The position numbers and the translations under genes were made by a program. From NCBI GenBank assembly GCA_022769545.1, contig JALEJS010000034.1, positions 78,088 to 142,087 on the forward strand: a stretch of DNA of 64,000 nucleotides, in the 5' to 3' direction. Under the pieces are notes generated by a model. That model was given only the letters and a program-made list of their open reading frames with translations, was not told the origin of the DNA and made no database searches. The DNA is from Blautia sp. (GTDB taxonomy: Bacteria; Bacillota; Clostridia; Lachnospirales; Lachnospiraceae). Shown in pieces: positions 1 through 64,000 of this stretch (within the stretch, counting starts at the first letter, position 1; each line of letters begins with the position of its first letter).

Positions 1-1271
1 TCATCCACAACCGTCACATCGCTGTCGGCCGTCTCATCTTCCACAACCGTAACGTCTTCTGTGTCCTCCATATCTGTCACGACTTCCTCATCCTCTGCGA
101 GCTCTTCCTCACTTTCCGGATACACAAACGTAAAGGTGTGGGAATCGGTAAGTACAAGTGTATTCAGAACCTTTTTATCTACCTCGATTTCGGCTTCTTC
201 CAGCCATTTTTCTGTAAGCTCTGTAAAGTATTCCTGCTCACGGGAAGATTTCAGAGATTCCTTCTTGGATTCCGTTGCATCCTCATCCTTTTCGCTGTCC
301 AGACGCACAATATAGTAAGAGGAATCTGTCTCGATCACTTCCGGTGCCACTTCACCTTCCTTCAGCGTACGGAGAACCTCCATCACCTCTTCCGGATAGG
401 AATCGGCAAGCTCCTCATCCTCCGACTTGGTTGTCGTAAAGTTACCGCTAAGTGCGGAATAGGTTTCATCCACACCCTTGGCAATCTCATCCATATCGCC
501 CTCCGGATCTGCCTGAACCTGTTTCAGAATCTCCTGTGCCTTTTCTTCCGCCGTCATTTCCGGCTCAGCAGCCTCTTCTTCTGCGTCTGCAGTCTCATCC
601 TCTGCAGCTTCGCCATCTGCTGCCTCTTCCGTGTCGGCAGCCTCACCGGCATCTTCTGCCTCGGCATCCGCAGTTTCTTCTGTATCCTCCGCCGGAATGG
701 AAATGCTCACATAGGTGAATGCAGACTGCTGTGCTTCCTCGTCTGTCACCTCTACCGCAGCCTCTTCCAGTGCCTTATTGTGCACTCTGGAATAATAGGT
801 CTCCAGTTCCAGATACTCCTTCACCTGATCCTCTGTCACAGAAAGTGTTTCAATCGTTTCCTCGGAGTTTGCTTCCATGAATGCAGCCGCAGCCTCTGCT
901 ATCTTCTGCTCATCCTCTTCTGTGATCTCCACTCCGTAATCCCCGGCCTTTGCCCTGGCAATATAGTAGATTTCCATCTGCTCCAGAATATGGTCACGGG
1001 ACTGTTCCCCATAGGTTTCCTTTCCCGCCTCATCTGCCTCGCTGTCCCAGATCGTCGTACCTGCACCCATATACATCCGGTACAGTTCCTCTGTGGCAGC
1101 CTGCTGCTCACGAACTACCAGGCTCAGAACGCCCATGGGGATCGCCTCTCCATTTACCGTGGCAACTGTTTTTGTTCCATCTACTTTTTTTTCACCACAG
1201 CCGGAAAGCATTCCCACCGCAAGAACTCCTGCAAGTGCGGCCGTGGCTGCACGTTTCATTGATTTGCTCAT
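1..1271 (-). CDS. PrsA/SurA-like peptidylprolyl isomerase lipoprotein (C-terminus runs off window)
   Basis: Hand translation from ATG at 1271: MSKSMKRAATAALAGVLAVGMLSGCGEKKVDGTKTVATVNGEAIPMGVL...; lipobox LSGC; SurA_N-like start; long Ala/Glu/Asp linker. Frame stays open to position 1. Confidence 0.8.
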   Translation of the reverse strand, partial: MSKSMKRAATAALAGVLAVGMLSGCGEKKVDGTKTVATVNGEAIPMGVLSLVVREQQAATEELYRMYMGAGTTIWDSEADEAGKETYGEQSRDHILEQMEIYYIARAKAGDYGVEITEEDEQKIAEAAAAFMEANSEETIETLSVTEDQVKEYLELETYYSRVHNKALEEAAVEVTDEEAQQSAFTYVSISIPAEDTEETADAEAEDAGEAADTEEAADGEAAEDETADAEEEAAEPEMTAEEKAQEILKQVQADPEGDMDEIAKGVDETYSALSGNFTTTKSEDEELADSYPEEVMEVLRTLKEGEVAPEVIETDSSYYIVRLDSEKDEDATESKKESLKSSREQEYFTELTEKWLEEAEIEVDKKVLNTLVLTDSHTFTFVYPESEEELAEDEEVVTDMEDTEDVTVVEDETADSDVTVVD

Positions 1272-1385
1272 ATTTGCCTCCATATCTTCTTTCACTTCGG
1301 ACAGTACCGCAAACACCCGGACAGCCTCCGCCGTTCTTTTGTATTTCCTGCACGTATCGCAAAGCCATATTAGTATGAGTATAAA

Positions 1386-4300
1386 CTATTCTTCCACCAG
1401 TTTCAACAGTTCCTGGACAAAATCTTTCAGTGCATGGATCAGATTCCCCTGTGGAATCAGAATAAATTTTGGTTCTGTATCCGGTTTGAAGCTTAATCCC
1501 CGCCGATATTTCTGCATTAGCATCGGAATTCCCTGCGGATTCAGACGTGCATTCTGATACAGTGTGATCCGTACCTCTTTTCCCATCTGTTTGATTTCCG
1601 TGATATAGGCCTGGTGCGCATCTGCCTTCAGGCGGGCAATCGACAGCAGATTCAGAACCGCCTTCGGAGCTTCTCCGAACCGGTCCAGGAGTTCCTCTAA
1701 CATATCATCGTAATCCTGCTGGTTTTCAATTCCTGCAATCCGCTTATAAATATCCAGCTTCTGAAATTCATTGGTGATATAGCTGTCCGGAATAAAGGCA
1801 TCCATACTCAGATCAATGGCTGTCTCGAAGTCTTCCATGGTGTGGATTCCTTTCTCCTCTTTCACGGCCTCATTCAGCATTTTGCAGTACAGATCATATC
1901 CCACCGCATTCATATGCCCATGCTGCTGTGCCCCCAGAAGATTTCCGGCTCCGCGCAGCTCCAGATCCCGCATGGCAATCTTAAAGCCGCTCCCCAGATC
2001 CGTATACTCCCGGATTGCCGCCAGCCGTTTTTCTGCCGTCTCCTTCAGGACCGTATTTCTCCGGTACATGAGAAACGCATAGGCAGTCCGGTTGGAGCGC
2101 CCGATCCGTCCGCGAAGCTGATACAGCTGCGAGAGCCCGTAACGGTCAGAATCATGAATGATCATGGTATTCACGTTGGAAATATCCAGACCCGTTTCGA
2201 TGATGGTGGTGGAAACCAGCACATCAATCTCCCCGTTGATAAACTGGTACATCACCTGTTCCAGCTCCCGCTCGCTCATCTGTCCATGGGCAAACTCTAC
2301 CCGGGCATCCGGCACAAGCTTCGCGATTTTCAGAGCCATCTCCGCAATATCCGTGACACGGTTGTACACATAATAGACCTGTCCGCCCCGGCGGAGTTCT
2401 CTTCCGATTGCCTCCCGGACCGTCTCCTCATCATACTCCATCACATAAGTCTGAATGGGCATGCGGTCTATGGGCGGCTCCTCCAGAACACTCATATCAC
2501 GTATTCCGATCAGGCTCATGTGAAGTGTCCTGGGAATGGGAGTTGCCGTCAGCGTCAGCACATCCACATCCTTTTTCATCTGCTTGATTTTTTCCTTGTG
2601 TGTCACTCCGAACCGCTGCTCCTCATCGATGATCAGAAGGCCAAGATTCTTAAACTTCACATCTGCGGAGAGCGCCCGGTGCGTCCCGATGATAATATCC
2701 ACCATTCCCTTTTTCAGGTCCTCAATGGTCTTTTTCTGCTGTGCCGGTGTCCGGAAACGGCAGAGCAGATCCACGCGCACCGGAAAGTCCTTCATACGCT
2801 GTACAAACGTATTATAATGCTGCTGTGCCAGAATCGTCGTCGGGACCAGATACACCACCTGGCGGCTTTCCTGTACCGCCTTAAAGGCTGCCCGAAGAGC
2901 AATCTCCGTTTTTCCGTAGCCCACATCTCCGCACACCAGACGGTCCATGATTTTTGTACTTTCCATGTCCTTCTTGGTGTCCTCAATGGCCGCCAGCTGA
3001 TCCTCTGTCTCCTCATACGGAAACATTTCCTCAAATTCCTTCTGCCACACCGTATCCGGCCCACAGACATAGCCTTCCTTTTCCTGTCTGGAAGCATACA
3101 GCTCCACCAGCTCTTTCGCGATGTTTTTTACCGCACCGCGGACCTTTGTTTTCGTGCGGTTCCACTCCTGTGTTCCCAGCTTGTTCAGCTTCGGGACTTT
3201 ATCGGAATCGGATCCGGCATACTTCTGCAGCGCATCCAGCTGTGTGGCAAGAATATAGAGGTTGCTGCCGCCCCGGTATTCGATTTTAATATAATCTTTG
3301 ACGACCTTATCCACTTCCACCTTTTCCATTCCCCGGTAAATACCGAGGCCATGCCGCTCATGGACAACATAATCGCCAATGGACAGTTCTGAGAAATCCC
3401 GGATATGCTTTCCGCTGTAAGCCTTCTTTTTTTTCTTCTTTTTCTGTTCTCTGCCGAAAATATCCGACTCCGTCATCACGGCAAATTTGATCAGTGGATA
3501 TTCAAACCCTTTTGCCGCATTGCCGTACACCACCATGATCTCCCCGGGATGAAGCTCCCGTTCCGGGTCCTGTCCGTAAAATGCACTCAATCCCTCATTC
3601 TGCAGATCCTTTGCCAGTCTCTCAGCCCTGGTTCGGGATCCGGACAGAAGCACGATCTGATACCCCTGTTTTTTATACGCCCTCAGATCCTTTACGAGAA
3701 GCTCAAAGCTGCCGTTGTAGGAACTGACGGATTTTACCGTCAGGCTGAATTTATCCGTCACCTTCCAGCCCGACTGGCGTGGCTCCAGCGCACATAAGGA
3801 AATGCAGTTTCTTCCATTCAGCGTCTTCTGCAGACTGCCGTATTCGCACAGCCAGTTTTCGGGAAGCCTCTGTTCCCCTCTTTCTTCTCTGTGAATGCAG
3901 CTCTGCCGAAATTCCTCTTCCACCTCCTGCGCCCGTTCCGTCAGCCGGTTTGGCTCATCCAGAAACACCAGTGTCTGCTGCTCCGGAAAGTAATCCAGAA
4001 ATGTGGTCTTCGCGGTCTCATCCATTTTTTCCACAGCCGGATAAATGGTGATTTCCTCCAGATTCTCCAGTGACCTCTGGCTCTGTACGTCAAAGCTCCG
4101 GATCGAATCAATTTCGTCATCCCAGAGCTCCAGCCGCAGCGGATTCTCCTCCGTCAGGGGATAAATGTCAATGATGCCGCCCCGGATGGAGAACTGTCCC
4201 GGCAGTTCCACCTGCCCCACGCGCTCATAGCCCAGCGCCACCAGCCTTGCCTTCATGGCATCCAGATTCAGAACGCTGTCATTCCGATAATGCAGAAGGC

Positions 4301-4703
4301 TCTCCCGGATCTTTTCCAGCGGCTGCAGAAAATCCATGCAGCCATCCACCGTGGTGACCACAGTGACCTCTTTTTGCTCCAGAAGAGCCTGAATAACCCG
4401 CATTCTCTGCCGGATCAAAAGATTCCCGTGAATATCCGCCTGGAAGAACAAAAGATCCTTCGCCGGATAATATTGTACATTTTTATCATAAAAGCGATAA
4501 TCTTCATAGATTTCCTTCGCCCGCCGCTCATCCTCTGCCAGGATCAGACGGCATGGAAAAAGCCCGGAAAGTCCATACATCATATGAACCTTCTGGGACT
4601 CTATACATCCTGAGATCTGGAGAATCCCTCTGTGATTCCCCGCCCGTTTCCATATTTCTTCATACTCTGCAAGATTCTGCAGCGGTCTCATAATTGCTTT
4701 CAT
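1386..4703 (-). CDS. mfd: Transcription-repair coupling factor
   Basis: 1105 aa; CarD-like/RID domain ([18 protein letters not shown]), helicase motifs [44 protein letters not shown]. Confidence 0.98.
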
Positions 4704-4721
4704 GCGAACCTCACACGTCTT

Positions 4722-5303
4722 CTATTTACTTGCGCTTTTCTTTTTATTGTACTGGTTCATGGCAATATCAACGCCTTTTTCCACTGCCATTTCCACCGCA
4801 TCCGCCGCCTGTTCAATTCCCTCATCGATCACTTTCCGGTCCGCGTCTGAAAAGCGTGACAGCACATAATCCGCCAGATCCCAGTCCTGGGGCCGGGCTC
4901 CGACGCCGACTTTCACACGCACAAACCGATCCGTTCCCAGACAGCGGATAATATCCTTCATTCCATTGTGTCCGCCGGCACTGCCCTGTTTGCGGATCCG
5001 CAGCTGCCCCGGATCCAGATCGATATCGTCATAAATCACGATCAGTTCCTTTTCCGGATCTATCTTAAAGAAATTTACCATCTCCCGGACAGGGCCGCCG
5101 CTGAGATTCATGAACGAAAGCGGCTTCATCAGAATCACACGCTCTCCCCCGATGATTCCCTTTCCGAACATGGCATTGAATTTCACACCACTCTGTGGAA
5201 CTCCATGCTTTTCCACCAGGCAGTCTATGACATCAAAGCCCATATTATGACGCGTCTTCTCGTACTTTCTGCCCGGATTTCCCAGCCCTACAATTAAATA
5301 CAT
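4722..5303 (-). CDS. pth: Peptidyl-tRNA hydrolase
   Basis: MYLIVGLGNPGRKYEKTRHNMGFDVID, KPLSFMNLSG, GSAGGHNGMKDI. Confidence 0.97.
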   Translation of the reverse strand: MYLIVGLGNPGRKYEKTRHNMGFDVIDCLVEKHGVPQSGVKFNAMFGKGIIGGERVILMKPLSFMNLSGGPVREMVNFFKIDPEKELIVIYDDIDLDPGQLRIRKQGSAGGHNGMKDIIRCLGTDRFVRVKVGVGARPQDWDLADYVLSRFSDADRKVIDEGIEQAADAVEMAVEKGVDIAMNQYNKKKSASK

Positions 5304-5351
5304 ACTGTTTCCTCACTTCATATATTCCTGTTTGCATCCGTTGAACCTGCG

Positions 5352-6302
5352 TCAGTTGAAATAAACCATTTCTTCTTCCAGGGGCTGACATTCCCTCACG
5401 TCCTCGGCGTACAGAACAATCCCTTCCTCACGGTATTCCATCCGGTACTCAAAAGCAATCTTTGCCGTCACTTCCACCCAGCTTCCCTCACGGATTTTCG
5501 GCGCGTATGCACTTTTGCAGACATATCCCAGAAATGTGGTGTCATCCGCACAGCAGGTCATCGCCGTGCGCCCCGGAACAAAAAATTTGCTTCCCATTCC
5601 TCTGGGCTTCAGTGCCCGGGCCTTGAATCGGACAGTTTTCCCCACATATCTCTGCGGATGATCCATGGAATCCACAAACCAGATGCCGTAATCCTCCGGC
5701 AGGATCTCCACAATGGGAGCATCCAGATCATAGGGCATCTCGTCCTGGAAAATATCGTCCAGTTCTCCCTCTTCATCCTCAAAAATGATTTCCGCACGCT
5801 GATTTGCCACCTTAATAGCTCTTCGGTAAGACGGAAGCGGATCCTCCCGGCTGCACCGGTTAAATACTACCATATCACTTTCCCGAACCATATCCATGAA
5901 AAGAGACTTCATATTCGCCATATAGATCTGATAAGTGCCGGCATCCACACAGGTGATCTCCTGTTCGATCCCCCAGCCCTGAGGCAGCCTAAGCTGCCGG
6001 AATCTGCTGACCAGCCACATACCATTGTATTCGATCACAACACGCTCCGGCTGGTGAATGATATCCATGGCCGAAAGACGTTCCTCCGTCAGATCCTCTT
6101 CCTTTTCCAGGACCTCCACAACGACATTTCGAAGCGCCAGCTCCCTGCGGTCATATTCCTCCTCGCCCTCTTCACAGAGAATGAGAAGTGTCTTCCCGTC
6201 AATACGGAAATACTCCTGCTGCAGAGTAAAATTCAGAAATGTGGTTTTCCCGCTTTCCAGGAAACCGGTTACCAGATAAATCGGTACTGTGATTTCGTCC
6301 AT
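5352..6302 (-). CDS. G3E/CobW-like GTP-binding protein
   Basis: P-loop-like VTGFLESGKTTFLNFTL at N-terminus; adjacent to a second COG0523 protein. Confidence 0.75.
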   Translation of the reverse strand: MDEITVPIYLVTGFLESGKTTFLNFTLQQEYFRIDGKTLLILCEEGEEEYDRRELALRNVVVEVLEKEEDLTEERLSAMDIIHQPERVVIEYNGMWLVSRFRQLRLPQGWGIEQEITCVDAGTYQIYMANMKSLFMDMVRESDMVVFNRCSREDPLPSYRRAIKVANQRAEIIFEDEEGELDDIFQDEMPYDLDAPIVEILPEDYGIWFVDSMDHPQRYVGKTVRFKARALKPRGMGSKFFVPGRTAMTCCADDTTFLGYVCKSAYAPKIREGSWVEVTAKIAFEYRMEYREEGIVLYAEDVRECQPLEEEMVYFN

Positions 6303-6325
6303 AATCAGCCCTTCTTTCTCACTTC

Positions 6326-7402
6326 TTATTCCAGCCCGAACAGCTGTGACAGTTTTCCTTCATCGATCCGGGATCCGATCACACAAAGACGGCCGGTATA
6401 TTCCGGTGCGCCCTCCCGGATTTCTGTTTCTCCCGGAACCATATCAAAATAGATCCACGTTCCGTCCTCTGCCGGAAGCATACCCTTTGCACGGAGGATC
6501 GTTCCAAACTCTTCCGTCCGGCCAAGCTGCTCCAGAATACTCTCCAGCTGCTGGCGGGTATATTTCCGGATCGTCTCCCGTCCCCAGCTGGTAAATATCT
6601 CATCTGCATGATGATGGTGATGGTCATGCTCATGGCCGCAGCCGCATCCATGGTCGTGGTCATGATGGTGGTCGTGCTCGTGATGATGCTCGTGGTCATG
6701 CTCATGCTCGTGGTCACATTCATGGTCATGATGGTGTTCACCATGGGCATGGACATGTCCGCATTCCGGGCAGACCTCTTCTTCCATCATTTCCTGTTCC
6801 AGAGATACCGGATGTTCCATAACCTCCAGGATTTTCTTTCCGTCCAGACGGGCAATCGGTGTCGTGATAATCGCCGCTTTTTTGTTGATCTCCCGCAGCA
6901 TGTTCATCGCTTCCTGCGCCTTCGCCTCATCTACGATATCCGTTCTGCTCATGATCACTGCACCGGCATATTCTACCTGATTGTTAAAGAATTCCCCGAA
7001 ATTGCGCATATACATTTTGCATTTCTTGGCATCCACTACGGTTGTATAGCTGTTCAGAGTAATATCCGCATCCTCCTGCACACCCTGAACTGCTTTGATA
7101 ACATCGGAAAGCTTGCCCACACCGGATGGCTCAATGAGAATTCTGTCCGGATGATATTTGCTTACCACTTCCTTCAGAGCCGTTCCGAAGTCTCCCACCA
7201 GCGAGCAGCAGATACATCCGGAGTTCATCTCCCGGATTTCAATTCCCGCTTCCTTCAGAAAGCCTCCGTCGATACCGATCTCTCCGAATTCATTTTCGAT
7301 CAGAACGACCTGCTCTCCCTGAAAAGCCTCCTGAAGAAGCTTTTTGATGAGCGTCGTCTTTCCTGCGCCCAGGAATCCTGAAATAATATCAATCTTTGTC
7401 AT
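6326..7402 (-). CDS. COG0523 (CobW/YjiA-type) GTPase with extended His-rich metal-binding segment
   Basis: MTKIDIISGFLGAGKTTLIKKLL, CICCSLVGDF (CxCC), long H/D/E-rich run; start chosen at 7402 because of upstream AAAAGGAGTG. Confidence 0.92.
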   Translation of the reverse strand: MTKIDIISGFLGAGKTTLIKKLLQEAFQGEQVVLIENEFGEIGIDGGFLKEAGIEIREMNSGCICCSLVGDFGTALKEVVSKYHPDRILIEPSGVGKLSDVIKAVQGVQEDADITLNSYTTVVDAKKCKMYMRNFGEFFNNQVEYAGAVIMSRTDIVDEAKAQEAMNMLREINKKAAIITTPIARLDGKKILEVMEHPVSLEQEMMEEEVCPECGHVHAHGEHHHDHECDHEHEHDHEHHHEHDHHHDHDHGCGCGHEHDHHHHHADEIFTSWGRETIRKYTRQQLESILEQLGRTEEFGTILRAKGMLPAEDGTWIYFDMVPGETEIREGAPEYTGRLCVIGSRIDEGKLSQLFGLE

Positions 7403-7484
7403 TTTTTCTGCACTCCTTTTAACGTAAATTTGACCAGGAAGCATTTCCGCCCCCTGGTTGTTGTCCTTTTTTCATCATCAAAAT

Positions 7485-7508
7485 GGGGACATGACGAATC
7501 ATGTCCCC
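7485..7508 (-). terminator. Intrinsic terminator of the 79-aa gene
   Basis: Perfect 10-bp stem GGGGACATGA/TCATGTCCCC with TTCG tetraloop (minus strand), just after the stop at 7525. Confidence 0.75.
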
Positions 7509-7524
7509 GAAACCACATTTTTAA

Positions 7525-7764
7525 TCAGCCCTGCATCATAAAGTTGATCAGATCTTTAATATCGTCCTCATCGTAAGCAACGATCTCCAGTTCCGGAATC
7601 TCTGCCTCTCCACCGTTAAAAATGGTTGCCAGAGAAACATACTGACACAGTTTGGATTTCAGATTCAGTCTGTCGCCTTCGCCTGTAACCAGCTCTACTT
7701 TTCCTTTGCAATGATCTACTACCTCAAAAAATCTGTCTACGTCTTTAATGTTGGAAATCTTCAT
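7525..7764 (-). CDS. Conserved-looking 79-aa protein of unknown function
   Basis: Own promoter and terminator; ORF MKISNIKDVDRFFEVVDHCKGKVELVTGEGD...; RBS GGGAG upstream. Confidence 0.7.
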   Translation of the reverse strand: MKISNIKDVDRFFEVVDHCKGKVELVTGEGDRLNLKSKLCQYVSLATIFNGGEAEIPELEIVAYDEDDIKDLINFMMQG

Positions 7765-7832
7765 AACTAACTCCCTTCTGTGCGCAGCTTCTTTCGCGCA
7801 CCTTTCAAATTCATTTTCCTGTTTTCGCGCAC

Positions 7833-7863
7833 ATTATAACCCAGGTCCTTCAAAAAAGCAATA
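7833..7863 (-). promoter_or_regulatory. Sigma-A-like promoter for the 79-aa gene
   Basis: Minus strand TTGCTT-17 bp-TATAAT; a repeated GTGCGCGAAA decamer lies immediately downstream. Confidence 0.6.
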
Positions 7864-7906
7864 CCTGATTTCACAAAATTTAAAAGGAACTCCGATGCGT
7901 ATCTTT

Positions 7907-9796
7907 TTAGTATACAAATACGGCAATTCCGTAGCCCGGAAGCGGATATGCAAAGGAATAATCTCTGTTATCGCATTCCTTCTTCTCTGCCTTAAATACC
8001 TGCGGTGTGCACATACCGCTCTCATTCATGATCAGTTTATACTGCTTTTTCCTCGGCACACCCACACGGTAATCCGGACGGTCCACCGGCGTGAAATTGC
8101 ATACCACCAGAATATTGTTGCGCTTCGTGGGAGATTTCCGCACAAAGCTGAAAATACTTCTGTCGCCGTCATTCGGATTGATCCACTCAAAGCCCTCCGG
8201 ATCATTGTCCGTGGCATGGATTGCCGGGTACTTTCTGTATATATGCAGCAGCTCTTTGTAAAATTCCTTCAGATTCTGGTGATTTTCTTCTTCCAGCAGG
8301 AACCAGTCAAGCTCGCGTTCCTCGCTCCACTCCCGAAGCTGTCCGAAATCCTGCCCCATAAACAGAAGCTTTTTGCCCGGATGCATCATCATGAACGTAT
8401 AGCCAACCTTCAGATTACGGAACTTATCATCCAGCTCACCCGGCATTTTGTTCAGCATGGAGCATTTCAGATGCACGACCTCATCGTGCGAAAGAACCAG
8501 TATGTATTTCTCACTGTACGCATACATCATGGCAAACGTCATCTTGTTGTGGTTATATTTGCGGAAATACGGATCCAGCTTCATGTATTCCAGGAAATCG
8601 TTCATCCATCCCATATTCCATTTCAGAGAGAAGCCCAGTCCTCCGTCCTCAGCCTTTCCTGTAACCATCGGCCATGCCGTGGATTCCTCTGCAATGATGA
8701 TCGTTCCTTTGTTTCTTCCCATGACGATCGAATTCAGATGTCTGAAAAATTCAATTGCCTCCAGATTCTTGTTATCGCCGTATTTATTTGCAACCCACTG
8801 ACCGCTCTGCTTTCCGTAATCCAGATACAGCATGGAGGCAACGGCATCCACACGAAGTCCGTCCACATGGCACTGCTCGATCCAGTACAATGCATTGGCG
8901 ATCAGGAAATTCTTTACCTCCGGCCGTCCGTAATTATAAATCTTGGTTCCCCAGTCCGGATGCTCACCCTGACGCGGATCCGCATGTTCATAAACGGCCG
9001 TTCCGTCAAACATGGCAAGACCGTGGGCATCTCTCGGGAAATGTGCCGGTACCCAGTCCAGAATGACACCGATCTTATTCCGGTGCAGATAGTCAATCAT
9101 ATATTTGAAATCCTGCAGCGTGCCGTAGCGGGAGGTCGGCGCATAATATCCGGTAACCTGGTATCCCCAGGAGCCGTCAAACGGATGCTCCGCAATTCCC
9201 ATCAGTTCCACATGGGTATATCCCATTTCCTTGACATACGCAGTCAGTTCCTTTGCAAATTCGCGATAATTATAGAAGCCTTCCTTATTTTCTTCTGTCC
9301 ACGGATGTTTTTTCCAGGAACCCGGGTGAACCTCATAAATGGCCATCGGACTCTTCGTCTCGTCAAAGCTTTCCCTGTTTTTCATCCATGTGGCATCTTT
9401 CCAGGTATAATCAGAAAGATCTGCGATCCTGGATGCTGTTCCGGGCCGCATTTCCGCCTCATTTGCATAGGGATCTGCCTTGTACAGATTTTCTCCGTGC
9501 ATTCCCTTGATATAAAATTTATAGAGCTGTCCGATTTTCGCGCCCGGAACGAATGTCTCATAAACTCCGATCTCTCCTACGCGCTCCATCGGGTTTGCCT
9601 GCTCATCCCATTCATTAAATTCACCGATGACGGATACCGCCTGCGCATTCGGTGCCCACACTGCAAAATAGACACCTTTCCTGCGGTTCTGCGTGGTCGC
9701 ATGCGCTCCCAGTTTTTTATAGATCTCGTAATGAGTCCCCTGCCCAAAAAGATACTGATCCATCTCTGTAAAGTGCATTTTCTTTGCCATGCCCAT
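7907..9796 (-). CDS. glgB: 1,4-alpha-glucan branching enzyme
   Basis: GH13 motifs: DWVPAHFPRDAHGLAMFDGTAVYEH, DGLRVDAVASMLYLDY, IAEESTAWP, LSHDEVVH. Confidence 0.98.
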   Translation of the reverse strand: MGMAKKMHFTEMDQYLFGQGTHYEIYKKLGAHATTQNRRKGVYFAVWAPNAQAVSVIGEFNEWDEQANPMERVGEIGVYETFVPGAKIGQLYKFYIKGMHGENLYKADPYANEAEMRPGTASRIADLSDYTWKDATWMKNRESFDETKSPMAIYEVHPGSWKKHPWTEENKEGFYNYREFAKELTAYVKEMGYTHVELMGIAEHPFDGSWGYQVTGYYAPTSRYGTLQDFKYMIDYLHRNKIGVILDWVPAHFPRDAHGLAMFDGTAVYEHADPRQGEHPDWGTKIYNYGRPEVKNFLIANALYWIEQCHVDGLRVDAVASMLYLDYGKQSGQWVANKYGDNKNLEAIEFFRHLNSIVMGRNKGTIIIAEESTAWPMVTGKAEDGGLGFSLKWNMGWMNDFLEYMKLDPYFRKYNHNKMTFAMMYAYSEKYILVLSHDEVVHLKCSMLNKMPGELDDKFRNLKVGYTFMMMHPGKKLLFMGQDFGQLREWSEERELDWFLLEEENHQNLKEFYKELLHIYRKYPAIHATDNDPEGFEWINPNDGDRSIFSFVRKSPTKRNNILVVCNFTPVDRPDYRVGVPRKKQYKLIMNESGMCTPQVFKAEKKECDNRDYSFAYPLPGYGIAVFVY

Positions 9797-9892
9797 ACCT
9801 CCTGTAAAATCCCTTTTATTTATTATAACGCCCAGCCCCCGGAAAAGTCTATACGGGTTTTACCAAAACGCCAAAATATTTTATTATTATGT

Positions 9893-9921
9893 TTGACATT
9901 CTATTCTGCTGTTGATAATAT
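9893..9921 (+). promoter_or_regulatory. Sigma-A-type promoter of BMP/nucleoside ABC operon
   Basis: TTGACA (9893-9898), 17-bp spacer, TAATAT (9916-9921). Confidence 0.8.
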
Positions 9922-9970
9922 TAAATCAGAAAAAGCTCACCAGTTTTTTTAAAAAAAGGAGGGACTCATT

Positions 9971-11152
9971 ATGAAATTCAAAAAATTAACAATCGCAGCT
10001 GTTGCAGCACTGGCAGTTGCAGCTACCGCCAGCCTGGCAAACGCAGCAGAGCCGGTTGATCCCGCAGATGTAAAAGTGGGTATTATCTACATCGGTGATG
10101 AAAATGAAGGCTATACCGCAGCTCATATGGCAGGTATTGATGCCATGCAGGAAGCACTTGGACTGAGCGATGACCAGGTTATTGAAAAAACGCTGATCGG
10201 CGAAGACGAAACCTGTGCAGATGCTGCATTTGACCTTGCAGACCAGGGATGCCAGATCGTTTTTGCAAACAGCTTTGGTCATGAGACATACCTGATGGAA
10301 GCCGCAGGAGAATACCCGGATGTTCAGTTCTGCCACGCTACCGGTTTCCAGGCAGCATCCAGCGGACTGGCAAACATGCACAACTATTTTGACAACATCT
10401 ACGAAGCACGTTATGTTTCCGGTGTTGTTGCCGGCATGAAGCTGAATGAGATGATCGCAGACGGAACCATCACCGAAGAGGAAGCCAAAATCGGTTATGT
10501 AGGTGCATATCCCTATGCAGAAGTTATTTCCGGTTTCACCTCCTTCTATCTCGGTGCAAAAAGCGAATGCCCGAGCGTAACCATGGAAGTAAAATATACA
10601 AACAGCTGGGCAAGCTTTGACCTGGAAAAAGAATGTGCAGACGCTCTGATTTCTGACGGCTGCAAACTGATCGCACAGCACGCAGATACTACAGGTGCTC
10701 CTACTGCCTGCCAGGCAGCCGGCATCCCCTGCGTAGGCTACAATGTTTCCATGATCGAAACTGCTCCGGATTCCGCACTGACATCCTCCACAAACAACTG
10801 GGGTATTTACTACACATATGCAGTTCAGTCCATCATCGACGGAACTGAGATTGACACAGACTGGACCGCAGGTCTGGCAGACGGTGCCGTTCTGATTTCC
10901 GACCTGAACGAAAACGTAGTTGCAGAAGGAACTGCTGAAAAGGTTGAAGAAGTGGAAGCAGCCATCATAGACGGTTCTCTGAAGGTATTTGATACTTCCA
11001 CATGGACAGTAAACGGAGAGACACTGGACAGCTATGTAAAAGAAGGCTCTGATATCGACTATATCTCTGACGGATATTTCCATGAATCCGAATACGGCTC
11101 TGCTCCTGCATTTGACATCATCATCGACGGCATTGAGTGTGTAGCAGAATAA
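9971..11152 (+). CDS. BMP-family ABC transporter substrate-binding protein (nucleoside type), type I-like signal peptide
   Basis: VKVGIIYIGDENEGYTAAHMAGIDAM; downstream BMP-type ATPase and two permeases; RBS AAGGAGGG. Confidence 0.9.
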   Translation: MKFKKLTIAAVAALAVAATASLANAAEPVDPADVKVGIIYIGDENEGYTAAHMAGIDAMQEALGLSDDQVIEKTLIGEDETCADAAFDLADQGCQIVFANSFGHETYLMEAAGEYPDVQFCHATGFQAASSGLANMHNYFDNIYEARYVSGVVAGMKLNEMIADGTITEEEAKIGYVGAYPYAEVISGFTSFYLGAKSECPSVTMEVKYTNSWASFDLEKECADALISDGCKLIAQHADTTGAPTACQAAGIPCVGYNVSMIETAPDSALTSSTNNWGIYYTYAVQSIIDGTEIDTDWTAGLADGAVLISDLNENVVAEGTAEKVEEVEAAIIDGSLKVFDTSTWTVNGETLDSYVKEGSDIDYISDGYFHESEYGSAPAFDIIIDGIECVAE

Positions 11153-11174
11153 ATTCATTACAAAGACTGTTTGG

Positions 11175-11234
11175 TACTGCAGGGAATCATTCCCGGTTCC
11201 CTGCAGTATTGAGGGCTGATTTTGTATCAGCCCT
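11175..11234 (+). terminator. Tandem intercistronic hairpins (attenuator candidate) between SBP and ATPase
   Basis: TACTGCAGGGAA/TTCCCTGCAGTA (11175-11208) then AGGGCTGAT/ATCAGCCCT (11212-11234) followed by TATTTA. Confidence 0.7.
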
Positions 11235-11264
11235 TATTTACTTTAGAAGAGGAGGAGGAAAGAA

Positions 11265-12806
11265 TTGGAGCAGACATACGCCATTGAGCTGAAAAACATA
11301 ACCAAACGATTTGGCAGTGTCGTGGCAAACGACAAAGTAAACATGTCCCTGAAAAAGGGCGAGATCCTCAGCCTGCTCGGGGAAAACGGATGTGGAAAGA
11401 CCACTCTGATGAACATGATTTCCGGTATCTATTATCCGGACGAAGGAAACATTTTTATGGATGGAAAAGAAGTATCCATCCGTTCCCCGAAAGATGCCTT
11501 TGAGCTGGGAATCGGTATGGTCCATCAGCATTTCAAGCTGGTGGATATTCTCACCGCGGCGGAAAATATCGTTCTTGGCCTTCCCGGAAAACAGGTTCTG
11601 AACATCCGCCAGGTAGCTGCCGAAATCAATGCTCTTGCTTCCAAATACGGTTTCGACATCGACCCGAACAAAAAGATCTACGACATGTCTGTTTCTCAGA
11701 AGCAGACCGTGGAAATCATCAAAATGCTGTACCGCGGTGCCCGCATTCTAATTCTGGACGAACCGACCGCCGTACTGACCCCGCAGGAATCAGACCGCTT
11801 ATTTGAAGTCATGCGCAACATGCGAGATGATGGCTGTTCCATTATCCTGATCACGCATAAGCTTCACGAAGTATTATCCGTATCGGATCGGGTGACCATC
11901 CTTCGCAAAGGCAAATACATCGGTACCGTAGAAACTGCACAGGCCACTGTCTCCTCGCTCACCGAAATGATGGTTGGCGAAAAGGTGGAGCTGAATATTG
12001 ACCGGCCGGATCCGGTCAATCCGGTAAAACGTCTGGAACTGAAAAATGTCACCTGTAAAAACATCGAAAACGTCACTACTCTGGATCATGCTACCCTCAC
12101 CGCTTACGGCGGCGAGATTCTTGGCATTGCGGGAATTGCCGGCGGCGGCCAGAAAGAGCTTCTGGAAGCGATTGCCGGACTGCAGCCCATGACAGAGGGC
12201 GAAATTGACTACTACCCGAACGATTCCCAAAAAGCGGAACGGATCTCCGGCATGGATGTCACCAGCATCCGCAAGCTGGGTGTCCGTCTGGCTTTTGTCC
12301 CGGAAGACCGTCTCGGAATGGGACTTGTCGGTTCTATGGATATGACCGATAATGTCATGCTTCGAAGCTACCGCAAAGGCTTTTCCCAGTTTCTGGACCG
12401 GAAAACTCCCGGAAAGCTGGCAACCGAAATCAAAGACCGGCTGGAGATCGTTACTCCCAGCATCACCTCTCCGGTCAGCAGAATGTCCGGCGGAAACGTA
12501 CAGAAGGTTCTGGTCGGCAGAGAGATTGCACAGAATCCCAAGGTTCTGATGGTTGCCTACCCTACCCGCGGTATCGACATCAACTCATCCTACACCATCT
12601 ATCAGCTTCTGAATGAGCAGAAGCAGCAGGGTGTCGCTGTAATATGTGTCATCGAAGACCTGGATGTTCTTCTGGAATTATGTGACCGAATCGCGGTTCT
12701 GTGCGCCGGTCAGATTACCGGTATCGTGGATGCCCGTTCTGTGACCAAAGAAGAAATCGGGGTACTGATGACCAAACATGAGAAGGGAGGCGCAGCCCAT
12801 GCATAA
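11265..12806 (+). CDS. Nucleoside/sugar ABC transporter ATP-binding protein (two ABC domains; TTG start)
   Basis: GENGCGKTTLMNMISG, LDEPTAVLTPQESDRLF, second half MSGGNVQKVLVGREI, YPTRGIDI. Confidence 0.95.
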   Translation: MEQTYAIELKNITKRFGSVVANDKVNMSLKKGEILSLLGENGCGKTTLMNMISGIYYPDEGNIFMDGKEVSIRSPKDAFELGIGMVHQHFKLVDILTAAENIVLGLPGKQVLNIRQVAAEINALASKYGFDIDPNKKIYDMSVSQKQTVEIIKMLYRGARILILDEPTAVLTPQESDRLFEVMRNMRDDGCSIILITHKLHEVLSVSDRVTILRKGKYIGTVETAQATVSSLTEMMVGEKVELNIDRPDPVNPVKRLELKNVTCKNIENVTTLDHATLTAYGGEILGIAGIAGGGQKELLEAIAGLQPMTEGEIDYYPNDSQKAERISGMDVTSIRKLGVRLAFVPEDRLGMGLVGSMDMTDNVMLRSYRKGFSQFLDRKTPGKLATEIKDRLEIVTPSITSPVSRMSGGNVQKVLVGREIAQNPKVLMVAYPTRGIDINSSYTIYQLLNEQKQQGVAVICVIEDLDVLLELCDRIAVLCAGQITGIVDARSVTKEEIGVLMTKHEKGGAAHA

Positions 12807-13875
12807 AGAACCGTTTCTGCGTATGTCCAAAAGAGAATCCATCGGCCTCGGCAAGGTCATCCTGATATATGCCGCAGCTCTGCTTATGGCCCTGATCGTC
12901 AGTGCCGGTGTCATTGTGGCACTGGTGCATATGAATCCGGTGGATGTATATAAAGCCATCTTTGACGGAGCTCTTGGCAGTAAACGCCGTATGTGGATCA
13001 CCATCCGTGATATGCTGATCCTTCTGTGTATTGCCGTAGGTCTGGCACCTGCATTCCGGATGCGTTTCTGGAACATCGGCGCAGAAGGCCAGATTCTTGT
13101 GGGCGGTGTCGTTTCGGCCGCGCTTATGATCAATCTGGGAGGAAAGATCCCGAATATTCTGCTTCTGGTTCTCATGTTCGCAGGCAGTGCCGCAGCCGGA
13201 ATGATCTGGGGATTGATTCCAACGATCTTCAAGGCTTCCTGGAAAACGAATGAGACCCTGTTTACGCTGATGATGAACTATATTGCCATGCAGGTCGTTA
13301 CCTTCTGCGTGGTATTCTGGGAAAACCCGAAGGGTTCCAACTCTGTCGGCATCATCAATCAGTCCACCCGCGCCGGCTGGCTTCCGAAAACACTGGGTAC
13401 CGATTACTTCTGGAACATTGTCATTGTTTCGATTCTCACCGTTGCAATGTTCATTTATCTGAAATACAGCAAGCAGGGCTATGAGGTTGCTGTCGTCGGA
13501 GAAAGCGAGCGGACCGCGCGCTATGCCGGAATCAATGTCCGCAGAGTGCTTCTGCGCACCATGGCCATTTCCGGTGCCATCTGCGGAATTGCAGGATTTA
13601 TCCTTGTCAGCGGCTCCGGCCATACCATTTCCACATCCACTGCCGGAGGACGCGGATTTACCGCTATTATCGTTGCATGGATGGCGAAATTCAACACCTT
13701 TATCATGGTGCTGATTTCTTTCGGAATCGTGTTCATGGAAAAGGGATCCATTCAGATTGCCTCACAGTACGGCCTGAACGAAAACGCATCCAGCATCATC
13801 CTGGGAATCATCCTGTTTTTCCTGATTGGTGCAGAATTCTTTGTCCGTTATAAAGTAGAACGAAATCATAAATAG
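12799..13875 (+). CDS. ABC transporter permease (nucleoside type)
   Basis: Multi-TM; GLAPAFRMRFWNIGAEGQILVGG; overlaps ATPase gene end. Confidence 0.93.
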   Translation: MHKEPFLRMSKRESIGLGKVILIYAAALLMALIVSAGVIVALVHMNPVDVYKAIFDGALGSKRRMWITIRDMLILLCIAVGLAPAFRMRFWNIGAEGQILVGGVVSAALMINLGGKIPNILLLVLMFAGSAAAGMIWGLIPTIFKASWKTNETLFTLMMNYIAMQVVTFCVVFWENPKGSNSVGIINQSTRAGWLPKTLGTDYFWNIVIVSILTVAMFIYLKYSKQGYEVAVVGESERTARYAGINVRRVLLRTMAISGAICGIAGFILVSGSGHTISTSTAGGRGFTAIIVAWMAKFNTFIMVLISFGIVFMEKGSIQIASQYGLNENASSIILGIILFFLIGAEFFVRYKVERNHK

Positions 13876-13887
13876 GAGGAAAATGCG

Positions 13888-14868
13888 ATGAGTACAATTA
13901 TCATTTTTATACAAAAAGCAATCGTACAGGGCATGGGAATCCTGTTTGGAGCAGAGGGCGAGATTCTGACAGAAAAATCCGGAAATCTGAATCTTGGTAT
14001 TCCCGGAATCATGTATATGGGCGGAATTGCCGGACTGATGGGCGCATTCTTTTATGAAAAGAGCACGGAAAACCCCAATTCCTTCGTTGGTATGCTGATT
14101 TCTCTGCTCTGTGCATTTTTATGTGCCACACTGGGTGGTCTGATCTACAGTGTTCTGACCATCACCCTGCGGGCAAATCAGAACGTCACCGGTCTTGCGT
14201 TGACCACCTTCGGCACCGGCTTCGGCAACTTCTTCGGAGGTTCCATCTCCAAGCTGGCCGGCGGTGTCGGTCAGATTTCGGTTGCCACGACCGCCAAGGC
14301 CTATCAGACTAAAATACCGGGACTTTCCAAAATACCGGTGATCGGAGATATCCTTTTCTCGTATGGTTTTCTCACCTACGTTGCTCTGATCCTGGCTGTC
14401 ATTCTTTCTTTCTTCCTGTTCCGCACAAGAAAGGGACTGAACCTCCGTGCGGTGGGAGAGAATCCGGGAACGGCAGATGCGGCAGGCATCAACGTGACAA
14501 AATACAAATATCTTTCCACCTGTCTCGGTGCCGGAATTGCCGGGCTGGGCGGTCTGTATTTCGTCATGGAATACAGCGGCGGAACCTGGACAGACAACGG
14601 ATTCGGTGACCGCGGATGGCTGGCAGTTGCTCTGGTTATTTTCGCGATGTGGAGACCGCTGAATGCCATCTGGGGCTCTGTTCTGTTCGGTGCCCTGTAT
14701 ATCCTCTATCTGTATATTCCGGGGCTCGGCCGAAGCATGCAGGAAGTATTTAAAGCGCTTCCGTATCTGGTAACCATCATCGTTCTGATCATTACCAGCT
14801 TCCGTAAGAAAAAAGAGAATCAGCCTCCGGCAGGTCTGGGTATCCCATACTTCCGTGAGGAACGATAA
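13888..14868 (+). CDS. ABC transporter permease (nucleoside type)
   Basis: GILFGAEGEILTEKSGNLNLGIPGIMYMGG; operon position. Confidence 0.93.
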   Translation: MSTIIIFIQKAIVQGMGILFGAEGEILTEKSGNLNLGIPGIMYMGGIAGLMGAFFYEKSTENPNSFVGMLISLLCAFLCATLGGLIYSVLTITLRANQNVTGLALTTFGTGFGNFFGGSISKLAGGVGQISVATTAKAYQTKIPGLSKIPVIGDILFSYGFLTYVALILAVILSFFLFRTRKGLNLRAVGENPGTADAAGINVTKYKYLSTCLGAGIAGLGGLYFVMEYSGGTWTDNGFGDRGWLAVALVIFAMWRPLNAIWGSVLFGALYILYLYIPGLGRSMQEVFKALPYLVTIIVLIITSFRKKKENQPPAGLGIPYFREER

Positions 14869-14887
14869 AAACAAAAAAACACTCCCT

Positions 14888-14930
14888 ATGGCAGTGATTC
14901 CATGCAGGCTATGGAATCACTGCCATTTTT
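14888..14930 (+). terminator. Intrinsic terminator of nucleoside ABC operon (possibly bidirectional)
   Basis: Perfect 16-bp stem ATGGCAGTGATTCCAT/ATGGAATCACTGCCAT, 7-nt loop, TTTTT; A-tract on the other side. Confidence 0.9.
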
Positions 14931-14983
14931 GCGTATGAGCGTGTTCGTCTATGGATTTGACAGCAGATGACCGGAAGTAATAT

Positions 14984-16105
14984 TTACTGTCTGTTTCGTG
15001 TCAGGAGAAAGCCGCTGGTAAGCGCAGTAAAGGGTGCAACCGTAACCAGTCCGAAGCTTCCCACCACCGTATCCAGAAGCTCCGCAGATACATACTTGTA
15101 ATTTAATATGTTTCCAATGGGTGTCCCCTGCGCCATAAAGGTCATCAGAAGGGCGATATACCCTCCGGAATAAGCCAGAAGCAGTGTGGTCGTCATGGTA
15201 CCCATTGCGGCACGCCCCACATTCATTCCCGAACCGGCCGCTTCTCTCCAGCCGATTCCCGGCTTCTTTTCAATCACCTCATTCACCGCCGATGTGATAT
15301 CCACCGACAGATCCATCATTGCTCCGGACGCTCCGATCAAGATCCCGCTCATAAAGATTCTTGTCAGATTCAGATCCTGATAGCCGGAATACAGTAGACT
15401 TTCGGAATAAGCCATCACTGCCCCGTGAATTTTAAATGCATCCGTGAACAGACATCCCATCACACAGGTCACCAGAACTCCCAGAAGAGCGCCGCTGCTG
15501 GCTGCAATGGTTTTGCGGCTGAAGCCGTATACCAGAAAAATGATCAGTACCGTAAGGAATGCCGTAATCAGAATCCCGCACCAGACCGGATTGATTCCCC
15601 GCAGATATGCCGGAACCAGGATTTTCCATATGGTCAGAATCGTGATCACAAAAGAATAGACTGCCCGCAGGCCGGTCCGCCCGGCAAACAGTACAAGCAG
15701 AGCCACAAACAGTCCGCCCAGCAGCAGCTCCTTATCCACCCGGTAATGATCGCTCATCATGACCGACAGGATTTCATTGTCACGGTAGCTGATCACCACC
15801 TGCGCAACGTCTCCCTCCCGGAACATTTTATCGCTTTCCAGAGAACCGCTGAGCATGTTTACTGCCCGGGTTTTCTGCCCTTTGAACTTTCCTCCCAGAA
15901 TTTCCACCTGACAGTACTGCTCCCCGGACTGAATCAGCCCGGAGTTGGTAACGGTACTCTCGTCTGTGGAAAGTACTCTGGCTCTCACACGGTCTGTACC
16001 TTTATAAATGACAGCATCCTCATAGCCCGTGGGAAGGGCCATGAGGATACCGATCAAAAGAATTGCCAGAAGAGAAACGGAATTCTTTTTCAGTATTTTC
16101 AGCAT
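14984..16105 (-). CDS. YibE/F family membrane protein
   Basis: Multi-TM; ASGAMMDLSVDITSAVNEV and AMGTMTTTLLLAYSGGYIALL typical of YibE/F. Confidence 0.9.
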   Translation of the reverse strand: MLKILKKNSVSLLAILLIGILMALPTGYEDAVIYKGTDRVRARVLSTDESTVTNSGLIQSGEQYCQVEILGGKFKGQKTRAVNMLSGSLESDKMFREGDVAQVVISYRDNEILSVMMSDHYRVDKELLLGGLFVALLVLFAGRTGLRAVYSFVITILTIWKILVPAYLRGINPVWCGILITAFLTVLIIFLVYGFSRKTIAASSGALLGVLVTCVMGCLFTDAFKIHGAVMAYSESLLYSGYQDLNLTRIFMSGILIGASGAMMDLSVDITSAVNEVIEKKPGIGWREAAGSGMNVGRAAMGTMTTTLLLAYSGGYIALLMTFMAQGTPIGNILNYKYVSAELLDTVVGSFGLVTVAPFTALTSGFLLTRNRQ

Positions 16106-16106
16106 A

Positions 16107-17642
16107 TCAGTTTACTCCTGTCAAAGCAGCCAGTTTGTTATAGATATCTGTATTATCATAATATCCTTCAAACTGCTCCTGTCCATTGCCCATAGCAAAT
16201 ACTTCCACAGGAAGTCCTGTATGTGCATAGGAGGAGAAGCTGATACCGGATTTGTTGTTCAGAATATGTGTGATGGTAACAGTCAGCGGCTCATAACTTC
16301 CATACAGAAGATATTCTTCCTGCCCGAATTCCTCCTCGTCACCGGTTCTGGACATGGTTTCTTCGTATGCTGCCTTCAGTTTGTCATATTCATACTGCGT
16401 CAGTACCAGGGATCCGGTATCCTCAGATTCCGGATGGGAATCTACACTGTCCTTCTGCGCTGCTGCCTCATTCTCTCCGGCTGGTGCCTGAAGACCAAAC
16501 AGTTCTGTCACATCTGCCATGACCGTGTCAAAATCTGTTTTGTTTTCTTTATAGGCAGAAACGTAGTCGGAATCAAACCTGGCATAAGAAAGCTTCTGAT
16601 TGCTGATATTTGCAAGGAAGGTATCATAATCTGTTCCCGCAAATCCGATCGTCAGGCCACCGGTCTCATGATCGCCGGTCACCAGAATCAGTGTTTCTTC
16701 CGGATGTTCCTCATAAAAATCCACAGCCTTTCCGATTGCATCATCCAGCGCGACGGTATCCGTAATGGTAGCTGCCGCATCATTGGCATGACATGCCCAG
16801 TCAATTTTTCCGCCTTCCACCATCATGAAAAAGCCGTTGTCATTGTCCAGAACCTCGATTCCCTTCTGCACATAATCTGCCAGGCTCCAGTCTCCTTCTT
16901 CCAGATCCATTTCATAGCTCATGGCACTTTCATCTGCCAGATTCTCATCGATGATAATGGTCTTTCCGGTCTCTGCTGTCACTGCCTCTGCTTCCGCCGT
17001 TGTCATGGCTAACGTGTATCCTGCATCCTTTGCCAGCTCATAGAGATCCTCCTGATCTCCCTCTGCTCCGGTTGTCTTTTTCAGGCCGCCTCCGGCGAAG
17101 TAATCGAACTCACTGGCAATCAGTTCCTGCCCAATCTCATAGTAGCTGTTTCGGGATGCCTGATGTGCATAGAAGGCTGCCGGTGTGGCATGGTTCAGGT
17201 TTACAGAGGAAAGAATTCCGACCTTATATCCCAGCTGTTTTTTCAGCTTTTCCGCGATGGTCTCATAAGCTGTTTCCATCTTCTCATCCATATTAATGGT
17301 TCCGCTGTAAGTCTTATGTCCTGTGGCAATAGATGTGGCTGTGGAAGCGGAATCCGGACAGAAGGATGTGCTGTCATAAGTCTGCGCGGATCCGGCAACC
17401 GAAAATGCCATCATATTCAGCTTGCTCTCGCTGGTAAGAATCTCATCTTGGTCATCCTCAATGGCATTCAGATAATAATTTGTGGTCTGAATCTGCGGGT
17501 AGCTCATTCCATCCCCGATAAACAGGAAAATATATTTGGGTGTCTTTGTTTCTTCCGCTGCCATAACATTCCGGGGAACGGCCACTCCCGGTACCGTCAT
17601 GCTGGCTGCAAGTAATAATGCTCCGATTTTTTTTGCTTTCAT
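16107..17642 (-). CDS. Secreted alkaline phosphatase
   Basis: IGDGMSYPQI, CPDSASTATSIATGHKTYSG (active-site Ser), VTGDHETGGLTIGF; start at 17642 after AAGGAGATTATT. Confidence 0.95.
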   Translation of the reverse strand: MKAKKIGALLLAASMTVPGVAVPRNVMAAEETKTPKYIFLFIGDGMSYPQIQTTNYYLNAIEDDQDEILTSESKLNMMAFSVAGSAQTYDSTSFCPDSASTATSIATGHKTYSGTINMDEKMETAYETIAEKLKKQLGYKVGILSSVNLNHATPAAFYAHQASRNSYYEIGQELIASEFDYFAGGGLKKTTGAEGDQEDLYELAKDAGYTLAMTTAEAEAVTAETGKTIIIDENLADESAMSYEMDLEEGDWSLADYVQKGIEVLDNDNGFFMMVEGGKIDWACHANDAAATITDTVALDDAIGKAVDFYEEHPEETLILVTGDHETGGLTIGFAGTDYDTFLANISNQKLSYARFDSDYVSAYKENKTDFDTVMADVTELFGLQAPAGENEAAAQKDSVDSHPESEDTGSLVLTQYEYDKLKAAYEETMSRTGDEEEFGQEEYLLYGSYEPLTVTITHILNNKSGISFSSYAHTGLPVEVFAMGNGQEQFEGYYDNTDIYNKLAALTGVN

Positions 17643-17792
17643 AATAATCTCCTTCATTTCTTCCATTTTGTATCCATGGATTTCTCTTACAGGACACAAT
17701 ATAAAAGAGAAATATTAAATGAAAGCACCTGTTTTTGCTAAATTCCGGTAAAACCTGCACAAAGCCTGCCCCCCCTCCAGGAGTATCATGAA

Positions 17793-17832
17793 AAAACGAC
17801 ATGTCCCTTTCAGAAATTGAACATGCCGTTTT
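17793..17832 (-). terminator. Intrinsic terminator downstream of the CW-repeat deacetylase
   Basis: Minus strand AAAACGGCATGT...ACATGTCGTTTTTTC. Confidence 0.7.
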
Positions 17833-17903
17833 ACAATCTTTATTTTATCTCTGCCTCGGAATGTATCTCTCACCGTTCACTCCGGCTGCTGCAGCATCCC
17901 GGA

Positions 17904-19178
17904 CTATTCACTGTAGTCCGAATCATAGCTGTCATAGTCATAGCCATAACTCTCATCGTAATTTTCGCTGTCATAACTGCTGTCATAGCTGCTGTCATAA
18001 CTTCCGCTGTCGGAAGAATCCGAAGAAGAACCGGAATCCTCCGTCACTGCAGCTTCCTCCCCGGATCCCTCGTAACCGGCTACCTGCCCGGAATTGAGAG
18101 AGCTTGCCCAGAAGTCGGAATAATTCGCACTCTGCAGAGTTACGCCTTTGGCCGCTGCCATCTCACTTAAGGTCACCAGCTTATATCCTTTTTCCACCAG
18201 TTCCGGAATGATCCGCAGCGAAGCTTCCACGGACGGCTGATGTATGTCATGCATGAGAATAATGGAACCATCCGTCAGATCGCCATTCATAATGGAATCA
18301 TAATCCTGCTGAGCATCCAGAAGAGACCAGTCCAGAGAATCCAGCGACCACATGAAGAACGGCTTTCCTACCGCCTCAATGATTTCCTGATTGTAAGAAC
18401 CATAGGGTGCCCTCGCAACCGTGGATGCCTGTCCGCAGGCTTCTATCAGAGCTGCGTCTGTATCCGTGTACTGCTTTACCGCCTCATCCAGACTGACTGT
18501 TGTCAGCTGCGTATGATCCCAGGAATGGCTTCCCAGCTCACATCCGATTTCCAGCATCCTCTTGGGGATGTCCGGGTAGGAGCTCACAAGCGATCCCAGC
18601 ATAAAGAACGTTGCATGTGCATTGTTCTCTTCCAGGCAGTCCAGAAGCTGATCTGTATACTGACCGGGGCCGTCATCATAAGTCAGTGCCAGCATCGGGC
18701 GCTGTTTGTCCGGATTGTATGTCCCGTCATCGTTAAAATAATAGTCATTAAATCCCTTGCTCACCCAGCCGGTCTGTATGTATCCATTCTGATCAAAATA
18801 GTATGTAGATCCGTCAATTTCCTGAAAACCGTCTGCATAAAAGGTTCCGTCTGTATTCTGATACCAGCGGCCATTCTCGCCGTCATGCCAGCCCGGTGTT
18901 TTTTCCGTAATTTTATCCGTGTCCGCCCCGCCCTTCAACGGCTGCCGGACTGCTGCATCCGGATCCGTCTCAGCTGCATCCACTGTCTGTTGTTCCGTCA
19001 CGGAACTCTCTGTCTTTCCACCGCCGGAACGGTGCATGATCGGTAAAATGATTCCCCGGATGACAAAAATCACAACCAGAATTGCAGCAACTGCCATGAC
19101 CCCCAGTCTGGTCAGCTTCCGTATCATCATCTGCCTTTTTTTCCTGCGCATTCTCTCGCGCATTTTCCGCTTATCCAT
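17904..19178 (-). CDS. Polysaccharide deacetylase with cell-wall-binding (CW-type) repeats and Tyr/Ser/Asp-rich tail
   Basis: ALTYDDGPGQYTDQLLDCLEENN, LGSHSWDHTQL; GRWYQNTDGTFYADGFQEIDGSTYYFDQNGYIQTGW; tail SYDSSYDSSYDSENYDESYGYDYDSYDSDYSE. Confidence 0.92.
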   Translation of the reverse strand: MDKRKMRERMRRKKRQMMIRKLTRLGVMAVAAILVVIFVIRGIILPIMHRSGGGKTESSVTEQQTVDAAETDPDAAVRQPLKGGADTDKITEKTPGWHDGENGRWYQNTDGTFYADGFQEIDGSTYYFDQNGYIQTGWVSKGFNDYYFNDDGTYNPDKQRPMLALTYDDGPGQYTDQLLDCLEENNAHATFFMLGSLVSSYPDIPKRMLEIGCELGSHSWDHTQLTTVSLDEAVKQYTDTDAALIEACGQASTVARAPYGSYNQEIIEAVGKPFFMWSLDSLDWSLLDAQQDYDSIMNGDLTDGSIILMHDIHQPSVEASLRIIPELVEKGYKLVTLSEMAAAKGVTLQSANYSDFWASSLNSGQVAGYEGSGEEAAVTEDSGSSSDSSDSGSYDSSYDSSYDSENYDESYGYDYDSYDSDYSE

Positions 19179-19330
19179 GTAATGTAACCCCTTATATCTG
19201 AAAACATTCTCTCTTAAAATTCTTCTTTTTTATAATACATCATTCGCCAGAGAATTACAATTCATTTCCATAAACTAAATCATTTTTTTAGAATTATTTT
19301 AATTTTTATTCCTGTTTTTCTCCGATAATA

Positions 19331-19365
19331 AAACGGAGCGGTATCTCCGTGGACGCCTGCTCCGT
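19331..19365 (-). terminator. Intrinsic terminator after the trigger-factor-like lipoprotein
   Basis: ACGGAGC...GCTCCGT followed on minus strand by TTTTATT. Confidence 0.7.
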
Positions 19366-19419
19366 TCCAGTATTTCCTGCGATTTTGTTTACCGTTTGCG
19401 GCTTTCTGAAAACGCCCTG

Positions 19420-20835
19420 TTATTCTGCTGCCTCATCTGCATTTGCAGTCTCGCCATCCGCATCTTCAAAATCTGCCTCCACCGTCACATCATCTTCTCC
19501 GGCCTCTTCCTCAAAAATAATCTCCTCTTCCGGGTCGATGTCTTCCAGTTCACCGATGACCTCTGCGTTTTCCATCTCGTCCTCCGGAATTTCTTCCATC
19601 AGTGCCTCATTCTCGTCTCCGCTCTCCGCAATGGTATCCCCTACGATTACCTGTTCTTTTATATCCGCATTTTCCACAATAAATTCCAGTACACGGGTCA
19701 GACCGATGGTCTCATCCACCTCCTGGCCATACTCGTCCACAAATTCTGCCAGATTATCGTAGCCGTACATAGACATGAGTTCTTCCTGAATCTCCTGACA
19801 TCTCGCATCATCCAGTGTAAATCCTTCTGCATCCATAATAGCCTGCACAATCAGATTCTGTTTTACTTTATATTCTGCATACATCTGATTCTGCTCGTCA
19901 TACTCCTCCTGACTCATTCCCTGGGATTCCAGGAATTCCTCCATGGTCATACCAGCCTGCTCAACATATGCCTGATAGAAAGACTCTGCCTGCTCAATCT
20001 GATTTTTCAGATCCTGTTCCGGATATTCTTTGACCTCTGTCTCCTCGAGAACCTGCTCCCACGCAAGGCTGTTCAGATTTTCTTTCGCAGATGCCACTGC
20101 CTCTTCCTGAAGTTCCTTCTTTACTTCTTCTTTATATTCTTCTACCGTCTTGCTTGTTTCTGAATTGGCAGCAACCCAGTCATCGGTGAGTTCGGGCGCA
20201 CGGCTGACTTTCTGCACTGTCACGCGGAAGGTTACGCTGACACCTGCCATCTCCTCATTCCAGTAATCTTCCGGGAACGAAAGATCAATGTCCTTTGTCT
20301 CACCGGTCTTCATACCCACGACACCGTCCTCAAATCCTTCAATAAAGGATCCGCTTCCGATTTCCAGATCATAGCCTTCCGCACTTCCGCCTTCAAATTC
20401 CTCTCCGTCACGGGTTCCCACATAATCGATGGTTGCGATGTCGCCCATCTCAACGGTTCCGTTTTTCACCTCTTCCGGATTTTCCAGAAGGCGCTGGCTG
20501 ATTTCATATTCCACTGACTCCTCATCAATTTCTTCAATGGTGTTTTCCAGCGTGATTCCTTTGTATTCCGCAAGTGTAATATACTTTGTGGGATCATCCA
20601 CGGAGACGAGACGTCCGCCGGATTCGGTTGTTGTCTCTGAAGCCGGCTTCTCTTCTTTTTCCTCTTCCGCAGCAGGTGTTTCTTCTTCCTGTTCAGCTGG
20701 TTCTTCTTCTGCTGTTTCCTCCTCTGCGGCTTCCGTCTTTGTCTCTTCTTTTTTTGCGGCATCCTCATTTCCGCATGCGCTCAAAGCCAGTGCTGCACAG
20801 GCTGCCAGTACGGCAAGATATGTTCTTTTTTTCAT
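19420..20835 (-). CDS. Trigger-factor-like FKBP-type peptidylprolyl isomerase lipoprotein
   Basis: Lipobox LALSACGNED; FKBP core GDIATIDYVGTRDGEEFEGGSAEGYDLEIGSGSFIEGFEDGVVGMKTGETKDI; trigger-factor-like C-terminal helices; acidic linkers. Confidence 0.9.
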   Translation of the reverse strand: MKKRTYLAVLAACAALALSACGNEDAAKKEETKTEAAEEETAEEEPAEQEEETPAAEEEKEEKPASETTTESGGRLVSVDDPTKYITLAEYKGITLENTIEEIDEESVEYEISQRLLENPEEVKNGTVEMGDIATIDYVGTRDGEEFEGGSAEGYDLEIGSGSFIEGFEDGVVGMKTGETKDIDLSFPEDYWNEEMAGVSVTFRVTVQKVSRAPELTDDWVAANSETSKTVEEYKEEVKKELQEEAVASAKENLNSLAWEQVLEETEVKEYPEQDLKNQIEQAESFYQAYVEQAGMTMEEFLESQGMSQEEYDEQNQMYAEYKVKQNLIVQAIMDAEGFTLDDARCQEIQEELMSMYGYDNLAEFVDEYGQEVDETIGLTRVLEFIVENADIKEQVIVGDTIAESGDENEALMEEIPEDEMENAEVIGELEDIDPEEEIIFEEEAGEDDVTVEADFEDADGETANADEAAE

Positions 20836-20861
20836 AATAATCTCCTTTACTTTTTTATCTG

Positions 20862-22388
20862 TTACATCGGAGGTACTTCCGGTCTGGAAGAATCCCAGAC
20901 TTCACTGACATCAAACAGGTCACTCAGCATCTCCGGATTGTAATACATACGGTATCCATCCAGATTTCTTCTTCCCTGGCGCAGACACAGATCTGTGATC
21001 TGTACCCAGTACTGGCTGGAATCCACATTGCAGTAGTAATTATAACCCCTGCTCTTAAAATATGCAAATTTGGGATTATCCATGGTAAATGGCTGCCAGT
21101 CTCCGATATCTGCCCCAAAGGCAAATATAATCGTATCGGTCTTTCCGACAATCGGTGCCACATACGCTTCCCATTTTTCATTGTCGGTCTGCAGCTCTTC
21201 TGCCGAAGACTGCGTGGCATTTTTATGTCCCCAGGTGTGACTGGCAAATTCCCAGCCGTTTGCCTTCATGGCATCCGCCACTTCTGTCGCCCGGCGCACC
21301 TCCTCATCATAGTCAAAATCCGGATGCGCATCCAGATATTTCTGCTGGTCTTCCTGGAGATTTTCTCTGGTCTTATAGGCAATGTCCGTGCGGTAGCCCA
21401 GAACACCGTCATACCCGGTCAGTGCAATGATTCCTTTTCTTCCGTGATAGGAAAAATCCGGATGCTCTTCGATAAACGTATCCAGCAGTGGAATCAGATC
21501 ATAGTCTCCCACCGAAACACTTCCGTCATCTTCGATATATTCACACTTCACAGCTCCGTTTTCATCCAGAACCAGACGACTGGCAAAGCCGTCTCCGTCC
21601 ATATAATGATAATAGCTCACGTCATCCTGTGACAGAACAAAAGGTGTTTTACCCGGCGGCAGCATGATGGAACCGCGGCTCATGGTTCCGTCCTCATTTA
21701 CCGTCGCCATGTCGTGAGGGCTCACCAGAACATATCCCCGGTCATACATGATCTGTGTGATCCGGTTAAACTCATCGATCGTTGTCATATACTGATTGTA
21801 TCCGCCTTCATCGGAATCTCCGTCAAAGGCCTTGGAAACATCTTTGATCAGTGTATGGTAAAACACATGCGTGATCTGCTCCAGAGGATATTCCACACAG
21901 GTGGCCTTCGTATTCTGATACTCTGTCACCGCCGCCTGAAGTTCCTCATTCTGCGCATAATCCGGCTGATTCTGCAGCAGCTGAATCGCCCCGTCATAAT
22001 CATACTGCGCCGCCATCCGCTGAGCCTGTGCCAGAGGAGAGGTTTGTCCCTCCTGCGCAGCCGTCTCTGTACCGGTATCCTCTCCGGCAGCATCCCCTTC
22101 GTTCTGTGTTTCTGTCTCCTGTACCGCAGTTTTTCCGTCCGGCGTATCCTGCGAAGAAGTCTCCCCGTTTTCCGCAGTTTCCTGCCCGGCATCCGTTTCC
22201 GGCATTTCCTCCTGGTCTTCCGGCTCTTCCTTCTGCTTTTCCTGTACCTGTGTCACTTTTGCTTTTGCAAAAGGCACATCCTCCTCAAAAGGGAGCAGTG
22301 CGCATCCTCCCAGCATACTGACCGTGCAAACAGCACCCACAAACATACTGATTGCTCTTTTTTTCATTTCATTTATTTCCCCTTTCAT
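20862..22388 (-). CDS. Polysaccharide deacetylase family lipoprotein (start at 22388 or 22367)
   Basis: Lipobox MLGGCALLP; LSQDDVSYYH and FASHTWGHKN motifs; closely similar to the next ORF. Confidence 0.88.
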   Translation of the reverse strand: MKGEINEMKKRAISMFVGAVCTVSMLGGCALLPFEEDVPFAKAKVTQVQEKQKEEPEDQEEMPETDAGQETAENGETSSQDTPDGKTAVQETETQNEGDAAGEDTGTETAAQEGQTSPLAQAQRMAAQYDYDGAIQLLQNQPDYAQNEELQAAVTEYQNTKATCVEYPLEQITHVFYHTLIKDVSKAFDGDSDEGGYNQYMTTIDEFNRITQIMYDRGYVLVSPHDMATVNEDGTMSRGSIMLPPGKTPFVLSQDDVSYYHYMDGDGFASRLVLDENGAVKCEYIEDDGSVSVGDYDLIPLLDTFIEEHPDFSYHGRKGIIALTGYDGVLGYRTDIAYKTRENLQEDQQKYLDAHPDFDYDEEVRRATEVADAMKANGWEFASHTWGHKNATQSSAEELQTDNEKWEAYVAPIVGKTDTIIFAFGADIGDWQPFTMDNPKFAYFKSRGYNYYCNVDSSQYWVQITDLCLRQGRRNLDGYRMYYNPEMLSDLFDVSEVWDSSRPEVPPM

Positions 22389-24052
22389 CAACCCATTGGA
22401 GCAACCGGTGTCGGTCTGGAAGAATCCCACACATCCGCCACCGTAAACAGATCACTGATCATATCCGGATTGTAATACATACGGTATCCATCCAGATTTC
22501 TTCTTCCCATACGGAAGTAGTTATCCCGAATCTGTACAAAATATTGGGACGAGTCCACATTGCAGAAGTAATTATATCCCTGACTCTTTAAATAATCAAA
22601 TTTCTCTCCCGAATAATCCGCATAATCGGAAAGATCGGTTCCGAAAGCAAAAATAATAATATCTGTGCCTCCGATCAGCGGATCCACATTATTCTGGAAT
22701 TTTTTGGTGTCCCGCTCCAGACGGTCAAGAGAGATATCCGCAATATTCTGATGTCCCCAGGTGTGGCTCGCAAACAGCCAGCCGTTCGCCTTCATGGCGT
22801 CCGCTACCTTTTTCGCCCCGGCACGTTCTTTCTCCAGATCAAAATCCGGATGCGCGTTCAGCCAGTCCACCTTATTCTGGTCCAGATCGTCCGGTCTGGT
22901 CTGATAGCTCTCATCGGTACGATATCCCAGTATCCCGTTATACCCGGTCAGTGCGATGATTCCCTTCGCACCGCGGTAGGAAAAATCCGGATGCTCCTCC
23001 ACAAAGCGGTCGATCAGCGGAACCATGTCATAATCTCCCACCGAAATACTTCCGTCATCTTCCACATATTCGTTGCGGACCTTCCCTTCTTCGTCCACGA
23101 TCAGCTTTGTGGCATAGCCGTCTCCGTCCATATAGTGATAATAGCACAGATCATCCTGCGACAGCACAAACGGAATCTTACCCGGAGGCAGAAGAATCTC
23201 TCCCCGGGAAATGCTGCCATCCTCATTCGCCTTCGCCATATCATATACGCTGACCATCACATAGCCTTTCTCGTACATGATCTGTGTGATCTTCTGAAAT
23301 TCATCGATTGTCGTCATCACCTGATTGTAATCCGCAGTCTTGTAATCTCCGTCAAATGCCTTGGAAGTGTCTTTTATCAGCGAATGATAAAAAACATGTG
23401 TCACTTTCTCCAGCGGCCAGGACACACAGCTCGCTTTCGCCGTCTCGTATTCCGACACCGCATTCTGCATCTTTTCACTGGATTCATACTGCGTATGCGA
23501 CTTCAGCAGCCGGATGGCACTGTCATAATCGTACTGTGCCGCCATGACCGACGCTCTGGCAAGAGTGTCCTGTGCTGCAGCGGCCGGATTCCCGCCTGCC
23601 GCTTCTGATTCTGTATCCGCACTCTGTTCCTCAGCATCCTGCTTGTCTGCATTCTGTGTATCTGTCTGTTGTTTCTCCTGCCCGGAGACCGTCTGCTCCG
23701 GCACTGCCCTGGTGGAAGACTGTTTGTTTTTTCGTCCGCTGCGGGCTCCCAGAAGGATTCCCAGTCCTGCAATACAGACCAGAAGAATCACTGCTGCCGC
23801 CGCAAAAATCCTGCGCCTGCGTCTTCTTTTCAGCATCTCTGCCCTGCGTCTTTTCGCTCTTTGCAGGCGGCGCCGCTCTGCATCCTCATCCACATACGGC
23901 TTCTGCCCTTCGCCGGATAACGGCGGCTCGTTCCACGCGCCCGGATCTGTCTGCTCTGACAGACGGATTTTTCCCCTTTTTTCTTCTTCTTTCTTCTTCA
24001 TACGCCCTCTTTTGTTCTGTGTTTTCTGTGCCGTCCGCAACTGCCCCTTCAT
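22388..24052 (-). CDS. Polysaccharide deacetylase family protein, membrane-anchored paralogue
   Basis: N-terminal basic region plus one TM (RRIFAAAAVILLVCIAGLGILLG); LSQDDLCYYHYMDGDG and FASHTWGHQN. Confidence 0.88.
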   Translation of the reverse strand: MKGQLRTAQKTQNKRGRMKKKEEEKRGKIRLSEQTDPGAWNEPPLSGEGQKPYVDEDAERRRLQRAKRRRAEMLKRRRRRRIFAAAAVILLVCIAGLGILLGARSGRKNKQSSTRAVPEQTVSGQEKQQTDTQNADKQDAEEQSADTESEAAGGNPAAAAQDTLARASVMAAQYDYDSAIRLLKSHTQYESSEKMQNAVSEYETAKASCVSWPLEKVTHVFYHSLIKDTSKAFDGDYKTADYNQVMTTIDEFQKITQIMYEKGYVMVSVYDMAKANEDGSISRGEILLPPGKIPFVLSQDDLCYYHYMDGDGYATKLIVDEEGKVRNEYVEDDGSISVGDYDMVPLIDRFVEEHPDFSYRGAKGIIALTGYNGILGYRTDESYQTRPDDLDQNKVDWLNAHPDFDLEKERAGAKKVADAMKANGWLFASHTWGHQNIADISLDRLERDTKKFQNNVDPLIGGTDIIIFAFGTDLSDYADYSGEKFDYLKSQGYNYFCNVDSSQYFVQIRDNYFRMGRRNLDGYRMYYNPDMISDLFTVADVWDSSRPTPVAPMG

Positions 24053-24170
24053 TATAACAGGCTGCGTTATATTTACTGTAATTTATTATAACCGCTCCCC
24101 TCCTGCTTTTCCACTCTTTTCCGTCTGATTTTATACCAAGTCTCACATGCGTTCGACCTGAATTTAATAA

Positions 24171-24199
24171 TTGCCTTTTTACCCAAATAATGATAAAAT
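24171..24199 (+). promoter_or_regulatory. Sigma-A-like promoter
   Basis: TTGCCT-17 bp-TAAAAT upstream of the 148-aa ORF. Confidence 0.6.
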
Positions 24200-24249
24200 A
24201 AACGTTGTGTTGTTACGATTTCAAAATTCACACATAGAGGAGGATTCAT

Positions 24250-24696
24250 ATGAGTAAAGTAACCATCGTCCTTCTGGTCATTCTGGTTATTCTGATCGCC
24301 GCACTGATTGCCTTATATTTCTTTGGCAAGAAAGCGCAGAAGAAACAGGAAGAACAGCAGGCACAGATTCAGGCTGCCAAGCAGACCGTTTCCATGCTGG
24401 TCATCGACAAAAAACGGATGCCGCTGAAGGACTCCGGGCTGCCGCAGATGGTCATTGACCAGACCCCGAAGCTGATGCGTCGTTCCAAGCTTCCCATCGT
24501 AAAGGCAAAGGTGGGACCGAGGATTTCCATTCTGATTGCCGACGAGAAGGTCTTCGATCTGATTCCGGTAAAAAAGGAAATTAAAGCAGAGGTCAGCGGC
24601 CTGTATATCGTAGGCGTGAAAGGCCTTCGCGGAGCGCTGGAAGCTCCGGTCAAGAAAAAAGGCTTCTTTAAAAGAATATTCAGCAAAAATAAATAA
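24250..24696 (+). CDS. Small membrane-anchored protein of unknown function (148 aa)
   Basis: N-terminal TM, basic C-terminus, RBS GGAGG, own promoter and terminator. Confidence 0.85.
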   Translation: MSKVTIVLLVILVILIAALIALYFFGKKAQKKQEEQQAQIQAAKQTVSMLVIDKKRMPLKDSGLPQMVIDQTPKLMRRSKLPIVKAKVGPRISILIADEKVFDLIPVKKEIKAEVSGLYIVGVKGLRGALEAPVKKKGFFKRIFSKNK

Positions 24697-24713
24697 AAGA
24701 AACAAATAAAAAG

Positions 24714-24765
24714 AAACGCTGCAGATATCCGGATTTTCCCGGAAGCTTCCCCTGCAGCGTTTTTC
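24714..24765 (+). terminator. Intrinsic terminator (likely bidirectional)
   Basis: AAACGCTGCAG/CTGCAGCGTTT followed by T-run; A-rich on the 5' side. Confidence 0.75.
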
Positions 24766-24792
24766 TTTCATCTTCTTCGACTGAGGCAAATC

Positions 24793-25239
24793 CTACAGTG
24801 CAAACTTTCCCGCGTGCTTGGACTGTGCATGTATGGAAAGATAACAGTCTGCCACATGCTCTTCATTCATTTCCAGCGCGTAATCCACATTTACCAGAAG
24901 ACTGTCGTTCTCCTCCTGTATCTTCATTCCGGTTGCCGAAATCCCCATCTGAATCGTTCCAAAAGGAGTGGTATAATATGTCATGTTCTTTTTCCCGTGC
25001 TCAAATACCATGTGCACGTTTACCAGACCTTTCTTGCGCACCTCCAGCCCCTTATCCGATACTTTTATATAATTCACGGTAGGCTGGTCAAAATCCTCCA
25101 TCCGTTCCTCAAAACGAAGGTAATGACTTCCGTTGCGCAGATAATATTCGCCCGGTACAATCATCTCAATGGGTTCCTGTTCGTCCTGTGCGTCTGCCAT
25201 CTGAAGTCCCCGCACATGAATCAGAACTTCCTTTTCCAT
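24793..25239 (-). CDS. DUF1934 family (YwiB-like) beta-barrel protein
   Basis: MEKEVLIHVRGLQ...YYTTPFGTIQMGISATGM...LLVNVDYAL pattern typical of DUF1934. Confidence 0.8.
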   Translation of the reverse strand: MEKEVLIHVRGLQMADAQDEQEPIEMIVPGEYYLRNGSHYLRFEERMEDFDQPTVNYIKVSDKGLEVRKKGLVNVHMVFEHGKKNMTYYTTPFGTIQMGISATGMKIQEENDSLLVNVDYALEMNEEHVADCYLSIHAQSKHAGKFAL

Positions 25240-25311
25240 CTTATGGTTCCCTCTTCCTGATTTTTCTCTCAAAGCAGCCGGAAACACTTCCTGACTGTTT
25301 TTGTTATTCTA

Positions 25312-25533
25312 TCACCAATCCAGTGCTTTCGCAAGCCAGAAGCGAACCTTTATTTCTTCTGGTTTTTCTGTGATGGTATTCTGAAAACAGAATTTGGGAT
25401 ACATGGTTCCCCACCAGGCGGACAGCATGTTTCTGTCTGCTGCCGGCTGTCTGGCTGCTGCCAGCAGAGCCGCCAGAAGCAGAGCCAGAACTGCCCTCCT
25501 CCCCGTTCCCCTTCGTCTGCACATTCTCATCAT
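25312..25533 (-). CDS. Small membrane/secreted protein at the 3' end of the germination operon
   Basis: 73 aa, hydrophobic N-terminus, GGAAAGGAAA upstream, 25 nt after the GerBC-fusion stop. Confidence 0.6.
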   Translation of the reverse strand: MMRMCRRRGTGRRAVLALLLAALLAAARQPAADRNMLSAWWGTMYPKFCFQNTITEKPEEIKVRFWLAKALDW

Positions 25534-25557
25534 TTTCCTTTCCGGAACCTCCTGTTT

Positions 25558-27294
25558 TTATGATGCCGCGGTTATCCACAGCACCCGATCCGTCTCCTTT
25601 TTATTTTGCCCGGATTCCGGCAGATTATACGCACTCTGGCAGAGCACACGCGGCAGTGCCGGCAGCGTCCTTTCCCGGTACCATTCATAATAGAGCTCCC
25701 CCAGTGTCATTTTCTGCGTTTTCTGGGTAGACTTCCGATTCTCCAGAATCCCCCGGATATATTCCCCGGCAGTCTGCCCCTGCGGACTTTTCCACTCCAG
25801 GACCCCGGAGACATCCTCTGCCTGGAATACATAGACATCTTCTCCCACAAACGGTTTATTTTTCAGCCACCGAAGTGCCTCCTCCCAGTCTTCACTGCCA
25901 GTAAGTGTTTCCCCGAAAATCAGTACCTGCAGATGTCCCAGATCCAGTTGCAGTTCCTGCGTCTGGCGGTATCTCTGCTCAATCTCTTCAAATCTGCGGC
26001 CTGTCATTTTCAGGACCTCCGCCTGATCCTCATCGGTCTGCTTATCCTGTCCCGTCGTACGGGCCATATCCGGCATCTGATATTCCACAAGCCACCCATC
26101 CTGTATTTTCCCGATGCCAAGCGCCATCGGATACCTCCTTTTCTCCGGCTCGATTCCCGCACAGCCGCCTGCCGCCAGGCACAGTGCAAGCACCACCAGC
26201 GCCGCAGATCCTTTCATGATTTTTTTCCGTCTTCCCCGAAAGGCCAGATAAAGCTGCACGACAAACATTCCCGGCACAAACACATATGCCAGGAAATCAT
26301 AATAATAATCTTCGATCCGGTATCCTTCCTGGCGGATCACAGACAGCCCGAAGATCAGCACCATGATCCAGAGCCTGCCGGGAAAAAGACCTGCACTTTC
26401 TGCCACCTGATGGCTGTAGTGAAGAAGACTTCCCAGTGAAAAAAGAACTCCATACAAGAGGAACGCCATCCAGATCACATCAAACCGTGCCAGTACATCT
26501 CCGGGAAGCGCCGCACCGGCAAGCAATGGCAGCACAGGGTATTTTTCCGAAAGAAACCGGTCCCACCCCAGCACTGCCGGCAGAAGAAGCTCCATTCCCA
26601 GAAGAATTCCTCCCAGTGTAAGCACTGCAAGTGCCGCCGGTTTTCTCGCCTTTCTCCTTTTTTCCACATCGGTCAGCACAAAGGGCAGGAAGCTGATCCC
26701 CGAAAAGCAGACCAGAATCCAGTAGCAGCTGCGCAGACTTCCCGTCCAGGTCGCAGATGTTTTCAGAAACATTTCCTGCAGATAAGATACATTCCCCTGC
26801 CCTGCTGCAAGCAGCATCATAAGAATCACTGCTCCCAGAAAAAGCCTGCCGCTGACTTCTGCCATTCGGCCCCTTCTTTGCATTCCCTGGCCGGTTCCCA
26901 AGCTGCAGACCAGCAGCGCCGACAGGGAAATCCAGAATCCCGAAACTCCCATGATCAGGCTGTCCGGCACAACCTCTTCCAGAACGGCGAGAAGCAGCGC
27001 CGCTGTCAGAATAATATAGCTCAGAAAAAACAGCCCGCAGATCCTTCCCAGAACTTTTCCGCCGCATTTTAAAAGGCTGGCATACCCAGGAGCGACACGC
27101 ACCAGAAATGTTACATAGAGAAGCAATATCGCGACTGCCGCCGCCGTTCCCACGATGCCATCGGCGCCCAGTGCTTCCCTTTTCTGAAACACACACAGAA
27201 GAAACGGGGCAAGAAAAGCCAGTACCATCTGACGGTAAAGCTGTCTGTGGGATATTCTGTCATTTGACGCAAATTCCATCACTGTTTCCTCCAT
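25558..27294 (-). CDS. Fusion of GerB-type germination permease and GerC-type lipoprotein N-terminal domain
   Basis: N-terminal ~365 aa multi-TM (YRQMVLAFLAPFLLCVFQ...); C-terminal ~210 aa begins MKGSAALVVLALCLAAGGCAGIEPEKRRYPMALGIGK. Confidence 0.85.
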   Translation of the reverse strand: MEETVMEFASNDRISHRQLYRQMVLAFLAPFLLCVFQKREALGADGIVGTAAAVAILLLYVTFLVRVAPGYASLLKCGGKVLGRICGLFFLSYIILTAALLLAVLEEVVPDSLIMGVSGFWISLSALLVCSLGTGQGMQRRGRMAEVSGRLFLGAVILMMLLAAGQGNVSYLQEMFLKTSATWTGSLRSCYWILVCFSGISFLPFVLTDVEKRRKARKPAALAVLTLGGILLGMELLLPAVLGWDRFLSEKYPVLPLLAGAALPGDVLARFDVIWMAFLLYGVLFSLGSLLHYSHQVAESAGLFPGRLWIMVLIFGLSVIRQEGYRIEDYYYDFLAYVFVPGMFVVQLYLAFRGRRKKIMKGSAALVVLALCLAAGGCAGIEPEKRRYPMALGIGKIQDGWLVEYQMPDMARTTGQDKQTDEDQAEVLKMTGRRFEEIEQRYRQTQELQLDLGHLQVLIFGETLTGSEDWEEALRWLKNKPFVGEDVYVFQAEDVSGVLEWKSPQGQTAGEYIRGILENRKSTQKTQKMTLGELYYEWYRERTLPALPRVLCQSAYNLPESGQNKKETDRVLWITAAS

Positions 27295-28772
27295 TTCAGG
27301 CGAAGCCTCTGTTCCCTGCGGGCATAGATCGGCCGCTGTTCTCTTTTTCGGAAAGGAATCCGCAGGATTCCATGCTGTACGGCCTGGTTCTTCTCTTTCC
27401 GGATAAAGGGAATCAGGTAAGGTGACCCGAAGCTTGTCAGTCCGGCAAGATGCGACAAAACCAGATATCCGCCGAGAACCAGCCCGTAAATTCCCAGGTA
27501 TCCCCCAAGAAACAAAAAGAAATATTTCAGCAGACGGAACGCAGAAGCAAATTCCTCATTGGGAATGGTCAGCGACCCCATCGCCGTCAGCGCCACAATC
27601 ATCACCACAATGGGGCTTACCAGATTTGCCTCCACCGCCGCCTGACCGACGATCAGGCCTCCCACAATACCGATCGCATTTCCCAGCGGCCCGGGGATCC
27701 GGACTCCCGCCTCCCGCAGCAGTTCAAACGATATTTCCAGGAAAAACAGCTCTGCCACACTGGAAAAGGGCACGCCTCCTCTGGCCTGAGCAAAGGAAAG
27801 GATCAGATTCGCCGGAAGAACCTGCGTGTGAAACCGAATCACAGCCAGATACAGTCCCGGGAGAAACGTGGCGATCAGCACTGCCAGATAACGGAGAATC
27901 CGCAGAAACGATATCATCTCAAATCGGTTATACCAGTCTTCACTGCTCTCCAGAAAGCTGCAAAAAGCGCCCGGAACGATCAGTGCGGCAGGAGAATTGT
28001 CACACAGGAGCGCCATTTTTCCATTCAGCAGCTCCTGCGCCACACGGTCCGGACGTTCGGTGGTCTGGTACTGGGGAAACGGCGAAATCCAGGAATCCTC
28101 TGTGAGCTGTTCCACCATACCGCTGTCCACCACTCCGTCGATTTCAAACCGGTTCAGACGGCTCTTCACCTCCTGAAGAAGCTCCTCCTGCACCAGATCC
28201 TCGACATACAGGATCTGTATGGTCGTGTTTGTCCGCACCCCCACCTGAACCTCTTCCACTTTCAGGCCGGTGCTTCGCAGCCGCTTTCGTACCAGCGCAG
28301 AATTTGTCTTAACACTGTCGCCGAACCCTTCCCTGGAGCCCCTCAGTACCTTTTCCTCAGCTTCCGGGACATCCATGCCCGGATAGCCCCTGCTGGATAT
28401 TTTCAGAGCAGCCGGATATCCATCCATAAAAAATACGGCATCACCGGTAAGCATTCCCTCCAGAGCATCCTCCAGAGTATACAGACGTTTCACATCCGCG
28501 ATTCCCAGGCTGTTTTCCTGAATAAACGCCTGTATCTGCTCCGGCTCGACTTCCCAGAAATGGCTGATCATTTTCCCAAGCGCAGAATCGTCCAGCATCA
28601 TATTGGGCACGGTAACTTCCACATAAATAATCAGGCAGTCCACCTTTTCCCGCTCTCCCAGACGCATGGGACGGATTTTTATGTCATCACAGTTCCGGCA
28701 CGCCTCCCGGATAAAATCTTCATTTTTCTGCAGCGTTTCAAAGATCATCGTTTTTTCTTTATCTTCCATCAT
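27279..28772 (-). CDS. GerA-family spore germination protein
   Basis: FIREACRNCDDIKIRPM, DSGMVEQLTEDSWISPFPQYQTTERPDRVAQELLNGKMALLCDNSP, RARGGVPF-type region (ARGGVPFSSVAELFFLEISFELLREAGVRIPGPLG). Confidence 0.95.
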   Translation of the reverse strand: MMEDKEKTMIFETLQKNEDFIREACRNCDDIKIRPMRLGEREKVDCLIIYVEVTVPNMMLDDSALGKMISHFWEVEPEQIQAFIQENSLGIADVKRLYTLEDALEGMLTGDAVFFMDGYPAALKISSRGYPGMDVPEAEEKVLRGSREGFGDSVKTNSALVRKRLRSTGLKVEEVQVGVRTNTTIQILYVEDLVQEELLQEVKSRLNRFEIDGVVDSGMVEQLTEDSWISPFPQYQTTERPDRVAQELLNGKMALLCDNSPAALIVPGAFCSFLESSEDWYNRFEMISFLRILRYLAVLIATFLPGLYLAVIRFHTQVLPANLILSFAQARGGVPFSSVAELFFLEISFELLREAGVRIPGPLGNAIGIVGGLIVGQAAVEANLVSPIVVMIVALTAMGSLTIPNEEFASAFRLLKYFFLFLGGYLGIYGLVLGGYLVLSHLAGLTSFGSPYLIPFIRKEKNQAVQHGILRIPFRKREQRPIYARREQRLRLKWRKQ

Positions 28773-28814
28773 TACGTTACCTTTCGCCGACATCTTTCTT
28801 CGACCTTTTTATTT

Positions 28815-28831
28815 CATAGGAATTTCCTATG
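28815..28831. promoter_or_regulatory. Palindrome upstream of gerA-type operon
   Basis: CATAGGAA-T-TTCCTATG, perfect 8-bp arms. Confidence 0.4.
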
Positions 28832-28842
28832 AAACAAAACAA

Positions 28843-28869
28843 AGGAGAGATGCTCTTCACATCTCTCCT
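28843..28869 (-). terminator. Hairpin/terminator after gntR
   Basis: AGGAGAGATG...CATCTCTCCT, then T-rich on minus strand. Confidence 0.7.
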
Positions 28870-28892
28870 AGAATTCCCCGATATTTCATTCT

Positions 28893-29576
28893 TTATTCTT
28901 CCTTCATCTCTGCCCGGATGGACCGGATGATCGCCTGTCTCTGATTTTCCAGATGCCGGAAGGACAGCTCCTGTGCCTTTTCCACATCCCGCTCCCGAAT
29001 GGCCCTGCTGAGCTCCTCATGCTCCCGGATCAGCTGATTTCTGGTGTCTTCCTCCTTCAGGTACTCCACGCGGTAGCGGTACATCTGCTCTCTCAGATTG
29101 CTGAGCACCTGATACAGTCTGGCATTGTCCGCTGCCTGATAGATAATTTCGTGGAACTCCACATCGGCCTCTGCGATACGCACCAGATTCCCCTCTGCCA
29201 TCACTCTCTCGAAGTCCTTTTCCGCACGGCGCATCTTAAGCATCTGCTCCTCTGTCATCCGCTTGCACGCCTTCTCAATGGCCATGCTTTCCAGCGCGAT
29301 CCGAACCTCCAGGACATCGTTCAGATCCTTCTCCGTGATGTTCGCCACCTGGGCACCGCGGCGGGGAATCATCACCACCAGCCCCTCCAGTTCCAGCTTC
29401 CGCATCGCCTCCCGAATGGGGGTCCGGCTGACACCCAGCTTATCCGCAAGCGCTATTTCCATCAGCCGTTCGCCCGGCTTGAGTTCTCCCTTCAGGATCG
29501 CCTGCCGCAGCGTATTGAATACCACATCCCGCAGCGGAAGATATTCATTCATCTGTACTGAAAAATCACTTGTCAT
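28893..29576 (-). CDS. GntR family (FadR/FCD subfamily) transcriptional regulator
   Basis: wHTH LKPGERLMEIALADKLGVSRTPIREAMRKLELEGLV; FCD-like C-terminus; starts inside ispE 3' end. Confidence 0.95.
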   Translation of the reverse strand: MTSDFSVQMNEYLPLRDVVFNTLRQAILKGELKPGERLMEIALADKLGVSRTPIREAMRKLELEGLVVMIPRRGAQVANITEKDLNDVLEVRIALESMAIEKACKRMTEEQMLKMRRAEKDFERVMAEGNLVRIAEADVEFHEIIYQAADNARLYQVLSNLREQMYRYRVEYLKEEDTRNQLIREHEELSRAIRERDVEKAQELSFRHLENQRQAIIRSIRAEMKEE

Positions 29577-30447
29577 TTGTATTTCCTCCATTCCGGTTAA
29601 ACACCTCTGTCGCAAACACCGTTTTTGCAAGGCCGCTCTTTCGCAGAGCCTCCGCTGCCTGCTCCAGTTTCCGCGCATTGTCAAAAATTCCAAACACGGT
29701 AGGACCGCTTCCGCTCATCATAGCCTTCAGAGCTCCCTGCGCTTCCATCAGCCGTTCAATCTCCCGGATCACCGGATACCGGGCTGCAATTCCCGGCTCA
29801 AATACATTTGCCATACCGGAGATCATTTCATACAGATCCCCCTTTTCAATCGCGCCGATCATACCGTCGATATCCGGTCTTTTTTCTATGGCATCGAGCT
29901 TCAGATTTTCATAAGCCATCTTCGTAGATACACTGACTCCCGGTTTTCCCACAAGGATCCCGCACTTCGGCACAGGGGAAAGTCTGGTAAGCCGCTCGCC
30001 GATTCCCTCTGCCAGTGCCGTTCCCCGCATGATACAATAAGGCACATCCGCACCGATCTGCACCGCTCTCTCCATCAGTTCCTCCTCGGAGAGCCCCAGA
30101 TGGAACAGACGGTTGATCCCGACAAAGGCCGCTGCCGCATCAGAGCTGCCTCCTGCCATTCCGGCCGCCACAGGAATAAACTTTTCCAGACGCATGGAAA
30201 CGCCCTCTGAAATCTGAAATTCATCCATCAGAAGCTTTGCTGCCCGATACACAAGATTTCTTTCATCCGACGGAATGTAGGGCAGATTTACCCACAGGGA
30301 AATTCCCTGGGTCTCCTTCTTCTGAATATCCAGCACGTCATACATGGATATCGTCTGCATGATCATCCGCACGTCATGATATCCGTCTTCTCTCTTTCCC
30401 AGTATATCCAGTCCCAGGTTAATTTTAGCCAGTGCTCGTAATCGCAT
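29566..30447 (-). CDS. ispE: 4-diphosphocytidyl-2-C-methyl-D-erythritol kinase
   Basis: AKINLGLDILGKREDGYHDV, PVAAGMAGGSSDAAAAF, MSGSGPTVFGIF. Confidence 0.97.
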   Translation of the reverse strand: MRLRALAKINLGLDILGKREDGYHDVRMIMQTISMYDVLDIQKKETQGISLWVNLPYIPSDERNLVYRAAKLLMDEFQISEGVSMRLEKFIPVAAGMAGGSSDAAAAFVGINRLFHLGLSEEELMERAVQIGADVPYCIMRGTALAEGIGERLTRLSPVPKCGILVGKPGVSVSTKMAYENLKLDAIEKRPDIDGMIGAIEKGDLYEMISGMANVFEPGIAARYPVIREIERLMEAQGALKAMMSGSGPTVFGIFDNARKLEQAAEALRKSGLAKTVFATEVFNRNGGNTNDK

Positions 30448-30536
30448 AATCTCCTCCGGTTCTTTTTGTCAGGTAAGACTGCCTCCTCCCGGTTCCTGCA
30501 GTCCTCAGGTCTGAAGCCATTGTTCATCGTTGTACT

Positions 30537-30546
30537 TTGTATACAA
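30537..30546. promoter_or_regulatory. Candidate GntR/FadR-type operator
   Basis: Perfect palindrome TTGTATACAA upstream of ispE-gntR. Confidence 0.5.
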
Positions 30547-30603
30547 TATTTCTTTCTATTTTACATTACCTTCCTGAAAATTTCAAGGGGCACCAATTCC
30601 GTT

Positions 30604-32154
30604 TTATACTCTTTTTACCAGCAAAAGCGGCTGTCCCTGATGAATTTCCTCCCCCGGCAGATGATTCAGCGCACAGATGTCTTCCACGGTGGAATAAAAC
30701 TGCTTCGCAATATCCCAAAGGGTATCCTGCGGTTTTACAATATAGACGGTAATCCCCGGCATCATCTGAATTTTTTTCATATCCAGCGGGTATTCTTCGA
30801 TTCTTTCAATGATCTTTTCCTTCATCCGCTGCACCACCAGTACACCGATTCCTGCCACTGCCCTGATCTCGATGGTATTGCTCTCTGCCATGGTAGCGGA
30901 AAGCTGCTCCAGACGCGTATCCAGAAAATACACACTGTGTTCATCCATACCCGCAGCCTCCACCACATGAGAGAACGGAATCATCGCCTCCATGGAATAG
31001 AACGGCATATCGTCATCCTCCACCAGATACAGGATTTTCAGGCAGACCACTCCCTCTGCCAGAATGCCTTTTTCCACCATCCTGGTCTGATCGATCTTGA
31101 TTTTTCCCTGACTGTAACAGAGCTGCAGCACCTTTCCCTGCGTCTGCTTCACCTCCACCCGGTCCGTCACTCTGCATCTGGACTCATTGTGGATCAGAAG
31201 GCTTTCCAGAATTTCCTCCCTCCCCACACAATTACATTCTCTGGATGGGGTATATACATCGGTGACAATCCGGCAGGACCGCTCTTCATACAGACGGATA
31301 TCCATTTCCAGAACCACATCTACCGTCAGAATCCGTTCCTCCCCGTCTTCATCCGGCTTCACTTCAATGCTTCTGTGAACCACCGCCGTCTGAATATTGG
31401 GAATCATTGTCTCCCTGCTTTCTGTGCATTCCAGTTCCCGACTGAAGGGCAGGGAATATTCCAGCCACTGCACCGGATTTTCACCGTCATCCCCCTCATA
31501 CAGAGCAAACACGAAAATCTCTCCCCGTGCGCGGATTTCCTTATTTCCCGGACGAAGCTCCAGTCCCCGGATTTCTGTCACATACCAGAGCAGCTCCGAA
31601 ATGTTTGGCCGGTTAGAGTTCAGTACAATCTCGTCCTTGATCCGCATGGTATCTTTTTTATGTACCTCCAGACTCATCAGCCGCAGGTCCTTCTTGCGCA
31701 CAGAGAATCCTTCTTTTTCTGCCTCCACCGGAAGCTGGATTCCTGTCCGCTCATCCACAGAGGCATAAAAAGTCACCACTGCCTTCACATTCAGCTTCCG
31801 GGAATGGATCACATGAATGCTGATATCTTCAATTTCCCACTTCAGACACATTTTATCCCCGTTTACAATGCCATCCAGGTTCATCCTTTCCTCAAAAGGC
31901 AGACGGACTGCCAGACTGTATATCTTCCGGTCTTCTTCTCCTACATACAGGATATCCGTTTCCAGATTCCCCCTCAGAAAAGCATGCCCGTCATTCAGGC
32001 GGACCTCCTCCATGGATACATCGCCCTTACTCTGAATCACCCTTCCCACATCCGGCTTCACATCCGGTACATTGGCATCCTCATCGAAGGTAACCTGGCT
32101 CATGGCCTTGCTTTTGGTACGAAGCATCTGAATACTTTCTTTTTTTAATTCCAA
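30604..32154 (-). CDS. DUF3794 (SPOCS) and LysM domain spore protein
   Basis: Repeated SPOCS-like segments (LNLDG/CVGREEILESLLI...), C-terminal LysM ITVYIVKPQDTLWDIAKQFYSTVEDICALNHL. Confidence 0.9.
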   Translation of the reverse strand: MELKKESIQMLRTKSKAMSQVTFDEDANVPDVKPDVGRVIQSKGDVSMEEVRLNDGHAFLRGNLETDILYVGEEDRKIYSLAVRLPFEERMNLDGIVNGDKMCLKWEIEDISIHVIHSRKLNVKAVVTFYASVDERTGIQLPVEAEKEGFSVRKKDLRLMSLEVHKKDTMRIKDEIVLNSNRPNISELLWYVTEIRGLELRPGNKEIRARGEIFVFALYEGDDGENPVQWLEYSLPFSRELECTESRETMIPNIQTAVVHRSIEVKPDEDGEERILTVDVVLEMDIRLYEERSCRIVTDVYTPSRECNCVGREEILESLLIHNESRCRVTDRVEVKQTQGKVLQLCYSQGKIKIDQTRMVEKGILAEGVVCLKILYLVEDDDMPFYSMEAMIPFSHVVEAAGMDEHSVYFLDTRLEQLSATMAESNTIEIRAVAGIGVLVVQRMKEKIIERIEEYPLDMKKIQMMPGITVYIVKPQDTLWDIAKQFYSTVEDICALNHLPGEEIHQGQPLLLVKRV

Positions 32155-32178
32155 AGTTCTGCCCTCCTGATTCCTATT

Positions 32179-32583
32179 CTACAAAAAATTTACCGGATCT
32201 CTGCAGTATTCCAGTTTTACCACAATATAAGGATATGACGGAACCCCCAGCTGTTCCGATTCCTGAGGTCCCAGAAGCTGTGTTTTAAAAAATATCCCGT
32301 TGGAGGAGCGGCTCAGCTCCTCTACGGAAATGCTGTATCCGCCGGACATCTGACACCCATATCCCCTTACCAGATACAAAAGCTTTCCGTCCTGATAGGT
32401 CATCCGAAATTCCTTATCTTTTTTTTCATCGATCAGCGTCTGCAGCGCCTTTGGTATTTTTTCCTCTTCCACGATCTGATATTTCACCTCTGTACGTGGT
32501 TCTTCCTCAATGCGGATCAGCCGGCACCCGCCTAGCATCAGGACAGTCAGCCCCAGCCACAACAGAAAAACAGATTTTTTCAC
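32179..32583 (-). CDS. Small lipoprotein, PrcB-like
   Basis: Lipobox MLGGCRLI; YGCQMSGGYSISVEEL and YPYIVVKLEYCRDPVNF resemble the PrcB C-terminal domain. Confidence 0.65.
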   Translation of the reverse strand: MKKSVFLLWLGLTVLMLGGCRLIRIEEEPRTEVKYQIVEEEKIPKALQTLIDEKKDKEFRMTYQDGKLLYLVRGYGCQMSGGYSISVEELSRSSNGIFFKTQLLGPQESEQLGVPSYPYIVVKLEYCRDPVNFL

Positions 32584-32676
32584 GGCGCAACTCCGATTCC
32601 CTGCTTTTGCTGCTGCTCATTTCATGCACAGCAGCCTGCTCTCTCTCCCTATTCTATGACCTGATTAAAAGATTTA

Positions 32677-32705
32677 TTGCAAGAATTTCAAAAAACTTTT
32701 ATAAT
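32677..32705 (+). promoter_or_regulatory. Sigma-A-like promoter for plsC
   Basis: TTGCAA-17 bp-TATAAT. Confidence 0.7.
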
Positions 32706-32757
32706 GAACTTCAAATGATACGGAAATCAAAACACAATAACAGAAAGGATAGATTAT

Positions 32758-33498
32758 ATGATACGTTTCATTGTTATCTGCATTCTTCTATTTGGATATC
32801 TGATCCTGACTCTCCCGGTTCTTGCCATCGAGTGGATCATCGGAAAATTTTCTCCCATGACAAAGGATGTCAGTTCCCTGCATCTGGTCCAGGCAACCTT
32901 CCGGCTGATGCTCCGGGTCACCGGCGTAAAGCTCACCGTGATCGGCGAAGAGAATGTACCAAAAGACCAGCCGGTTTTATATATCGGCAACCACCGAAGC
33001 TATTTCGATATCCTTCTCACCTACTCCCGCTGTCCCATCCGCACCGGGTATATTGCCAAAAAGGAAATGGAGAAATGGCCGGTCCTGTCCATCTGGATGA
33101 AGTATCTCCACTGCCTGTTCCTGGACCGTAACGATATCAAACAGGGACTTCGCACCATACTGACTGCCATTGAAAAAATAAAATCCGGCATCTCTATCTG
33201 CATCTTTCCGGAAGGAACCCGAAACAAAGCAGAAAGTGAGCTGGATATGCTTCCCTTCCATGAGGGCAGCTTTAAGATTGCCACAAAATCCGGATGTCCC
33301 ATCATCCCGATTTCCATGAACAATACCGCAGAAATGTTTGAGGCACATTTCCCCAGAATCCGTCCTGTCCATGTCATTCTGGAATATGGTGCTCCCATTT
33401 ATCCGGATCAGCTAGATAAAGAACAGAAAAAGCATCTCGGAAGCTATGTACAGAACATCATTCTGGAAACCCTGAAGAAAAATCAGGAGCTTTTATAA
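32758..33498 (+). CDS. plsC: 1-acyl-sn-glycerol-3-phosphate acyltransferase
   Basis: NHRSYFDILL (HX4D-type), FPEGTRNKAESELDMLPFHEGSFKIA. Confidence 0.93.
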   Translation: MIRFIVICILLFGYLILTLPVLAIEWIIGKFSPMTKDVSSLHLVQATFRLMLRVTGVKLTVIGEENVPKDQPVLYIGNHRSYFDILLTYSRCPIRTGYIAKKEMEKWPVLSIWMKYLHCLFLDRNDIKQGLRTILTAIEKIKSGISICIFPEGTRNKAESELDMLPFHEGSFKIATKSGCPIIPISMNNTAEMFEAHFPRIRPVHVILEYGAPIYPDQLDKEQKKHLGSYVQNIILETLKKNQELL

Positions 33499-33555
33499 AT
33501 CCCCGCTGATACCGCAGACCTTCTGCCCGGATATTTCATCCGCCCCGTCGGTGCT

Positions 33556-34074
33556 TCACGGCACCAGCAGCACCGCGGCGATGATCCCGGCAAGGTTCGC
33601 CAGAATCGCTCCGACAAGCGTATACCGGGTTTTTTCGATTTTTGCGGAACCGAAATATACGCTCATGCAGTAGAATACACTTTCTGTTGAGCTTAAGATC
33701 ATTGCCGCCATAATCCCCATTCTGGAATCTGCTCCGAATTCTTTGAATACATCCAGGAGCAGACCGGTAGCCGCACTGGAAGAAAAAAGCCGCACCAGCG
33801 ACAGCGGAACCAGCGGTGCCGGAAATCCGATCCGGCCGGTAACATTTCCCAGTACTCCCGCCAGAAAATCCAGAAAACCGGAGGCTCTCAGAATTCCTAC
33901 GGCCGTCATAAGACCGATCAGCGTCGGGCAGATTCCCGCCGCTGTTTTCAGGCCTTCCCTTGCTCCTTCCAGAAAGTCGCCGTAGATATTCCTTCCGGAC
34001 CAGAGGCCGCTTCCAAGTACATACAGAAACAAAAAAGGTATCATAAGATCCGACAGATAAGTGAGCAGTTTCAT
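33556..34074 (-). CDS. spmB: Spore maturation protein B
   Basis: Gate/nucleoside-recognition fold; ILSSTESVFYCMSVYFGSAKIEKTRYTLVGA. Confidence 0.92.
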   Translation of the reverse strand: MKLLTYLSDLMIPFLFLYVLGSGLWSGRNIYGDFLEGAREGLKTAAGICPTLIGLMTAVGILRASGFLDFLAGVLGNVTGRIGFPAPLVPLSLVRLFSSSAATGLLLDVFKEFGADSRMGIMAAMILSSTESVFYCMSVYFGSAKIEKTRYTLVGAILANLAGIIAAVLLVP

Positions 34075-34140
34075 TGGGAACTCTCCGCTGTCTTCTTATG
34101 ATACCTTATGTTTTTTCTTTCGCTCCAATACCAGAACGTA

Positions 34141-35979
34141 TCAGAATTTTTTCAGCAGCCACAGAAAATCATGACCGGGAAGGCTGATCCGGGGCAGCTC
34201 CTGCGTTTCACCGGTAAGCATGTTCCGGTAGGTTCCTTCCTCATTCAGCGTAATGTTTCTGTCCAGATCATGGAAATTAAAGATGCCGATCATCTGACAG
34301 CCATCCTTATATCTTCCGATCACCAGAACGGAAGGATCCTGTACGTCAATCGTCCAGGTATCTGCATCTGCATCAAATACGTTCTGTTCCTTCCGGATCG
34401 TTTCCAGTTCCCGCAGTCCCCGGAACACTTTCCCGGGCACCGTGGACACGTCCGAAGCTTTTTCGGCTGCTTCCCACCGGAAAGTACCCCGGTGAACATA
34501 TCTGGAGTCAACCGCCTTTGCCGGATTCTCCCGATAGGTATAATCATTCAGCTGTGCCACCTCATCTCCGCTGTACAGCATGGGAATCCCCGACTGCGTC
34601 AGCATATACGCATGCAGCATGAGATCGTACCGGATTGCTGCTTCCAGCTTCTGTGCATCCTTTTCCTGCTGTGCGCTTTCAATTCCGCACATGGATGCCG
34701 TAGTTCCGCAGAAACGGGCATCACCGAGACGGGGATCGTCGTTATAGAGCTCGCCTCTGCTGACGCTTCCTTCTTCTCTGCCGGTAAAGAACGCATTGAG
34801 AAATCTTTTATGGGAAACCTCTTCCATTCCCCAGCTCCGCAGCGTACCATAGTCCAGCCCCCAGCCGATATCGTCATGGCAGCGCAGATAATTCAGGAAC
34901 GTATATTCCTTCGGAAGACGGTTCACAATATCCATCTGCTGACGCAGAAGGCGAATGTCCCTGGTCGCAACAGAATTCCAGGTCGTTGCCATGGTCGTAA
35001 CATTGTAGAGCATGTGACATTCCGGTTTTTCCACTGTTCCGAAATAGGGTGCCACCTTCTCCGGTTCCATCACCACCTCACCCAGAAGGACCACCCCGGG
35101 ACAAACGATCTCTCCGATCATCCGCATCATCCGCACAATGGTATGAACCTGCGGAAGATTCCGGCACTGTGTTCCCAGCTCTTTCCAGATATAGGGAACC
35201 GCATCAATGCGGATGATATCCATGCCCTGATTTGCCAGATACAGGAAATTGTACATCATTTCGTTGAACACACGGGGATTGCGGTAATTCAGGTCCCACT
35301 GGTACGGATAAAATGTGGTCATGACATGATGACCGATTTCCGGAAGATATGTAAAGTTTCCCGGCGCCGTCGTGGGAAACACCTGTGGAACGGTCGCTTC
35401 ATACTGTGCCGGAATATCATAATTATCATAGAAGAAATAACGGCTCATATACTCACCGTCACCCTGTCTTGCCTTCACCGCCCACTCATGATCCTCTGAG
35501 GTATGATTCATGACAAAGTCCATGCAAAGATTCATATTCCTGTCATGACACTCCTCTGCCAGATCCGCCAGATCCTCCATGGTGCCAAGGTCCGGACGGA
35601 CTTTGCGAAAATCGGCAACCGCATAACCTCCGTCGGATCTGCCCTCCGGAGAATCCAGAAACGGCATGAGATGAATGGTATTCACCTGACAGCTCTGCAG
35701 ATAATCCAGCTTTGACTTTACGCCGTTTATCGTACCGGCAAAGTTATCGATGTAGAGCATCATTCCAAGCATATTTCTGTCTTTAAACCATCCCGGCCGG
35801 GCCTCTCTTTGTTCATCCAGCCGTTTCAGCTTCGGGTTTCGGACCCGGTCATATTCTTTCAGACGGTCACACAGTTCTGCAAACATATCTCCGTTGTTAT
35901 AAAGTTCCATGTACAGCCAACGCAGTTCATCGTGGTGGCGCTGCATTCTCTGTTCAAATAAACCTTCTTTTTTCGACAT
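34141..35979 (-). CDS. Amylosucrase-like GH13 enzyme
   Basis: GMDIIRIDAVPYIWKELGTQCRNLPQVH, LLGEVVMEPEKV, YLRCHDDIGWG; ~612 aa. Confidence 0.88.
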   Translation of the reverse strand: MSKKEGLFEQRMQRHHDELRWLYMELYNNGDMFAELCDRLKEYDRVRNPKLKRLDEQREARPGWFKDRNMLGMMLYIDNFAGTINGVKSKLDYLQSCQVNTIHLMPFLDSPEGRSDGGYAVADFRKVRPDLGTMEDLADLAEECHDRNMNLCMDFVMNHTSEDHEWAVKARQGDGEYMSRYFFYDNYDIPAQYEATVPQVFPTTAPGNFTYLPEIGHHVMTTFYPYQWDLNYRNPRVFNEMMYNFLYLANQGMDIIRIDAVPYIWKELGTQCRNLPQVHTIVRMMRMIGEIVCPGVVLLGEVVMEPEKVAPYFGTVEKPECHMLYNVTTMATTWNSVATRDIRLLRQQMDIVNRLPKEYTFLNYLRCHDDIGWGLDYGTLRSWGMEEVSHKRFLNAFFTGREEGSVSRGELYNDDPRLGDARFCGTTASMCGIESAQQEKDAQKLEAAIRYDLMLHAYMLTQSGIPMLYSGDEVAQLNDYTYRENPAKAVDSRYVHRGTFRWEAAEKASDVSTVPGKVFRGLRELETIRKEQNVFDADADTWTIDVQDPSVLVIGRYKDGCQMIGIFNFHDLDRNITLNEEGTYRNMLTGETQELPRISLPGHDFLWLLKKF

Positions 35980-36035
35980 ACGAGCTCCTTCTGACTTCTG
36001 TCAGCCTGTGATTTTATTTCATGGTATTTTTACGT

Positions 36036-37022
36036 TTATTTCCTCGTGGATTCCTTTTCAATCACTGAATATCCCAGCATCCGTTCTCTCGGACTGTCCG
36101 TTCCGTTCTCCAGCTTGCTCATGAGCATGGAAGCTGCAAGTCTTCCGCTCTCCTCATAGGAAAACCGGACGGTGGTAAGCGTAGGTGACATTACGCCGGA
36201 CAGAACGGAATCTCCAAATCCGGCCAGCATGATCTCACCCGGCACATCAATTCCTTTTTCCTTCAGATACTGTCTGGCTCCGGCTGCCATGGAGTCCGTA
36301 GCACAGATGATGGCATCCAGATCCGGGAATTTTTCCAGAAGCTGTCCGGCCATCGCATAGCCTGACAGCACATTGAATTCCGCCACTACATACTGACCGC
36401 ACAAGGCATCCATACCGTTTTCCCGGAGCGCATCACAAAATCCCTCAAACCTTCCTGCTCCGGCAGCCTTGTCCTGAAGGGTCGCGCTGATAAATCCGGG
36501 ATTTTTGCTGCCCCTTTTCAGAACCAGTCCGGTGAGATCCCGTGCCGCATGATAGTCATCGTGATAGATGCAGTTTGTGTCGGCCAGCCGCTGCCCGACC
36601 AGAATCACCGGCACCTGAAGATTGTTCAGAAGCTTTCGGTGTTCCGGTGTGAATACCGTCGCCAGAAAAATGATGCCGTCCACCTGTTTTTTGTTGAACA
36701 CAGACAGATACTCCAGCTCCTTGAGCGGATTGTTCTGCGTATCCGCCATAAGCATTTTGTATCCATGCTCTTCCAGAACAGAGGAAATTCCGGAAACCAC
36801 ACTTCCCATGGATGCCGAATTGATTTTCGGAAGAATTACCCCGATCAGCTTCGTCTTCTTCGTCCGCAGTGTCTGTGCCTGAAGAGAGGGACGGTATCCG
36901 GTTCTTTCCACGACCACACGGATTGCCTCTTTCTTCTCCTCCGACAAATATCCGTTGTTAAAATATCTGGATACAGCCGCATTGGAGACCCCGGCCTGCC
37001 GGGCTATTTCCGCAATGTTCAT
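36036..37022 (-). CDS. LacI family transcriptional regulator (ScrR-like)
   Basis: MNIAEIARQAGVSNAAVSRYFNNGYLSEEKKEAIRVVVERTGYRPS. Confidence 0.95.
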   Translation of the reverse strand: MNIAEIARQAGVSNAAVSRYFNNGYLSEEKKEAIRVVVERTGYRPSLQAQTLRTKKTKLIGVILPKINSASMGSVVSGISSVLEEHGYKMLMADTQNNPLKELEYLSVFNKKQVDGIIFLATVFTPEHRKLLNNLQVPVILVGQRLADTNCIYHDDYHAARDLTGLVLKRGSKNPGFISATLQDKAAGAGRFEGFCDALRENGMDALCGQYVVAEFNVLSGYAMAGQLLEKFPDLDAIICATDSMAAGARQYLKEKGIDVPGEIMLAGFGDSVLSGVMSPTLTTVRFSYEESGRLAASMLMSKLENGTDSPRERMLGYSVIEKESTRK

Positions 37023-37038
37023 CCTTTGTCCTCCCTTT

Positions 37039-37056
37039 TGTGAAATCCTTTTCACA
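37039..37056. promoter_or_regulatory. Candidate LacI-type autoregulatory operator
   Basis: TGTGAAATCCTTTTCACA, 7-bp perfect arms, just upstream of the LacI start. Confidence 0.5.
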
Positions 37057-37120
37057 TCATACCATACAACCGCTTCTCTGTCAAAATCCAATTCCGCAAA
37101 ATTCCTCTGAACATATGGCT

Positions 37121-38740
37121 TTACAAAATTTCCCGGATCCGTTTCCGAAGCTTCAGAATCATGGCAGGCGATACCGATAATTCATCCACACCCATCCGCA
37201 CAAATTCTTCGGTCAGCTGAAGATCCGCTCCCAGCTCTCCGCAGATTCCCACCCATTTTCCATGTCTGTGCGCACTGTCAACGGTCATTTTTATCATGCG
37301 CAGCACTGCCGGATGACGGGCATCATAAAAATCATCCAGTTTTTCGTTCTGCCGGTCGATGGCAAGCGTGTACTGTGTCAGATCGTTCGTCCCGATACTG
37401 AAAAAATCCGTCAGCTGTGCCAGCTCCTCACTGATCATCACCGCTGCCGGTGTCTCGATCATGATCCCCTGCTCCGGAATCCGGTAAGGAATCCCGGAAT
37501 CCTTCAGTTCCTGTCCCACAGATTCCACGATCTTATGGATTTTCTTTATCTCCTGGGTTGAAATGATCATCGGATACATGACCGCCAGATTTCCGTATAC
37601 GGCAGCGCGCATCAGCGCTCTGAGCTGAGTCCGGAAAATCTGCGGCTGCCTCAGGCAGATCCGGATGGCACGATATCCCATCGCCGGATTTTCCTCCTTC
37701 CCCAGCTGCAGATATTCTGCCTGCTTATCCGCACCGATATCCAGCGTTCGAATGATCACCTTTTTATCCGCCATCATCTGGAGCACCTGTCGGTATGCGG
37801 CAAACTGTTCCTCCTCAGAAGGAAGTGCCTGTCTTCCCAGGTACAGAAATTCACTGCGGAAAAGTCCGATCCCTTCCGCATCATTCTCAAGAACATGTCC
37901 CATATCCGAGACATTTCCAATGTTGGCATACAGATGGACGCATCTGCCGGAGCGGGTCACCGTTGCTTTTCCTCTCAGGCAGTTCAGCAGCATTTCCTGT
38001 TCCCGTTCCTCCCGGATCCGTGCCTCTGCCTGGCGGCACTGTTCCGGAGACGGATTCAGAATCATCCGTCCCGTTCCTCCGTCCACGATCGCCGTCATAC
38101 CATTTTTCAGCTGATCCAACTCCATCGGGACACCCACCAGTGCGGGAATATTCATCATCCGGGCAAGAATTGCCGTGTGAGACTGTGAGGAGCCCTGTAC
38201 CGTCGCAAAGGCAAGGATTTTATCCTTGTCCATCTGCACAGTCTCACTGGGCGTCAGATCATCCGCCACAATGATCACCGGACCGGAAATCACCGTTTTT
38301 TCACCGGCATTTCCCTGAAGGTTCTGCACCAGGCGATTGGAAACATCCCGGATATCTGCCGCACGGGCCTTCATATATTCATCGTCCATTCCGGCAAACA
38401 TTTCCGAGAAATGATCTCCGGTCAATGCTGCCGCAAATTCTGCGTTTACCATCTCATTCTCAATGATCCGGTGGATCGCATTCTGATAATCCTCATCCTC
38501 CAGAAGCATCTGATGCACCTCGAAAATAGCCGCACGGGCCTCTCCCACTTCGGCTCTTGCCTTCTCATACAGTGCCTGCAGCTGTTCCCCGGACAGCTCC
38601 ACCGCACGCTCCAGTCGTTCCAGCTCTGCCCCGGCATCCTGGATTTTTCTTCTTTTGACCACAAAATCCCTTTTGTCTATCACCAGAACCGGTCCCATCG
38701 CAGTCCCTTTACAGACGGATTTTCCTGTCAGCTCCATCAT
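37121..38740 (-). CDS. ptsI: PTS enzyme I (phosphoenolpyruvate-protein phosphotransferase)
   Basis: GSSQSHTAILARMMNIPALVGV; FRSEFLYLGR; DFFSIGTNDLTQYTLAIDR; GICGELGAD. Confidence 0.97.
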   Translation of the reverse strand: MMELTGKSVCKGTAMGPVLVIDKRDFVVKRRKIQDAGAELERLERAVELSGEQLQALYEKARAEVGEARAAIFEVHQMLLEDEDYQNAIHRIIENEMVNAEFAAALTGDHFSEMFAGMDDEYMKARAADIRDVSNRLVQNLQGNAGEKTVISGPVIIVADDLTPSETVQMDKDKILAFATVQGSSQSHTAILARMMNIPALVGVPMELDQLKNGMTAIVDGGTGRMILNPSPEQCRQAEARIREEREQEMLLNCLRGKATVTRSGRCVHLYANIGNVSDMGHVLENDAEGIGLFRSEFLYLGRQALPSEEEQFAAYRQVLQMMADKKVIIRTLDIGADKQAEYLQLGKEENPAMGYRAIRICLRQPQIFRTQLRALMRAAVYGNLAVMYPMIISTQEIKKIHKIVESVGQELKDSGIPYRIPEQGIMIETPAAVMISEELAQLTDFFSIGTNDLTQYTLAIDRQNEKLDDFYDARHPAVLRMIKMTVDSAHRHGKWVGICGELGADLQLTEEFVRMGVDELSVSPAMILKLRKRIREIL

Positions 38741-38791
38741 TTCTTATCTCTCCTGCAGTATTTTTTCAACTCTGATTCAATACCGGTGTCT

Positions 38792-39055
38792 TTACAGATT
38801 GGCTTCAAAAAAGGCCTGCAGCTCCCGGCACGCCGTTTCCTCATCCTCACCCTCGCAGGTTACCGTAACCTGGTCTTTGCATTTCACAGCCATTCCCATC
38901 ACGGTCATCAGTCTTGTTGCATCTGCACTTTTCCCTCTGGCTGCAATGGTAATCCTGCTTTCGTATTTTCTGGCTTCCTTCGCCAGAAGGCCCGCCGGAC
39001 GCGCATGAATTCCAAGCTGGTCTCTGATCTCATATACAAAACGTTTCATAGTCAT
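38792..39055 (-). CDS. HPr-like phosphocarrier protein with Arg at the Ser46 position
   Basis: QLGIHARPAGLLAKEARKY (His15 motif); GKSADATRLMTVMGMAVK aligns R with Ser46. Confidence 0.93.
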   Translation of the reverse strand: MTMKRFVYEIRDQLGIHARPAGLLAKEARKYESRITIAARGKSADATRLMTVMGMAVKCKDQVTVTCEGEDEETACRELQAFFEANL

Positions 39056-39143
39056 ACAACTCCTTTATTTTTTCCGTTCAGGAGATAGTATGCCCCTTTT
39101 TTGTATCTTGATTCAATGCCGGAAAACATATGCCGGCTCACAT

Positions 39144-39989
39144 TCAGCACAGTCCATTCTTCCGGAATGCCCGCAGCAGCCCGTCCTCTGCCACTGCCGG
39201 GCAGACCTGATCCGCCAGCTCTTTCAGCTTCAGACTTCCGTTTCCCATACAGATTCCCACTCCGGCTGCCTGAAGCATTTCCAGGTCGTTCATACTGTCC
39301 CCGAATGCCACGGACTGCGCCCTGGGAATTCCCAGATAATCGCATACCTTTCCGATGGCTGTGCCCTTATCAAACTCTTTTCCCATCACCTCACCGCTGT
39401 AAAACCCGAATTCATTGGGATCCGTGATGCAAAAATAAAAATTCTCACCCAGAAGTGCCTTCGCCCGCACAAGTATTTCCCGGTCATCTGTCATTCCCAC
39501 GATCTTATATACCGGCTGATCCAGATACCGGCTCATGGGCTGGATGTGCAGCGTCTCCTCCACTTCTGCACGCCATAACAGCATCTCCCGGTTTCTTCCG
39601 CGGTCCGGATTCTTCCGCAGATATTCCCGGAGCCCGCTTTCAATATAACTGCCGTCCTTGCATTCCACCGTGCAGAAAGCCCCCTGCTCCCGCAGCACCT
39701 GCAGAACCCGGTCCCGCATTCTGTGTGTCATAGGATGATCGTAAAGAATTTCCTGCCCGCAGAATATATATCCTCCGGAGCTGGCCGCCACACCGTCAAA
39801 TTCATATTGCAGAAGCGGCCGCAGCATTTCCCGGTTCCGTCCGGTACACAAGAACACATAATTTCCCCGCTGTCTTGCTTCCGCTATGGCCTTCACAGCC
39901 GATTCCGGCGGCACATTGCTCCCCGGCGGCGTCAGCGTACCGTCAATATCCAGAAAAATCACTCTTTTCTTTTGTTCAAAATCATTCAT
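39144..39989 (-). CDS. HAD superfamily (Cof-type) phosphatase
   Basis: VIFLDIDGTLTPPGS, FLCTGRNREML, VAFGDSMNDLEMLQAAGVGICMGNG. Confidence 0.95.
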   Translation of the reverse strand: MNDFEQKKRVIFLDIDGTLTPPGSNVPPESAVKAIAEARQRGNYVFLCTGRNREMLRPLLQYEFDGVAASSGGYIFCGQEILYDHPMTHRMRDRVLQVLREQGAFCTVECKDGSYIESGLREYLRKNPDRGRNREMLLWRAEVEETLHIQPMSRYLDQPVYKIVGMTDDREILVRAKALLGENFYFCITDPNEFGFYSGEVMGKEFDKGTAIGKVCDYLGIPRAQSVAFGDSMNDLEMLQAAGVGICMGNGSLKLKELADQVCPAVAEDGLLRAFRKNGLC

Positions 39990-39997
39990 AGCATTCT

Positions 39998-41059
39998 TTA
40001 TCTTCCAGGCAACTCAGGTAATTCATCAAATATTATATCTGGTTCCTTTTTTCTTCTGTTTTCATCAAAAATACCATATTGTTTTATTGCCAGTTCATCT
40101 GCATATTTTTTTGTTACACTTCCGGCATTTTCCAACACATTCCTTCCCATAAACTGCAGAAAAGCATTAAGTTTTTCTTCCCAGTCTTTCATATACATTG
40201 GGATATGCTGTTTTGCCTGATCTTCTGCATAATCCAAATACATGGTAACAATTCTGTTAAGATTTGAAATTTCATCCTGCTTCAAATAATTTTTTGCTAT
40301 GGTTACATCTGTTTTTCGTACTCTTGCTCCTTTAAATGCAGTCAACCCCATATTATCTTTTGATGCATCTGCTCGTTCTGCAATCAATTCCGCCGCTGTA
40401 TGTCCATGTACTGAATAGTGTAGTTTGTTTTGAACTGTTTTAAAGAAAATGTCTGCCTGCCTGCTTTTAGGGTCATAATCTATCGAAGTTGCAAAAATAT
40501 CTTTTATCTTTAAGTATACTCTTTTCTCGGAAGCCCTGATATCACGGATTCTCTCCAGTAATTCATCAAAATAGTCTTCTCCGAACTTTTTAGGATTTTT
40601 GAGACGTTCATCATTCATGACAAATCCTTTTCTCATGTATTCTTCCAAAATAGAAGATGCCCAGTTTCGAAAATGCATGCCAATATTATTCCTGACGCGA
40701 TATCCAATTGCCAAAATCATCTGTAAATTGTATATTTTTACCTCTCGCTGTACCTGTCTGCTCCCCTCTTTTTGAACTTGTAAGTAATTCTTACAAGTTG
40801 CTTCCTCCTGTAATTCTCCATCCTTATATATATTTTTAATATGAAGCGTAATATTTTGTGGTGAGGTCTGATATAACTCTGCTATACTTTTTTGTGTCAT
40901 CCATACAGATCCATCATTAAAAAAGACATCTACCTTCGTATCTCCTTTTTCATTTTGATATATTAAAATATTTCCTTCAACATGATCCATATTATTGGGT
41001 TCCTCCATAATATTTGTATATGTCTGATTGCTCATTATATAGTGATATTTGTCGGGCAA
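39998..41059 (-). CDS. RhuM family protein (start possibly 41035)
   Basis: VFFNDGSVWMTQKSIAELYQTSPQNITLHIKNIYKDGEL; IGYRVRNNIGMHFRNWASSILEEYMRKGFVMNDERLKNP. Confidence 0.92.
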   Translation of the reverse strand: MPDKYHYIMSNQTYTNIMEEPNNMDHVEGNILIYQNEKGDTKVDVFFNDGSVWMTQKSIAELYQTSPQNITLHIKNIYKDGELQEEATCKNYLQVQKEGSRQVQREVKIYNLQMILAIGYRVRNNIGMHFRNWASSILEEYMRKGFVMNDERLKNPKKFGEDYFDELLERIRDIRASEKRVYLKIKDIFATSIDYDPKSRQADIFFKTVQNKLHYSVHGHTAAELIAERADASKDNMGLTAFKGARVRKTDVTIAKNYLKQDEISNLNRIVTMYLDYAEDQAKQHIPMYMKDWEEKLNAFLQFMGRNVLENAGSVTKKYADELAIKQYGIFDENRRKKEPDIIFDELPELPGR

Positions 41060-41100
41060 CTCATATTATACATACAAATTCACCAAAAATCTTTGTCCTT

Positions 41101-42108
41101 TCAGAACTGATAGTATAATTCCACATCCACTAATCTATTATTTATAATTCTTTCGATATCCTCATCTTTGTGTACAATGCAGCCTTTTATCAACGTATCA
41201 CTTGCTCCGGTAATTTGTTTAATTATAGAGTCATTCAGACCAGCTTTTAAAAGCTGGCTTATTCCATATTTTATAATACTGGTAACGCTCGTACTTTCAA
41301 TCAATTGTGAAAGTGTATCGGAAATACCTGATGCTGATGTGGTTTCTCCCCATTCTTCTCCTTGTGCATTCGTAAAAAGAAATCCCTTCTTATTCCGAAT
41401 TTTATTTTTTTCCAAAAAATCTTTCATTCGTTTCATCTGTATCCCCATATTGATTGGCAAACGAATTTCAAATCCACCTACCGTAATCGTATTTCGTATA
41501 CTGTTATATTGATCTATTTTTATTTTTCGTAATTCACGATATGTAAAACCATAAATGAGCATCAATTTCAGTCCTAACGCTACCATAGCCTTTCGAAATG
41601 CAGTTTCATCAACTTCCTTTTTTTCGATATCACCATACCATTTTCCATCATCTTCAAGTTGAGCATCTGCCCATTTTAATACCTTTTCAGCCTCACTTCG
41701 TCCTATTCCTTCCAATTCTATGGTTCCCTGCAATTGATTACACTCATTGATGTATGACATCATCTGCTTCATATATGTATTTTCACGCAATTTATTATAT
41801 GAAATAGCCTCAAAAAGGCCAGGATTATCTATATCTGTATTTTTACGAATATAATCAAAAAAAATCCCTATCACTGTCACATATTTCTTTGCTGCATTTT
41901 TTCTCTTATAAATCCCTCTTTCTTCCACATTATAGATCAAACTGTCCAACAAAAATTTGACATCCAATCCTTGAAGTAAAAACCTGATATTCGCATCGGA
42001 CAATGAATTTTTCCATTGTTTTTCTAAATACACAGAAAAATTCCATACATCATTTTTATAGTCCGGGTACTTGCCCGAAAATTCTTCCACGATTTTTACA
42101 TAATCCAT
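41101..42108 (-). CDS. Tyrosine-recombinase/integrase-like protein with apparently degenerate catalytic site
   Basis: Integrase-like layout: YGFTYRELRKIKIDQ at box I and IIKYGISQLLKAGLNDSIIKQITGASD at box II; strong RBS GGAGGGCGGATA before ATG at 42108. Confidence 0.6.
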   Translation of the reverse strand: MDYVKIVEEFSGKYPDYKNDVWNFSVYLEKQWKNSLSDANIRFLLQGLDVKFLLDSLIYNVEERGIYKRKNAAKKYVTVIGIFFDYIRKNTDIDNPGLFEAISYNKLRENTYMKQMMSYINECNQLQGTIELEGIGRSEAEKVLKWADAQLEDDGKWYGDIEKKEVDETAFRKAMVALGLKLMLIYGFTYRELRKIKIDQYNSIRNTITVGGFEIRLPINMGIQMKRMKDFLEKNKIRNKKGFLFTNAQGEEWGETTSASGISDTLSQLIESTSVTSIIKYGISQLLKAGLNDSIIKQITGASDTLIKGCIVHKDEDIERIINNRLVDVELYYQF

Positions 42109-42237
42109 TATCCGCCCTCCACACGCCCAATACATTCAATAAAATCCGTAAAATATTTTCAATGTTTTCTGCAATTAATTGAACTAATCTGTTCTATTTA
42201 TATCATGCAATACACAAATAATCAACATATTTTAAAG

Positions 42238-42260
42238 ACGAAGAGCTTCATGCTCTTCGC
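42238..42260 (-). terminator. Hairpin overlapping 3' end of spmA
   Basis: CGAAGAGC/GCTCTTCG with 5-nt loop, TCTTTAAAA following on minus strand. Confidence 0.55.
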
Positions 42261-42826
42261 CTTATTCGATCCATGATCTTACAGAACACTACTGCTGCCA
42301 TCGTGCTTACAGTCGTAGCCAGCAATGCCGGCCCGACGATCGACGCCGGATCCGCACTCCCGTACTGTGCCCGATAGGCGATAATATTGATAGGGATCAG
42401 CTGCAGAGAAGATACATTGAGAATCAGAAATGTACACATAGAACGGCTCGCTGTCTCATTCCTGTTTATTCTGTCCAGTTCCCGGAAGGCCTTCAGACCG
42501 GATGCCGTACTGGCCCATCCCAGGCCCAGCATATTGGACAGAAAATTCAGAGAAATATACTTTCTGGCCAGCGGCTCCCTTTCCAGCTCCGGAAAAAGAA
42601 ATTTCATAAGTGGCTGCATACGCCGCGCCAGCACGTCCACCAGTCCGCACGCTTCCGCAATTCTCATGATGCCGGTCCACATCGCTGTGATTCCCGCCAT
42701 CGCAATACACAGCTCCACGGCTTCTCCGGAAGACGTAACCGCTGCTTTCGTCACCGCACCCAGATTTCCGGTACATGTTCCGTACAAAATTCCCACCAGT
42801 ATCATCCCCGCCCACAGATATGTCAT
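42248..42826 (-). CDS. spmA: Spore maturation protein A
   Basis: NFLSNMLGLGWASTASGLKAFRELDRIN; FLILNVSSLQLIPINIIAYRAQYGSADP. Confidence 0.92.
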   Translation of the reverse strand: MTYLWAGMILVGILYGTCTGNLGAVTKAAVTSSGEAVELCIAMAGITAMWTGIMRIAEACGLVDVLARRMQPLMKFLFPELEREPLARKYISLNFLSNMLGLGWASTASGLKAFRELDRINRNETASRSMCTFLILNVSSLQLIPINIIAYRAQYGSADPASIVGPALLATTVSTMAAVVFCKIMDRIRRRA

Positions 42827-42908
42827 GGTAAAATCCTTTTTCTTTTATCCTATGAAATCCCTGCCACGATATATGCGTTAAGTAACGTGTCAATAACGAG
42901 ATGAAAAA

Positions 42909-42954
42909 ACAAAGCGGAAGAGGGAATTTCTTACCGTTCCCTCTTCCGCTTTGT
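42909..42954 (-). terminator. Intrinsic terminator after the GH32 gene
   Basis: Perfect 18-bp stem ACAAAGCGGAAGAGGGAA/TTCCCTCTTCCGCTTTGT, then TTTTTC on minus strand. Confidence 0.9.
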
Positions 42955-42998
42955 AAAGCTTTTAAAATTTCCTTTGTAAAGCAATTAAAATTTCAGTT
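42951..42998. repeat. Near-perfect ~23-bp tandem duplication
   Basis: TTTGTAAAGCTTTTAAAATTTCC then TTTGTAAAGCAATTAAAATTTCA. Confidence 0.8.
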
Positions 42999-44466
42999 CA
43001 TATTTTTCCACATCCATCTGCGCGGTTCCTTGTGCACGGAATATGATCTTCTGCGCTTCCAGCGGGGTAAACAGTACTGCTGTTCCAGTCGTTTCTCCGC
43101 CGTTCACGAAGATTTCCAGGCTGTAACGATCCATAACGAACCGAAGCTCCAGCTGTCCGTTCTTTGGCTCTGCCGGAATATCTCTGCTGTGCACGATATC
43201 GTACAGATATCCGGAAAAGCTTCGGTCTATATGCAGAAGTCCCTTTGCCGGCATAAAGCTTACCGATGTGTGATACTCTTCATTTGCAGCAACAAGGATA
43301 TCCAGGCATTCCAGCTCAGAGAATTCCCGCACCGTTATGGTCATATCCAGAATTCTTCCTTCCACACCGTCCAGCATGAGATCCTGGTCTTTTACCGTAA
43401 CGTTTTCGTGCAGCACTCTTTCTCCACGATAATTTTCAAGTTCCCGGACAGGAGTCTGAATCAGCCTTCCATCCCGGATGTGCAGTTCCCTCGGCATGGT
43501 CATCTGGCCAAAATATTTTGCGCCATCGGGCACAAATTTGGAATTCGGCCAGGACTGCATCCATCCGATCATCACTCTACGCCCGTCCGGCGTCAAAAGG
43601 CTCTGCGGCGCATAGAAATCAATGCCATCGTCGATCTGCTGCATGGTTTCCTGTTCAAACCGGCAACGCTCTTTGTCATAGCCTCCGATCATTGCCAGTG
43701 TGGTATGTCCCACATGGTATTCCTTCTCTTTCGGGATCATCGCCATCGGACTGACCATCAGTACTTTTTTTCCGTCCAGTTCAAAGAAATCCGGGCACTC
43801 CCACATACCGCCCAGCTGTTTGCTGCTCTCGGCAAGAATCCCGCAGAATTCCCAGTTCAGAGCATCTGCACTTTTATACAGCGCGATCAGGCCGTTTCCA
43901 TCCTGCTTCATGCCAGCTACAACGGTATAAAACGTGCCATCCTCTTCCTGCCACATTTTCGGATCCCGGAAGTCTACGGTACTGCAGCCCTCCGGCAGTG
44001 TCTCCGGCTGAATCACCGGATTGCCTTCATACTTCTCATAATTCACACCATCACCAAAAGCCAGGCACTGTGTCTGTCTGCCGTCTTTTCCTTCCGGTGC
44101 ATCCGGAATGGTCTGCACACCGGTGTACAGCAGCAGATGTCTGCCGTCCGCCAGCTCCAGCGCACTTCCGGAGAAGCATCCGAAATTGTCATACGTCTGA
44201 TCCGGTGCCATCGCCGCCGGCAGACGCTCCCAGGATAACAGATCCTTACTTTTCGCATGACCCCAGTGCATGGGTCCCCACAAATTGGAATATGGATGAT
44301 ACTGATGAAACAGATGATACTCTCCTTTATAATAAGAGAGCCCATTTGGATCGTTGATCCATCCGCATCCACCGGTCAAATGAAATGCAGGACGCTCTGT
44401 CTCCTGAATCTGACGGAGTTTCTCCGCTTCAAATTCCCGCGCCTTCTCTAATAATTCACTGGTCAT
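42985..44466 (-). CDS. GH32 family sucrose(-6-phosphate) hydrolase/fructosidase
   Basis: RPAFHLTGGCGWINDPNGLSYYKGEYHLFHQYHP; FRDPKMW; WECPDFFELDGK. Confidence 0.96.
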   Translation of the reverse strand: MTSELLEKAREFEAEKLRQIQETERPAFHLTGGCGWINDPNGLSYYKGEYHLFHQYHPYSNLWGPMHWGHAKSKDLLSWERLPAAMAPDQTYDNFGCFSGSALELADGRHLLLYTGVQTIPDAPEGKDGRQTQCLAFGDGVNYEKYEGNPVIQPETLPEGCSTVDFRDPKMWQEEDGTFYTVVAGMKQDGNGLIALYKSADALNWEFCGILAESSKQLGGMWECPDFFELDGKKVLMVSPMAMIPKEKEYHVGHTTLAMIGGYDKERCRFEQETMQQIDDGIDFYAPQSLLTPDGRRVMIGWMQSWPNSKFVPDGAKYFGQMTMPRELHIRDGRLIQTPVRELENYRGERVLHENVTVKDQDLMLDGVEGRILDMTITVREFSELECLDILVAANEEYHTSVSFMPAKGLLHIDRSFSGYLYDIVHSRDIPAEPKNGQLELRFVMDRYSLEIFVNGGETTGTAVLFTPLEAQKIIFRAQGTAQMDVEKYELKF

Positions 44467-44481
44467 ATAAAAATCCTGCCT

Positions 44482-45474
44482 TTATCTGTTAAAACTTTTT
44501 GTCGATTCTCCCTGCCGAAAAGTCACATCCAGTTCTATATTTTTCAGCTCCGGGGTTTTTCCGTTAATCCGTTCGATCAGCACATCTACACAGGTAGATG
44601 CCAGCTCCTCGATCGGCTGCACAATCGTAGACAGACTGGGGTAGGGCAGTTTGCTGACAAACGTCCCGTCATACCCCACCACTTTGAAATCCACCGGATA
44701 CCGTCTTCCCTTGGCCTGAAGTGCCCGGATCAATGTCACAGCCATGATATCCGTGGCAAAGTAACCGTCCACATCCGGATAATTTTCCGCGATCTCTCTG
44801 GCCGCCTGGTCATAGTCCGCGTACTCAAAGCCATTCCATTTCGAAAGGTAATTGTAGCATGGTATGCCGTTCTTTGCCATGATTTTCTCAAACACCTCGT
44901 GTCGGGCATTGGATGGCGTAGATACTCTTCGCACACCGGTGCACTGCAGAACGCTTCTGCAGCCAGCCTGTATCAGTGCCTCTGCCGCAAGCCTTCCGCC
45001 TTTTTCATGATTCACCGCCACACAGGGAATGTGCTCTCCCAATGTCCGGTCCAGTGCCACGATCGGCCGGTCCAGACTGCTGTACTGCGCGATATCCAAC
45101 GTATGCACACCGGTGATGATCCCGTCTACTCTCTGCTGCCGCAGAAGATCCAGATAATGCGCCTCATAATTCTGCTCTCTCCAGGTATTACAGATCATAC
45201 TCTGATACCCATGGCGGAACAATGCAATCTCTGCCGCATTGATAAATTCCGCAAAATACGGATGTGAAACCTCCGGTACAATAATGGCCACGATCCCGCT
45301 TTTTCTGTGATACAGATTTCTGGCCATCTCGTTGGGGGTATAGTTTAATTCCTTAATCGCACGAAGAATCTTATCTCTTGTTTCTTCTTTTACATAACCG
45401 CTCCCGTTCAAGACCCGGGAAACGGTTGCCGCTCCTACATGAGCATGCCGTGCAACATCCTGAATCGTTGTCAT
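44482..45474 (-). CDS. LacI family transcriptional regulator
   Basis: MTTIQDVARHAHVGAATVSRVLNGSGYVKEETRDKILRAIKELNYTPNEMARNL. Confidence 0.97.
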   Translation of the reverse strand: MTTIQDVARHAHVGAATVSRVLNGSGYVKEETRDKILRAIKELNYTPNEMARNLYHRKSGIVAIIVPEVSHPYFAEFINAAEIALFRHGYQSMICNTWREQNYEAHYLDLLRQQRVDGIITGVHTLDIAQYSSLDRPIVALDRTLGEHIPCVAVNHEKGGRLAAEALIQAGCRSVLQCTGVRRVSTPSNARHEVFEKIMAKNGIPCYNYLSKWNGFEYADYDQAAREIAENYPDVDGYFATDIMAVTLIRALQAKGRRYPVDFKVVGYDGTFVSKLPYPSLSTIVQPIEELASTCVDVLIERINGKTPELKNIELDVTFRQGESTKSFNR

Positions 45475-45680
45475 AGCACACCTCTTTCTATTGCAAAAAA
45501 CCGTATTTCCTTTGTGACAAAGTCTCTCCTGTCACAGAACCTCTGTTTCCCAAAGAGGCTTTCTTCTCATTGACATATATGGTAAGAGCCTCACATGGAA
45601 CCCTTACCACATACCATTTTATCACAATATTTTCCAGGAAACAACGTATCCTTTGCCGCAGAAGCTTCCCATTGTCTGCC

Positions 45681-45708
45681 CGGTCTGACAGCCGGGGCCG
45701 TCAGACCG
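45681..45708. other. GC-rich hairpin after the last permease gene of the sugar ABC operon
   Basis: CGGTCTGAC/GTCAGACCG with 10-nt loop; no T-run on the minus strand. Confidence 0.5.
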
Positions 45709-45720
45709 AGCTGTTTTTCA

Positions 45721-46575
45721 TCAGCCTTTGATACCGGAGGATGCGATACCTTCCACATAGTATTTCTGCATGAAGATGAACATAATGATCATCGGAATTG
45801 CGGAAATAACCAGCGCTGCCATGATTGCGCTGTAATGTACCGGCTGTGTGCCGAAGAAGGACTGCACTGCCAGCTGGATGGTTCGTTTGTTTTCACCGGT
45901 CATTACCAGGAACGGCCACATAAAGTCATTCCAGTGTGCCACGAAATCCAGAATGAATACGGTTGCATATACCGTCTTGGAAATCGGTACCACGATTTTG
46001 AAGAATGTACCTGCCGGGCTGCACCCGTCAATCGCTGCAGCTTCGATCAGATCATCCGGAATATCACAGAAGAACTGACGGAACATATAAATGGAAAAGC
46101 ATTTTGCCACAAAGGGAATTACCAGGGCCATCAGTGTATTTACCCAGCCTAACTGAGACATCTCAATGTACAGCGGCAGCATGATTGCTTCCATTGGAAG
46201 AACCATCAGTGCCACTACCAGGTTGAGGATCGCACCTTTTCCCCTGAAGTCAAATTTTGCCAGAGCGTAACCGCACATGGAGTTTACCAGCAGATCCAGA
46301 ATCAGGATCAGTGCAATATACAGCAGCGTATTCTTAAATACCTGCGGCAGATTCATACGGGTAAACACTTCGGCATAGTTTGCCAGAGAAGCATGCGCCG
46401 GAATAAATGTCTTAAGAGAATTCATGTTGGCAAAGATCTCTGCCTCCGGCTTGAGTGAGGCGGAAATCATCCAGATCAGAGGGGAAACAAAGATAATACC
46501 GATTACAATATTTCCAAAATAAAACATGAATTTCGAAAATCCTGCAGAAAATTTCATTGATGATTTAGTCTTCAT
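45721..46575 (-). CDS. Carbohydrate ABC transporter permease (MalG type)
   Basis: EAAAIDGCSPAGTFFKIVVPISK (EAA loop). Confidence 0.96.
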   Translation of the reverse strand: MKTKSSMKFSAGFSKFMFYFGNIVIGIIFVSPLIWMISASLKPEAEIFANMNSLKTFIPAHASLANYAEVFTRMNLPQVFKNTLLYIALILILDLLVNSMCGYALAKFDFRGKGAILNLVVALMVLPMEAIMLPLYIEMSQLGWVNTLMALVIPFVAKCFSIYMFRQFFCDIPDDLIEAAAIDGCSPAGTFFKIVVPISKTVYATVFILDFVAHWNDFMWPFLVMTGENKRTIQLAVQSFFGTQPVHYSAIMAALVISAIPMIIMFIFMQKYYVEGIASSGIKG

Positions 46576-46587
46576 TTCGCACCTCCT

Positions 46588-47487
46588 TTATTCTTTCGCC
46601 GTTGTAACCTTTTTCATGGCCAGGGACATAATCACTACGATCACGAAGAATACCGTCGCAATGGAGCAGGCATATCCGAAGTTACCCTTCTGGAAGCCCT
46701 GCGTATAAATATAATAAACCAGTGTTTTGGTCGCATTCTTTGGTCCGCCCTGTGTCATGATGTAAGGCTGCGTGAACAGTTTCATAGCCTGGATCATGGT
46801 AATCATGATGACATATTTGATGGTTCCTTTCAGACCCGGGAGAGTGATATAACGGAACTGTTTCAGTTTGGTTGCACCATCCACAGACGCCGCCTCATAC
46901 TGTTCCCTCGGGATCCCCTGCAGACCAGCCAGGAAGATCATCATCTGATAACCGGCGCCCTGCCATGCCGACATGAAGATGATTGCATTCATGGCAGTGT
47001 GTTCATTGGTCAGGAAATTGATGGGTTCCATTCCCAGCGTTACCAGCAGGGAGTTGATCAGACCGGTATTCGGGTTTGCATTGTAAAGTACAGACCACAG
47101 AACAGCGATTACTACCATAGATGTCAGCTGCGGGCTGAAATACATGGTTCTGAAAACTGCCACGCCACGGAACTTTTTGGAAACCAGAAGCGCCAGTCCC
47201 AGAGCCAGTGCACACTGTACCGGTACAACGATCACAGTAAAGTATACCGTGTTCTTCAGAGCAACCCAGAAGTTTTTATCCTGAAACAGCTTTACATAGT
47301 TGTCAAGTGCAATAAAGCTGATCTTGTCCGGTCTCATGATCTGGTATTTAAATGCGGAAAAATAGGCTGTATATATCATCGGTACAACCAGGAAAGCAAT
47401 CAGAAGAATCACTGCCGGCGCCACAAAGAAATATGCGGTTACCCGTTCATTTCTTTTCCGGCCACTTAAATTGCCTGTTTTTGCCAT
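46588..47487 (-). CDS. Carbohydrate ABC transporter permease (MalF type)
   Basis: QYEAASVDGATKLKQFRYITLPGLK (EAA loop); FVAPAVILLIAFLVVPMIYTAYFS. Confidence 0.96.
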   Translation of the reverse strand: MAKTGNLSGRKRNERVTAYFFVAPAVILLIAFLVVPMIYTAYFSAFKYQIMRPDKISFIALDNYVKLFQDKNFWVALKNTVYFTVIVVPVQCALALGLALLVSKKFRGVAVFRTMYFSPQLTSMVVIAVLWSVLYNANPNTGLINSLLVTLGMEPINFLTNEHTAMNAIIFMSAWQGAGYQMMIFLAGLQGIPREQYEAASVDGATKLKQFRYITLPGLKGTIKYVIMITMIQAMKLFTQPYIMTQGGPKNATKTLVYYIYTQGFQKGNFGYACSIATVFFVIVVIMSLAMKKVTTAKE

Positions 47488-47543
47488 AAACCTTTCCCTC
47501 TTTTCTATTATCCGATTTTCTTGTTCATCCTTACCGAAGAAAA

Positions 47544-47598
47544 AGCTGCCGCCGGACAGCCATCCGGGCGATACCCCAGCGCACATCCGGCAGCAGCT
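47544..47598 (-). terminator. Intercistronic hairpin (partial terminator/attenuator) between SBP and permease
   Basis: AGCTGCCGCCGGA vs TCCGGCAGCAGCT (1 mismatch); TTTTTC follows on minus strand. Confidence 0.65.
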
Positions 47599-47636
47599 CC
47601 TTACTTACATCAAAACAGTGAAAGATAAATCAGTTC

Positions 47637-48950
47637 TTATTCAGCGTAGTATGTTTCATAATCTTCTGTGAACAGATCTGCAACGTTTGTCAGCTCATCC
47701 TGGATATAATCTGCATCAACTTCGCCGTTTGTTGCTGCGTCAGAGAAGATGTTGGTCATAGCCTCTGCGTAGTTTGCGGAGAATGTCGCGTAGGATGGTG
47801 TTCTTGGACGCGGAACTGCTGTGTTGTTCAGCTGTTCTACAAACAGAGCACGCGGTCCGTCTGCATATTCTGCCATTGCTTCTGTCTCATAAGCAGTGTT
47901 GCGTGTAGCAGGTTTTGCAATTGCTGCTGCGTAGGTTGCCACATTGTCTGTGTTCATCAGCCACTGAAGGAATTCGCCTGCTGCTTCCACATCCTCACAG
48001 TCTCTGCTGATAGCCGCAGACCAGTCACCACACGGAGAAACTGCTTTGCCTGTGTCAGATACCGGATAGTAAGTTACGCCCCAGTCGAAATCTGCACTCT
48101 GTTCCAGTGTGGAAACTTCCCAGGAACCACCGATCATGGTTGCGCAGGCTTTGTTCAGGAACTCATCCTGGATCGGATCAACGTTTGCATAACCGTTTGC
48201 GATCATCTCTGCAAGGTATGTTGTGGTTTCCACTGCCTCTTCGCTGTCTACATAGCCAGCTGCTTCTGTACCGTCTTCGCTGATGTAGTCTTTACCTTTG
48301 GAGATATACATCGGCTCAAGTGCATAGGGAAGACCTTCGCCGTGGTCCATGATGATGTGTGCTCCCACATGCTCATCTGTTGTACATTTCTCAGCGATCT
48401 CTGCCATTTCTTCCCAGGTGATCGGGTTGTCCAGTGTGCGGGAATCAAGATCATCAGTATCCACACCGCACTCTTTTAACATATCTTTATTGTAATAGAA
48501 AGCTACGCTGGATTCCGTAGCGGAAATTGCGTAAAGCTCTCCGTCATATGTACACTGTGCAACAGTAGAAGGAACGAAATCTGCCATGTCTTCTTCACTG
48601 AAGTACTCTGTGATCGGTACTGTGATACCATTTGCTGCATAGTAGGAAACCTGCGGTCCGTCTACATAGAAAATGGAGGGAAGGTCATTGGAGGTTACTG
48701 CTGTTGCAATTTTGTTGTCATATGCGTAGGAATCGGAACGGTCGATTGCTTCACGGCTTACCTGAATTTCCGGATGTGCCTCATTCCACTCAGCAAGCTT
48801 CTCTACCCACCATGCTTCAACCTGTTCTCTGTCTGTCGGGCTCCAGATGGTAAGATTTACGACATCACCGTCTTCTGCCATGACCGGTACTGCAGAAAAT
48901 GCAGATGCAGCAAGAACCAGACTTAAAATAACGCTCATTCTTTTTTTCAT
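47637..48950 (-). CDS. Carbohydrate ABC transporter substrate-binding protein (family 1), type I-like signal peptide
   Basis: MKKRMSVILSLVLAASAFSAVPVMAEDGDVVNLTIWSPTDREQVEAW...; GGSWEVS. Confidence 0.93.
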   Translation of the reverse strand: MKKRMSVILSLVLAASAFSAVPVMAEDGDVVNLTIWSPTDREQVEAWWVEKLAEWNEAHPEIQVSREAIDRSDSYAYDNKIATAVTSNDLPSIFYVDGPQVSYYAANGITVPITEYFSEEDMADFVPSTVAQCTYDGELYAISATESSVAFYYNKDMLKECGVDTDDLDSRTLDNPITWEEMAEIAEKCTTDEHVGAHIIMDHGEGLPYALEPMYISKGKDYISEDGTEAAGYVDSEEAVETTTYLAEMIANGYANVDPIQDEFLNKACATMIGGSWEVSTLEQSADFDWGVTYYPVSDTGKAVSPCGDWSAAISRDCEDVEAAGEFLQWLMNTDNVATYAAAIAKPATRNTAYETEAMAEYADGPRALFVEQLNNTAVPRPRTPSYATFSANYAEAMTNIFSDAATNGEVDADYIQDELTNVADLFTEDYETYYAE

Positions 48951-49014
48951 GTTTTTCTTCCTCCTCAAAAACATTTTTTTAGTTTTTTATTTCCTTTGCG
49001 CGCCGGAAATTGTT

Positions 49015-49034
49015 TGTGAAACCCGTTCCATATT
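49015..49034. promoter_or_regulatory. Candidate LacI-type operator 1
   Basis: TGTGAAACCCGTTCCATATT; near copy at 49134. Confidence 0.55.
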
Positions 49035-49133
49035 TTTCCTTTTTATATCCACAGAAGAAAATTTCTGTGGATCTTAGCTTTGGTATCTTCTTATTATCAT
49101 TCTTCCTATGAACTGAAAAAGCTGTTTGGAAAA

Positions 49134-49153
49134 TGTGGAACCCGTTTCATATT
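49134..49153. promoter_or_regulatory. Candidate LacI-type operator 2
   Basis: TGTGGAACCCGTTTCATATT; 18/20 identical to 49015-49034. Confidence 0.55.
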
Positions 49154-49213
49154 GTGGTTACATAATACATTTCTTATCCTGTTTTGTCAATACGATTCCA
49201 CTCAAAAAATGGC

Positions 49214-49255
49214 AAAAAGCGAAATTCTGTTTGATATTTACAGAATTCCGCTTTT
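49214..49255 (-). terminator. Terminator of the LuxC/LuxE/transketolase operon
   Basis: AAAGCGGAATTCTGT...ACAGAATTTCGCTTTTT on minus strand. Confidence 0.75.
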
Positions 49256-49294
49256 CTTTTTGTATATATTTCACATAAAACAGAGACCAGATCC

Positions 49295-50260
49295 CTACCG
49301 CAGCGAGATTCGGATCCTTGCTGCAATATCTTCCGCCGTCAGACCGCTGATTTTCATCAGATGCTCATAGCTTCCCGCATGCGGATAAAAATCCTCGATT
49401 CCGATCATCAGCTGCGGTGCTCTCTCTCTCATACCACAGAGCGCCTCCGCCACAGCAGACCCAAGGCCCCCGATCACATTGTGCTCTTCTACCGTGACGA
49501 TCAGTTTGCAGTCTGCATATTTTCTGATTGTCTCCACATCCAGCGGCTTGATGGTATGGACATCCACAACGGTACAGGAAATGCCTTCTTCTTCCAGCTT
49601 TTTCGCTGCTTTGACAGACTCCGAAACCATGGTTCCCGTCGCAAATACCGCAACATCTTCGCCCTCCCTCAGAGAGATTGCCTTTCCGATACAGAAGTCA
49701 TAATCTCCGGAATACACGATCGGCGTCCGCTGTGTTCCTGTGAGCCGGATATAAACCGGCTTTTCACACTGCGCTGCCGCATAGACGCACTTCACCGTCT
49801 CTGTACAGTCTGCCGGTGAAAGAACCACCATATCCGGAATGCTTCTCATAATGGCAATGTCTTCCACACTCATGTGGGTTGCACCCAGGATGCCCACAGA
49901 GTATCCGGAGGTCAGGCCGATCAGCTTCACCGGAAGCTTCATATAGCCCATGGTCACCTTCACCTGGTCCAGCACTCTGGTGGTGGCAAAGGATGCGTAG
50001 GTCGTGGCAAAAACGTTCATTCCCTCTTTTACCATACCACCTGCGACACCGATCATGTTCTGTTCTGCGATTCCCACGTTGTACAGCTTTTCCGGATGTT
50101 TTTCCCGCATCCGCTCCAGCCCCGAGAAAAAGCACAGATCCGCAGTCACCACTGCAAAGTCGTCATCATTGTCCGCCAGATCTGCCGCTGCCAGGCCGAA
50201 AGCTCCGCACGCCCCCAGCATAGACCAGGTTCTGGCATTTCTGCTGTTAAATTCCATCAT
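49295..50260 (-). CDS. Transketolase C-terminal (pyrimidine/TK-C) subunit
   Basis: VGIAEQNMIGVAGGMVKEGMNVFATTYASF; TVDVHTIKPLD-like (VVDVHTIKPLDVETI); EEHNVIGGLGSAVAE. Confidence 0.95.
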   Translation of the reverse strand: MMEFNSRNARTWSMLGACGAFGLAAADLADNDDDFAVVTADLCFFSGLERMREKHPEKLYNVGIAEQNMIGVAGGMVKEGMNVFATTYASFATTRVLDQVKVTMGYMKLPVKLIGLTSGYSVGILGATHMSVEDIAIMRSIPDMVVLSPADCTETVKCVYAAAQCEKPVYIRLTGTQRTPIVYSGDYDFCIGKAISLREGEDVAVFATGTMVSESVKAAKKLEEEGISCTVVDVHTIKPLDVETIRKYADCKLIVTVEEHNVIGGLGSAVAEALCGMRERAPQLMIGIEDFYPHAGSYEHLMKISGLTAEDIAARIRISLR

Positions 50261-51077
50261 GTGCCATTTCCTCCATTGCCTGTAATTCCTGTGCCGATGA
50301 CATTTTTTTATGATGCCAGGAAGGATCATTTTCCATGAAAGAAATTCCCTTTCCCTTTACCGTATCCGCAATGACCGCCAGCGGCCGGTCTGTCCGCCCG
50401 GAAAACGCCGCACAGCATGCCGCCACATCATGACCATCGATACAGCGTACGTCCCAGCCAAAGCTTTTCCATTTTTCCTCCAGCGATTCCAGCTTCAGGA
50501 TCGTCTCTGTGTCTCCGTCATACTGCAGATGATTACGGTCCACAATGGCAACCACATTATTCAGTGAAAACTGTGCTGCCGCCATGGCCGCTTCCCAGAC
50601 GGAGCCCTCATCGCACTCACCGTCTCCCAGTACTACAAAAACTCTGGAAGTATGATTATTCTTATGGCGCATTCCAAGCGCTGCCCCGACAGCCAGTGAC
50701 AGCCCCTGCCCCAGGCTTCCGGTCGAATACTCAATTCCGATTTCCGCGTCCATGCAGGGATGTCCGTATAATCTGGTCTCGTCTTTTTTAAATGTGTCCA
50801 GCTCCTCTTCGGAAAGGATTCCAACCTGCTTCATCGCCGCATACACTGCCGGAACCCCGTGCCCCTTACTGAGGATAAAACGGTCTCTCTCCTCCGAATG
50901 CAGGAGTTCCTTCGAGATGTTCATGACCTCTGCATACAGAGCAGCTGCAATTTCAATCATGGATAAGGTACCTCCGAAATGAGCACCAGAATTTCCCGCC
51001 GCCTTCGCCATCCGCAGCACATCTCTGCGCATTTCTGCGCACATATGATTCAGTTCTTCGATTCGTTTCTGCTCCAT
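50247..51077 (-). CDS. Transketolase N-terminal (TPP-binding) subunit
   Basis: GHGVPAVYA, STGSLGQGLSLAVGAALG, GDGECDEGSVWEAAMAAAQFSLNNVVAIVDRN. Confidence 0.96.
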   Translation of the reverse strand: MEQKRIEELNHMCAEMRRDVLRMAKAAGNSGAHFGGTLSMIEIAAALYAEVMNISKELLHSEERDRFILSKGHGVPAVYAAMKQVGILSEEELDTFKKDETRLYGHPCMDAEIGIEYSTGSLGQGLSLAVGAALGMRHKNNHTSRVFVVLGDGECDEGSVWEAAMAAAQFSLNNVVAIVDRNHLQYDGDTETILKLESLEEKWKSFGWDVRCIDGHDVAACCAAFSGRTDRPLAVIADTVKGKGISFMENDPSWHHKKMSSAQELQAMEEMAHDGI

Positions 51078-51085
51078 ATACTACC

Positions 51086-51838
51086 TCACTTTGATCCGCC
51101 ATCCACACGAAGTGTCTGTCCGGTCACAAAAGATGCCTCATCCGATGCCAGCCATGCAACTGCCGCTGCAACCTCCTCCGGCCGTCCCAGTCGCTCCATC
51201 AGAGAACTGTTCACCATATCCGCATATGTTTTTTCTGTCATCTGGTTGGCCATATCTGTGTCCAGAAGTCCGGGCGCAACCGCATTGACACGTATGCCGT
51301 ACTTGATCAGCTCCGCCGCAAGCGTCTTTGTCTCCGCAATGACCGTTGCCTTGGAAGCCCCGTACGCACAGTTTCCCTCATTCAGATCAAATCCGGTAAT
51401 GGATGCGATATTGACAATGGAACCTCCCATCTTTGTCCGGCGCATCTTTGCACTGATGCTCTGAATGATCACAAGAGAAGAAAAAACATTGATGTCAAAT
51501 ACCCTCTTGATCTCCTCCACCGAAGTCATCTGCAGATATCCGCCATGAGCAATTCCCGCATTGTTGACCAGAATGTCGATATTTTCACCTTTTTTTCCAC
51601 ACACACTTCTCAGCTGACTTTTGATTGCATCCGTATCACTTACGTCAAAATAGACCGGCTCAATCTCCAGCTGGTATTTGTCTGCCACTTCTTTTATCTG
51701 TGTCTCAAATTCCTCCGACTGCTTCCGGGCATGGGCGTATATTTTCCTGCAGCCTTCTTTTGCAAATTTTTCTACGATGGCTTTTCCCAGCCCCCGGTTG
51801 CATCCCGTCACAAATGCTGTTTTGTCTTTTAATATCAT
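51086..51838 (-). CDS. SDR family oxidoreductase (FabG-like)
   Basis: KTAFVTGCNRGLGKAIVEKFA, NNAGIAHGG, YGASKATVIAETK (YxxxK). Confidence 0.95.
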   Translation of the reverse strand: MILKDKTAFVTGCNRGLGKAIVEKFAKEGCRKIYAHARKQSEEFETQIKEVADKYQLEIEPVYFDVSDTDAIKSQLRSVCGKKGENIDILVNNAGIAHGGYLQMTSVEEIKRVFDINVFSSLVIIQSISAKMRRTKMGGSIVNIASITGFDLNEGNCAYGASKATVIAETKTLAAELIKYGIRVNAVAPGLLDTDMANQMTEKTYADMVNSSLMERLGRPEEVAAAVAWLASDEASFVTGQTLRVDGGSK

Positions 51839-51858
51839 AATATCTCCTTATTATGTCT

Positions 51859-53085
51859 CTATCGCACCCGGATGGTCCTTGACAGCTGCTGCAGCAGCTG
51901 ATAACCGTCCCAGATAAATTCGAAATCCATGGACTGTCCCATCGGAACGATCCGGTCTACCCCCTGCAGCCCTTTTGCAAGCAGGGAATCAAACATGGAG
52001 CTTTCCCCGATATAGGTAATGGTCTGACAATGCGTATTGCTGCAGACCGCCTCCAGTTCGTCGATATTTTCACAGTCATACTCAAAAAAGTATCCGCTGT
52101 TGTCCTTCAGTTCCATGATCGTATCGTCCAGTGTCTCCACATGCATCCGCACGATCCGGTTATCCTGCGCCGGCTCTTTGCGCACCCCTTCTCTGGCAGC
52201 CGCCAGAAGAAAGGCACTGGTCAGCTTGTTCACAGCCTGAACCGGCTGCAGCTCATATTTCTCCTTCACAAGAGCATACAGCTCCGACCAAAAGCACTCC
52301 TTCGCCTCACAGATCCTGCTTCCTGTCCAGATGACTGCTCTGGGCGATGTACACGCATTCTGATCTGTCAGATAGGTATCATTATAGAAATCCTGTGCCG
52401 TTTTCTTTTTGTCACATTCGCTCAGGTATTTGTCTGCGTCAATCACCGCCAGAGAATAACGGTCCGCAAACGTGATTTCCACCCCTCTGGCCTGCAGAGG
52501 AGATTTCCGGATCTCACCGATCGTCCGGTCACCGCCCCAGATCACGCGGCCGCCTGCATATTCAGACAGTGCATCATTGATATCCTTCTCATGTCCGTAC
52601 TGAACCAGAACGATATATGGGCGCATCTGCCCGTTTTCCTCCAGACACTCACGGATAGCTCTGTTAATCAGTGTCACCTGCTCAAAGGATTTTGACGGAA
52701 TTTTTACCACATTTGCATTGCCGCCAAGCAGTCCTGTCACCAGTGAATAGGCATAATTTACCGGAACATTGGAAGGCGCAATATGGAAAATCATTCCCCG
52801 TCCCACACTGTGGCAGCCTTCTGCCGTACTGCCGTAGGTTTTTTTCAGTTCCAGCAGGCTGCCCTTACGGATCCAGAATGCAAAGGTAACCACATCCGGA
52901 AATCTGCGGGAAGCTCTGTCTGCGAGAATTTTCTTCGATAAGCAGTTCAGAAACTCCACCACGGAATCATCAAAAAGAGGCCGAACAGGAACATTCGGCA
53001 TTTCACATAAAATGTTTTCATTTCCAACTGCATACGTAAGACCGTGCAGCTTTTCTCTATTTAAATTTCTCTGCATAGGTATCAC
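51859..53085 (-). CDS. LuxC-like acyl-CoA/acyl-protein reductase (GTG start, or ATG at 53076)
   Basis: HIAPSNVPVNYAYSLVTGLLGGNANVVKIPSK; catalytic-Cys region DQNACTSPRAVIWTG. Confidence 0.92.
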   Translation of the reverse strand: MIPMQRNLNREKLHGLTYAVGNENILCEMPNVPVRPLFDDSVVEFLNCLSKKILADRASRRFPDVVTFAFWIRKGSLLELKKTYGSTAEGCHSVGRGMIFHIAPSNVPVNYAYSLVTGLLGGNANVVKIPSKSFEQVTLINRAIRECLEENGQMRPYIVLVQYGHEKDINDALSEYAGGRVIWGGDRTIGEIRKSPLQARGVEITFADRYSLAVIDADKYLSECDKKKTAQDFYNDTYLTDQNACTSPRAVIWTGSRICEAKECFWSELYALVKEKYELQPVQAVNKLTSAFLLAAAREGVRKEPAQDNRIVRMHVETLDDTIMELKDNSGYFFEYDCENIDELEAVCSNTHCQTITYIGESSMFDSLLAKGLQGVDRIVPMGQSMDFEFIWDGYQLLQQLSRTIRVR

Positions 53086-54193
53086 TGCACCCCCTTATTT
53101 CTGCATTTTTTAACCGGCCAAGTATTTTGAAGTATTTTCCTTTTCTGCCGCAGGGACAGTCGTCCTCTCCCAGCAGGATTCCCTCATCCTCCGTCAGAAG
53201 AGAATGCCCCGGATAGGACTGCGGAATCATGGAAACCACCTGAACGATTCCCTTCTCACCCACCGGTGCCGGCGCAAAGGTAACAGGATCCCGGACAATC
53301 ACATCCGAGAAAATGGAAGCATGAAGATGTCCATACTCACACTGCATATAAATACAGCCGGTCTGCTCCACCATTCCGTAATAGTCATGAATATTGGACA
53401 GACCGCAAACCTCCTGGAACCGTTTTTTGAAATCCTCCTGGCTGACCGCCTGGCTGATTAGTTTCTTCCATCCTCCGCCGTGAATCATCACCGCATTGGA
53501 AAAATCAAACACGGTTCCCTGCTCTTTCAGACGCACCAGTTCCTGATAAAAGTGCTGCCAGATCATAAAGGTAAATCCAAACAGCAAAATACGCTTTCCG
53601 GCATGCTTCTGCAGGAAAGCCTGTACCGCCTCGATATCCAGCTGCATATCGTCATTCAATGCATAGGTCTTATCCAGTCCGAAAATGGAAAAGCCCAGAA
53701 TTCCCGCACCGCGGGCGGAGAACATGGCACGGTTTTTCACCACAGAGGGACAGTCAATGATCAGCATGGGCATACGTGAGGATCCGGTAAAGTCTGACAC
53801 GATCTTTACCATGGTTTTCTGCTGGTTTGACGCTGTCGCCCGGTCCAGATATATTTTTGAGACAGCCTGACCCGTTGTTCCGGAGGATGTCATGGTTTTG
53901 AATATCTCCTCATCCGGAACCGATTTCAGATCCAGTTCTTTAAACAGTCTTACCGGAAGGAACGGAAGATCATAATAGGTTTTCTCTGTACCGTCAAATT
54001 TCTGCAGCTCCTGTTCATTCAGTCCGACGCTTTCTGCCATTCTCCGGTAAGCTTCACAGTTCCGGAAATGATGAAGTGTCAGATCTGCCTGACGCTTTGT
54101 CATACATTGTATTTTTGCTTCCTTATCCAGAGAATATGGCGCAATATCCAGTATTTTTTCGTATTCCATAATGCCCCCTGCTATAATTTTCAA
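53057..54193 (-). CDS. LuxE/PaaK-like acyl-protein synthetase
   Basis: TMTSSGTTGQAVSKIYLD; DYYGMVEQTGCIY; CPCGRKGKYFKILGRLKNAEIRGCSDT. Confidence 0.92.
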   Translation of the reverse strand: MKIIAGGIMEYEKILDIAPYSLDKEAKIQCMTKRQADLTLHHFRNCEAYRRMAESVGLNEQELQKFDGTEKTYYDLPFLPVRLFKELDLKSVPDEEIFKTMTSSGTTGQAVSKIYLDRATASNQQKTMVKIVSDFTGSSRMPMLIIDCPSVVKNRAMFSARGAGILGFSIFGLDKTYALNDDMQLDIEAVQAFLQKHAGKRILLFGFTFMIWQHFYQELVRLKEQGTVFDFSNAVMIHGGGWKKLISQAVSQEDFKKRFQEVCGLSNIHDYYGMVEQTGCIYMQCEYGHLHASIFSDVIVRDPVTFAPAPVGEKGIVQVVSMIPQSYPGHSLLTEDEGILLGEDDCPCGRKGKYFKILGRLKNAEIRGCSDTYAEKFK

Positions 54194-55599
54194 GAATAGT
54201 AAGCGGTTAATTTTTTATATAATACCTTGCCGGCATCATTTTTCGGGATCTCATCGATTTTGATCACCCGGATTGCCGCATGGTTAAAGCCTGTTTTTTC
54301 CACCACAAAATCCTTTACCGGCTCCACCTGACGCTCATCGGTCACAAAAATGTACAGATGGTCGTCCACGCCTGAGCTGGCACATTCCATAAAATCAAAT
54401 TTTGACTTGATGAGACGATCCAGTTCATCCAGATTAATGCGGTTTCCGTATATTTTCAGGAAGCGCTTTTTCCTTCCCACAATATAAAAGAATCCGTCCT
54501 CATCCTTCTGAGCCATATCGCCGGTCTCCAGCCTTCCGCCTCGCTCATCGCCTTTCGCCAGATCCTCTCTGCACTCTGCATATCCCAGCGTCACGTTAGG
54601 ACCCTCGTAGATCAGCTCACCGGTCACCTGCGTTTCCTGAATTTCCTTTCCGTTCACATCAATGATGCTGAGCGTTCCGCCCGGAATGGCAATTCCCATG
54701 GAGCCGATCTTCTGAACGGCATACTCTGCCGGCAGATATCCCATACGCGCGGTCGCTTCACACTGACCGTACATAACAATAAATTTCCGCTGATTGGCAA
54801 AGGCATTTTCCGCAAATTTTTTGTGCAGCTCCACAGACAGTTTTCCGCCGGCCTGCGTACTGTAACGCAAAGACGGAAGCTCCATTCTGTAAAATCTCAG
54901 TTTATCCAGTATCTCATAGGTATACGGAACGCCGCCGAAGCTGGTGGCCTCCTGCTCCCTGAAAAATTTCCAGAATTCCTTCTGCATCAGTGTTTTTTCT
55001 GTCATCAGAAGCGTCGCTCCGACAAAGAAATGACTGTTGATAATAGACAGCCCATACGTATAGTTCATGGGAAGTGTGGAAATCGGACGCTCAGTGTCAT
55101 CCAGTTCCAGATATTCCACGATCGACCGTGCATTGCTCTCCACATTGCGGTAACTCTGACGCACAAATTTGGGGCTTCCCGTAGATCCGGATGTGGTCAG
55201 AAGAAGCCCGAGCTCGGGATACAGTTCATAATCCGTCTCAAATCCGGTCTTCAGCAGCTGGTATCCGTAACGGGAAAATACAGACTCCATTCCTGCAAAA
55301 AACTCCCGGTTCTCATCCGGTGTCCAGATGTACGCGGGATGGTACACCTGAATCAGATGCTCCAGAAGCTCCGTTTCCAGATGGGCATTCAGCATGACCG
55401 GAACGATCCGGTGGTTCATGAAGGACGCATACCCTGCCACCGATCCAATTGTATTTGTACATAACGAAAAGACCACACAACGTCTTCCGACTTTTTGCGC
55501 AATCTCTTCTCCGAAATCTTCCAATTCAGAATAGCTGACCATATTCCCGGCATCGTCGATTATGGCCGTCTTCTCTCCATACTCTTTAAAATTCCACAT
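54190..55599 (-). CDS. AMP-binding acyl-CoA/acyl-ACP ligase
   Basis: LLTTSGSTGSPKFVRQSYRN; MYGQCEATARMGYLP; LETGDMAQKDEDGFFYIVGRKKRFLKIYGNRINLDEL. Confidence 0.95.
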   Translation of the reverse strand: MWNFKEYGEKTAIIDDAGNMVSYSELEDFGEEIAQKVGRRCVVFSLCTNTIGSVAGYASFMNHRIVPVMLNAHLETELLEHLIQVYHPAYIWTPDENREFFAGMESVFSRYGYQLLKTGFETDYELYPELGLLLTTSGSTGSPKFVRQSYRNVESNARSIVEYLELDDTERPISTLPMNYTYGLSIINSHFFVGATLLMTEKTLMQKEFWKFFREQEATSFGGVPYTYEILDKLRFYRMELPSLRYSTQAGGKLSVELHKKFAENAFANQRKFIVMYGQCEATARMGYLPAEYAVQKIGSMGIAIPGGTLSIIDVNGKEIQETQVTGELIYEGPNVTLGYAECREDLAKGDERGGRLETGDMAQKDEDGFFYIVGRKKRFLKIYGNRINLDELDRLIKSKFDFMECASSGVDDHLYIFVTDERQVEPVKDFVVEKTGFNHAAIRVIKIDEIPKNDAGKVLYKKLTAYYS

Positions 55600-55879
55600 T
55601 ATAATGATCCTTCAGTAATTCCATACCTTTCTCAAAAGAGTTAAAGTCAATAATATCATCGGTGTCCATCATGATGTCGAACGCGTCTTCCAGCATGGCA
55701 ACCAGATTCATATGTCCCACAGAATCCCATGCAGGAATTCCTGTGTACTCCAGTCCCGGAAGAACACTTTCCTCCACTTCAAATGCATCCACAAATGCTT
55801 TTACATATAATTCTTTATTTGTCATCTCTTTTTTCCATGAACCGCGGCGTCCGGATTTCCGTTTTTTTGCTTCGGCCAT
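55586..55879 (-). CDS. Acyl carrier protein with basic N-terminal extension
   Basis: GIPAWDSVGHMNLVAMLEDAFDI (4'-phosphopantetheine Ser motif); strong RBS AAGGAG before MAEAKKRKSGRRGSWKKEM. Confidence 0.9.
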   Translation of the reverse strand: MAEAKKRKSGRRGSWKKEMTNKELYVKAFVDAFEVEESVLPGLEYTGIPAWDSVGHMNLVAMLEDAFDIMMDTDDIIDFNSFEKGMELLKDHYNVEF

Positions 55880-55927
55880 GTTTACTCCTTATTTTATTTT
55901 ATCTGATATTTCAATCATCTGATTATA

Positions 55928-55956
55928 AGATTAGCCTATATTCCGCCGTTTGTCAA
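55928..55956 (-). promoter_or_regulatory. Promoter of the ACP/LuxE/LuxC/TK operon
   Basis: Minus strand TTGACA-17 bp-TAATCT, overlapping the 3' end of the MBL gene. Confidence 0.5.
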
Positions 55957-56652
55957 CCTTCCATCACTGCCCAGAAAGGGGCGCAGCCGCTCCAGACGGT
56001 CTACCTCTCCATGTCCGGGACAGACCATGAGACCATCAGGAAAGCTTTCCAGAATGGGGCGGGTGATCTGCTCCAGACGCACGGGACTTCCGCTGTAAAA
56101 CCGGGTGATGGTAGGGTGTCCGTTTACCAGACTGTCACCCGTAAAGATACAGCAGTCATCTGCCAGGATGCTGATACTCCCCTCCGTGTGTCCCGGCGTA
56201 AACCGGATCGTCAGATTATGATCCTTCCACACCAGGCGCTCCCGATCCTTCAGCAGCACATCCGGAACAATGGAAACCGGACGGATATCCATGGCATCTA
56301 CGGCTGCCCGGTCCGTCCCCTTTCTCAGAAGCAGCAGCGCCCGGTAATGTCTCGACATATTCTGTTCTTCATTCTTCAGATTTTCCGCAGCATTTTCCCC
56401 TGCATATACGCTGCATTCATACAGCGACTGCAGCCAGGGCACACCTCCGGTATGGTCCCAGTGCTCATGGGTCAGAAGAATGGTCAGTCTCCGGATTCCG
56501 TTCTCATCCAGCAGACGTTTCAGTTCCTCTGTGCGGAAGGTATCAATGATCAGTCCCTCATCTTCCTGAAGTATCACATACATATTCGCATCGTTTACCG
56601 GCTGCGTAAACTGATATACAGTCAGGTCCGGTGATATATTTAATCGTTTCAT
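55936..56652 (-). CDS. MBL-fold metallo-hydrolase
   Basis: LLTHEHWDHTGGVPWL, FTPGHTEGSISIL, FTGDSLV, CPGHGEVD. Confidence 0.95.
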   Translation of the reverse strand: MKRLNISPDLTVYQFTQPVNDANMYVILQEDEGLIIDTFRTEELKRLLDENGIRRLTILLTHEHWDHTGGVPWLQSLYECSVYAGENAAENLKNEEQNMSRHYRALLLLRKGTDRAAVDAMDIRPVSIVPDVLLKDRERLVWKDHNLTIRFTPGHTEGSISILADDCCIFTGDSLVNGHPTITRFYSGSPVRLEQITRPILESFPDGLMVCPGHGEVDRLERLRPFLGSDGRLTNGGI

Positions 56653-56728
56653 CTGTTTTTCTCTGTAAAAAAATGATATTAAGATCAAAGGCAAAGCCGT
56701 TCAGCTTTGCCTTATCATCCTTCACTGA

Positions 56729-59191
56729 TTATTTATTCTTTACAATTACCTTGTCCAGATGCCAGATATCATCCACATATTCCTGGATGGTTCTGTCAGA
56801 GGAGAATTTTCCGCTGCATGCAGTATTCAGAAGAGCCATCTTTGCCCAGCGTTTCTCATCGCGGTATGCTTCTTCCACGCGTTTCTGCGCCTCTGCGTAG
56901 GAACGGAAGTCTGCCAGGATGAAATATCTGTCTGCGCGGTCTGTATTCTTTGTCGTAAGAAGAGAATCATACAGGTCGCGGAACAGTTCCGTATCACGGG
57001 AGAAGGTTCCGTTGATCAGCTGCATCAGCACATTGCGGATCTCCCAGTCTGTATTGTAGATCACGTTCGGATCATATCCGCCGTTGTTTTCATAGTTGAT
57101 TACCTCATCGGAGGACAGACCGAAGATAAATGCATTCTCTGCACCTACTTCCTCAACGATCTCCACATTTGCTCCGTCCATGGTTCCCAGCGTAGGTGCT
57201 CCGTTCAGCATGAACTTCATGTTTCCGGTACCGGATGCCTCTTTACTTGCCGTGGAAATCTGTTCGGAAACATCTGCTGCCGCAAAAATCATTTCGGCAT
57301 TGGATACACGGTAGTTCTCAATGAATACAACCTTGATCTTTCCATTGATGGAAGCGTCGTTGTTTACCACATCTGCCACAGAGTTGATCAGCTTGATGAT
57401 CTTCTTTGCGGTATGATATCCGGCAGATGCCTTGGCGCCGAAAATAAATGTTCTTGGATAGAAATCCATTTCCGGATGCATCTTGATCTGATCATACAGA
57501 TAGATCACATGCAGAATGTTCAGCAGCTGACGCTTGTACTCATGAAGTCTCTTAACCTGTACATCGAAGATAGAACGCGGATCCACTTCCACACCGTTGT
57601 GCTCCAGAATGTATTTTGCAAGACGAACCTTGTTCTGGTATTTGATATTCATAAATTCCTGCTGCGCCTTCTCGTCATCTGCATAAATCTTCAGCTTGCT
57701 GATCTGAGAAAGATCTGTGATCCATTCCGGTCCGATATGGTCTGTTACCCAGTTTGCCAGAAGCGGGTTTCCGTGAAGCAGGAAACGTCTCTGTGTGATA
57801 CCGTTGGTTTTATTGTTGAATTTCTCCGGCATCATCTCCTAGAAATCTCTCAGCTCCTGGTTTTTCAGGATCTCTGTGTGAAGGCGTGCCACACCGTTTA
57901 CGGAATATCCTGCCACGATTGCCAGATGAGCCATCTTTACCTGTCCGTCATAGATGATTGCCATCTTTTTGATCTTTTCGTAATTGCCCGGATATCTCTG
58001 CTGAATCTGCTCAATAAAGCGGCGGTTGATTTCCTCCACGATCTGATATACACGGGGAAGCAGTCTGGAGAACAGCTCGATCGGCCATTTCTCAAGAGCT
58101 TCCGCCATAATGGTATGGTTGGTATAGGCAACACAGTGTGTGGTGATATCCCATGCCTCATCCCAGCCAAGTCCCTCTTCGTCAAGAAGGATACGCATCA
58201 GCTCTGCAACCGCAACCGTCGGATGTGTATCATTCATCTGGAAGACTGCTTTCTTCGGAAGATCATGAATATCGCTGTGATTCTTTTTGAATTTTGCGAT
58301 GGCTGCCTGAAGAGATGCAGATACAAAGAAATACTGCTGTTTCAGACGAAGCTCTTTTCCTGCCATGTGGTTGTCGTTCGGGTAAAGAACCTCAACCAGG
58401 TTTCTTGCCAGGTTTTCCTGCTCAACCGCTTTCTTATAATCACCCTTGTCAAAGGAGTCCAGACCGAAATCAATGATCGGCTCTGCATCCCAGATGCGCA
58501 GTGCATTGACGATTTTATTGTCATATCCGACGATAGGCATGTCGAACGGTACGGCTCTGACAGACTGATATCCCTCGTGGATAAATTTGTTCTGTCTCTT
58601 AACCGGATCGTACTCTACGCGGACATAGCCGCCGAACTTAACCTCTTTTGCATATTCCGGACGACGCAGTTCAAAAGGATAGCCGTTTTTCAGCCAGTTA
58701 TCCGGCGCTTCGATCTGGAAACCATCCTTGATTTCCTGTTTGAACATACCATAACGGTAACGGATACCGCAGCCGTATGCACAGTAATTCAGAGTTGCAA
58801 GAGAGTCAATGAAGCAGGCTGCCAGTCTTCCCAGACCGCCGTTTCCCAGTGCAGGATCCGGCTCCTGATCTTCGATAACATTCAGATCAAGTCCCAGTTC
58901 CTCCAGTGCTTCTTTTACCTCTTCATATGCACAGAGATTGATCAGGTTGTTTCCAAGCGCACGTCCCATCAGGAACTCCATAGACATATAGTAGACGATC
59001 TTCGGATCCTCTTCCTCGTATGCATTCTGGGATTCCATCCAGTTGTCAATGATAACGTCCTTAACTGTATAGCTTACTGCCTGAAAAATCTGCTCCTGGG
59101 TTGCCTCCTCAAGCTTTTTCCGGTACAGGTACTTAACGTTTTCTTTGACGCTTTTCTTGAATGCCTCTTTCTTAAACTGCTTATCGATCAC
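56729..59191 (-). pseudogene. glgP: Glycogen/alpha-glucan phosphorylase interrupted by one in-frame TAG (57839-57841); N-part 57839..59191, C-part 56729..57835
   Basis: N-part ends ARLHTEILKNQELRDF*, then E MMPEKFNNKTNGITQRRFLLHGNPLLANW in the same frame; PLP region KASGTGNMKFMLNGAPTLGTMDGANVEI in C-part; GTG start at 59191 with AGGAGG. Confidence 0.9.
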
Positions 59192-59202
59192 GTTTCTTCC
59201 TC

Positions 59203-62200
59203 CTAAATTCTAGATACTCCCATTGTTACCTTTTCTTTGTTGATGTTCCATTCTTTCACATAGCCTTCGGCTTCTCCCAGCACGATATTTTCCGCGAGAA
59301 CCTCCTGGCCGATCTGTGCTTCATGGGCGCGGATGATATCCGCAATCTTATCATTATCTTTGGCATATACACAGATCTTATCCATCACTTCAAAGCCTGC
59401 TTCTTTTCGCATGGTCTGAATCTTGCTGATAATCTCTCTCACAAAGCCTTCCTCAATCAGCTCTGCCGTCAGATTGGTGTCAAGCACCACAGACACATCG
59501 CCATCTGATTCTGTCACAAAACCTTCGCTCTGTGCGGTCTCGATCAGAAGGTCTTCCTCTGTCAGTTCCACATCATTTCCGTTGATATCCAGCTTCAGAA
59601 CACCGGATGTCCGCAGCTCCTGCATTGCCTTCGTTCCGTCAATGGTATTCAGCGTCTGACGGATGCCTCCGAGAAGCTTTCCGTATTTCGGGCCCACAGT
59701 CGGAAGGTTTGGCTTAAAGCTGTAGGAAATGAACGATTCCACATCATCTGCGAATTTTACTTCCTTCACATTCAGCTCATCTGCAATGATATCTGTAAAG
59801 TAGGAATCCATCTTCTTTTCTGCTTTGACATACATGGTGCCGATCGGCTGACGATTCTTGATGTTCGCCGTGTTTCTGCAGGCACGTCCCAGAACGACCA
59901 CCTTCAGAAGCTCTTCCATGTTTTCTTCCAGTTCTCTGTCAATCCATTCTTCTCTGGCTGTCGGATAATCACAAAGATGAATGCTTTCCGGCGCAGACGG
60001 ATCGATTCCTCTGACCAGATTCTGATAAATATCTTCTGTCATGAACGGAATCATCGGCGCAGCAACCTTGGAGACGGTTACCAGCGCGGTATAGAGCGTC
60101 ATATATGCATTGATCTTATCCTGCTCCATGCCCTTAGCCCAGAAACGTTCACGGCTTCTTCTGACATACCAGTTGCTCATTTCATCTACAAATTCCTGGA
60201 GAGCCCTTGCACTTTCCGGAATCTTGTAGTTTTCCAGATCCTCATCCACTGTTTTGATCAGAGAATTCAGCTTAGAGAGCAGCCATTTGTCCATAACCGG
60301 AAGACTGTCATAGTCCAAAGTATATTTCGTAGCGTCAAAATTGTCAATATTGGCATAAAGCACAAAAAATGCATAAGTATTCCACAGTGTACTCATGAAT
60401 TTTCTCTGACCTTCCACAACAGCCTTGCCGTGGAAACGGTTGGGAAGCCATGGTGCACTGTTAATATAGAAGTACCAGCGGATCGCATCTGCACCGTATT
60501 TTTCCAGGGCCTCAAAAGGATCCACCGCATTTCCTTTGGATTTGCTCATCTTCTGTCCGTTCTCATCCTGCACATGTCCCAGAACGATGACGTTCTTATA
60601 CGGAGCCTTGTTAAACAGCAGGGTAGACTCTGCAAGAAGAGAATAGAACCATCCGCGGGTCTGGTCTACCGCCTCAGAGATAAAGTCTGCCGGGAACTGC
60701 TGCTCAAACAGCTCTTTATTCTCAAACGGATAGTGATGCTGTGCAAAAGGCATTGCCCCGGAGTCAAACCAGCAGTCAATCACCTCCGGTACACGGTGCA
60801 TGGTGCCGCCGCACTGCGGGCAGCGGATGGTGATTTCATCGATATACGGACGATGCAGCTCTACCGTTTTTGCCGCCTCGTTTCCGCTCATCTCAAACAG
60901 CTCCTGACGGCTGCCGACAGAGTGCATATGACCGCATTCGCATTCCCAGATGTTCAGTGGTGTTCCCCAGTAACGGTTACGGGAAATTCCCCAGTCCTGA
61001 ACGTTCTCCAGCCAGTCTCCGAAACGGCCCTTTCCGATGCTTTCCGGGATCCAGTTGATGGTATTGTTGTTGCGGATCAGATCCTCCTTCACTGCGGTCA
61101 TCTTAATAAACCAGGATTCCCGGGCATAATAGATCAGAGGCGTATCACATCTCCAGCAGTGCGGATAATCATGCTCAAATTTCGGTGCGTCAAACAGCTT
61201 GCCTTCCTTTTCCAGATCCACAAGAATCAGCGGATCTGCCTTCTTCACAAAGACACCTGCATAGGGAGTCTCTGCCGTCATGTTTCCCTGTCCGTCCACA
61301 AACTGAACAAAGGGGAGGTCATAATCACGGCCCACACGGCTGTCGTCCTCACCGAATGCCGGCGCGATATGAACGATACCGGTACCGTCGCTCATGGTAA
61401 CATAGTTGTCACAGGTCACAAAATGTGCTTTCTTTTTCTGCTTCGCTGCTGCTTCTCCGGCGCAGACAAACAGCGGCTCGTATTCCTTATATTCCAGATC
61501 GGTTCCCTTATATCTCTCCAGAATCTCATAGGCCGGTGTTTCCTCCGAACCCAGCTTTCCGAGAACCTTGTCCAGAAGTGCTTCTGCCATATAATAGGTA
61601 TAGCCGTCTGCAGCCTTTACCTTGCAGTATGTCTCATCCGGGTTCATACAGAGCGCCACGTTAGACGGAAGTGTCCACGGAGTGGTCGTCCATGCCAGGA
61701 AATAGGCATCCTCTCCTACCACCTTAAAGCGCACGATGGCAGACCGTTCCTTGACCGTTTTATAACCCTGTGCCACTTCCTGTGCAGAAAGAGGCGTTCC
61801 GCAGCGCGGACAGTACGGCACAATCTTAAAGCCTTTATACAGAAGCTTCTTATCCCAGATCTCTTTCAGAGCCCACCACTCAGATTCGATATAATCGTCG
61901 TCATATGTTACGTAGGGATTATCCATATCTGCCCAGAAACCTACGGTAGAGGAGAAATCCTCCCACATTCCTTTGTATTTCCAGACACTTTCCTTACACT
62001 GCTGGATAAACGGTTCCATCCCGTATTCCTCGATCTGTTCCTTTCCGTCCAGCCCAAGCTTCTTCTCAACCTCCAGCTCAACCGGAAGGCCATGTGTGTC
62101 CCATCCGGCTTTGCGGGGAACCATATAGCCCTTCATGGTACGGTATCTGGGGATCATATCCTTGATGGTACGGGTCTCTACATGACCGATGTGGGGCTTA

Positions 62201-62355
62201 CCGTTGGCGGTAGGCGGTCCGTCGTAGAAGGTATAGGTCTCGCCTTCCTTACGGTGTTCCATACTTTTTTTGAAAATGTTGTTGTCCTCCCAGAATTTCT
62301 CGACAGCTTTCTCACGGTCTACGAAATTCAGGCTTGTGGGTACCTGCTTGTACAT
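59203..62355 (-). CDS. ileS: Isoleucyl-tRNA synthetase
   Basis: YDGPPTANGKPHIGHVETRTIKD, KAGWDTHGLPVELEVEK, KMSKSKGNAVDPFE. Confidence 0.99.
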   Translation of the reverse strand: MYKQVPTSLNFVDREKAVEKFWEDNNIFKKSMEHRKEGETYTFYDGPPTANGKPHIGHVETRTIKDMIPRYRTMKGYMVPRKAGWDTHGLPVELEVEKKLGLDGKEQIEEYGMEPFIQQCKESVWKYKGMWEDFSSTVGFWADMDNPYVTYDDDYIESEWWALKEIWDKKLLYKGFKIVPYCPRCGTPLSAQEVAQGYKTVKERSAIVRFKVVGEDAYFLAWTTTPWTLPSNVALCMNPDETYCKVKAADGYTYYMAEALLDKVLGKLGSEETPAYEILERYKGTDLEYKEYEPLFVCAGEAAAKQKKKAHFVTCDNYVTMSDGTGIVHIAPAFGEDDSRVGRDYDLPFVQFVDGQGNMTAETPYAGVFVKKADPLILVDLEKEGKLFDAPKFEHDYPHCWRCDTPLIYYARESWFIKMTAVKEDLIRNNNTINWIPESIGKGRFGDWLENVQDWGISRNRYWGTPLNIWECECGHMHSVGSRQELFEMSGNEAAKTVELHRPYIDEITIRCPQCGGTMHRVPEVIDCWFDSGAMPFAQHHYPFENKELFEQQFPADFISEAVDQTRGWFYSLLAESTLLFNKAPYKNVIVLGHVQDENGQKMSKSKGNAVDPFEALEKYGADAIRWYFYINSAPWLPNRFHGKAVVEGQRKFMSTLWNTYAFFVLYANIDNFDATKYTLDYDSLPVMDKWLLSKLNSLIKTVDEDLENYKIPESARALQEFVDEMSNWYVRRSRERFWAKGMEQDKINAYMTLYTALVTVSKVAAPMIPFMTEDIYQNLVRGIDPSAPESIHLCDYPTAREEWIDRELEENMEELLKVVVLGRACRNTANIKNRQPIGTMYVKAEKKMDSYFTDIIADELNVKEVKFADDVESFISYSFKPNLPTVGPKYGKLLGGIRQTLNTIDGTKAMQELRTSGVLKLDINGNDVELTEEDLLIETAQSEGFVTESDGDVSVVLDTNLTAELIEEGFVREIISKIQTMRKEAGFEVMDKICVYAKDNDKIADIIRAHEAQIGQEVLAENIVLGEAEGYVKEWNINKEKVTMGVSRI

Positions 62356-62388
62356 AGTGCGCTTCCTTTCTTTTCTTATTACAGCATC

Positions 62389-62539
62389 ATACTATTCAGC
62401 GCCTCATTCACAAAATCGCATCTTCGATGCTTTCCTTTTGTTCATTGAGGCTAGCTCGCCAAAGAAATATTTTCAGAGGTTCTTATGAATGCAAGCATTC
62501 AACGATCCTCTGTCAATATTTCATGGCTCTGAATAGTAT
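62389..62539. repeat. 151-bp inverted-repeat-bounded structured element (MITE-like or structured RNA) in the ileS leader
   Basis: Ends ATACTATTCAGCGCC / GGCTCTGAATAGTAT (14/15 complementary) enclosing two nested hairpins. Confidence 0.75.
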
Positions 62540-62546
62540 CAAAAAT

Positions 62547-62822
62547 AGCTCCGTCCCGTAACAGGACGAAGCTCATGCATTCGTTAACCACCTCTTACAA
62601 CATACTTCCCATACGATTCCACATGTGTAATCTCACAGGAGTGATATGCTTCCCGGTAACGGCGGGATTCCGTTCAGAACTACTGACCTGGGCTTTTGTT
62701 CTGACAGCTCAGAAGTGATTTTCACGATTCCCTTACTCGCACCGGTCTCTCACCATCACCGGCTCGCTTTGCCTTTCTGCGGAAAAGTTACTCTCTTCGT
62801 CAATGCATTTTTGATATACCGC
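62547..62822 (-). promoter_or_regulatory. T-box leader of ileS
   Basis: Minus strand: specifier ATC in AAAATCACTTCTGAGC (codon at 62717-62719), T-box-like AAGAGGTGGTTAACGA, terminator AGCTTCGTCCTG-TTA-CGGGACGGAGCT-ATTTTT (62547-62573). Confidence 0.9.
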
Positions 62823-62823
62823 T

Positions 62824-62853
62824 ATTATATATCTCATTTTTTTGCGTTGTCAA
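62824..62853 (-). promoter_or_regulatory. Promoter of the ileS T-box transcript
   Basis: Minus strand TTGACA-18 bp-TATAAT. Confidence 0.75.
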
Positions 62854-62971
62854 GCCGGATGTTATGATTTGCTTAGAAAGCTTTTCTTTCTTGCTTTTCC
62901 GACATTTATTTCATATAATTATTTTAAGACTGATATGTGTACCGCTCTTACCGGAAGGGGCAGGGAATTCT

Positions 62972-64000
62972 ATGGAAAATACGCAAAATACGCCGAAAAG
63001 AAGCGGCGGTAAAATATCATATACTCTGCAGGCGATCGGCCTGATTCCCCTGCTGGCGCTGGGGATCGTCATGTTATTTTTCACTTCCCAATGGTTCACA
63101 AAAACTATGTATCAGGAAGTGGAACGTGAATTGTATGATGCCACAAAAAGTGCCACTACACTTCTGAACGCTGCCTATCCCGGCGATTACCGGCTGGAAG
63201 GTGATGTTGCCTACCTTCTGTATAAGGGCGATGTAGATATCACCCGTGAATATTCTCTATTTGATCAATTCAAAGAGGATACCGGACTGGACATCACCCT
63301 GTTCTATCAGGATACCCGCGTTCTGACGACTCTGTATAACGCCCAGGGTGACCGCATTGTCGGCTCCGGTGCTCCGGATGTGGTGATCCGTGATGTCCTG
63401 AATACCGGTGAAGATCATTTTTATATCAACACTCTGATCAATGGAAAGTCTTATTTTTCCTATTATAGTCCTGTCCGCAATCAGGACGGCAGCATAGTTG
63501 GCATGCTTTTTATAGGAAAATCCAGTGCCACCGTATCTCAGTCCATTCAACGTTATGTCTATCCGCTGACATGGCTGATCATCGGTTTTGTGGCTCTCGT
63601 GGCTGTCTGCATCTATTTTTACACCAGAAGATTCGTGGCTGTATTACTCCATATTCACAGCTTCCTGTCGGAGGTAGCCTCCGGGAATCTGAACACCACA
63701 CTGGATCATTCCGTAACAAAACGCAGTGATGAATTAGGTGATATCGGTCGCTGTGCCCTGTCCATGCAGCGCTCTCTTCGTACCATGATCGAGCAGGATG
63801 CCCTGACCGAGCTGTACAACCGACGCAGCGGGGAAAAAAAGCTGCGCCAGATCTTCGAGGAAGCCCGATCCTCCCGCCATTCTTTTGCGCTCGCCATCGG
63901 AGATATTGACTTTTTCAAAAAGGTTAACGATACCTACGGTCACGAATGTGGGGATGCCGTACTGAAAAATGTTTCTGCCATGCTGAAGCAGCATATGTGG
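62972..64000 (+). CDS. Membrane diguanylate cyclase: single-Cache-like sensor, HAMP, GGDEF (truncated by window end)
   Basis: Hand translation MENTQNTPKRSGGKISYTLQAIGLIPLLALGIVMLFF...; HAMP SGNLNTTLDHSVTKRSDELGDIGR; DALTELYNRRSGEKKL, GDIDFFKKVNDTYGHECGDAVL. Confidence 0.92.
   Translation, partial: MENTQNTPKRSGGKISYTLQAIGLIPLLALGIVMLFFTSQWFTKTMYQEVERELYDATKSATTLLNAAYPGDYRLEGDVAYLLYKGDVDITREYSLFDQFKEDTGLDITLFYQDTRVLTTLYNAQGDRIVGSGAPDVVIRDVLNTGEDHFYINTLINGKSYFSYYSPVRNQDGSIVGMLFIGKSSATVSQSIQRYVYPLTWLIIGFVALVAVCIYFYTRRFVAVLLHIHSFLSEVASGNLNTTLDHSVTKRSDELGDIGRCALSMQRSLRTMIEQDALTELYNRRSGEKKLRQIFEEARSSRHSFALAIGDIDFFKKVNDTYGHECGDAVLKNVSAMLKQHMW

Follow-up and report, generated by a model that had tools for sequence, protein, structure and literature searches.

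What a recombinase-like protein that seems to have lost its chemistry does in front of rhuM, and how the two genes came to lie at the end of a sporulation gene, is the question raised by a short island in the window, that is, the whole 64,000-nucleotide stretch of Blautia sp. DNA that was analysed. PMC12529663 describes recombinases as often lying beside anti-phage genes in defence islands, with an unknown role in defence, and as often dismissed as prophage markers. The reading put forward here, to which we give a probability of roughly 0.55, is that the island would be an SCC-like, non-autonomous defence cassette in which a catalytically dead recombinase acts as regulator of, or sensor for, an interchangeable effector.

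The island at the 3' end of spmA

Positions 39998-42247 have a GC content of 33.1% compared with 48.5% for the window, and no 2250-bp stretch in the window is lower, which bears out the AT-rich two-gene island described in the initial annotation. It consists of two minus-strand genes, the recombinase-like gene and then rhuM, with 41 bp between the ORFs. The recombinase-like gene (41101..42108) encodes 335 amino acids from an ATG at 42108; the longest ORF reaches 42135, and the start at 42108, already chosen in that annotation, is backed by homologues. Homologues likewise place the probable start of rhuM (39998..40990) at 40990, within an ORF extending to 41059. A TTGATT-17-TATAAA arrangement read from the sequence of the minus strand at 42197..42225, just past the spmA terminator, is the probable promoter of the two-gene operon, and this arrangement is shared with the loci L007 (TTGACT-17-TATAAA) and L006 (TTGATT-17-TAAAAT). 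The terminator-like inverted repeat CGAAGAGC-5-GCTCTTCG at 42239..42259 spans the spmA stop codon, and a hairpin occupies the equivalent position of the spmA end in L034, L079, L090 and L184/L235. The island is a two-gene operon directly 3' of spmA (42248..42826, minus strand); insertion took place at the 3' end of this gene, which remains a complete frame in the window.

The spmB gene (33556..34074, minus strand) lies ∼8 kb from spmA, beyond the cassette and unrelated genes. In many genomes of the same genus spmA and spmB overlap or are adjacent, and they, rather than the HAD gene and spmA, are the natural neighbours. As many spmA-spmB gaps hold ordinary metabolic genes, a gap alone is no evidence of a cassette. 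The interval between the cassette and spmB in the window (34074-39989) carries HAD, HPr, PTS enzyme I, LacI regulator and GH13 genes of normal GC content.

The second gene is rhuM, as had been supposed: its product is a full-length member of Pfam PF13310 (E 9.5e-114, 379 bits against a cut-off of 33.7) and matches PADLOC PDC-S05, a phage-defence-candidate family (E 2.3e-145). A toxin role for RhuM has been proposed, with Fic/Doc fusions, PrrC and restriction-modification genes named as its partners (PMC3710099). The window RhuM resembles known members in its domain and differs in having a dead recombinase as its partner.

A clade of tyrosine recombinase relatives with lost catalytic residues

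The recombinase-like protein of the window, searched alone, gave no match in Pfam, NCBIfam, PADLOC or PHROG, and an AlphaFold model built from three sequences reached a pLDDT of 47, too weak to be used for a fold search. Profile comparison did detect homology to tyrosine recombinases over the core-binding and catalytic domains: a family alignment of 18 sequences (A2) matched an alignment of ordinary integrases by hhalign with a probability of 98.3% and E 1.5e-14 over 236 columns, and matched XerA in the PDB (4a8e) with E 1.2e-5. Aligned with intact integrases by MAFFT, the window protein reads T, T, I, A, I at the positions of the integrase R, H, R, H, Y, and the profile-to-XerA alignment agrees on these replacements. 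The tyrosine recombinase fold and the catalytic losses first noticed by eye are therefore both upheld by alignment, and the R-H-R-H/W-Y set is not restored in the window protein by the profile comparison.

This loss extends well beyond the window. In a clade of 23 sequences H, R2, H3 and Y are kept in none, and R1 in one (L036), so that 22 of the 23 members retain none of the five catalytic residues and the remaining one a single Arg. A tree built from 75 sequences unites the dead members as a monophyletic group (support 1.0), and at least four of the five residues are kept in 49 of the 52 ordinary relatives. A single dead clade among mostly intact relatives places the loss of catalysis, as judged from the alignments, in the ancestor of the whole clade.

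The protein is under purifying selection, with a dN/dS of ∼0.1 between the window and L006/L007, and reading frames are intact across the family; for RhuM the ratio is 0.04-0.07 between genomes. These values bear on the idea that the protein is a functionless, decaying passenger, which the catalytic loss and the lost right end of the window cassette (see below) might suggest but which is hardly tenable for a family with such ratios and intact frames. Between the window and L008, dN is 0.29 for the recombinase-like protein and 0.48 for RhuM, values which indicate that the dead recombinase was held while RhuM was exchanged.

Deprived of recombinase catalysis, the window protein is probably a DNA-binding factor with an effector as its partner. 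Of the earlier proposal that it may have become a DNA-binding factor rather than a recombinase, the loss of catalysis stands, and the binding role is probable. A known case of this kind is MrpR (YopR; PDB 8A0A), the master repressor of SPbeta, which has a tyrosine recombinase fold with largely lost catalytic residues, shows no recombination activity, acts as a DNA-binding repressor and keeps Lys and Tyr (PMC10516654). The dead tyrosine recombinase fold is common to both proteins, but the window protein lacks even the Tyr that MrpR keeps with its Lys, and MrpR is a phage repressor whereas the window family is the partner of defence genes. No sequence homology of A2 to MrpR/YopR was found by hhalign (0.14%), nor any direct homology to YopP. 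If the dead recombinase regulates or senses, it would represent a second, independent exaptation of a recombinase to a regulator.

Partner genes and the role of the dead recombinase

Among 65 genomes of its genus, the window alone gave a strong match to the recombinase-like protein; matches were present in 18 of 397 genomes sampled from the family, several of them weak, and a protein search of plasmids, phage records and viral contigs found no relatives. The pairing with rhuM recurs, as had been asked of it, in at least three other genomes (L006, L007 and L008). Elsewhere the same-strand gene that follows the dead recombinase, mostly at less than 100 bp and sometimes overlapping it, is of another kind: HipA plus HIRAN (L033, L034), cas3 (L032), HEC-02 (L036), NgoPII-type restriction-modification (L038), an SLFN/AlbA_2 ATPase (L040, L041), SIR2 PDC-S25 (L042), a type IV restriction enzyme (L043), a retron RT-Toprim I-C (L157, 404 bp away), HNH (L039, L159) or of no known kind (L158, L011, L160). 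PADLOC defence families of eight system types account for 12 of the 19 visible partners, three of these 12 being assigned by close homology to a scanned one; in a small control set of ten genes beside spmA, spmB or a cassette, two had PADLOC matches, one of them a UvrA paralogue. No same-strand effector follows the dead recombinase in L035 and L037, and L009 and L010 run to contig ends.

The HNH partners belong to distant relatives (L159:5527-7270 and L039:4441-6160), each followed by an overlapping, similar HNH nuclease gene; the gene, tested in L159, is absent from PADLOC and is a candidate unlisted defence gene. Another distant relative (L160:5162-11061) lies between ∼120-bp repeats, present in four copies, with complementary ends resembling integron attC sites.

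The initial annotation was supported in part, and it missed that the catalytic loss is ancestral to a clade partnering many other defence genes. What is defined here is a clade of proteins incapable of recombination, kept by selection and located upstream of at least eight defence gene types. Because its relatives precede many different effectors, the effector appears interchangeable and the dead recombinase constant. In the mechanism that we propose, the dead recombinase would cut no DNA but retain specific DNA binding, and, like MrpR in SPbeta, would serve the operon as a regulator or sensor; a toxic effector might thus be held back until phage or DNA invasion releases it. Its fixed position ahead of varying effectors, the short gaps and a probable promoter of its own fit such a regulatory or sensing role. 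Were this so, the protein would be a marker for finding new defence effectors. A common operator upstream of the dead recombinase was not found, an inverted-repeat scan being significant in L008 only. There, a near-perfect palindrome with 18-bp arms and a 3-bp gap (L008:8069-8107) lies upstream of the dead recombinase and is a candidate operator; it is close to an assembly break between spmA and the dead recombinase gene.

The same conserved gene order in a two-gene operon, the interchangeable effectors and the toxin role proposed for RhuM (PMC3710099) would also agree with a toxin-antitoxin or sensor-effector pair: instead of controlling transcription, the dead recombinase would contact RhuM directly and so neutralize or activate it. 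We consider this unlikely, as one family would have to contact the unrelated RhuM, retron RT, restriction-modification, SIR2 and Cas3 proteins, and restriction-modification and Cas3 are among effectors that need no protein antitoxin.

Cassette ends and large serine recombinases

Related cassettes were seen at spmA, spoVAC and csp, some containing a dead recombinase and others none. They end in a common motif (TTTAGTCCTAACTTGACACCA|GC), behind which lies a duplicate of the 3' end of the host gene. In L007, an 80%-identical homologue of the window cassette, the dead recombinase and rhuM are followed by the motif and a 111-bp copy of the spmA 3' end (91% identity). L079, from the same genus, holds an HTH-ImmA-PIN cassette with no recombinase-like gene and an spmA fragment behind the cargo, and TTTAGTCCTAACTTGACRCCAGC precedes the spmA fragment in both loci. 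L034 combines the dead recombinase and HipA/HIRAN with a motif variant and an spmA remnant, and L235 has the same end at spmA with a 314-bp copy (90%) and no dead recombinase. Tandem arrangements were seen at spoVAC in L236 (G111:C17:50000-66000), where two cassettes, with zeta toxin and an SLFN/AlbA_2 ATPase, come with two further copies of the 3' end of that gene (97%), and in L233/L234 (G164:C21:98000-133000), where four tandem cassette ends, each a motif plus a copy of the gene 3' end, lie at a csp-type subtilase gene, identified as csp by matching C-terminal residues read against L010. The same end occurs at the same csp-type gene in L237. The cargo of L233/L234 includes RHS and RelB/RelE-like as well as MNT/HEPN-like toxin-antitoxin genes in an integron-like layout.

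Within the clade the motif was seen in three cassettes only (L007, L034 and L036), and the L036 instance scored 17.4, the background reaching 12.4 at most over 745,262 positions. A pattern search gave eight hits in five genomes compared with five for the reversed control, a count not above chance; the evidence that counts is therefore the copied gene sequence behind the hits. With two exceptions, every site read has a remnant whose first letters are GC, which open an Ala codon; L034 carries an additional G, and L038 belongs to a different system. A serine integrase with a GC core would be predicted to leave such a start. An Rfam scan of the cassette ends returned only a group II intron. The window cassette has neither a right-end motif nor the spmA remnant that is present at the far end in L007, L034 and L079, as are such duplicates of the target gene in L235 and L236; its right end is lost.

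An exact motif scan of viral contigs led to L239 and L240, and a looser scan, otherwise mostly yielding chance hits (L262, L264-L271), to L263. In all three, a tandem set of three large serine recombinases precedes the motif, and sporulation gene sequence comes after it, from spmA in L240 and from spoVAC in L239 and L263. Pfam Resolvase and Recombinase domains were found in the L239 trio and in two of the L240 genes, and the L263 recombinases are 55-65% identical to those of L239. The window cassette encodes no large serine recombinase of its own, and a single query (L239 LSR3) had no match in the window genome at E 1e-20.

These ends bear on two further explanations. The dead recombinase could be an active integrase of unusual chemistry that moves its own cassette: it has an integrase-like position and a clade-specific insertion site, and the cassettes of L007 and L034 have no other recombinase-like gene. 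This is very improbable, since R1, H, R2, H and Y were all replaced in the clade ancestor, and since cassettes that lack the protein have this end and this site too, and three serine recombinases lie behind the motif. The integrase role was accordingly rejected, and on these same grounds the dead recombinase is probably cargo rather than a mobility enzyme.

Alternatively, it might bind the attachment site of the cassette as an accessory or directionality factor, assisting or hindering the serine recombinases. Its position at the left cassette end, beside the target gene, is suggestive, and proteins at least 46% identical to that of the window are at spmA in all seven loci showing the upstream neighbour: 3' of spmA in the window, L006, L007, L009, L033 and L034, and at 5 kb in L032. 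The next nearest, L010, sits at a csp gene, where other motif cassettes insert. We nevertheless regard this role as improbable, given the motif cassettes without a dead recombinase (L079, L235, G164, G111) and the occurrence of relatives at other sites such as prfA.

In L008 the pair lies before spmB, and spmA of that genome stops 96 bp from a contig end. In L009 (1098-2412) spmA and spmB point apart, which an inversion of spmA together with the cassette could explain.

For the defence cassette favoured above, we infer that the serine recombinase trio acts in trans: three tandem large serine recombinases, supplied from elsewhere, would integrate such cassettes by joining the cassette end to the 3' part of the sporulation gene, leaving the gene intact. 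The window cassette would be a stranded, non-autonomous copy that arrived in the same way as that of L007, the homologue on which its assignment rests. The initial annotation also missed that the island belongs to a group of cassettes in the spmA 3' end, inserted there apparently by serine recombinases encoded elsewhere. Extended to the family, the proposal becomes more tentative and falls somewhat short of an even chance: the catalysis-less clade would supply the constant partner, regulating or sensing, to which interchangeable anti-phage effectors are joined, and such modules would be spread in Lachnospiraceae by triple large-serine-recombinase cassettes landing in sporulation genes. The serine recombinase cassettes offer a view of how defence genes enter gut Clostridia, with a break point readable to the base.

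Two known systems are similar. SCCmec and the Enterococcus cassette chromosome (ECC) likewise use a gene 3' end as the site, leave the gene intact, have direct repeats at their ends and form tandem elements with several attR, large serine recombinases and variable cargo (PMC6222049). They differ in their site, rlmH rather than spmA, spoVAC and csp, in their CcrAB recombinases compared with three serine recombinases here, most of the present cassettes having none, and in their att motif TATCATAA, from which the end motif of the present cassettes differs; the rlmH site with TATCATAA that marks SCCmec/ECC proper is thus absent. The gin element in gerE of Bacillus cereus shares three serine recombinases, a sporulation-gene target, low GC content, restriction-modification cargo and a non-phage nature, but it is far larger, not all of its recombinases lie in tandem, and it splits gerE, from which it is excised during sporulation (PMC5595907), whereas spmA stays intact here.

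A different insertion system is represented by L038:4776-8149. Here the 3' end of prfA holds a dead-recombinase relative and NgoPII-type restriction-modification genes; a 41-bp direct repeat (95%) flanks the insert, and the spmA-type motif is absent.
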